From NCBI GenBank assembly GCA_902779185.1, contig CACZAM010000020.1:1-32444 (forward strand): a DNA stretch of 32,444 nucleotides. Reading direction: 5' to 3'. The translations under genes were made by a program, and so were the position numbers. The first letter of the stretch is position 1. Each line of letters opens with the position of its first letter. Below the pieces are notes generated by a model, which had not been told where the DNA came from, made no database searches, and saw nothing but the letters and a program-made list of their open reading frames with translations. The DNA is from an uncultured Eubacteriales bacterium (GTDB lineage Bacteria > Bacillota > Clostridia > Peptostreptococcales > Anaerovoracaceae). Shown piece after piece: positions 1 through 32,444 of the stretch.

Positions 1-33
1 AAACCGACCATTGTGTCAAGTATATTTAGAAAG

Positions 34-63
34 AAAAAATACCCCCTCATCATTTCTGATGAG
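34..63 (-). terminator. Probable rho-independent terminator of the enoate reductase-like gene
   Basis: On the minus strand a 7-bp stem CTCATCA/TGATGAG (positions 46-63) closes a GAAA tetraloop. It is followed by a G-run and then six T residues (34-39 read on the minus strand). It lies about 80 bases beyond the stop codon of the minus-strand flavoenzyme gene. The interposed G-run makes it less than ideal. Confidence 0.5.
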
Positions 64-140
64 AGAGTATCTCTTCGTCACATTAACTTAATGACATTGT
101 GCCTGAGGCAGTCTTTTTTACGCTTGTATTTGATCAGCAA

Positions 141-2213
141 TCAGATTTTCATTGCTACATCCCATGCGCTCCAGATTACTTCTCTCAGAGCTCCCCACTT
201 GACGCATGTTCCGCATCTGTGGAGATGTTTGTTCTTGATCGAAGCGAACTGATCGTTCGGTACGAATCCGAGTCCGTTTACTACGCAGTCGCATTCTTCC
301 TTCCAGGTCTCACCTGTCTCGAAGTTCTTGATCATGCAGTAGCCGTCACCGATCTCGGTGATGGAGCTTCTCAGATGTACAGGTACTCCCTTGAACGGCA
401 GAGCCTCTCTCAGGAATGAGGAGTTTGCAAGGCATGTGCCAGGAGCTGTGATGAGGTCGTCCTGGAACTCAACGACTACAGGCTTCTTGCCGGCGAGCAC
501 CGCATCATATGCAGCTTCGCAGGATGAAAGTCCGCCGCCGAGGAAGACGATCTTCTTGAAGTCGTCTTTCTTAGGTCCGATCAGCAGGTCAGTGAATGTG
601 ACGCACTTGTCGAATCCAGGAATGTTGAGAGCCTTAGGGAACGTTCCGATCGATACGATGACATCATCATATGCCTTGAGCAGGGTGTTGATGTCCTTTA
701 CCTCGCTGTTGAGTCTTACATCGATATCCCACTTCTTGAGCTCTCTCTCATACCACTTCATGAGCTCTTTGTCAGCATCCTTGAAGGACATTGCAGCGGA
801 TGTATTGTAGAGACCGAACATCTTGTCGTCTTTCTCGAATACTACCGGCTGGTGGCCTCTCTTCTTGAGTACGAGAGCTGCCTCGAGTCCGCCGAATCCT
901 GCGCCGACGATGGCAACCTTCTTAGGCGAGTTTGTAGGAACGATCTTGTACTTGTTATGCTGCATCGTCGAAGGTGTCAGAGCGCAGCGTGCCAGCTGGA
1001 GCGAGTCGAACAGAGGCTGTGTATTAGCGGTGTGTTTCGACTTCGCGAAGTTGAAGCATGCGTTGTGGCATCTGATGCATGGCTTGATCTCTTCTTCGCG
1101 GCCTTCTCTGAGCTTGGTTACCCAGTCAGGGTCAACGAGGTTCTGACGTGCGATACCGAGAGCGTCGATCTTGCCTTCCTTGATCTTCTCTGCAGCGAAC
1201 TTGATATCCATCTTACCTGCGCATACGACAGGCTTGTCAGTGAAGTTCTTGATGTGAGCAACGTCTTCAAAGTTGCAGTTGTCAGGCATGTAGACAGGCG
1301 GGTGAGCCCAGTACCATGCGTCGTATGTACCGTTGTCGCAGTTGAACATGTCATATCCCATGTCACCGAGGTACTTGATGGCCTTTTCGGATTCAGCCAT
1401 GTCACGTCCGAACTCTTCGAACTCTTCGCCCGGCTGTGCGCCCTGGAGCCAGCCCTTTGTCTTGGATACTACGGAGTATCTAAGAGCAACAGGGAAGTCC
1501 TGTCCGCATTCTCTCTTGATGGCCTGTACGATTTCTACAGGGAATCTGAATCTGTTCTCGAAGGAACCGCCGTACTGGTCAGTTCTGTAGTTCATGTTTG
1601 CGATCGTGAACTGGTCGAGGAGGTAGCCCTCATGTACAGCGTGAATCTCAACACCGTCAACACCTGCGTCCTTGCAGAGCTTTGCAGTCTTTGCGAAAGC
1701 TTCTACCATCTCCTGTATCTCCTGGATGGTCATCATTCTCGATTTGATGGAAGGATACCATCTGTTAGGAGTCTCACCTGCGGAAGCGCAGCAGTATTCG
1801 ATATCTACGAACGGCTTGGAAACAGCGCCGAAAGCCTTGTTCTCGAGCATCTTAACGAACATATCGTTGATGGCCATCGAACGTCCGAATCCGCCTGCGA
1901 GCTGGATGAACAGCTTGGATCCTGTCTTATGGAATTCAGGCATCCACTCAGCGAGATCCTTGAACATTTTCTTGTTCTGATAGAGCCATCTTCTGCCCAT
2001 TGTGTCTCTTACGCACTGCATGCCCGGAAGAACCAGACCTACACCATCCTGTGCACGGCCGAGGATGTGATGAGCAGCTTCCTTGTCGAAGTGGCAAGGC
2101 TCAAGCCATCCGAAGAGCGATGTTCCGCCCATGGATGTCTGAACGATCCTGTTAGGGATCTCTACGTTGCCGATCTTCCAAGGGGTGAATAGAGGTTCAT
2201 ATTCCTTCTTCAT
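141..2213 (-). CDS. FMN/FAD/4Fe-4S enoate reductase-like enzyme (Old Yellow Enzyme family)
   Basis: 690 aa. The N-terminal TIM barrel (about 1-375) is an NADH:flavin oxidoreductase/2,4-dienoyl-CoA reductase domain with the HAVHEGYLLDQF active-site stretch (H191, H194) and YGGSFENR. An Fe-S motif follows, C379-x2-C382-x3-C386, with the next cysteine at C410. Then come an FAD Rossmann fold (GAGFGG, 437-442) and an NAD(P)-binding segment (FLGGGLSSCEAA). Known relatives reduce C=C bonds of enoates or enoyl-CoAs (2-enoate reductase/FldZ, BaiCD/BaiH, FadH). The stretch LRYSVVSKTKG favours the clostridial enoate reductase branch, by my recollection. The start is set by GGGAGGG 8 nt upstream. The gene is monocistronic and divergent from the kinase gene. 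It uses a narrow, optimised-looking codon set, suggesting high expression. A cytosolic redox-sink role in amino-acid fermentation is inference; the substrate is unknown. Confidence 0.85.
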   Translation of the reverse strand: MKKEYEPLFTPWKIGNVEIPNRIVQTSMGGTSLFGWLEPCHFDKEAAHHILGRAQDGVGLVLPGMQCVRDTMGRRWLYQNKKMFKDLAEWMPEFHKTGSKLFIQLAGGFGRSMAINDMFVKMLENKAFGAVSKPFVDIEYCCASAGETPNRWYPSIKSRMMTIQEIQEMVEAFAKTAKLCKDAGVDGVEIHAVHEGYLLDQFTIANMNYRTDQYGGSFENRFRFPVEIVQAIKRECGQDFPVALRYSVVSKTKGWLQGAQPGEEFEEFGRDMAESEKAIKYLGDMGYDMFNCDNGTYDAWYWAHPPVYMPDNCNFEDVAHIKNFTDKPVVCAGKMDIKFAAEKIKEGKIDALGIARQNLVDPDWVTKLREGREEEIKPCIRCHNACFNFAKSKHTANTQPLFDSLQLARCALTPSTMQHNKYKIVPTNSPKKVAIVGAGFGGLEAALVLKKRGHQPVVFEKDDKMFGLYNTSAAMSFKDADKELMKWYERELKKWDIDVRLNSEVKDINTLLKAYDDVIVSIGTFPKALNIPGFDKCVTFTDLLIGPKKDDFKKIVFLGGGLSSCEAAYDAVLAGKKPVVVEFQDDLITAPGTCLANSSFLREALPFKGVPVHLRSSITEIGDGYCMIKNFETGETWKEECDCVVNGLGFVPNDQFASIKNKHLHRCGTCVKWGALREVIWSAWDVAMKI

Positions 2214-2232
2214 TTATTATCCCTCCCTAAGA

Positions 2233-2261
2233 ATAAAATAAGTGGCCTCATTGGTTAACAA
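2233..2261 (-). promoter_or_regulatory. Weak candidate promoter of the flavoenzyme gene
   Basis: Reading the minus strand, TTGTTA (2256-2261) and TTTTAT (2233-2238) are separated by 17 bases, just ahead of the GGGAGGG ribosome site. The -10 match is poor, so this is only a candidate. Confidence 0.25.
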
Positions 2262-2326
2262 TTTGATAAAAATGCACATCAAAAAACTGGATGTCCAATA
2301 TCAGTTTCATTTTAAAGCATGGGGTG

Positions 2327-2354
2327 TTGTTAGTCAATTGAATAGTGGTAAAAT
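2327..2354 (+). promoter_or_regulatory. Promoter of the nucleoside kinase gene
   Basis: TTGTTA (2327-2332), a 16-base spacer and TAAAAT (2349-2354), preceded by TG at 2346-2347 to give an extended -10. It lies 40 bases before the start codon, with AGGAG at 2382-2386. Confidence 0.5.
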
Positions 2355-2394
2355 AGAGACATTATAGAAGAAGAGAAAAACAGGAGAAAACAAA

Positions 2395-3879
2395 ATGGGC
2401 AGACATTTCGAAATCAAAACTTTTACGGATGAGCGCGCCTATCACAATACAGCAATTCTCATCTACCTCAAGGCTGTAAAAAGCGTCTTTGAGCATGCCG
2501 ATGTTACGATCGGAAATTCCCTCAATCAGGGGTACTACAGTTACATAAATCTCGGGGGAGCACAGCTCACCACGTCAGACATCCATAAGATCAGGGACAA
2601 GATGGAGAAGATCATCGCGCATGACACCGAGATAGTCATAGAACATGACACTGCCGGACACGCCGCGGAGAAGTGGAGATCGCTAGGATACCCTGAGAAG
2701 GCGGAACTTTTTGCTGAGCGTCCTAAGGATGAGATCGCAGAGATAGCTGAACTCCATAATTACAGAAACTGCATGTACTGCGACCTGCTGCCTACATCCG
2801 GCTATATCGATCTTTTTGATCTCAGGCCTTACCGCAACGGTCTGCTCCTCAGATTGCCTAACGCGCTGCATGGTCATTCCATCCCTAAGTACAGGGACGA
2901 CGACAAGCTTTATGAGGCATATGCGGAGTGCAGGCGCATGCGCAAATATACAGGTATCAGTTACCTCGCTGACATAAACAGGGAGATCAGAAACGGCAAC
3001 GCTGATGAGATCATCCGTCAGAGCGAATGGCTGCAGTCCCGGCAGCTCGAGGAGTTTGCGGAGAAAATAGTCGAAAACCATAAAAAAGTGGTGCTTATAG
3101 CCGGTCCGTCCAGCAGCGGAAAGACTACGACAGCGAAGAGGATATGCGCCGAGATCGAAAGACTTACCGGCGAAGCACCTCTTTATCTGGGTACAGATGA
3201 TTACTTTGTTGAAAGGGGAGAGACCCCGCTGGGCCCGGACGGCAAACCGGACTTTGAGGGGCTTGGAGCGGTCGATCTCGGACTGTTCAATCAGCAGATG
3301 GAAGACCTGCTTGCGGGCAAGGAAGTTGACATACCGGAGTTCGACTTCGTTAACGGCACAAAGGTATTCGGTAAGCGCGTCACAACGCTGAAGAAGAATC
3401 AGATCCTGGTAATCGAGGGCATACACAGTCTTAACGATGTGCTTACAGAAAATATATCCAGAGAGGACAAGTTCAAGATATACATCAGTCCTCTGACACA
3501 GATCGCCGTTGACAGGCACAACAGGATATCCACGGCTGACGCCAGGCTTCTGCGCCGCATGGTCAGGGATAATCAGTTCAGAGGCTATAACGCCGAAGCC
3601 ACACTCGAGGCATGGCCGAAGGTGAGAGCTGGTGAGAGCGTCAACATATTCCCTTACAGCTCATCCGCGGATGTGGTGTTCAATTCGAGTACCGTCTATG
3701 AGACCAACATGCTCAAGACCTTCGCGGAACCTCTGCTGAAGGCGATACCAGAATCCAGTCCACAGCATGACGAGGCGAAGAGGATACTCATGTTCATGAA
3801 GTATTTTGACAAGATCGAGTCGACAGATGCTGTTCCTGATAACGCGATACTGAGGGAATTCATCGGCCCGAGAAAATAA
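2395..3879 (+). CDS. Nucleoside (uridine-like) kinase with N-terminal ThrRS-like region
   Basis: 494 aa. The C-terminal half is a P-loop kinase of the uridine kinase/phosphoribulokinase family. It has Walker A GPSSSGKTT at 237-245, the acceptor-side segment YLGTDDYFVERGETP, and a hydrophobic strand ending VIEGIHSLND. The N-terminal half (about 1-215) resembles the editing-type second domain found in threonyl-tRNA synthetases, a fusion common in clostridial proteins annotated as nucleoside kinase. Members phosphorylate uridine/cytidine or related nucleosides with NTP in the cytosol; the exact substrate here is not determinable. AGGAG sits 8 nt before the ATG. The gene has its own promoter and a strong terminator, so it appears monocistronic. 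Confidence 0.88.
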   Translation: MGRHFEIKTFTDERAYHNTAILIYLKAVKSVFEHADVTIGNSLNQGYYSYINLGGAQLTTSDIHKIRDKMEKIIAHDTEIVIEHDTAGHAAEKWRSLGYPEKAELFAERPKDEIAEIAELHNYRNCMYCDLLPTSGYIDLFDLRPYRNGLLLRLPNALHGHSIPKYRDDDKLYEAYAECRRMRKYTGISYLADINREIRNGNADEIIRQSEWLQSRQLEEFAEKIVENHKKVVLIAGPSSSGKTTTAKRICAEIERLTGEAPLYLGTDDYFVERGETPLGPDGKPDFEGLGAVDLGLFNQQMEDLLAGKEVDIPEFDFVNGTKVFGKRVTTLKKNQILVIEGIHSLNDVLTENISREDKFKIYISPLTQIAVDRHNRISTADARLLRRMVRDNQFRGYNAEATLEAWPKVRAGESVNIFPYSSSADVVFNSSTVYETNMLKTFAEPLLKAIPESSPQHDEAKRILMFMKYFDKIESTDAVPDNAILREFIGPRK

Positions 3880-3904
3880 ATTTATGCGCAAAGAATACAG
3901 TCAT

Positions 3905-3930
3905 ACGCCGGCCGTGTGCCGGCGTTTTTT
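3905..3930 (+). terminator. Strong rho-independent terminator after the kinase gene
   Basis: A perfect 8-bp stem ACGCCGGC/GCCGGCGT with a 5-base loop CGTGT is followed directly by a six-T run. It lies 25 bases after the kinase stop codon. Confidence 0.92.
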
Positions 3931-3967
3931 GTTGAAAATGCAGAAAAATATGTTGAAATTGTGGTGC

Positions 3968-4008
3968 GTATTTGTAAAATACACAATATATAGTGTAATA
4001 TATAGTGT
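3968..4008 (+). repeat. Inverted repeat plus tandem 12-bp repeat upstream of nhaC (possible operator)
   Basis: GTATTT-GTA-AAATAC (3968-3982) abuts two exact tandem copies of AATATATAGTGT (3985-3996, 3997-4008). The first copy is also part of a near-palindrome, ACAC...GTGT (3981-3996). Each copy contains TATAGT, which could act as a -10. The cluster is 62 bases before the antiporter start and is a plausible regulator-binding region; which regulator is unknown. Confidence 0.5.
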
Positions 4009-4069
4009 GAAAAATAATACGGTTCTGTAAACAGGCCGGAAACAATCTATAGAAAGGGTAAATCAAAGT

Positions 4070-5512
4070 ATGAAAAATATCTTTATTGAAGAAAGGGAGA
4101 TACGTCAGCCGAAGCTGATACACGCCCTGATAACATTCGGCGGACTGATAGCCGTTATGGCTGTCGGGATCATCGTATTCGAGGTGGATCCGCACATTCC
4201 GATGTTTATCGGCGTAATCATTTCGGCCGTCATGGCGATGTATCTTGGATACAACTGGTCGCAGATAGAGAAGATGATGGTAGACGGCATCTCAAAGGCA
4301 ATGCAGTCCATACTTATTCTGGCTATCGTCGGAATGATGATCGGCACCTGGCTTATATCCGGAACCATCCCTACGATGATCTATTACGGACTTAAGCTGC
4401 TAAGCCCTAAGATCTTCCTTGTGGCAGCAGTGCTTATCTGCTCGATCACTTCGCTGGCTACAGGAACATCATGGGGGACAATGGGTACGATGGGACTTGC
4501 TCTCATCGGAATCGGTCAGGGCCTCGGAATGCCTGTCGGCCCGACTGCAGGCGCTGTTCTGGCAGGAGCGTATTTCGGTGATAAGCTTTCACCGCTCTCG
4601 GATACAACAAACCTTGCACCTGCTATGGCAGGCACGGACGTGTTCACACATGTAAAATACATGCTTAAATCCACGCTGGTGGCATATGTGCTCGCGCTGG
4701 TATTCTTCGGAATTTACGGCGTCATGCATGTTTCCGGCGGCAATGTAGACACTTCTCAGGCAACGATAATAATGGACGGCATCAGCAGTTCATTCAGGGT
4801 CAGCCCTATACTGCTCCTGCCACCGATCGTAGTAATACTGTCTATCGCACTCAAGGTCCCGGCCATACCGGGAATAACACTCGGATTCCTGACCGCGGCT
4901 GTAATGGCACCGTTCTCTCAGAGCGGAGTGAGCCTCGGCGGCATACTGGATGTATCGCTCAACGGATTCATGATGGTAAGTGACATAGAATCTCTGAATG
5001 ATCTGCTCTCTACAGGCGGACTGATGAATATGTCGAGCTCCATACTCATGACCATGATCGCGATGATGTTCGGAGGCATTATGGAGGGCTCAGGACAGCT
5101 GGCAGTCATCATTAACGCCGTATCAAGCAGAATAAAGAGCGGAGCCGGCATGGTGGCTGCAACAGAAGCAACATGCGTGCTCTCGAATGTGGTGATGCCT
5201 GAGCAGTACATATCAATACTCGTTCCGGGCAGAATGTACGCACCGGCATACAGGGAGAGAGGAATCCATCCGAAGAGCCTGTCGAACGCGCTCGAATCTG
5301 CAGGCACAGTTACTTCGTGTCTGGTTCCATGGAACACATGCGGACTGTTCATCGCAAAGACTCTCGGAGTCGGCTGGGCCGTATATGCACCTTGGGCTGT
5401 ATTCAACTATGCTATGCCTGTCATCTGCCTCGTGATGGCCTTCATGGGTATCACAGTCACCAGAATGACACCTGAAGAGCAGGAGAAGGCTGACAGAGGA
5501 GAACTCGTATGA
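4070..5512 (+). CDS. nhaC: Na+/H+ antiporter, NhaC family
   Basis: 480 aa, strongly hydrophobic, with about 11-12 predicted membrane helices starting near residue 17. Recognisable family features are the glycine/threonine-rich segment SITSLATGTSWGTMGTMG, followed by AGAYFGDKLSPLSDTTNLAP, the hallmark discontinuous helix region of NhaC-type carriers. Family members exchange external H+ for internal Na+, or couple amino or organic acid pairs, across the cytoplasmic membrane; the ion pair here is not certain. AAAGGG lies about 11 nt before the ATG. Its stop overlaps the start of the next gene in ATGA, so the two are translationally coupled. Possible regulation is through the tandem repeat cluster just upstream. 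Confidence 0.88.
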   Translation: MKNIFIEEREIRQPKLIHALITFGGLIAVMAVGIIVFEVDPHIPMFIGVIISAVMAMYLGYNWSQIEKMMVDGISKAMQSILILAIVGMMIGTWLISGTIPTMIYYGLKLLSPKIFLVAAVLICSITSLATGTSWGTMGTMGLALIGIGQGLGMPVGPTAGAVLAGAYFGDKLSPLSDTTNLAPAMAGTDVFTHVKYMLKSTLVAYVLALVFFGIYGVMHVSGGNVDTSQATIIMDGISSSFRVSPILLLPPIVVILSIALKVPAIPGITLGFLTAAVMAPFSQSGVSLGGILDVSLNGFMMVSDIESLNDLLSTGGLMNMSSSILMTMIAMMFGGIMEGSGQLAVIINAVSSRIKSGAGMVAATEATCVLSNVVMPEQYISILVPGRMYAPAYRERGIHPKSLSNALESAGTVTSCLVPWNTCGLFIAKTLGVGWAVYAPWAVFNYAMPVICLVMAFMGITVTRMTPEEQEKADRGELV

Positions 5513-5889
5513 AAAACAACAAGAAGGGCAACGCAACAGTATACCTTGTCATTTTCGGGATACTGGTGGTAGCGGTAGCTGCCCTGTTCATCAGACTCAA
5601 CTGGAGACGTTTCAAGGCTGAGGCCAGCTATGGCTTTGCAGTTGCGGGCGTTGTAATTGCGATCCTTCTGATACTGTTCCTGATGATCAGGCATAGCATA
5701 AGAAAGGCAAAGAAGGAGAAGGCAAAAGAACAGGCCAGACTCGAGAGGGAAAGACTCGAGCAGGAGCGCATCGCCGCGGGCGGCAAGCCTAGCACGCTTG
5801 GAGACGGCAAGCTTGAAATGAATGATGTAAGCGAAGTCGCGGGCAAGGCGATGGACAGGATCGATAAGTTCCTGGAGGGAGGCGAGTGA
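5509..5889 (+). CDS. Small two-helix membrane protein with charged coiled-coil tail, unknown function
   Basis: 126 aa. I do not recognise the family. It has a short basic N-terminus, a first TM helix at about 11-28 (VYLVIFGILVVAVAALF), a second TM helix at about 43-61 (FAVAGVVIAILLILFLMI), then a Lys/Arg/Glu-rich helix (about 62-90) likely to form a coiled coil, and an acidic C-terminus. The start overlaps the nhaC stop by 4 bases (ATGA), and the next gene begins 7 bases after its stop, so it is part of the same unit. Accessory function to the antiporter is possible from context only. Confidence 0.75.
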   Translation: MKNNKKGNATVYLVIFGILVVAVAALFIRLNWRRFKAEASYGFAVAGVVIAILLILFLMIRHSIRKAKKEKAKEQARLERERLEQERIAAGGKPSTLGDGKLEMNDVSEVAGKAMDRIDKFLEGGE

Positions 5890-5896
5890 CGCTGCC

Positions 5897-6613
5897 ATGG
5901 CCAGTATTCTGATAACCGGAGGATCCCGCGGCATAGGAGCAGAGGCGGTAAGGCAGTTCACGGCTGCCGGTCACAAAGTTGTGTTTACATATTTCAGATC
6001 GGAGACGGCTGCTGACCTTCTCAGGCAGGAGACCGGCGCGGTTCCGGTCAGATGCGATGTGAAGCATCCCGACTCGGTGAAGATAGCAGTCGACAAGGCT
6101 GTATCGGTGCTGGGACAGATAGATGTTCTGATATGCAATGCCGGGATTGCAGATTATGGTCTCATAACCGATCTGGACGTAAGCAGATGGGAAGAGGTGA
6201 TAAATACCGATCTCAGCGGCGTGTTCTACTGCATCAGACATGTGCTGCCGGCGATGGTCAGCCGCAAAAGCGGCTGCATAATTACTGTTGGTTCGATGTG
6301 GGGCGAGGTCGGAGCATCATGCGAAGCGGCGTATTCAGCCGCAAAGGCGGGTGTTATCGGTCTTACAAAGGCTCTCGCGAAGGAAGTCGGGCCTTCGGGC
6401 ATAAGGGTCAATTGCATATCGCCCGGCATGATAGATACCGACATGAACGCTTCGGTAAGTGAAGACGCTGTAGGCATGATAGTCGATGAGACACCGCTCT
6501 GCAGAACGGGAACTCCGGCAGACGTTGCCGGAACCATGCTGTTTCTGGCTTCGGAAGAAGCGGCATTCATCACCGGACAAGTGATAAGCGTTAACGGAGG
6601 TCTGGTGATCTAG
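5897..6613 (+). CDS. ymfI: Short-chain dehydrogenase/reductase, probably YmfI-like EF-P 5-aminopentanone reductase
   Basis: 238 aa, a complete classical SDR. The cofactor motif GGSRGIG lies near the N-terminus, followed by NAG, a catalytic Ser in GSMWGEVGAS, then YSAAK (Tyr/Lys pair), and SPGMIDTDM. The stretch SMWGEVGASCEAAYSAAKAG and the C-terminal FITGQVISVNGG resemble YmfI proteins, which in Bacillus subtilis finish the 5-aminopentanol modification of elongation factor P. A generic FabG-type 3-oxoacyl-ACP reductase is the alternative; no fatty-acid genes are nearby to support it. GGAGGCGAG overlaps the end of the previous gene and serves the ATG. The protein is cytosolic and NAD(P)H-dependent. 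Confidence 0.85.
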   Translation: MASILITGGSRGIGAEAVRQFTAAGHKVVFTYFRSETAADLLRQETGAVPVRCDVKHPDSVKIAVDKAVSVLGQIDVLICNAGIADYGLITDLDVSRWEEVINTDLSGVFYCIRHVLPAMVSRKSGCIITVGSMWGEVGASCEAAYSAAKAGVIGLTKALAKEVGPSGIRVNCISPGMIDTDMNASVSEDAVGMIVDETPLCRTGTPADVAGTMLFLASEEAAFITGQVISVNGGLVI

Positions 6614-6664
6614 GCAAAACCACATCTTGTGGCAGAGACTGCGGGATGACACAAGCATAAAAAA

Positions 6665-6774
6665 TGTAAAGATATCTTTACCTACATATTGTACAAAAAT
6701 GTAAAGCAGACACTACATATAGTGCCTGCTTTTTTATTTTCTCAAAATTTTGGCTTTGTAAAGGCAACTTTACA
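6665..6774. repeat. Cluster of TGTAAAG/CTTTACA repeats between ymfI and mraZ
   Basis: The 7-mer TGTAAAG occurs at 6665-6671, 6700-6706 and 6757-6763, and CTTTAC(A) at 6676-6681 and 6768-6774. They form a perfect 16-bp palindrome GTAAAGATATCTTTAC (6666-6681) and a 7-bp inverted repeat around GCAA (6757-6774). The arrangement suggests binding sites for a dimeric regulator, but no regulator can be assigned. Confidence 0.5.
6704..6735 (+). terminator. Rho-independent terminator after the nhaC-ymfI unit
   Basis: Stem AAGCAG-A-CACTA / TAGTG-C-CTGCTT with one internal A/C mismatch and a CATA loop, ending in six T residues (6730-6735). It lies about 90 bases after the ymfI stop, ahead of the mraZ promoter. 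Confidence 0.75.
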
Positions 6775-6778
6775 CAAA

Positions 6779-6845
6779 AAAGTGGGGAAATCATAACAAA
6801 AAATAAGATTTTCGTTTGTAAAAGTGGGGAAAAGTGGGGTAAAAT
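6779..6845 (+). promoter_or_regulatory. mraZ promoter with MraZ boxes (autoregulatory operator)
   Basis: TTGTAA (6816-6821), an 18-base spacer and TAAAAT (6840-6845) form the promoter. Two copies of AAAGTGGGG (6821-6829 and 6831-6839) fill the spacer, exactly 10 bases apart. A third copy lies upstream at 6779-6787. MraZ is known to bind GTGGG/TGGG direct repeats spaced one helical turn apart upstream of its own gene, so binding here would block the promoter. Confidence 0.8.
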
Positions 6846-6912
6846 CTATTTGTCAAAGCTTTCGATACAAACAACAAAAAGGGCTTAAAAACCCTGAAAT
6901 TTCAAGGAAAAC

Positions 6913-7344
6913 ATGTTCTTAGGCACTTACACGAACAAAATAGATGATAAGAACCGGATGGCCGTACCTGCAAAGTTCAGGGACCAGCTGGGCGGTAAGT
7001 GCATGCTCACGAAAGGCTTCGATGAATGCCTCTACATCTACACGATGGAGGACTTCGAAGTGATGGCTGCAAAGATCGCGGCTCTGCCGCAGTCTGACGC
7101 CGACTTCCGTGAGTTCATAAGGGACTTCTTCGGAAATTCAGAACTCTGTGAACTTGACGGTCAGGGAAGGATCAAGATCCCTCAGAACCTCAGGGAATAC
7201 GCGCATATCACCAAAGATCTGGTTACAACAGGCGCCATGAACAAAGTGGAGATCTGGAGCGCGGAAACGAAAGCAGATTTTGACCTTGCAAAGAAGATGA
7301 AAGACAGCAGGTTCACTGACAAGCTCAGAGAATTCAGCATATAA
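6913..7344 (+). CDS. mraZ: Transcriptional regulator MraZ
   Basis: 143 aa, the usual MraZ length. It contains two SpoVT/AbrB-like repeats, each with the family signature: [13 protein letters not shown] (about 11-23) and [14 protein letters not shown] (about 81-94). MraZ forms ring-shaped oligomers that bind GTGGG repeats and controls the division and cell-wall cluster that it heads. AAGGA is 4 nt before the ATG, a short spacing. rsmH follows after 11 bases. The protein probably represses its own operon through the boxes in the promoter spacer. Confidence 0.97.
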
Positions 7345-7355
7345 AGGGGCTCCTC

Positions 7356-8288
7356 ATGGAATTCGAACACGTACCGGTACTGTTTAACGAAGTGATGGAA
7401 GCTCTCGATATAAAACCGGATGGCATATATGTTGACGGTACCGTGGGCGGCGGAGGACATTCCTCAGGGATATGTCAGAGGCTCACGGAGGGAGGCCTGC
7501 TGATAGCGGTAGACAGAGACCGCGAAGCACTGGCAGCGGCGGAGAAAAGACTCGAAGAGTACAGCTGCGAAAAGAGATTTGTACACGCAAATTACAGCGA
7601 TGTGGACGCGATCGCGGAGGCCGCCGGTAAAAAAGTGCAGGGCATACTGCTTGATCTGGGAGTCAGCTCATACCAGCTTGACAATCCCGAAAGAGGATTC
7701 AGCTATATGCAGGACGCGCCTCTCGACATGAGGATGGATGACTCGGACAGGCTGACAGCCTACGACGTAGTTAATGGCTACAGCAGGGACGAACTCACCA
7801 GAATGATAAGGGAATACGGCGAAGAACGCTGGGCTTCCAGGATCGCCGAATTCATCGTCAGGGACAGAGCAGAGTCGCCGATAGATTCAACAGCCAGACT
7901 GACAGAGATCATAAAGGCGGCAATACCTGCGAAAGCCAGGCGAACGGGACCGCATCCGGCCAAGAGGACGTTCCAGGCGATCAGGATAGAGGTCAACGAC
8001 GAGCTCGGACATCTCAGGGAAGCCGTCGAAAAGCTTCCGGATCTTCTGGAGAGCGGAGGAAGGATAGCGATAATAACTTTCCACTCGCTCGAGGACAGGA
8101 TAGTAAAGACAGAATTCGAAAGGAGACTCGATCCGTGCACATGCCCTAAGGACTTTCCGGTATGTGTCTGCGGCAAGGTAGCCGACGTAAAGAGGGTAAC
8201 GAGAAAACCGATAGCACCTTCGGAAGAAGAGACTGAGACAAACCCAAGGGCAAGGAGCGCAAAGCTCAGAGTGCTCGAGAAACTGTAA
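7356..8288 (+). CDS. rsmH: 16S rRNA (cytosine-1402 N4)-methyltransferase
   Basis: 310 aa, full length. The N-terminus [14 protein letters not shown] and the SAM-binding motif [11 protein letters not shown] (about 26-36) are diagnostic, as are [12 protein letters not shown] and the C-terminal [11 protein letters not shown] and [21 protein letters not shown] segments. It methylates N4 of C1402 of 16S rRNA in the decoding centre of the 30S subunit. The ribosome site AAAGGGG overlaps the mraZ stop. ftsL follows after 34 bases. Confidence 0.97.
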
Positions 8289-8322
8289 CACTGATAACAC
8301 ACTTCGAAAGAGAAACACGACC

Positions 8323-8682
8323 ATGAAGAGCAGAGAACAGAGAATCAGAGCAGACAGAATCAGAGCAGACAGAAGAAGCGCGGTCAGACTGATGACCATA
8401 GTAATGATCGGAATATTCGTACTGGTAGGCATGAGATCATACGCAGCGATCATACAGCATGAGAACAACATCCTTGAGAGAGAGAATGAATACCTTCAGG
8501 CAGAGATCGACTCCTTGCAGAGCCGGATAGTCGAGGAGACAAGAGTCACCAGGATAGAGGACGTAGCGACACAACAGTTCGGAATGGTATACCCGTCAGC
8601 AGAAAACGTTGTGAAACTGGGCAACGTCGAATCAGAAGTAAAGAATCTTGCTGCTGCCATAAGGAGCGAAGCCTACAATTAA
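8323..8682 (+). CDS. ftsL: Cell division protein FtsL
   Basis: 119 aa bitopic protein. It has a short basic cytoplasmic tail (1-21), one TM helix at about 22-41, a leucine-zipper coiled coil at about 46-75, and an extracytoplasmic end containing IEDVATQQFGMVYP, typical of FtsL/DivIC proteins. FtsL forms the divisome FtsQLB/DivIB-DivIC-FtsL complex that activates septal wall synthesis. Its position between rsmH and a class B PBP supports FtsL over DivIC. The tail carries an exact 15-bp tandem duplication giving RIRADRIRAD. It ends the first transcription unit; a strong terminator follows. Confidence 0.9.
   Translation: MKSREQRIRADRIRADRRSAVRLMTIVMIGIFVLVGMRSYAAIIQHENNILERENEYLQAEIDSLQSRIVEETRVTRIEDVATQQFGMVYPSAENVVKLGNVESEVKNLAAAIRSEAYN
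8341..8370 (+). repeat. 15-bp exact tandem duplication in the start of ftsL
   Basis: AGAATCAGAGCAGAC occurs twice head to tail and in frame, adding one copy of a five-residue basic unit (RIRAD) to the cytoplasmic tail of FtsL. Confidence 0.9.
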
Positions 8683-8704
8683 AGCATAGCACAGACATCC
8701 TGAT

Positions 8705-8739
8705 GCCACTGATCCGGCGACGGTTCGGTGGCGTTTTTT
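8705..8739 (+). terminator. Strong rho-independent terminator inside the division cluster
   Basis: A 12-bp stem (8705-8716 with 8721-8732, one T/T mismatch and one G-T pair) closes a GCGA loop and is followed by six T residues. It lies 22 bases after the ftsL stop and separates mraZ-rsmH-ftsL from the PBP operon. Confidence 0.9.
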
Positions 8740-8773
8740 ATAAGAATGGACGTTTCTAAATACAGTATTGCCC

Positions 8774-8803
8774 TTTAAATTCGAATACCATATGTGGTAT
8801 AGT
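8774..8803 (+). promoter_or_regulatory. Extended -10 promoter with overlapping palindrome, start of the PBP-divIB operon
   Basis: TATAGT (8798-8803) preceded by TGG is an extended -10; TTTAAA (8774-8779) is a weak -35 at 18 bases. The inverted repeat ATACCA-TATG-TGGTAT (8785-8800) covers the -10, which would suit a repressor site. The promoter lies 33 bases before the PBP start codon. Confidence 0.5.
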
Positions 8804-8835
8804 ATATCCGTATATGTATGCTTAAATGAGGGAGT

Positions 8836-10872
8836 ATGGATACAGAAAAGAAAAGAGTAAAAATCAGAAGGAAAGCACTCGAAGAGAACAGTGAAATCAT
8901 CACGTCAAGAAACCGCAACCGCCTTGCGCTCGGTTTTGGCCTGATCCTGGCTCTTCTTTTTGCGCTTATCTTCCGGATGGGATACTGGCAGATATACAAG
9001 TCTGATGAGCTCAAGGTCCTGGCTGCCGACATGCAGAAGGTGGATACCGAGATCGCTCCTGTAAGAGGCGCCATTTACGATTCCCGTATGAATACGCTGG
9101 CCGAGACAGTTACAGAATATGAGCTCTACGCGTATACACAGTATATTTACAAAGATGAGAGCATCAGCGCTGACGACAAAGCGAAAAGGATACTCAGACT
9201 TGCCCACCTCACAGGAAAGGATGCGGCAGAGGTGAAAGAGCTCCTTGAGGGAGAAGAAAACCTCGTGCTTCTCGGAGAGGGACTTACAAGGCAGCAGGTA
9301 GAGGCGGCTGAGAACGAATTCGAGGGAGACGTTATAGTCAAGACACGCTCTGCAAGGTATTACCCTAACGGCGCTTTCGCGGCACAGGTGCTCGGCGGAG
9401 TCAACAAAGACAACGCAGGCCGTTCCGGCCTTGAATATGAATACAACTCCACACTTGCCGGCATAAAGGGCAGAACTGTCAGAACCACCGACAACAACGG
9501 TGATACTCTTTCAAACAGCAAAACAAGGTACTATAAGGCTCAGGATGGCTACGGCATCGTAACGACCATAGACTCCGTGATACAGCACTTCGTTGAGGAT
9601 GCTCTTGTGACCGGTATGAAAAAGACGGGCGCAGAAGCCATAACATGCATAGTCATGGATCCGAAGACCGGAGATATTCTTGCCATGGCAACGACTCCTG
9701 AGTATGACCCTAATGAATCCAACGAGCCGTCTGATCCTAAGGAAAAAGAAAAATTCAGGAAGATGTCCGACAAGGAGAAGACCGAGTATCTCAGCAACAT
9801 GTGGAAGATAACAGCTGTGAGCGATGTCTATGAGCCGGGCTCAACTTTCAAGCTTATAGCTGCAGCGGCGGCTCTCGATTCGGGAAGCGCCAATGAAAAA
9901 TCAACATATAACTGCACGGGAGCCATCAAGGTCGGCGGTTATTACCTGCACTGCCTGTTCACTCACGGAAAAGAGTCGCTGAAGGAAGCTGTCGGAAATT
10001 CCTGTAACCCTGCTCTGGCCAAGGTGGCGCTGGACATGGGAGCCGATACTTTCTACAACTACATAGACCTTTTCGGTTTCAACGATCTTACAGGGGTCGA
10101 CCTCCCGGGCGAAGGGCTCTCCATCGTAAAGGATCCGGCGACAATGAGCGATGTCGACCTTGCAACAACAGGATACGGGCAGGGAATCGCCATAACGCCG
10201 CTGCAGGTACTCTGTGCTGTAAACAGCCTGGGCAATAAAGGCGTGCTGATGAAGCCGAAGATCGTAGACAAGATTGTCGACTCAGACGGCAAGGTGATAG
10301 AGGAGATGCCTGACACAGAGGTCAGACAGGTGATATCCGAGGAAACCGCTGCCGAGATGTGCGACATCATGGAATACTACGTATCTGATGCCGGCGGTAC
10401 AACAGCATACATCCCGGGCTACCGGGTAGGAGGAAAGACCGGTACGGCGAACCGTGTAGAAAATAAGAAGTACAGCGAGGCAACCAATACATCCTTTGTG
10501 GCGATGGCGCCGATGGATGATCCTGTGATCTCGATGATCTGTATCGTGTACAGACCTACGAAGGTCCAGTACGGAGCATATACCGCGGGTCCTATAGTCA
10601 AGGAAATCACAGAGAAATCCCTTGAATATCTGGGCGTTGAGCGCAAGCTCTCCAAGGAAGAAAAGGAAGCCGCAAAAAAGGAAACTGTAGAGGTCCCGGA
10701 TGTTACGGGAATGGACAGCAAGGACGCCATCCGCAACATCAGGCACTTTGGCCTTAAATATACAGTTATACCGGAGGATAACAGCGGTCAGTCATTCGTG
10801 GTCGTTGACCAGTATCCGAAGGCAGGTACGAGAGTAGAAAAAGATTCAGTCGTATATATCTACAGCGAGTGA
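8836..10872 (+). CDS. Class B penicillin-binding protein with PASTA domain (FtsI/SpoVD type)
   Basis: 678 aa. It has a basic cytoplasmic tail, one TM anchor (about 30-47), a PBP dimerisation domain (about 70-235), and a transpeptidase domain with catalytic S336-T-F-K339, S389-C-N391 and K534-T-G536-T. A single C-terminal PASTA domain (about 617-678, beginning VEVPDVTGMD) follows. It crosslinks septal peptidoglycan with the SEDS polymerase FtsW, encoded three genes downstream. Division PBP (FtsI/PBP2x) and sporulation SpoVD share this architecture; the dcw location and lack of a second copy here do not separate them. GAGGGAG ends one base before the ATG, an unusually tight spacing, and no alternative in-frame start is visible nearby. 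Confidence 0.93.
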   Translation: MDTEKKRVKIRRKALEENSEIITSRNRNRLALGFGLILALLFALIFRMGYWQIYKSDELKVLAADMQKVDTEIAPVRGAIYDSRMNTLAETVTEYELYAYTQYIYKDESISADDKAKRILRLAHLTGKDAAEVKELLEGEENLVLLGEGLTRQQVEAAENEFEGDVIVKTRSARYYPNGAFAAQVLGGVNKDNAGRSGLEYEYNSTLAGIKGRTVRTTDNNGDTLSNSKTRYYKAQDGYGIVTTIDSVIQHFVEDALVTGMKKTGAEAITCIVMDPKTGDILAMATTPEYDPNESNEPSDPKEKEKFRKMSDKEKTEYLSNMWKITAVSDVYEPGSTFKLIAAAAALDSGSANEKSTYNCTGAIKVGGYYLHCLFTHGKESLKEAVGNSCNPALAKVALDMGADTFYNYIDLFGFNDLTGVDLPGEGLSIVKDPATMSDVDLATTGYGQGIAITPLQVLCAVNSLGNKGVLMKPKIVDKIVDSDGKVIEEMPDTEVRQVISEETAAEMCDIMEYYVSDAGGTTAYIPGYRVGGKTGTANRVENKKYSEATNTSFVAMAPMDDPVISMICIVYRPTKVQYGAYTAGPIVKEITEKSLEYLGVERKLSKEEKEAAKKETVEVPDVTGMDSKDAIRNIRHFGLKYTVIPEDNSGQSFVVVDQYPKAGTRVEKDSVVYIYSE

Positions 10873-10906
10873 TATATGATGCAGAACGGAGAATGATACA
10901 GATCAT

Positions 10907-11893
10907 ATGAGTACAAGTCATGGAATAGGAGAATACGCGCTCATAGCAGCGATAGCGTTCGGCGTATCTATGCTTGTTACAGCGAGGATGATCCCTCTGC
11001 TGAGACAGAAGCAGTTCGGACAGTTCATCAGGGAAGAAGGCCCGCAGGCCCACCTGAGCAAGGCCGGAACGCCGACCATGGGAGGCATAGCGTTTATAAT
11101 CGGCATCACTGCCGCCGTAGTAGTAAGCATGTTCATGAAGGGAAGCATGACGACCGGAAAGATCGCCATACTCCTCAGCATGTATGCCTTTGGAGCGATA
11201 GGTTTCATTGATGACTTCAACAAGGTGGCAAAAAAGCAGAACGAAGGCCTTACGCCTAAGCAGAAGCTGATACTTCAGGTGGTGTTCGGTGCCGCGCTCG
11301 CCATATTCATGATGGTTAAAGAGGGTACCACAATGCTGATTCCGTTCTTCGGAAAGACCGTAGACTTCGGGATCCTGTATATACCGTTCGTGATATTTAT
11401 CGAGGTGGCTATGGCCAATGCTGTCAATCTCACTGACGGGCTTGACGGCCTGGCCGCGAGCACTTCGTCGATCGTGGCGTGCACGTTCGCCATCATTGGC
11501 ATGACCGTGCACGGCGGCAACGAGCCTATGGCCGTTGCCGGACAGGCCGTGTTCGGCGCTCTCATAGGCTTCCTCCTCTACAATCACTATCCTGCAAAGA
11601 TATTCATGGGGGATACCGGTTCGATGGCGCTCGGCGGAGTGCTTTCGGCAATGGCGATCGTAGGCGGCATGGAGTGGCTCCTGCCGATCGCCGGCCTCAT
11701 CTATGTCATTGAGGCGCTGTCCGTGATCATTCAGGTCACATACTTCAAGAAAACCGGCGGCAAGAGAGTGTTCAGGATGGCACCTATCCATCATCACTTT
11801 GAGCTCGGAGGCTGGCATGAGACGAAGGTGGTACGCGTATTCTGTCTGTTCACCTTAATCTGCTGTGTCATCGCGTTCATCTCAGTCCGCTAA
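10907..11893 (+). CDS. mraY: Phospho-N-acetylmuramoyl-pentapeptide transferase
   Basis: 328 aa polytopic membrane protein of about 10 helices. Family motifs are SKAGTPTMGG (51-60), the aspartate pair in GFIDDFNKV (D102, D103), NLTDGLDGLA, FMGDTGSMALGG and the cytoplasmic histidine loop APIHHHFE. It transfers phospho-MurNAc-pentapeptide from UDP to undecaprenyl phosphate, making lipid I at the inner face of the membrane. It follows the PBP by 34 bases and precedes murD by 26, so it is co-transcribed. GGAG is about 13 nt from the ATG, a long spacing. Confidence 0.97.
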   Translation: MSTSHGIGEYALIAAIAFGVSMLVTARMIPLLRQKQFGQFIREEGPQAHLSKAGTPTMGGIAFIIGITAAVVVSMFMKGSMTTGKIAILLSMYAFGAIGFIDDFNKVAKKQNEGLTPKQKLILQVVFGAALAIFMMVKEGTTMLIPFFGKTVDFGILYIPFVIFIEVAMANAVNLTDGLDGLAASTSSIVACTFAIIGMTVHGGNEPMAVAGQAVFGALIGFLLYNHYPAKIFMGDTGSMALGGVLSAMAIVGGMEWLLPIAGLIYVIEALSVIIQVTYFKKTGGKRVFRMAPIHHHFELGGWHETKVVRVFCLFTLICCVIAFISVR

Positions 11894-11919
11894 TAAAATA
11901 CAGAAGGGACGACAAGATA

Positions 11920-13305
11920 ATGTTAAGAGGGATCAAATATAAACAGATACTGAAAGGCCGCAATGTTCTCGTTGTAGGCCTGGGCAAGTCAGGCAAGGCT
12001 GCGGCCAGGGCTCTCAATGAGGCCGGCGCTGTGGTCACTATCCAGGACTCCAAAACGCCTGACAAGCTCGACACGCAGTTCCTGCAGTACATGCAGAACC
12101 AAGAAATACGGTCTTACCTGGGCAGTGTGCCTGAAGACATGACGGCATATGACATGCTCGTGCTGAGCCCGGGCGTACCAACGACGCTCGACTATATACA
12201 GCAGGCCAGAGATGCCGGGATCGAGATCATAGGTGAGCTGGAGCTTGCTTACAGACTCGGGGAAGGCAGATTCGTGGCCATTACAGGTACAAACGGCAAG
12301 ACTACGACAACTACACTGGTAGGAGAGATTTTCAAGGCCTCAGGGCGGAATACGGCCGTTGTGGGCAATATTGGCACTCCGGTCGTTTCGCAGGCAATGG
12401 ACAGTACTGATAATGACTGGCTCGTGACAGAGGTATCGTCATTCCAGCTGGAGACTACAGCAGAATTCAGACCTGTAGTGTCTGCAATACTCAACCTTAC
12501 TCCTGATCATCTGAACAGACACGGAACCATGGAAGCTTACGGCGCTGCAAAGGCGCAGGTTGCCGCAAATCAGTCAGAAGATGAGTTCCTTGTCATCAAC
12601 CTGGACGATGAGCAGGCTTTCGCGCTCTCAAAAAATACCAGAGCAACGGTCATTCCTTTCAGCCGCAGGGAAAAGCCGGACAGAGGAGCATACCTTGACG
12701 GTACAAAGATTATCGTAAAGGACATTAAAGGTGCGGAACACTTCATCTGCGACAGATCGGATCTTCGCATAATCGGTGATCACAACGTGGAAAACGTGCT
12801 CGCCGCTGCGGCGATCGCCTTCTATGCAGGTATAGATCCTTCTGTCATATCCGCGGCAATCAGGGAGTTCCCTGGAGTAGAGCACCGTATCGAGTTCTGC
12901 GGAAGAGTCGATGATGTGGATTACTACAACGACTCGAAGGGTACAAATGTAGATGCAGCCGTGATCGCGATAAAGGCTCTTAAGGACGGAATAATTCTCA
13001 TCGCCGGCGGGGACGGCAAGGGTCAGGAGTTCGAAGATCTTGTAAATCACTTCGACGGAGCTGTTGAGGCTCTCATCCTTCTCGGAAGGGATGCTCCTAT
13101 AATAGAAGAAGCTGCAAGAAAAGTCGGTTTCACAAATATTTATAACTGCAAGGACATGCCTGAATGTGTGCGCAAGGCTGCTGAGCTCGCAAGAGCCGGG
13201 GAGAAGGTCCTCCTGTCGCCTGCGTGCGCAAGCTGGGACATGTACGCTAATTTTGAACAAAGAGGCAGGCACTTCAAACAATGCATAAACGAGATGCTGA
13301 AGTAG
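11920..13305 (+). CDS. murD: UDP-N-acetylmuramoyl-L-alanine:D-glutamate ligase
   Basis: 461 aa, normal for MurD. The N-terminal Rossmann domain begins VLVVGLGKSGKAAAR (16-30). The ATP-binding loop is GTNGKTTT (123-130). The central-domain segment AILNLTPDHLNRHG and the C-terminal-domain stretch DDVDYYNDSKGTNVDA are diagnostic. It adds D-Glu to UDP-MurNAc-L-Ala in the cytosol using ATP. GAAGGGA lies upstream of the ATG. Its last 25 bases overlap the start of ftsW. Confidence 0.97.
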   Translation: MLRGIKYKQILKGRNVLVVGLGKSGKAAARALNEAGAVVTIQDSKTPDKLDTQFLQYMQNQEIRSYLGSVPEDMTAYDMLVLSPGVPTTLDYIQQARDAGIEIIGELELAYRLGEGRFVAITGTNGKTTTTTLVGEIFKASGRNTAVVGNIGTPVVSQAMDSTDNDWLVTEVSSFQLETTAEFRPVVSAILNLTPDHLNRHGTMEAYGAAKAQVAANQSEDEFLVINLDDEQAFALSKNTRATVIPFSRREKPDRGAYLDGTKIIVKDIKGAEHFICDRSDLRIIGDHNVENVLAAAAIAFYAGIDPSVISAAIREFPGVEHRIEFCGRVDDVDYYNDSKGTNVDAAVIAIKALKDGIILIAGGDGKGQEFEDLVNHFDGAVEALILLGRDAPIIEEAARKVGFTNIYNCKDMPECVRKAAELARAGEKVLLSPACASWDMYANFEQRGRHFKQCINEMLK

Positions 13306-14552
13306 AAAACAAAAAAAGCAGGGCTGAGAAGGCTGCTACGCGCCGTGCCATAAGGCGGGAGAGGCGCGGCAAAACAGAGAAAGTCAATGCCGTCGACGAA
13401 ATGAAGGATTTCGGACGCGGCCTCAGCAGGGTAGTCAGCGGCTACGATTTCGGAGTAGTTGCGTTTGTCATCGTACTCTCACTATTCGGAGTCGCCATGG
13501 TGTTCAGCGCGGGCTATTACCAGACTATCAACACGGCACATCCCGATCCTACATATTATCTGGTCAGACAGCTGATATGGGTAGGTTCCGGGCTCTTTGT
13601 AATGCTGATAGTCGCTAATTTTGACTACCACTATTATTCGAAAATCAGTTATCTTATTGTGCTGGTTTCGATCGTGCTTCTCGTGCTCGTTATCATGACG
13701 AGTTCCACTGTAGGCGGAGCTCAGCGAGGCATACGAGGCATCGGTGTAACGCCGAGTGAGTTCTCAAAGGTAGGCATGATAGTGTTCACTTCATGCTTCC
13801 TGGCAAGTGACCCGAGCAACATACGCACACCGAGAGGACTGATCGTGCTGCTGGCCGTTATGGGTGTCCACTTCTACCTGATCGTAAGGCAGCCGAACTT
13901 ATCCACGGCCATAGTAATCGTTGCCATCATGATATCGATCATGCTTGTAGCGGGACTCAATTACCTGTTCATGGTTATTCCGCTTGCAGGCGCCGTCGCA
14001 GGTTATATGTATATTATGGCGGCTAAGACGCCTGCCCACTGGTACGACAGAATATCGAGCTTCCGTGATCCTTTTGCGGATTTCCAGGGAAGCGGCTATC
14101 AGGTGTCACAGGGACTTATCGCGCTTGGAAACGGAGGCCTCAGAGGCCTCGGATTCGGCCGGAGCATTGCCAAGAACCTCTATCTGCCTGAGCCTCAGAA
14201 TGACTTCATACTGGCGGTGATAGGCGAAGAACTTGGATATATCGGATTTGTAATACTGATGCTCGTATACATAATCCTGCTTTTCAGAATATTCATGGTA
14301 GCTCTCAAGGCGAAGGACAGACTCGGATTCTATCTTGCGACGGGAGTTGGAGTAATGCTTGGACTGCAGGTGGTGATCAACGTTGCGGTCGTTACTTCAT
14401 CGATGCCTGCAACAGGTATCACGCTGCCGTTCATCAGCTATGGAGGCACATCCATCTGGTCATTCATGATAGCCATGGGAATAGTGCTTAACGTATCCAA
14501 AAAACGATTGCCGAGGGGCAGGGTGAGGGCCGAAATGGAGGCAACAGCATGA
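13281..14552 (+). CDS. ftsW: SEDS peptidoglycan polymerase FtsW
   Basis: 423 aa. A highly basic cytoplasmic tail (about 1-50) is followed by about 10 membrane helices. SEDS landmarks are RQLIWVGSGLF, GVTPSEFSKVG, the long extracytoplasmic loop with DRISSFRDPFADFQGSGYQVSQGLIALGNGG (shown split: DRISSFRDPF then GYQVSQGLIALGNGG), and the C-terminal GITLPFISYGGTS. It polymerises lipid II into glycan strands at the septum with the class B PBP. The chosen ATG overlaps murD by 25 bases; an alternative start would be Met41, but GAGGCAGG is suitably placed for the first. The end overlaps murG in ATGA. Confidence 0.94.
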   Translation: MHKRDAEVENKKSRAEKAATRRAIRRERRGKTEKVNAVDEMKDFGRGLSRVVSGYDFGVVAFVIVLSLFGVAMVFSAGYYQTINTAHPDPTYYLVRQLIWVGSGLFVMLIVANFDYHYYSKISYLIVLVSIVLLVLVIMTSSTVGGAQRGIRGIGVTPSEFSKVGMIVFTSCFLASDPSNIRTPRGLIVLLAVMGVHFYLIVRQPNLSTAIVIVAIMISIMLVAGLNYLFMVIPLAGAVAGYMYIMAAKTPAHWYDRISSFRDPFADFQGSGYQVSQGLIALGNGGLRGLGFGRSIAKNLYLPEPQNDFILAVIGEELGYIGFVILMLVYIILLFRIFMVALKAKDRLGFYLATGVGVMLGLQVVINVAVVTSSMPATGITLPFISYGGTSIWSFMIAMGIVLNVSKKRLPRGRVRAEMEATA

Positions 14553-15652
14553 AGATCGTTCTGACAGGGGGCTGCACCGGCGGCCATATTTATCCGGCGC
14601 TTGCGATCGGAGATAAATTCAGGGAGGAGGATCCTTCCGGAGAGGTCATCTACATCGCGAAAGGAGAGGATCTCGAACGTCAGATAATTCCTGCGCACGG
14701 ATATACGCTGTATGAGGTCGATTCGACCTGGTTCGACCGAAGCAATCCGGTCAGGCTGGCTGCCACCATAAGGAGGACTCTGAACGGAAGGCGCGACGCC
14801 ATCAGACTGATGAAGAAATTCAGACCTGATGCTGTTATCAGCACGGGAAGTTTCGTGAGCGTACCTGTAGTGCTGGCAGCAAGAAGACTCAGGGTACCTG
14901 TGTATCTGCATGAGCAGAACGGATTTCCGGGTGTTTCAAACAGACTCGGAGCGCGCAGCGCTGAAAAAGTGTTTCTGGGATTCGAATCCGCCCGGGAGCA
15001 CTTCAGAAACAAAGACAACATAGTCTACAGCGGCAACCCCGTCAGAGCTGAATTTGACGGAAGGGACAAAGCAGCAGACAGAAAGGCGCTTGGTATTCCT
15101 GAAGATGACTTCGTCATCATGGTATTCGGAGGAAGTCTGGGGTCGGAGACCACAAACAGCATAGGTGAGGCTGTCGCCAGGGAATACGCCGGAAGAGACG
15201 GATACACAGTGATCTGGGGCACCGGCCGTGAATACTATGACGCGATCAGCAAGCGTCTGTCTGAGGAAGGCTTCAGCCCTTCGAACGTCAGGATCAGTGC
15301 TTATATAAACGACATGCCGGCACAGCTTTCGGCATGCGACCTCACTATCAGCAGGAGCGGAGCTCTTTCAGTAGCAGAGGTCACTATGGCCGGAAGGGCG
15401 GCCATATTCATCCCGTCTCCGAACGTAACGGCTGACCATCAGTATTACAATGCCAAGGCTGTGGCAGACGCCGGCGGGGCTGTAATAGTGAGAGAAAACG
15501 CAGACACTTCAGAAAAGGTTATGGAAGAGGTCCGCCGTCTCGAAGCAGACAGGGAGAAACTCGAAGAAATGAAAAAGGCGAGCCGCAGCATAGCGCCTGT
15601 GGACGCAACCGACATCATATACAGAACGGTCGTGCAGACCTGCAAAAGGTAA
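14549..15652 (+). CDS. murG: Lipid II synthase (UDP-GlcNAc transferase MurG)
   Basis: 367 aa GT28-type glycosyltransferase. The N-terminal glycine-rich lipid-binding loop is TGGCTGGHIYPALA (6-19), and the Firmicutes-type HEQNGFPGVSNR segment follows. The C-terminal UDP-GlcNAc-binding region contains FGGSLGSE and the ISRSGALSVAEVTMAGRAAI stretch. It adds GlcNAc to lipid I at the inner membrane face, giving lipid II. Its start overlaps the ftsW stop by 4 bases. Its stop overlaps the ribosome site of divIB. Confidence 0.97.
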   Translation: MKIVLTGGCTGGHIYPALAIGDKFREEDPSGEVIYIAKGEDLERQIIPAHGYTLYEVDSTWFDRSNPVRLAATIRRTLNGRRDAIRLMKKFRPDAVISTGSFVSVPVVLAARRLRVPVYLHEQNGFPGVSNRLGARSAEKVFLGFESAREHFRNKDNIVYSGNPVRAEFDGRDKAADRKALGIPEDDFVIMVFGGSLGSETTNSIGEAVAREYAGRDGYTVIWGTGREYYDAISKRLSEEGFSPSNVRISAYINDMPAQLSACDLTISRSGALSVAEVTMAGRAAIFIPSPNVTADHQYYNAKAVADAGGAVIVRENADTSEKVMEEVRRLEADREKLEEMKKASRSIAPVDATDIIYRTVVQTCKR

Positions 15653-15657
15653 GTTAT

Positions 15658-17094
15658 TTGAAAGAAGACAGGGAAGAAATCATACAGAATAACGACGGAG
15701 TCACAGAACAGGAAGCTGAAGAGATGAGACCGGACGCTGAAAGCGCAGCGGATGATGACATCGAATACACTTTTGTTGTGCCTAAAGGTGAAGTCTACAG
15801 GGATCCTGATTCTGAGGAGCCTGAGGGGATCCCGGAACCTGTCATGGTGGAACCGGAACCGGCGGAAGAATCCGGGGAAGAGACACCTGTCCCTGCCGGT
15901 ACCATCGTTGCGGACCGCAGACGCTTTACTGATGAGGTAAATACTGCCCTGGAAGAAGCGGCGGAAGAGGACGGCGACAGCTTCTTTGATGCGGATGATT
16001 TCTTCGATACATACAAGTCAGCCGATCCTACAGGCAGGACCGTTTTCGTGGATCCTCCGATTTATGAGGAGACCGGCCTGACTGATGTTGACGACATCAC
16101 ATATACATTCGTAGTCCCAAAGGGCGAGATATACAGGGAACCTGATCCTGAAGAGGAACGTGCCGCCAAGGAAGCGGAGAAAGCGAGAAGAGCGGCCGCA
16201 GCCGCTGCGCATTCCGGAAATACAGAGATCCTGTCCGCGGAAACCAAAGTAATGGAGCGGAAGAGCGGCAGCGGCGATGACAGGACACGCTACGGACTCC
16301 CGGCAAATCATCCGGCCATGGGCGAACTCGCTCAGAAGCAGGAGGCCCGCAGGATATACAAGCAGAGAAAGAAAAACCGCTTCAGAACACGCTTTTACGT
16401 ACTGGTGACATGCCTTATACTGCTGGTCTTCTGGCTCATCTTTTCCACCACAGGCATCTTCACGATAGACGCGATCGAGGTGAGGGGCAATTCGCACTAT
16501 ACCGCGGAAGAGATAATCAACATAGGACATGCCACATCGGGTCATAATATCATCTACAAGGCAAACATCAAGGAGACAGAGGAGTTCCTTGAACAGAACC
16601 CGTACATAAAACGTGCGGAAGTCAGACGCAAGCTCCCTTCGACACTCGTGATAAAGGTCACGGAGAGGCAGGAGCGCCTGGCTTTCAAATATGACGATGA
16701 CTATCTGGTCATGGACGAGGAGGGAATACTCCTCAGGAAGACCAGAAACAAGCCAAAGACAACCATCATCCAGGGAGTGGTCGTAAGCAAGATAAAGCTG
16801 GGTGAAAAGATCGAAGCAGAAGACAGCAAGCGCATGGACAGAGCTCTCGAGCTTATCAGTACAATGATAAAGTCAGATCTGTATTTTGTTAAAGCCGACA
16901 TCTCAAATGTGAAAAACATAGAGGCATATATCTATAACACACTTGTTGTGAAGGCAGATTATGACACTCTTATAGCCAATATGGAGAACGGAAAACTCCA
17001 TCTGGTGGTGGAAAAACTGTTTGGTGACGGCATCGAGAGGGGCACCATAACATTCCTGGAAGACGGATCAGCGTCTTTCGTGCCGACGTTCTAG
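15658..17094 (+). CDS. ftsQ: Cell division protein DivIB/FtsQ with long acidic cytoplasmic domain
   Basis: 478 aa, much longer than the usual 250-300 aa because of a roughly 240-residue acidic, Pro/Glu-rich cytoplasmic region. One TM helix lies at about 246-263, then a POTRA domain (about 268-338, starting FTIDAIEVRGNSHYT) and the FtsQ/DivIB beta domain. A motif of the form DDIxYTFVVPKGExYRxPD occurs twice in the cytoplasmic part (33-51 and 145-163). Six alanines run at 179-184. The start is TTG, supported by AAAGGT overlapping the murG stop 7 nt upstream. It acts with FtsL and DivIC to regulate septal synthesis. It closes the PBP operon; 140 bases separate it from ftsZ. Confidence 0.9.
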   Translation: MKEDREEIIQNNDGVTEQEAEEMRPDAESAADDDIEYTFVVPKGEVYRDPDSEEPEGIPEPVMVEPEPAEESGEETPVPAGTIVADRRRFTDEVNTALEEAAEEDGDSFFDADDFFDTYKSADPTGRTVFVDPPIYEETGLTDVDDITYTFVVPKGEIYREPDPEEERAAKEAEKARRAAAAAAHSGNTEILSAETKVMERKSGSGDDRTRYGLPANHPAMGELAQKQEARRIYKQRKKNRFRTRFYVLVTCLILLVFWLIFSTTGIFTIDAIEVRGNSHYTAEEIINIGHATSGHNIIYKANIKETEEFLEQNPYIKRAEVRRKLPSTLVIKVTERQERLAFKYDDDYLVMDEEGILLRKTRNKPKTTIIQGVVVSKIKLGEKIEAEDSKRMDRALELISTMIKSDLYFVKADISNVKNIEAYIYNTLVVKADYDTLIANMENGKLHLVVEKLFGDGIERGTITFLEDGSASFVPTF

Positions 17095-17234
17095 TTTACA
17101 AGTAATTGTGTCTCGTCAAGCAAACACCCCCTAAATGTTGTGTTTTTTGCCAAAAAACTAATGCATCCGGGGTTTTAATATGTTACTATTACAATATATG
17201 TTTATAAGTATATTTATTTGAGGAGGACTTCACT

Positions 17235-18380
17235 ATGGAATTCGTTTCCGACTTTGTTTCCGAACCGGACAATGCCGCAATCATCAAGGTCGTCGGTATC
17301 GGCGGCGGCGGATGCAATGCTATCAACCGCATGGTCGACGCCGGACTGCAGGGCGTAACCTTTATTGGTGTGAATACAGACAGACAGGCTCTCTCGAGAT
17401 GCAAGGCTGAAATCAAAGTGCAGCTCGGTGAGAAGATCACAGGAGGCCGTGGTGCCGGAGCTAACCCTGAGGTAGGCCAGAAGGCTGCTGAGGAGAGTAT
17501 CGATGAGATCATTTCCAACATCCAGGATGCTGACATGGTATTCATTACTGCAGGAATGGGCGGCGGCACAGGTACAGGAGCAGCACCTATCATCGCGAAG
17601 GCGTCGATGGACTGCGGAGCTCTTACAGTAGCTGTAGTCACAAAACCGTTCACATTCGAGGGCAAGAAGCGCTGGAACCGTGCTGCAAAAGGCATACAGT
17701 ATCTCAGCAACTTCGTTGACTCGCTCGTTGTTATCCCTAACGACAAGCTCATCGACTCCAGCGACAAGAGCACATCGATGCTCGAGGCGTTCGCTATGGC
17801 AGACGATGTTCTCAGAAAGGGCGTACAGGGTATCTCCGATCTGATCTCTGAATACGGACTCGTCAATGTGGACTTCGCAGATGTCAGAACCATTATGGAA
17901 GGCCGCGGCATCGCTCACATGGGCGTTGGTACAGGCGAAGGCGAAGACAGGATCGAAGAAGCTATCACAAATGCGATCAACAGCCCGCTGCTCGAGACTT
18001 CGATCTCAGGCGCAAAGTCCATCCTGCTCTATGTTACGGGCGGATATGACATGGGAATGCTCGATATCAACACCATCGCCGACAGAGTACAGGGCGAGGC
18101 TGACGCGGATGCTAACATCATCTTCGGTGCTACGATCAGCGAGGAGATGACAGACAAGATCTCCGTCACCATCATTGCTACAGATTTCGGCAACACAGCC
18201 GGAATGGATGGCATTTCAATCGCTCCGCAGACAGAGAAAGACACTCTTGCGACTGCAAAGAGGATCACAGTCGACGGTCTCGACGCTGTTGAGGTAGAGC
18301 TCGACAAGCTCTTCGATGACAACGATTCTTCTTCGTCAGGCAGGACTGACGATTTCGATATTCCGGAATTCCTTAAATAA
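17235..18380 (+). CDS. ftsZ: Cell division GTPase FtsZ
   Basis: 381 aa. The tubulin-type GTP-binding loop GGGTGTG is at 109-115, with GVGGGG-like [13 protein letters not shown] (22-33) and NTDRQAL. A short Ser/Asp linker leads to the conserved C-terminal peptide [10 protein letters not shown] (372-381), which docks partners such as SepF and ZapA-associated proteins. It polymerises into the Z-ring in the cytosol. AGGAGG 8 nt before the ATG is the best ribosome site in the window, and the codon use is strongly biased, both fitting high expression. The AT-rich 140 bases upstream probably hold a promoter (candidate -10 TACAAT at 17190-17195), but no convincing -35 is visible. ftsA is absent next to it. 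Confidence 0.98.
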
Positions 18381-18410
18381 ACCGGAAGAAACCGATCCGG
18401 ACGCCAGGAT

Positions 18411-19208
18411 ATGCTGATCAGGATAACATCAGGTGACAACAGCAGGATCAGACTCGTCAGGAAGCTCAGCACGCGCAAGGGCCGCAGCACTGAGGGCCGC
18501 TTTGCGGTAGAAGGCAGGAATCTGGTCAGCGAGGTCCTTGAAAGAGGACTTGATGTTGACTTCATTATGATCCCTGCAGGGGCTGCGGATGACGCACCTG
18601 AATTCATAAAGAACTGTATCAGGTCCAGAGACATGGCCGTCTGCGAGATACCGGAACGCGAGTTTTCTACGCTGACTGACGCAGGCGGCGGGATAGGCAT
18701 GCTGGCTGTGGTAAAACAGCAGGCATGCGGCCCGGAGCTCATAGACAGCCTCGACGCAGATGACAATCTGCTGGTGCTCGACCGCATACAGGATCCGGGC
18801 AACATGGGCACACTGATAAGGACTGCGGTCGCTGCGGGCTATAAAGCAATAATTGCCATGAGCGGCACGGTGGATATCTATTCACCTAAAGTTCTAAGGG
18901 CGACTGCGGGCATGATCTTCGAGATACCTGTCATTTACGTGACGGGTGAAGAAAAGCTGAGAGATATACTCAAAAGATCGGGCAGACGCATTGCCGTCAC
19001 AGCAGTTGACGGAGGCGTGCCGTACTACGAGGAAGATCTCAGCAAAGGAATAGCACTTATAATAGGCAACGAGGGAAGCGGAGTATCCGGGGCCATGATA
19101 GAAATGGCAGATGTGAAGGTGACGCTTCCGATGCGCGGAAGGATCGAATCTCTGAACGCAGCTGTTGCGGCGGCCATACTCATGTACGAGGCTGTCCGCG
19201 GCAGATAA
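18411..19208 (+). CDS. SpoU/TrmH-family RNA 2'-O-methyltransferase
   Basis: 265 aa. The N-terminal substrate-binding domain (about 1-105) includes STEGRFAVEGRNLVSEVLE. The C-terminal SPOUT knot domain has the three family motifs: motif 1 in LDRIQDPGNMGTLIRTAVAAG (124-144), motif 2 in LIIGNEGSGVSG (216-227), and motif 3 in LPMRGRIESLNAAVAAAI (239-256). Such enzymes methylate a ribose 2'-OH of 23S rRNA or tRNA using SAM; the target base is not determinable. It begins 30 bases after ftsZ and is probably co-transcribed. Confidence 0.93.
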   Translation: MLIRITSGDNSRIRLVRKLSTRKGRSTEGRFAVEGRNLVSEVLERGLDVDFIMIPAGAADDAPEFIKNCIRSRDMAVCEIPEREFSTLTDAGGGIGMLAVVKQQACGPELIDSLDADDNLLVLDRIQDPGNMGTLIRTAVAAGYKAIIAMSGTVDIYSPKVLRATAGMIFEIPVIYVTGEEKLRDILKRSGRRIAVTAVDGGVPYYEEDLSKGIALIIGNEGSGVSGAMIEMADVKVTLPMRGRIESLNAAVAAAILMYEAVRGR

Positions 19209-19234
19209 CAGGAATGATCAATGCGAGGTAAGAA

Positions 19235-19717
19235 ATGGAAAAGAACAGAGCCGACGTAATCATTTGCGGAACCAATTATGTGCTTTCAAGCGACAAGAGC
19301 GAGGAACGCATCAAGGATATCGCTAAGATGGTGGATGAGGAGCTCAGAGCAGTGAGCAAGGCGCTCAATGTCAATCCTAATTACAAGGCTGCGGTACTGA
19401 CAGCACTTAATATCGCAGAGAAGCTTATGGATAATACCGACATGACGCTCAAGCTCCAGACAGAGAACTATCAGCTCGATAACGATGTCAAGCACTACAT
19501 CCAGCTGTGGGAGCAGTCGAAGAAGCAGGTAACAGACCTTAAGGACAAGATGTCTTCTGAATTCGACAGACAGACACAGAACACCGAAGACCAGAAAAAG
19601 CTTCAGGAGAAGCTTGTGGAGATGGAGAACGCTTACTTCGACCTCCAGATGGAGAATGTCAATCTCAAGAACGAGCTTAAATCCATCAAGAGACTGAACA
19701 GTGACGATGAATTATAA
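19235..19717 (+). CDS. zapA: Cell division protein ZapA
   Basis: 160 aa. The N-terminal globular ZapA domain (about 1-60) has RADVIICGTNYVLSS and a conserved EERIKDIAKMVDEELRA helix. A long coiled coil (about 60-155) follows, rich in E, K, Q and L. ZapA binds FtsZ filaments and bundles them. AGGTAAG lies just upstream of the ATG. It is longer than the typical 80-110 aa, owing to an extended coiled coil. Its end overlaps the start of mutS2, a common clostridial arrangement. Confidence 0.92.
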   Translation: MEKNRADVIICGTNYVLSSDKSEERIKDIAKMVDEELRAVSKALNVNPNYKAAVLTALNIAEKLMDNTDMTLKLQTENYQLDNDVKHYIQLWEQSKKQVTDLKDKMSSEFDRQTQNTEDQKKLQEKLVEMENAYFDLQMENVNLKNELKSIKRLNSDDEL

Positions 19718-22118
19718 GATACTCACACTCCTCGAATTCAATAAAATACTTGACCTCCTGCGCGATCAGGCAGGTTCGGGACTCGCTAAGGAAAGAATAG
19801 CGCAGCTTGAGCCGATGACCAATATGCGCATGGCAAAGGATGCACTAACGGAAACTACTGAAGCGGTTTCCGTTATTGTTCATAAGGGAAGCATTCCGGT
19901 CGGAGAGATCGGAGACATAAGCAGCATCGTTTCGATGGCAAGAAGAGGCAGATGCCTCAGCATGAGAGAACTGCTTCAGGTGAGGTCAAGCATTGCGTCT
20001 TCGCGTCAGATAAAGACTTTCCTGAAGGAAGACATGCCTGACGGCCTGAAGGTCATATCTGAGATCGCGGGACTTCTGGATCCGGAAGTGAAGCTGGAGA
20101 AGGATATTTATGATGCCATAATCAGCGAAGACGAGATGTCAGACAGTGCTTCGCCTGTGCTGAAGGCCATAAGGCGCGACATGCGCAACAAGAACGACCT
20201 CATAAAGTCGCGTCTTCAGAAGATGGTCAGTTCATCTTCCGCAAAGTCGCATCTTCAGGACGCTATCGTAACGATGCGTAACGGAAGGTATGTCATACCG
20301 GTCAAGAGAGAGTATATAAGCCTGTTCCCTGGAATGGTGCATGACCAGTCCTCAACGGGAGCCACTCTTTTCGTGGAACCTCAGGCCGTGGTCACTCTCA
20401 ACAACGAGCTGAGGCAGCTGGAGCTTGACGAGCAGGCCGAAATCACGAGGATACTTGAACTCTTCAGCAGCAGGGTCGGTGAGCATCATCAGAGCCTTTT
20501 GAATGACCAAAGGCTGATGGCAGAGCTCGATTTCATAAACGCCAAGGGAAAGCTGTCAGTGATGATGGACGGCGCGGAGCCGCAGCTCAACGGGGACAAC
20601 ATAATAGATATTAAAACCGGGCGTCATCCTCTCATACCGGCGGACAAGGTGGTGCCTACAAACATAGAACTCGGCCGCGACTGGACGACTCTTCTCATAA
20701 CCGGACCTAACACGGGAGGCAAGACTGTAACGCTCAAGACCATCGGCCTGCTGTGCCTCATGGCACAGAGCGGTCTGCACGTTCCAGCGGACGAGAGGAC
20801 CAGCCTGCCGGTGCTGAAAGAGATATTTGCCGACATCGGAGACGAGCAGAGCATAGAACAGAGTCTCAGCACCTTCTCATCGCACATGAAGAATATCATT
20901 GAGATCTTCAGGAACGCGGGAGAGGGGTGCCTTGTGCTCCTTGATGAGCTCGGAGCCGGCACGGATCCGCTGGAAGGAGCGGCGCTCGGAATAGCGGAGC
21001 TCGAGAGGCTCAAGGAAGCCGGCGCTCTTGTGGCGGCAACGACGCACTATACCGAGCTCAAAAAATACGCGCTTTCGACTCCGGGAGTCGAGAACGCCTC
21101 GATGGAATTCAACGTGGAGACCCTTTCACCGACATACAAGCTAAGAGTCGGACTTCCGGGCAAATCCAACGCTTTCGAGATATCCGAAAAGCTCGGACTC
21201 GATAAATCGATCATCGAGCGGGCGGCGGAGCTCATGGGCGAGGAGCAGCTCGAGTTTGAAGAAGCTGTGAGCAGGGTCGAGGCCGACCAGGCGGCGGCTG
21301 AAGCAAGGCTTGCGGAAGCAGGCAGAGAAAGGGAAGCTGCGCAGGAGGCCATGAGTGAAGCCGAAAAAGAGCTCGCGAAGGCAAGGGCTGAGGCGGCAAA
21401 GATAGTTGAGGACGCCCGCAAAAAAGCCGGAGTGATGCTGAGGGACGCTCAGGGAACTATCGATGAGATCACAAGCGAGCTCAGAAATATACAGCACAGA
21501 AAGAAGAATGCCGGATTCAATGAGGGCCATATAGCGGGAGGAGCAGCCGAGAGCCGTAAGAAGCTCAGACAGGCTGAATCCGCTCTTAAACCGGCAGATG
21601 CTCCGAAGGTCGAAACCATACAGACCGGCAAGATGCCTGATCCCGAAGATCTTAAGATCGGCATGAGGGTCAAGTACACAAAGCTCGATCAGACAGGCGA
21701 TGTCGAAAGCCTTCCGGATTCCAGAGGCAGCTTCGGCATCAGACTCGGATCGATACGCATGACTGTCAATGTAAAGGATGTCGTGATAGCCGAGTCCGAA
21801 CCTCAGGGCAACAAGGAGAAGAAAAAAGCAAAATACGGCAATATGTCGTTCGGCAAAACAAAGAACGTGAGCACTGAGATCAACCTTATAGGCATGAACC
21901 TCGACGATGCCACGGACAGGATGAACAAATACATCGATGACGCCTTCCTGGCAGGTCTCAAGACTGTGAACATAATACACGGCAGGGGCTCGGGCATTCT
22001 CAGAAAAGGTCTCAGGGCTGAACTCAGACGCAACAAGCACGTAGAGTCATACAAGTCCGCGCCGTATGATCAGGGCGGTGAGGGAAATACGATAGTTACA
22101 CTCGTTGACCGCACATAA
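19707..22118 (+). CDS. mutS2: MutS2 endonuclease/ribosome-collision ATPase
   Basis: About 803 aa. It has an N-terminal core/clamp helix region (about 1-300), an ABC-type ATPase domain with Walker A GPNTGGKT (about 333-340) and Walker B LVLLDELGAGTDPLEGAAL, a long coiled coil (about 510-600), a KOW-like region, and a C-terminal Smr domain with IIHGRGSGILR. The first Smr motif reads INLIGM rather than the usual LDLRG/LDLHG. MutS2 suppresses recombination and, in Bacillus (also called RqcU), acts on collided ribosomes. I chose ATG at 19707, matching the family N-terminus; an in-frame GTG at 19701 is the alternative. The start overlaps zapA by 11 bases. Confidence 0.95.
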   Translation: MNYKILTLLEFNKILDLLRDQAGSGLAKERIAQLEPMTNMRMAKDALTETTEAVSVIVHKGSIPVGEIGDISSIVSMARRGRCLSMRELLQVRSSIASSRQIKTFLKEDMPDGLKVISEIAGLLDPEVKLEKDIYDAIISEDEMSDSASPVLKAIRRDMRNKNDLIKSRLQKMVSSSSAKSHLQDAIVTMRNGRYVIPVKREYISLFPGMVHDQSSTGATLFVEPQAVVTLNNELRQLELDEQAEITRILELFSSRVGEHHQSLLNDQRLMAELDFINAKGKLSVMMDGAEPQLNGDNIIDIKTGRHPLIPADKVVPTNIELGRDWTTLLITGPNTGGKTVTLKTIGLLCLMAQSGLHVPADERTSLPVLKEIFADIGDEQSIEQSLSTFSSHMKNIIEIFRNAGEGCLVLLDELGAGTDPLEGAALGIAELERLKEAGALVAATTHYTELKKYALSTPGVENASMEFNVETLSPTYKLRVGLPGKSNAFEISEKLGLDKSIIERAAELMGEEQLEFEEAVSRVEADQAAAEARLAEAGREREAAQEAMSEAEKELAKARAEAAKIVEDARKKAGVMLRDAQGTIDEITSELRNIQHRKKNAGFNEGHIAGGAAESRKKLRQAESALKPADAPKVETIQTGKMPDPEDLKIGMRVKYTKLDQTGDVESLPDSRGSFGIRLGSIRMTVNVKDVVIAESEPQGNKEKKKAKYGNMSFGKTKNVSTEINLIGMNLDDATDRMNKYIDDAFLAGLKTVNIIHGRGSGILRKGLRAELRRNKHVESYKSAPYDQGGEGNTIVTLVDRT

Positions 22119-22154
22119 GAGCCTTAAGCCAACGAAAGAAAAGAGCAGAGTGAT

Positions 22155-22685
22155 ATGTATATAGTAAGCAGATGCCTCCTTGGATTTGACTGCAAATACA
22201 ATGGCGGCAATAATAAAAATGATGATGTCATAGAGTTCTGCAGGACTCATGATTATGTTACAATATGCCCTGAGACAGCCGCAGGACTGTCTGTGCCGCG
22301 CGAACCGGCTGAGATCGTTCCGTTAGATGACGAGTACTTCAAGGTGCTTGACAGGAAAGGAAACGACCTCACAAGAGCATTCGACGAAGGCTCAGAGCTT
22401 TCTCTGAATTCTGTGCTTGTGGAGCACGGGTCGAGAAAGCACGGCACATGCAAAATAGAGGGAGCCATCCTCAAGGCGAACAGCCCTTCATGCGGATCGG
22501 GCGTCATCTATGACGGAACGTTCAGCGGCAGGCTGACAGGCGGAAACGGCATGTTCACAGACAAGCTTATAGACGCCTGTCTTGAGGAGAGGGCAAACCC
22601 TGATATAGAAGCAGAAAGCAGAGTGTTTGCAGATGATTTCAAAATCTGTGACGAAAATCATTTCATGAAAGTGTTTGGTAAATAA
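22155..22685 (+). CDS. DUF523 family protein
   Basis: 176 aa. Typical DUF523 features in order are CLLGFDCKYNGGNNKN (8-23), a CPETAAGLSVPREPAEI segment, ILKANSPSCGSGVIYDGTFSG and GGNGMFTDKLIDA. The conserved cysteines (CLLGxxC, CPE, SPSCG) are all present. The family has no established biochemical function that I can state with confidence; it is widespread in anaerobes. It follows mutS2 by 36 bases and precedes argS by only 2, so it is translationally coupled to argS. Confidence 0.88.
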   Translation: MYIVSRCLLGFDCKYNGGNNKNDDVIEFCRTHDYVTICPETAAGLSVPREPAEIVPLDDEYFKVLDRKGNDLTRAFDEGSELSLNSVLVEHGSRKHGTCKIEGAILKANSPSCGSGVIYDGTFSGRLTGGNGMFTDKLIDACLEERANPDIEAESRVFADDFKICDENHFMKVFGK

Positions 22686-22687
22686 GT

Positions 22688-24415
22688 ATGGTAGATTTCA
22701 AGGAACTCATAGCTGATTCAATTTACAGCGAAGAACTCGGACTTACGAAGGATGAGATCATCAATATGATCGAGATCCCTGCTGACGAGAAGATGGGAGA
22801 TTATGCATTCCCGTGCTTCAGGCTTGCGAAGGTGCTTCGCAAGGCCCCACAGCTTATCGCTGCGGACATCGCCGCCAGAGCCGGCGATGCTGAAGCATTC
22901 GCCAAGGTGGAGAATGTCAACGCCTATGTCAACTTCTTCATCGACAGAGCATTTTTTGCCGGAGAGGTCATCAGCGAGGTAGACAGGCGCGGCGCAGACT
23001 ATGGAAAGTCGGACGGAGGCGCGGGCCGCAAGGTCATAGTTGAGTATTCTTCGCCTAACATCGCCAAGCCGTTCCATATCGGCCACATCAGGAGCACGGT
23101 CATTGGAAACGCGCTGTACAAGCTTTACGATGCGGTCGGTTTTGATGTCGTAAGGATCAACCACCTCGGTGACTACGGCACGCAGTTCGGCAAGATGATC
23201 GTGGCATACCGCAAGTGGGGCAGTGAAGAGGAGCTCGCAAAGGAGCCTATCAAGGCGCTTCTCGGATACTACACAAGATTCCACGAAGAGGCAAAGGAGC
23301 ATCCTGAACTCGAAGATGAAGCAAGGGAAACCTTTGTGAGACTCGAGGCCGGCGAGCCGGCTGAGCTCGAACTCTGGGAGAAGTTCAGAACACTGAGCCT
23401 CGAAGAATTCAACCGTGTGTACGACATGCTGGGAATCACGTTCGACTCATATGCAGGCGAAAGCTTCTACTCCGACAAGATGCCTAGATTCATTCAGGAG
23501 CTCAGGGACAAGGGCCTGCTCATTGAGTCACAGGGCGCTCAGATAGTTGACCTCGAGCCATACGGACTCGGCGCGGCAATGATCACAAAATCAGATGGCT
23601 CCAGTCTCTACGTAACCAGAGACATCGCTGCAGCCGTATACCGCAAGGAGCACTACGACTTCTACAAGTGCATCTACGTCGTCGCTTCACAGCAGAACCT
23701 CCACTTCAAGCAGTGGAAGAAGGTGCTCCAGCTCATGGGATATGAGTGGGAGAAGGACTGCATCCACGTTCCGTTCGGACTGGTGAGCCTCTCTGACGGA
23801 GATGACATCAAGATGATGTCGACGCGCGAGGGCAGAGTGGTATTCCTTGAAGACGTTCTAAATACGGCAGTTGCCAAGACGGCAGAGATAATGCGCGACA
23901 AGGACGCCCAGGGTGTGGATATCGACGAAGTGTCGAAGGAAGTCGGCATCGGAGCTGTCATATTCCAGGAACTCTCCAACAACAAGATCAAGGACTATGT
24001 ATTCTCATGGGACAAGGTGCTCAACTTCGATGGAGAGACAGGACCTTATGTACAGTACACGCATGCAAGGGCATCGAGCGTTCTCCGCAAGGCTCAGGAT
24101 GCAGGCGTGAATGTTGATGATCTTGGAAACATAGATACAGCATTCCTCGGAAGTGACAGCGCATACACGCTGGCAAAACTCATCTACAGAGTACCTGAGG
24201 TGGTCATTGAAGCGGCTGAAAAGTATGAACCGTCGATCGTGACACGTCATCTGGTGGATATAGCACAGTCTTTCAACAAGTTCTATCACGACGAGCATAT
24301 CCTGGTCGATGATGAGGCGGAAAGGAATGCCAAACTGGCTCTTGTGAAAGCGTCAAAGACAGTAATTGCAAACTGTCTGGGACTTCTTGGCATAGCAGCT
24401 CCGGAAAGGATGTAA
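22688..24415 (+). CDS. argS: Arginyl-tRNA synthetase
   Basis: 575 aa class I synthetase. The N-terminal Add-1 domain (about 1-110) precedes the catalytic core with PNIAKPFHIGHIRSTVIGN (HIGH at 130-133) and the characteristic NHLGDYGTQFGK. The KMSKS-equivalent loop is MMSTREGRVV, the usual degenerate form in ArgRS. The C-terminal anticodon-binding helical bundle contains GPYVQYTHARASSVLRKA and ends LGIAAPERM. It charges tRNA-Arg. No clear ribosome site precedes the ATG, which is 2 bases after the DUF523 stop, so coupling is likely. A perfect 12-bp palindrome, ATCTCCGGAGAT, follows its stop (24416-24427). Confidence 0.97.
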   Translation: MVDFKELIADSIYSEELGLTKDEIINMIEIPADEKMGDYAFPCFRLAKVLRKAPQLIAADIAARAGDAEAFAKVENVNAYVNFFIDRAFFAGEVISEVDRRGADYGKSDGGAGRKVIVEYSSPNIAKPFHIGHIRSTVIGNALYKLYDAVGFDVVRINHLGDYGTQFGKMIVAYRKWGSEEELAKEPIKALLGYYTRFHEEAKEHPELEDEARETFVRLEAGEPAELELWEKFRTLSLEEFNRVYDMLGITFDSYAGESFYSDKMPRFIQELRDKGLLIESQGAQIVDLEPYGLGAAMITKSDGSSLYVTRDIAAAVYRKEHYDFYKCIYVVASQQNLHFKQWKKVLQLMGYEWEKDCIHVPFGLVSLSDGDDIKMMSTREGRVVFLEDVLNTAVAKTAEIMRDKDAQGVDIDEVSKEVGIGAVIFQELSNNKIKDYVFSWDKVLNFDGETGPYVQYTHARASSVLRKAQDAGVNVDDLGNIDTAFLGSDSAYTLAKLIYRVPEVVIEAAEKYEPSIVTRHLVDIAQSFNKFYHDEHILVDDEAERNAKLALVKASKTVIANCLGLLGIAAPERM

Positions 24416-24468
24416 ATCTCCGGAGATTGGGCTCCTCCGATGGAACAGAGAATAATTGGTGTACAGAT

Positions 24469-25989
24469 ATGAAATTATTGTTAACCACAATCAAATCGGA
24501 CAACAAACAGACCGAACTGGCTCTCAAATACCTCTATAGCGTGCTGTTTGACTCACCGCTGGACGTACATGTCAAAACATTCGGCAGGAATGAGCTCTAC
24601 AGCGACATATTTGAGGATATCGCGAACGCCCAGTACGATATAGTTTATTTCCACGCCGACAGCTTCAACATCCGGCAGCTGTGCAGGGTGGCGGATATGG
24701 TAAAAAAAGCCATTCCGAACATAGCAATAATCTTCGGCGGCATGGAAGTGTCATTTGAGACGCGCTCATTCGTTAAACAGAACGATTTCGTAGACTATGT
24801 CATCAGAGGCGAGGGCGAGAGCGTAATGTTCAATTTCCTCAAGTCAGTGCTTGACTATGAGTTCGATTTCGAAAACATAGCAGGTCTGGCCTACCGTGAA
24901 GGCGATCAGGTTGTTGTCAATCCGTACGATGCTCCGGTTGAGATGGAATCCCTGCCGTTCCCGTACGAGAAATTCGAAGTGGGCTCGGGTACCGTCTATT
25001 ATGAGTCAATAAGAGGCACATCGGACAGGACCGTTTACTCGCAGTTCCTGCCTAACGCACGAGTCAGGGCTTTGAGCCTCGGAAGGGTCTGTACCGAACT
25101 GAGATACTTCCTGGCAAACGAAGTAGAGCGTGTCGTGTTCCTCGACAAAATGTTCAATTACAATACCGAGAGGGCCTACAGGATCTTCGAATACATCATC
25201 AACAACGATAACGGTATTACAGCATTTGAGTTCAACATCGACGGCGATGCGCTGGATGAGGAGACACTCAGACTTCTCGCTGAAGCCAGGGAAGGACAGT
25301 TTACCTTCAACATGGATGTCGCAAGCACAAACGCTGAAGTTCTGGCTGCCTGCGGCAGAGGTGAAAACATATACCGCCTTATGTACAATACGACCAAGCT
25401 GCTCCAGAGCGGCAAAGTGCGTACAGAGATACATCTCAAGGCAGGACTCCCGCTCGAGACGGAAGCAATGTTTGCCCGGTCCTTCAACAAGACCTACGGC
25501 ATGGCGGAAGGCATGCCTGTTCATATAGACAGCATCTGCATCAGCAAGGGCACCGCACTGAGGGCAAGCGCAAATGACTATGGCTGCATATATGCAGATG
25601 AAGCTCCTTATGAGATGATCTCTACGGGGAGCATGTCCCCTGACGACATTCTGCGCATAAGAGCTGTCGCACGAACTGTCGAAAGCTACATAGGAAACGG
25701 CGGATTCAAAAAATCCATCCCTAGGGTACTCAATGACACCGGACTCAAGCCATATGATCTTTTCGGAAGGCTCACAGGATACATCAGCAGGAACGGTCTT
25801 TCGGGCAAGACCCGCAAAAGGGAGCATCTGGCGCGCATTCTCTATGCATACACGGACAGCCTTTACGATGATCTTGCGGACTCCGTGAAGCACGAGATAC
25901 TGAAAGACGTCATCTATAAAGATCTCGAATCGATGGTCGGCGAAGATGCCATGAAGAAGTTTGATAAAAAAGGCTGGGAACTGGATTGA
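24469..25989 (+). CDS. B12-binding/radical-SAM-like protein lacking the Fe-S cysteines (DUF4080-like)
   Basis: 506 aa from the ATG chosen because MKLLLTTIKS matches the family N-terminus; a TTG at 24427 would add 14 residues. Residues about 1-140 look like a cobalamin-binding-type Rossmann domain (IIFGGMEVSFE, VIRGEGESVMFNFL) without a DxHxxG motif. Residues about 165-410 follow the radical-SAM barrel of DUF4080-type proteins (VVFLDKMFNYN, HLKAGLPLE). At the place where relatives read YESSRGCPFxCxYC, this protein has YESIRGTSDRTVYS, so the three cluster ligands become T184, T188 and S191. It is intact, with no stops or frameshift. It therefore probably cannot do radical chemistry; function unknown. 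It overlaps the next gene by 4 bases. Confidence 0.75.
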   Translation: MKLLLTTIKSDNKQTELALKYLYSVLFDSPLDVHVKTFGRNELYSDIFEDIANAQYDIVYFHADSFNIRQLCRVADMVKKAIPNIAIIFGGMEVSFETRSFVKQNDFVDYVIRGEGESVMFNFLKSVLDYEFDFENIAGLAYREGDQVVVNPYDAPVEMESLPFPYEKFEVGSGTVYYESIRGTSDRTVYSQFLPNARVRALSLGRVCTELRYFLANEVERVVFLDKMFNYNTERAYRIFEYIINNDNGITAFEFNIDGDALDEETLRLLAEAREGQFTFNMDVASTNAEVLAACGRGENIYRLMYNTTKLLQSGKVRTEIHLKAGLPLETEAMFARSFNKTYGMAEGMPVHIDSICISKGTALRASANDYGCIYADEAPYEMISTGSMSPDDILRIRAVARTVESYIGNGGFKKSIPRVLNDTGLKPYDLFGRLTGYISRNGLSGKTRKREHLARILYAYTDSLYDDLADSVKHEILKDVIYKDLESMVGEDAMKKFDKKGWELD

Positions 25990-27044
25990 GTGAAACAAGA
26001 AACGAAGACAGAATAAGCAAATACCTCTCTCCGCGAATTCAGAACATGATGTTCGCGGAGCTTTCGCCTGATTACCTTTCAAGGACAGGCGCGCTTGAGA
26101 TACTCTCCGGTGTCGCTGTGCCGGTAGGCATAGAAGGCAGCGATGCAAAGGGAGAGATCGATCTCAGAAGCATAGTGCTCAATATGGGCAGGGTGATCGG
26201 AGGAGACCCGTACTTTGTGTTTGCTGAGAAATACGTGGAATTCATAAAGCACGCGACTGGTGACAACGCAGCTCCTATGCTGGTGTCCGAAGGCGCTCAT
26301 GCTGCTGACATGGGTGATTTTGAGGATGCCTGCATGCTCCTCAGGGGAGCGCTCCGCATAGAGCCGAAGTCGAAAGAGGCGCTGTACCTATACGCGAGAG
26401 TCTGCAAGGAGATATACGAGGCTGAAGCGCAGGACGGCCTTGGTGATGAGGAGAAGACCGGCATGTTCAAGGCGGAGTCGTCGGAAACATTCGAACTCCT
26501 CACGATGATCCACCCGGATTTCGCGATGGGCTATTACTTCCTCGGCTACGCTTACCTCAACATGGGCCTTTACCTAAAGGCAAAGCTCACATGGCAGGAT
26601 TTCCTGAAACATTCCGCGGGCAGCGAGATGGAGACCCACGAGATGGACGACCAGCTTCTCGCGTCACTCAGGGAAGAGATATCTGAACGCGTTGAAGAGC
26701 TCGAAGAGCCTGTCGAGATAGAGCTCGGCTGCAACAAGATAATGGGCGGTGATTTCGCCGGCGGCAGGGATACTCTGGCGCGCTTTAAGGAGGGAAGATA
26801 CTCTGAATGGTGGCCTCTGTGGTACTATCTCGGAATCGCAGAGTCCTCTCTCGCCAATCCTGATGCAGCAATCGAAGCTTTTAAAAGAGTACTGCAGCTT
26901 TCGCCCAGCAACATTGATGCGATGGAAGAGCTGGTACACATCTATGAAGCAACGGGCGACATAGTAAATGCCGCTAAGTACAGAAACAAGATCGGTATCA
27001 TCAACAGGAATCTTGAAGAAGAAAAGGCAGGTATGCTCAACTGA
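25986..27044 (+). CDS. TPR-repeat protein of unknown function
   Basis: 352 aa, no signal peptide or TM helix, so cytosolic. The first part (about 1-95) is not a recognised domain. TPR-like helix pairs follow at about 95-135 (EGAHAADMGDFEDACMLLRG), 175-210 (MGYYFLGYAYLNMGLYLKAK) and 275-335 (WYYLGIAESSLANPDAAIEA and following). Such repeats bind protein partners. The start is TTG within TTGA, overlapping the stop of the previous gene; ATG at 26046 (Met21) is an alternative. The pairing with the cysteine-less radical-SAM-like gene suggests a joint role, by context only. The dipeptidase gene starts at the base after its stop. Confidence 0.8.
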   Translation: MSETRNEDRISKYLSPRIQNMMFAELSPDYLSRTGALEILSGVAVPVGIEGSDAKGEIDLRSIVLNMGRVIGGDPYFVFAEKYVEFIKHATGDNAAPMLVSEGAHAADMGDFEDACMLLRGALRIEPKSKEALYLYARVCKEIYEAEAQDGLGDEEKTGMFKAESSETFELLTMIHPDFAMGYYFLGYAYLNMGLYLKAKLTWQDFLKHSAGSEMETHEMDDQLLASLREEISERVEELEEPVEIELGCNKIMGGDFAGGRDTLARFKEGRYSEWWPLWYYLGIAESSLANPDAAIEAFKRVLQLSPSNIDAMEELVHIYEATGDIVNAAKYRNKIGIINRNLEEEKAGMLN

Positions 27045-28028
27045 ATGAACTGCTTTGACGCGCACAGTGACATCTGGACGGATGTGACCGACAAAAGAAT
27101 GAGGGGAGAAACAAATGTCTTCCATAACCACCATTTTGAAAACATCAGAAGGGGTGGAGTGGAAGGCTCTGTTTTCGTAGTCTGGGTCGATACTCTCGGA
27201 AAAAGCGACATCAGTAAAAGGACCCGCGACATCTTCCGCTGCGTGAAAGATGAGATAACCGAGACAAAAGATTTTCGCATAGTTAAGTCTTACGCTGAAA
27301 TGCAGAAGGCCAGGGAAGATGGCGTCTTTTATGTCTTTATCGGTGTCGAGGGCATGGCATATGCGTCTTATGATCAGTCACTTTCAAAGATTGACGAGTA
27401 TTACGAATTCGGTGCGAGGCATGGCATACTGACCTGGAACGAAAAGAACGGCTTCGGCCACGGCGCAGTTTCAGGCAGTACTGAAGAACTCAGTGGGCTT
27501 GGCAAAAGGGCAGTGCTTCGTATGCTCGAAAAGAAGATGATCGTAGATACTTCTCATCTCAACGAGGCCGGCTTCTGGGACATCGTGCGCATAACGGACG
27601 GCAGACCGTTCATTGCTTCACACTCCAACTGCAGGGCGCTCTGTGACCATCCCCGCAATCTTACGGATGATCAGCTCAGGGCTGTCAGGGACGCAAACGG
27701 CTGTGTTGGCCTCAACACATGGTACGCATTCGTTGATCCTGACCCGGCAAAGTCAGATATTTACAGGCTTGCAGATCACTGTGAGCATATGATAGACATC
27801 ATGGGAATTGACCATGTGGGCTGCGGATTCGATTTTTGCGATTACATTGAATCCGGGGATGATTCTGATGCATCTGATTTCTCTATGGGAGCGGCCGCCG
27901 GAATTGAGGACCCTTCAAAGATACCTGTATTCTTTGAAATTCTCAGGGGCAGGGGGTTGCGTGAGGAAGAGCTGGCAAAGATCGCTTACGGAAACTTCCA
28001 TAGAATTATAAAAGAAGTCATAGGATAG
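27045..28028 (+). CDS. Membrane dipeptidase (renal dipeptidase family, M19)
   Basis: 327 aa. The zinc-binding residues of the M19 family are in place: H7-x-D9 in DAHSDIW, bridging E102 in FIGVEGM, H171 in DTSHLNE and H193 in ASHSNCRALCDHPRN, plus GIDHVGCGFDF near the C-terminus. Members hydrolyse dipeptides, including some with D-amino acids. No signal peptide is seen, so it is cytosolic despite the family name. The ATG directly abuts the TGA of the TPR gene with no gap, so translation is coupled. It is the last gene before the tRNA operon; no terminator is visible after it. Confidence 0.92.
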   Translation: MNCFDAHSDIWTDVTDKRMRGETNVFHNHHFENIRRGGVEGSVFVVWVDTLGKSDISKRTRDIFRCVKDEITETKDFRIVKSYAEMQKAREDGVFYVFIGVEGMAYASYDQSLSKIDEYYEFGARHGILTWNEKNGFGHGAVSGSTEELSGLGKRAVLRMLEKKMIVDTSHLNEAGFWDIVRITDGRPFIASHSNCRALCDHPRNLTDDQLRAVRDANGCVGLNTWYAFVDPDPAKSDIYRLADHCEHMIDIMGIDHVGCGFDFCDYIESGDDSDASDFSMGAAAGIEDPSKIPVFFEILRGRGLREEELAKIAYGNFHRIIKEVIG

Positions 28029-28049
28029 AAAAAAGGTAAAATTTAGGTG

Positions 28050-28078
28050 TTGACACAGCATCATCTCTAAACTATAAT
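28050..28078 (+). promoter_or_regulatory. Perfect consensus promoter of the tRNA operon
   Basis: TTGACA (28050-28055), a 17-base spacer and TATAAT (28073-28078): both hexamers match sigma-A/sigma-70 consensus exactly, with optimal spacing. It lies 27 bases before tRNA-Asn, as expected for a stable RNA promoter. Confidence 0.95.
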
Positions 28079-28105
28079 AATCAAGTCGCATAAAGCGTCA
28101 GATGT

Positions 28106-28180
28106 TCCGAGGTAGCTCAATGGCAGAGCAACCGGCTGTTAACCGGTAGGTTGTGGGTTCGAGCCCCACCCTCGGAGCCA
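28106..28180 (+). tRNA. tRNA-Asn (anticodon GUU)
   Basis: A complete cloverleaf: acceptor TCCGAGG/CCTCGGA, D arm GCTC...GAGC, anticodon stem ACCGG/CCGGT with loop CTGTTAA (anticodon GTT at 28138-28140), T stem GTGGG/CCCAC with TTCGAGC loop, discriminator G and encoded CCA (28178-28180). Confidence 0.97.
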
Positions 28181-28195
28181 TTTTTAACCCAATAT

Positions 28196-28239
28196 GCCGG
28201 AGGATTCTCGTACCGGTTCGAGTCCGGTCTCCGGTACCA
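28196..28239 (+). pseudogene. tRNA remnant of acceptor stem plus T arm only (44 nt)
   Basis: Acceptor GCCGGAG (28196-28202) pairs with CTCCGGT (28229-28235), with one terminal G-T pair. A T arm ACCGG-TTCGAGT-CCGGT (28212-28228) with a consensus T loop, discriminator A and encoded CCA (28237-28239) follow. The D arm and anticodon arm are missing; only a 9-base linker GATTCTCGT joins the 5' acceptor strand to the T arm. The linker could be the 3' side of a long variable arm, which would suggest a former tRNA-Leu or other class II tRNA. It lies between two intact tRNAs and should be transcribed with them. Confidence 0.75.
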
Positions 28240-28264
28240 CCTCCTATATAACATAATATGATGA

Positions 28265-28340
<76 letters not shown>

Positions 28341-28351
28341 GGTGAAAAGGA

Positions 28352-28386
28352 GTCGAAATTCTGAACCACGGAATTCCGACTTTTTT
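28352..28386 (+). terminator. Rho-independent terminator of the tRNA operon
   Basis: An 11-bp stem (28352-28362 with 28370-28380, one A/C mismatch and one T-G pair) around a 7-base loop is followed by six T residues. It begins 12 bases after the CCA of tRNA-fMet. Confidence 0.9.
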
Positions 28387-28389
28387 CTT

Positions 28390-29700
28390 TATTGCAGCAA
28401 TATCAATACTTTAAGACATTTTTAAGAATTGCACCTGATTACAAACATTTGAAATCACTAGTTCAAAGATTTGAATCGGTGCTCTATCCTGAACTGCTTA
28501 TTCCTCCAAATGTGTATAATACTGAGTTTCCTTTTCATCAGGTGATCTGTAATTGTTATAGCTGTGCGGGCGATTCTGATTATAGTGCGCGATATACCTG
28601 GATATTCTGGTTTTGAATTCGCGCTCTGAACGATAGTCATGCCTATACATTTCTTCTTTCTTCAGATTCGAAAAGAAAGACTCACTTACCGCATTATCAA
28701 TGGGTGTACCCGTATGTGAGAATGATTGATCCACAGAGCAGCCTGTAAGAAGTTTGCGGAAAGCCTTGGAAGTATACTGACATCCTTGGTCGCTGTGGAA
28801 TAATAGATTCACTGGATAGCCTCTTTCTTTGAAAGCCATTTTGAAAGAAGAGGTTACTATCTGTGTTGAAGCGTTCGGAGAGATTTTATAGCCGACGACT
28901 TTTCTCGAAAAGAGATCCATAACAACACATACATGATAATAAATACCTTTTATCTTGAATTTGGTAATATCACTGACCCATACAGTATTTGGTGCAGAAA
29001 CATCAAACTGCCTTTTGACTTTGTTCTTCCGATGCAGGGCGTAGTAATCCTTTTTTGAATGAATCCTTATGCTTTCGAGGCCAAGTTCATGCATTATGTT
29101 AAGCACATACCTCTTTGACGTGCGATATCCACGTCTCTTAAGAACAGCCAAAATCTTATCTGAACCATAGCATTGCTCGCTTTCATCAAAAATGAGCTGA
29201 ACTGCTTCGCTGATTTCCTTGTGATGCAGCTCATAACAAGTCGGGTTATGTTTACAGATTATCCTGTTATGATAAGTCCCTTTTGAAATATGAAGAGCCT
29301 CAAGTGTCACATTTATTCCGTAAATTGGGCTTAATCTCACGAATTCACTTAGTTTCTCTTCGAGCGGCGATTCACTGTTACAGTTTGCATCATTGAGAAT
29401 ATCTACGATCTTCCTTAGCTTTTGCATACTGCGTTGTGTATCACAGAACTCTTTATGTATCATTATTTCCATTCCAAGATCTGCTGCATATTCCTTGTAT
29501 TGGTTAGGGGAGATCCAGAAATATGCTGTTGATTCCGAAATACCATATATTTTGCAGATTTCTTTTACCGGTGTTCCGCTCCAGTATGCAGAGCGTATTG
29601 ACAGGATTTGAGAATCGTTAAGCTTTGAGTGCATATTAACCTCCTTGTGATAATATAAAAAACAACAAAGAGCATTATATGATCCATGTCAAGTGAACGA
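28390..29700 (-). mobile_element. IS3-family insertion, ends unresolved
   Basis: A transposase gene fills most of this stretch. I could not find convincing terminal inverted repeats or a target duplication. The 110 bases between the tRNA terminator and the transposase stop (28387-28497) hold no gene or repeat that I can recognise. On the transposase-upstream side, TATAAT and TTGACA occur on the minus strand (about 29674-29693) but only 7 bases apart. In IS3 elements, a -10 near the left end is normally paired with a -35 from the right end in the circular form. The element may be decayed at its ends. Coordinates are approximate. Confidence 0.5.
28498..29634 (-). CDS. IS3-family transposase, single-frame OrfAB-like
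   Basis: 378 aa. The N-terminal helix-turn-helix (about 5-45, KEICKIYGISESTAYFW) is followed by a linker, an HTH_21-like region with CYGSDKILAVLKRRGYRTSKR (split: CYGSDKILAVLKRRG, YRTSKR), and an rve integrase core. The DDE residues are D222 (VSDITKF), D282 (HSDQGCQYTS) and E318 (VSESFFSNLKKEE), with the DD(35)E spacing of IS3. Most IS3 elements need a -1 frameshift to join OrfA and OrfB; here the HTH and the catalytic core are in one continuous frame. AAGGAGG lies 5 nt before the ATG. The gene looks intact and points towards the tRNA operon. Base composition is more AT-rich than the genes to the left. Confidence 0.92.
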   Translation of the reverse strand: MHSKLNDSQILSIRSAYWSGTPVKEICKIYGISESTAYFWISPNQYKEYAADLGMEIMIHKEFCDTQRSMQKLRKIVDILNDANCNSESPLEEKLSEFVRLSPIYGINVTLEALHISKGTYHNRIICKHNPTCYELHHKEISEAVQLIFDESEQCYGSDKILAVLKRRGYRTSKRYVLNIMHELGLESIRIHSKKDYYALHRKNKVKRQFDVSAPNTVWVSDITKFKIKGIYYHVCVVMDLFSRKVVGYKISPNASTQIVTSSFKMAFKERGYPVNLLFHSDQGCQYTSKAFRKLLTGCSVDQSFSHTGTPIDNAVSESFFSNLKKEEMYRHDYRSEREFKTRISRYIAHYNQNRPHSYNNYRSPDEKETQYYTHLEE

Positions 29701-29711
29701 GGAAATATGTT

Positions 29712-32444
29712 ATGAACATCGAAGCATATGATTTGGATTCCCTGCGTAATTTTTCAGACAGAATAGAAGAGTACGAAGAATATGATCCTGATCAAGGTGC
29801 AAGAATATACAGACCTTTTATTACAAGGGAGCATGCGCAGGTTTTCTTCAAAATGTTCTGGGGCCGTCAGGACGTTTATGCAAAACGTGGGCGTAAGGGC
29901 GGATATTTTCCACAATGCGCAAACAGATGGAATAATTACGTCTGCCCTAAGCAGCATGGCGAAAAGCAGTTTTGCGATGAGTGTGCATTCAATCAATGGA
30001 TAAAGCTTACACCTGAAACAGTAATGCAGCATCTGATTGGCTACAAGGAAGATGGTACAGATGTGATTGGAGTGTACCCATTGTTTCCGGATGGTACATG
30101 CAGATTCCTCGTGTTCGATTTTGATAATCATGTTAAAGGTGCTGAAACCAACGACTATGCAAATGAAGATGAAGCCTGGCATGAAGAGGTAGACGCACTC
30201 AGAAAAATGTGCGAAAAGAACGGCGTGATTCCTCTTGTTGAAAGATCAAGATCGGGCCGTGGCGCTCATGTCTGGATTTTCTTTGACAAGCCGATACAGG
30301 CATCGCTTGCAAGGAACTTTGGATTCATGCTTCTGGACAGGGGAGCAGCATCAGTTAATATGAAGTCTTTCCATTATTATGACAGAATGTATCCATCACA
30401 GGACACGGCAAGCAGGCTGGGAAATCTTATTGCTTTACCACTCCAGGGCTGGGCATTGAATAATGGTAATAGTGCCTTTGTCGATAAAAACTGGAATGCA
30501 TATACTGACCAGTGGGATGTTCTTGTGAACCGAACACCAAGGTATTCTCAAAGGGAAATCGAGCAGCTCATGGTCAAATGGTCAAGTGAATTGGATCCTA
30601 ATGTTGTGAATGCCACAGATTTATTCTCTGGCTCAAGACCAAAACCATGGAGAAAGACTGACCGCCTGAATAAGGCTGATGTAATAGGTAAGTTGCATAT
30701 TGTGTTGGCGGATGGTGTTTATGTAGATACCTTGAATCTTATGCCAAGATTGCAGAATCAGATAAGATGCATGACAGCATTCGACAATCCGAAGTATTTT
30801 CAGAATAAACGACTTGGGTTTTCAAATTATTATAATTTCAGCGCATTATATCTCGGAAAAGATATTGATGGATATATTCGTATGCCAAGAGGCGTGCTGG
30901 AAGAATTAGAGACAGCATGTGACAAAGCAGGAATAGACTATGACACTACAGATCATAGGGAAAAAGGAAGACCGATAAGGGTCAAATTCAATGGTTCCCT
31001 TAAACAACAACAGGATCTTGCAGCGCAGAAGATGTTGGAATATGACAACGGAGTGCTCAGTGCGGCAACTGCTTTCGGAAAAACTGTTGTCTGCAGTTAC
31101 CTTATTGCAGAGAGAAAAGTCAATTGTCTGATTCTGCTGCAAAGCAAAGACCTTTTGGATCAATGGGTAGATGAACTCGAAAAATTTCTGGATATAGATG
31201 AGGATCCACCGGAATACACAACCAAAACCGGAAGAGTAAAAAAGAGAGACAGTGTAATTGGAGTTTTGCATGGATCGAAGAAAGCGCTTACGGGAATAGT
31301 AGATGTAGCTATGGTTGGTTCTGTGTATGCAAAGGGCAAATTCAATGAGCTGATCAACTCATATGGTATGGTTATCATGGATGAATGTCATCATGCGGCA
31401 GCAAGTACAGCTGTTGAGGTACTTCAAAAAGTTAATGCAAGGTATGTTTATGGCGTATCAGCAACCATAAAAAGAAGTGACGAACTTGAGAAGATGATTC
31501 CAATGCTGATTGGACCTATGCGTCACAGTTATACATCAAAGCAGAGAGCTGTCTCTCAAGGAATCGGACACTATGTATTTCCACGATTCACGAGGACTAT
31601 TGATACTATTGAAAGCCGTAGCGATATTAATCAGGCGTTTACACTTATAAGCAAAAGTGTTGATCGTAACCAGATGATAATCTCAGATGTTAAGCAGTCA
31701 ATATCTGATGATAAAACACCTGTCATCCTGACAAGATACAAAGAACATGCAAAATATCTCTACGATAACCTGAGAGAAGAGGCTGATCATGTATTTCTTA
31801 TATATGGAGACAATTCAGATAAAGAAAACAGCGCAGCCAGAACTGAAATGAAAGGAATTCCGGATGATGAATCCATGATACTTGTGGCTACCGGGCAGAA
31901 GATCGGTGAAGGCTTTGACATGCCACGACTTGATACACTGATGCTTGCTTCTCCTGTTTCTTCTTCAGGTTCTAACCTTGAACAATATGTAGGGCGGCTA
32001 AATAGAGATTATGAGGGAAAGAAGGAAGTCATAGTCTATGACTATGTCGATTCGCATATACGCTATTTCAATAACATGTATGCCAAGAGACTGAGTATGT
32101 ACAAAAAGATTGGTTTCAGTGTAATCGGATGGGCTGCCCACGAAAAGCAACAGGCAAATGCCATCTATGATGCTGGCAACTATTCTGACACATTTGAACA
32201 GGATATTATAGAAGCAGATAAAGCAATTATAATTTCCAGCCCGGTACTTCTTCGTGAGAAAGTTAGTCGATTCCTGTACATTGTTCGCAGCCGACAGGAA
32301 GCAGGGGTAAAGATTACTGTAATCACGACAAATCCGGATCGAGTGCTTGATAGTTCGTCAGATTATTATATGGAACTCATCAATACAATGACAAACAATG
32401 GCATCAACGTTATTCCGAGGGAAGAGGTGTTGGAACATTTCGCA
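29712..32444 (+). CDS. TOTE-type primase-helicase-PLD protein, cut off by the window end
   Basis: 911 codons open to the window edge. Residues 69-91 form a zinc-knuckle-like C69-x8-C78-x9-C88-x2-C91. An archaeo-eukaryotic primase domain follows (about 30-300) with the metal-binding D136-F-D138, the S-G182-R-G184-A-H186 motif and GNLIALPLQG. An SF2 helicase (about 435-790) has motif I ATAFGKT (K457), motif II DECHH (557-561), VSATIKR, GEGFDMPRLDT and motif VI QYVGRLNR (758-765). From about 815 a phospholipase-D-like domain begins (DAGNYSDTFEQDIIEADKAI, then VKITVITTNP). The window stops inside EHFA, where I expect the first catalytic His motif. The order matches proteins assigned to TOTE conflict systems, which are thought to be defence-related. 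GAGGAAA is 6 nt before the ATG. No good promoter is visible. AT-rich codon use suggests transfer. Confidence 0.9.
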   Translation, partial: MNIEAYDLDSLRNFSDRIEEYEEYDPDQGARIYRPFITREHAQVFFKMFWGRQDVYAKRGRKGGYFPQCANRWNNYVCPKQHGEKQFCDECAFNQWIKLTPETVMQHLIGYKEDGTDVIGVYPLFPDGTCRFLVFDFDNHVKGAETNDYANEDEAWHEEVDALRKMCEKNGVIPLVERSRSGRGAHVWIFFDKPIQASLARNFGFMLLDRGAASVNMKSFHYYDRMYPSQDTASRLGNLIALPLQGWALNNGNSAFVDKNWNAYTDQWDVLVNRTPRYSQREIEQLMVKWSSELDPNVVNATDLFSGSRPKPWRKTDRLNKADVIGKLHIVLADGVYVDTLNLMPRLQNQIRCMTAFDNPKYFQNKRLGFSNYYNFSALYLGKDIDGYIRMPRGVLEELETACDKAGIDYDTTDHREKGRPIRVKFNGSLKQQQDLAAQKMLEYDNGVLSAATAFGKTVVCSYLIAERKVNCLILLQSKDLLDQWVDELEKFLDIDEDPPEYTTKTGRVKKRDSVIGVLHGSKKALTGIVDVAMVGSVYAKGKFNELINSYGMVIMDECHHAAASTAVEVLQKVNARYVYGVSATIKRSDELEKMIPMLIGPMRHSYTSKQRAVSQGIGHYVFPRFTRTIDTIESRSDINQAFTLISKSVDRNQMIISDVKQSISDDKTPVILTRYKEHAKYLYDNLREEADHVFLIYGDNSDKENSAARTEMKGIPDDESMILVATGQKIGEGFDMPRLDTLMLASPVSSSGSNLEQYVGRLNRDYEGKKEVIVYDYVDSHIRYFNNMYAKRLSMYKKIGFSVIGWAAHEKQQANAIYDAGNYSDTFEQDIIEADKAIIISSPVLLREKVSRFLYIVRSRQEAGVKITVITTNPDRVLDSSSDYYMELINTMTNNGINVIPREEVLEHFA

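Follow-up and report, generated by a model that had tools for sequence, protein, structure and literature searches.

A primase-helicase fusion with a degenerate PLD-like C-terminus on a tRNA-Met island of an uncultured Eubacteriales bacterium

The window (the whole stretch of DNA that was analyzed, 32,444 nucleotides from a gut bacterium) ends inside a long open reading frame that starts at position 29712 of the forward strand and shows no stop up to position 32444. The contig has 39,477 bases and thus extends beyond the window end; a 20-N run follows directly, inside the same gene, and beyond it the frame, taken as written, ends with a stop codon at contig position 32588. The original prediction had placed partner genes just past the window and proposed to extend the contig. 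This extension gave the rest of the PLD-like C-terminus and then, as expected, a downstream gene, which encodes a DUF3800 protein. The features are as follows.

28265..28340, + strand: tRNA-Met (ARAGORN), whose 3' end at 28330-28340 (TCCCGCAACCA) is the left island junction
28341..32444, no strand: part of the island within the window (empty-site comparison, G042 identity, G+C)
28498..29634, - strand: rve (DDE) transposase-like protein of 378 aa, divergent from the primase-helicase gene (PF00665, E 1.1e-22; PF13683; PF13276)
29712..32444, end at 32588, + strand: primase-helicase gene (zinc knuckle, AEP primase-polymerase, SF2 helicase, degenerate PLD-like domain)
29745..29749, + strand: junction of an 84-bp gap in this gene (comparison with G042 and other relatives)
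29832..30566, + strand: AEP-TOTE primase domain, residues 41-285 (PF22548)
29916..29984, + strand: zinc knuckle C69-x8-C78-x9-C88-x2-C91 (four Cys in 61/61 full-length rows)
30117..30125, + strand: primase metal site D136-F-D138 (61/61 rows)
30246..30269, + strand: primase motif SRSGRGAH with H186 (His in 61/61 rows and 24/24 diverse rows)
31008..32081, + strand: SF2 helicase core (Pfam, alignment, PDB matches XPBII and UvsW)
31077-31085, + strand: helicase GKT, residues 456-458
31380-31391, + strand: helicase DECH, residues 557-560
31983-32006, + strand: helicase QYVGRLNR, residues 758-765
32187..32444, + strand: first part of the PLD-like C-terminal domain, HxK replaced by L907-E-H909

The gene is carried by an island of 6,840 bp (contig 28341-35180) whose insertion point coincides with the 3' end of tRNA-Met. 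Direct repeats of 11 bp flank it (TCCCGCAACCA at 28330-28340 and an identical copy at contig 35170-35180) and the empty site is found in two congeners, G011 and G013. These tRNA 3'-end repeats at both ends, together with the empty sites, identify a tRNA-integrated island and make precise the mobile location proposed at the outset. Most of the island is 96-99% identical to that of congener G042, compared to 68-82% in the adjoining DNA; identity rises at 28253 and the alignment stops at 35219. The G+C content is 41.8% in the island and 50.6% before it, in line with the predicted difference in base composition, which is small on the other side (44.1% in the 4.3 kb after the island). The four larger island genes encode the rve protein, the primase-helicase, DUF3800 and a MATE protein; none of these four, which the scan covered, is a tyrosine or serine integrase. 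The 6.8-kb island offers a clean natural setting: its two ends are defined, empty sites and a near-identical congener copy exist, and it has one specific partner gene.

At E<=1e-40, the incomplete genome contains a single match to the rve protein, and the DNA around the rve gene showed no convincing terminal inverted repeats. Because of these two observations, an ordinary multi-copy insertion sequence beside the primase-helicase gene was set aside as an explanation, and the rve gene is unlikely to be a plain IS. Its homologues adjoin the primase-helicase gene in five congeners, and three of these homologues have one in-frame TAG. DUF3800, which we take to have an RNase H fold, was detected at E<=1e-8 in 3/47 genomes of the genus, each time directly downstream of the primase-helicase gene.

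In a Pfam search, AEP-TOTE (PF22548) covers residues 41-285 with an E-value of 6.1e-74 and 248.9 bits against a curated cut-off of 27, and the window protein matches ResIII at residues 434-588 (E 3.5e-16) and DEAD (E 3.8e-9). Walker A, DExH and motif VI are all present, as in SF2 helicases, and this part matches XPB/RAD25, UvsW and RadD. Conservation was read from 61 full-length unbroken frames (64 passed the length filter, minus 3 duplicates), a set that omits copies that are incomplete, broken over frames or cut by a contig end, including at least 12 of 80 related loci in which the match lies in two frames. The helicase core residues are invariant in these 61 rows and the AEP residues D136, D138, H186 and D258 are kept in all of them; in our own reading, D258 is the putative AEP "motif III", a later acidic residue. 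Primase and helicase sites are intact in 61/61 rows and, in a set of 24 diverse proteins, invariant in 23 or all 24. According to the accessible text of PMC8211822, D-x-D is essential in MpCAPP and DbCAPP. Pfam and motifs therefore confirm the domain make-up that the original prediction had described (zinc knuckle, AEP primase, SF2 helicase, start of a PLD-like domain), with D136-F-D138, G-x-G-x-H, GKT, DECH and QYVGRLNR all present and the primase active-site residues undisrupted.

The C-terminus had been predicted to be a PLD-like, nuclease-type domain. No PLD family was matched at E<=1 by Pfam with the window-truncated protein, but 21/21 C-terminal domains taken from relatives hit PLDc_2 at E<=0.1 (best 5.7e-15), that of the nearest congener at E 3.8e-4, below the curated cut-off. 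In the PDB, designed PPR proteins come out on top of the search with these domains (E 3e-14), above MitoPLD (3.3e-4) and NucT (0.0066); since they cover about 50 residues, we took this PPR likeness as repeat-driven chance. Judged from these matches, the PLD-like C-terminus is genuine as a fold. Its nuclease site did not stand: L907 occupies the position of the catalytic His, and the motif H-x-K-x4-D-x6-G-S-x-N is not found, with HxK in 0/61 rows, His at the first HxK place in 15/61 and Lys at the second in 2/61. A disrupted PLD site is what the original prediction had itself named as speaking against it. A nuclease role therefore appears unlikely and was dropped, and annotation of this domain as a nuclease in the clostridial branch should be avoided.

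Compared to G042 and other relatives, the gene lacks 84 bp (28 codons, in frame), which form part of an N-terminal coiled-coil-like stretch. As the same contig carries a shortened tRNA-Leu besides the N run, this gap is possibly an assembly artefact. Together with the dead PLD site, the fragments left in two congeners (G037 and G017) and the split frames, it could also indicate a decaying passenger, and because at least 12/80 related loci are split over two frames, many copies of the family may indeed be decaying. That the copy in its own genome is no longer functional seems very improbable to us, as the frame is open, the catalytic residues are intact and G042 keeps the 28 codons.

Besides the two fragments, clear copies of the primase-helicase gene were found in 6/46 other genomes of the genus. 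The remaining 40/46, some of them incomplete, have no clear copy, and the gene is not fixed at one locus. Within the class, the AEP-TOTE domain occurs in 24/293 genomes, own included; a gene akin to that of E. coli LSN03 is covered to at least 80% in 681/5,426 complete E. coli genomes, and relatives lie on plasmids and islands of distant bacteria. Conservation at this place in all relatives, the pattern that the original prediction associated with a core repair gene, is thus not what we see, and the patchy distribution opposes that reading. The same absences and the plasmid and island copies argue against a damage-tolerance primase-helicase acquired by the host for genome maintenance and lying on the island by chance. 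Such a role would agree with the XPB/RAD25, UvsW and RadD matches and with the influence of T. thermophilus Ppol on genome integrity, as described in the accessible part of PMC9751324, but we give it little credence. A phage origin was also rejected: no viral contig matched six short patterns and no phage record covers 80% of the protein, the sole phage-side match being an unverified 9.75-kb fragment with residues 1-181 at 57%.

Relatives are carried by Tn3-family, Tn7-like, recombinase-linked or CP4-57-like elements, or sit at a site beside Wadjet, and these vehicles vary within clades. The E. albertii copy belongs to a single Tn3-family unit with 38-bp inverted repeats at its ends, where resolvase and tnpA flank it on the same strand at distances of 28 bp and 21 bp. 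A Sphingobium transposition operon ends with the gene, whose frame shares 4 bp with tniQ. At 6 loci, mostly from Lachnospiraceae and several of them close duplicates of one another, the primase-helicase gene and a large serine recombinase gene share 29-38 bp, provided that the longest frames are correct. Among E. coli elements, the gene comes after YfjJ/Gp2-like and YfjI (DUF3987) genes; a YfjJ/Gp2-like gene precedes it in 6/6 chromosomal loci read, which are not independent (L173 and L182 resemble one element). All these placements are consistent with an accessory of the mobile element, in which the fused helicase-primase would replicate or repair the element's own intermediates (fork restart in replicative transposition, gap filling, copying of the excised circle) with less dependence on host PriA and DnaG. 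A mobility gene is also the next annotated gene in 12/20 plasmid regions compared to 6.8 expected (P 0.007), these regions being hand-picked by the author from lists of 211, 105 and 328 records, and the genes counted by hand from incomplete annotation tables. Without the second copy of one transposon this becomes 11/19 versus 6.5 (P 0.015), but once three loose IS cases are also left out, the excess shrinks to 8/16 versus 5.5 (P 0.12). Moreover, in 7/20 plasmid regions the adjoining annotated places contain no mobility gene, and in an eighth, R. binae, it is two places away. No transposon ends were found in the Sphingobium and Pantoea regions, vehicles change within clades, and the T. thermophilus Ppol was dispensable for ICETh2 replication in the available text of PMC7693054. 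We therefore regard an accessory role as possible, though rather doubtful.

Defence genes lie near several of these copies. JetABCD of Wadjet is upstream in G014, and G008 and G016 have the same gene set by cluster and length; a type I RM system is near the Aeromonas locus, and a methyltransferase and a helicase near that of L. paracasei. PADLOC matches also occur among the neighbour genes, as an uncontrolled observation.

The original prediction had noted that the literature assigns this domain combination to TOTE conflict systems. According to the accessible part of PMC12458937, the full system comprises TPR, OB, TBP and Effector. Effector domains include AEP, RNase H and the like, and the AEP domain qualifies here, with DUF3800 downstream. 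A TBP gene (PF00352) was found in 0/13 carrier genomes, some of them incomplete, by a profile that detected TBP in four archaea and that a very divergent TBP could escape. Scanning 150 neighbour genes, one per cluster, out of 161 within two places (226 lie within three), gave 160 Pfam families, the 25 commonest of which include no TPR-OB (cold-shock) partner; neither do the four island genes scanned. On the TBP result, the assignment holds for the AEP domain and not, as far as tested, for the full system: the TOTE label fits the AEP domain only.

We give about an even chance to the reading that the primase-helicase travels as a vehicle-independent cargo of mobile elements and takes part in conflicts over foreign DNA. 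In this model, the XPB/UvsW-like helicase would load on branched or single-stranded invader DNA, such as replication or recombination intermediates, with the zinc knuckle and the dead PLD domain assisting DNA binding. Primers or second strands made by the primase would then be misplaced, so that the invader could not replicate or its ends would go to nucleases of the host or of a partner (perhaps DUF3800). As related copies ride in very different elements, the activity would serve the carrier by excluding competitors and not one kind of transposition. This conflict reading is favored by the invariant catalytic residues, patchy spread, island with repeats and empty sites, nearby defence genes, the E. 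coli position at which K-12 CP4-57 has abpBA and rnlAB, changing vehicles and DUF3800 partner. Against it, the same placement is expected of an element's own helper, at least 12/80 loci are split over two frames and no TBP gene was found in the 13 carriers. In a comparable case, the ICE-borne Thermus Ppol was first reported as defence (PMC7693054), whereas later work connected it with addAB mutations and with genome stability (PMC9751324), as far as the accessible parts of these two reports go.

Several copies lie within a few bases of mobility genes. This also suggests a wider reading, which we consider unlikely: AEP-helicase fusions may serve the mobile DNA of bacteria in general as a restart module, with competitor exclusion a by-product. 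The same protein would then have been recruited into Tn3-family, Tn7-like, tyrosine- or serine-recombinase and CP4-57-like elements, and would load the helicase and provide primers on transposition or integration intermediates independently of the host. The family, a common one, already bears the name of a conflict system, and the present protein adds one more member. No experiment on it under the NCBI TOTE name was found in the open literature, subscription papers lying outside this scope. Our survey narrows the question to two: does it exclude foreign DNA, or help its carrier replicate?

Among known systems, NCBI already names this family "TOTE conflict system archaeo-eukaryotic primase domain-containing protein". 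Our protein shares its AEP domain (PF22548) above the curated cut-off and the same order of AEP and SF2 helicase, whereas the clostridial and Treponema copies add the degenerate PLD-like C-terminus and a loop after D-x-D. The group of CRISPR-associated primase-polymerases (CAPP; PDB 7nqd, 7nqf and 7p9j) has an AEP with D-x-D in common with it (PDB match E 9.8e-17), and a CAPP-helicase type is described in the accessible text of PMC8211822. CRISPR-associated PrimPol is the best PADLOC model for the protein (1.4e-56). As differences, the scan of the island genes showed no Cas gene, and the protein scores 66.7 for NCBIfam PrimPol_Msp against a cut-off of 200. K-12 CP4-57 holds abpBA and rnlAB at the place that corresponds to the primase-helicase in related E. 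coli elements, with abpAB after yfjI-yfjJ, and AbpA matches HamA and the Cap4 nuclease. These are nevertheless other proteins on the other strand, and E. coli YfjK/AbpB was rejected as a homologue because it has no AEP domain. PbeA, in the part of PMC10853773 available, fuses an HKD nuclease to an SF2 helicase; the helicase similarity (PADLOC PbeA 6.5e-18) and the HKD/PLD-type partner domain are shared, but PbeA is without a primase and the HKD site is degenerate here. T. thermophilus ICETh2 Ppol and Hel, as described in the accessible parts of PMC7693054 and PMC9751324, likewise bring a primase-polymerase and a helicase together on an integrative element, a likeness by description, the helicase being encoded there by a separate gene alongside, unlike the fusion found here.

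The original prediction placed a zinc knuckle, an AEP-TOTE primase and an SF2 helicase in one open reading frame, and both the profiles and the cysteines bear this out. According to a Pfam profile search, the primase domain of the window protein covers residues 41–285 (E 6.1e-74); the knuckle consists of C69, C78, C88 and C91, and the helicase matches ResIII (E 3.5e-16) with a C-terminal domain after it. The primase and helicase sites are intact: D136, D138, H186, D258 and the four zinc cysteines are invariant in 61/61 full-length rows (the window copy and 60 relatives, broken copies excluded), as are GKT, DECH, Q758, G761, R762 and R765. Across a more varied set of 24 proteins, with plasmid, E. 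coli, Tn3 and Tn7-like copies among them, these AEP and helicase residues are kept in 23 or 24. The copy that departs at the first D-x-D aspartate is E. coli LSN03 (locus L174, 9005–11365), which has an alanine there; the motif is whole in the other six of seven E. coli copies read. CAPP structures match the AEP domain of the window protein (PDB 7nqd, E 9.8e-17), and D-x-D is described as essential in CAPP primase-polymerases in passages of PMC8211822.

Near residue 11 (window 29745–29749), in an N-terminal coiled-coil-like stretch, 84 bp (28 codons, in frame) are absent that are present in the congener G042 and other relatives; we suspect a local assembly shortening. A tRNA-Leu between tRNA-Asn and tRNA-Met (28203–28239) is also without about 45 bp that congeners have, by either assembly shortening or real loss; no second tRNA-Leu match was found elsewhere in the 79%-complete source genome.

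The contig (39,477 bases) extends past the window and supplies the rest of the C-terminus and the next genes, but 20 N lie directly after the window end, a length that is no evidence of the true one (in G042 the interval is 57 bases). Read through the scaffold as given, the frame stays open up to a stop at contig 32588, giving 958 codons (7 unreadable). Beyond the gap, identity to G042 is 99.4%, which makes this the expected C-terminus. Of the PLD-like nuclease-type domain claimed there, the fold stands but the catalytic residues do not. PLDc_2 is matched by 21/21 C-terminal domains (E≤0.1) with the D-x6-G-x-x-N spacing kept, while the HxK pair occurs in 0/61 rows (His at the first position in 15, Lys at the second in 2; L907 and H909 in the window protein). 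Judging from these residues, the domain more probably has a structural or DNA-binding function than nuclease activity. None of the 20 aligned copies from plasmids and E. coli has it, and Streptomyces carries a different tail. All but one of 26 domain-bearing rows form one clade (100/100); the remaining row, L090, is placed beside that of L. paracasei at low support, and a long-branch warning applies.

TOTE stands for TPR, OB, TBP, Effector, as expanded in the excerpt of PMC12458937. TBP (PF00352) was found in 0/13 carrier genomes by a search that recovers it in four archaea, and no TPR, cold-shock or TBP family is among the 25 commonest of 160 Pfam families in 150 neighbor genes (of 161 within two places). 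We therefore retain a TOTE-type primase from the predicted TOTE conflict system, but no demonstrated TOTE system. The family is already known and annotated, since most of the 40 E. coli rows listed carry the NCBI name "TOTE conflict system archaeo-eukaryotic primase domain-containing protein".

Within the genus, the gene is not conserved at this place in all relatives: clear copies occur in 6/46 other genomes (G006, G008, G014, G015, G016 and G042), fragments in G017 and G037, and other matches cover the helicase part only. The AEP-TOTE domain is found in 24/293 genomes of the class, source genome included. A genome-contig search gave 157 stretches matching a pattern, of which 142 encode a relative; among the 80 loci retained, at least 12 have the match split over two frames. 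Among plasmids 211 records match, 87 of them spanning 80% or more of the protein, all below 60% identity. Of 5,426 complete E. coli genomes, 681 cover 80% or more of the LSN03 gene, and 1,864 of 1,873 E. coli matches of any length are chromosomal. A human-gut fragment labeled "Bacteriophage sp." (L102, 9122–9751) carries residues 1–181 of a relative at its end; this unverified record may be bacterial DNA.

The predicted mobile location is confirmed by repeats at both ends and an empty site. The tRNA-Met ends at 28340 with TCCCGCAACCA, and the identical 11 bases end at contig 35180. In G011 and G013, tRNA-Met is directly joined to the sequence that follows the second repeat, which defines an island of 6,840 bp (28341–35180). 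Compared with G042, 200-base identity is 0.68–0.82 over 27101–28252 and mostly 0.96–1.00 from 28253 to 35132, with lower values at 28253–28452 (0.93), the 84-bp gap, 29769–29968 (0.90), 31969–32368 (0.85–0.90) and the N run; protein identity is 79% for the dipeptidase beside the island vs 99% for the island MATE protein. Near identity inside a diverged flank suggests a recent transfer of the island between two species. In G006 the island lies at the same tRNA cluster, on a contig cut off within the gene; G037 keeps a C-terminal remnant of the gene and a second tRNA-end repeat there. Other short inserts, each flanked by tRNA-end repeats, lie at the same 3′ end in G023 (L116, 7392–9608) and G017 (L115, 2240–2427), so that this end looks like an insertion hotspot. 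No tyrosine or serine integrase is among the four larger island genes.

The partner gene expected just past the window is present as a DUF3800 gene. The neighbors are:

28498–29634, reverse strand, divergent and upstream: rve protein, 378 aa (PF00665, E 1.1e-22)
29712 onward, forward strand: primase-helicase gene
111 bases past its stop: DUF3800 gene, 238 aa (PF12686, E 1.8e-10)
L103 5634–6992, after DUF3800, opposite strand: MATE-family efflux gene (PF01554, E 2.4e-44)
In three congeners, L106 1223–7991 (also L108, L109), upstream of the rve and primase-helicase pair: Wadjet JetABCD (by profile match for L106 only)

The MATE gene has matches at E≤1e-100 in 6/46 congeners. The rve–primase-helicase order is kept at two sites: the tRNA-Met island (the source genome G000, G042 and G006) and a locus with Wadjet genes upstream (profile match in G014, shared gene set in G008 and G016). 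At the second site each rve copy has one in-frame TAG. DUF3800 occurs in 3/47 genomes of the genus (G000, G042 and G014, where the match contains one in-frame TGA in the case of G014), always just downstream of the primase-helicase gene; G015 has the gene without it, and the contigs of G006, G008 and G016 stop partway through the gene. Between sites, identity is 77% for the primase-helicase, 46% for DUF3800 and 38% for rve, indicating faster evolution or replacement of the partners.

Elsewhere the gene rides in varied vehicles. In E. albertii (L162, 6092–12233) it is the only annotated passenger of a Tn3-family unit of 6.1 kb bounded by 38-bp inverted repeats, between resolvase and transposase, all on one strand. 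In Sphingobium (L157, 996–9265; transposon ends not found in the region) it closes a Tn7-like operon after an rve transposase (weak match), TniB and TniQ, overlapping tniQ by 4 bp. It is convergent with three tyrosine recombinases in Dinoroseobacter and Rhizobium CB3090, and adjoins TniQ in Bradyrhizobium and S. meliloti and a site-specific recombinase in Paraburkholderia and Azotobacter. In six clostridial loci a large serine recombinase overlaps it by 29–38 bp, provided that the longest frames are correct. In 6/6 chromosomal E. coli loci read, a YfjJ/Gp2-like gene is directly upstream and DUF3987/YfjI beyond; K-12 CP4-57 has abpBA and rnlAB at this place. No mobility gene adjoins it in A. 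towneri, A. lwoffii, the E. coli STEC411 plasmid, Streptomyces, Arcobacter, Aeromonas, Undibacterium or R. binae, where tyrosine recombinases begin two genes away. Tn7-like and triple-recombinase carriers form one clade and Tn3 and CP4-57-like carriers another (each 100/100); with mixed vehicles in each, the vehicles change and the gene stays.

In 20 plasmid regions of our own choice, with mobility genes tallied by hand from incomplete annotation tables, one is next door in 12 vs 6.8 expected by random order (P 0.007), in 11/19 vs 6.5 once a second copy of one transposon is removed (P 0.015), and in 8/16 vs 5.5 when three loose IS cases are removed as well (P 0.12). The close coupling with mobility genes lends some weight to the alternative that the gene helps its own element, which we consider less likely. 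We give an even chance to the primase-helicase being cargo that would act on foreign DNA, a reading drawn from intact synthesis and unwinding sites, vehicle switching, defense genes as repeated neighbors and the abpAB/rnlAB slot in CP4-57-like elements.

The vehicle range and the in-operon position in Tn3-family and Tn7-like elements seem worth following. Among the open-literature matches listed, they are apparently untreated, and in a Tn7-like cargo paper (PMC8649781) the two primase/helicase mentions found are an OLD nuclease/Gabija passage and one reference. The nearest experimental story is Ppol of T. thermophilus ICETh2, which excerpts of PMC7693054 describe as unnecessary for element replication and seemingly guarding against environmental DNA. 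It serves as a caution for cargo acting on foreign DNA, as addAB mutations were later found in all ppol mutants (excerpt of PMC9751324).
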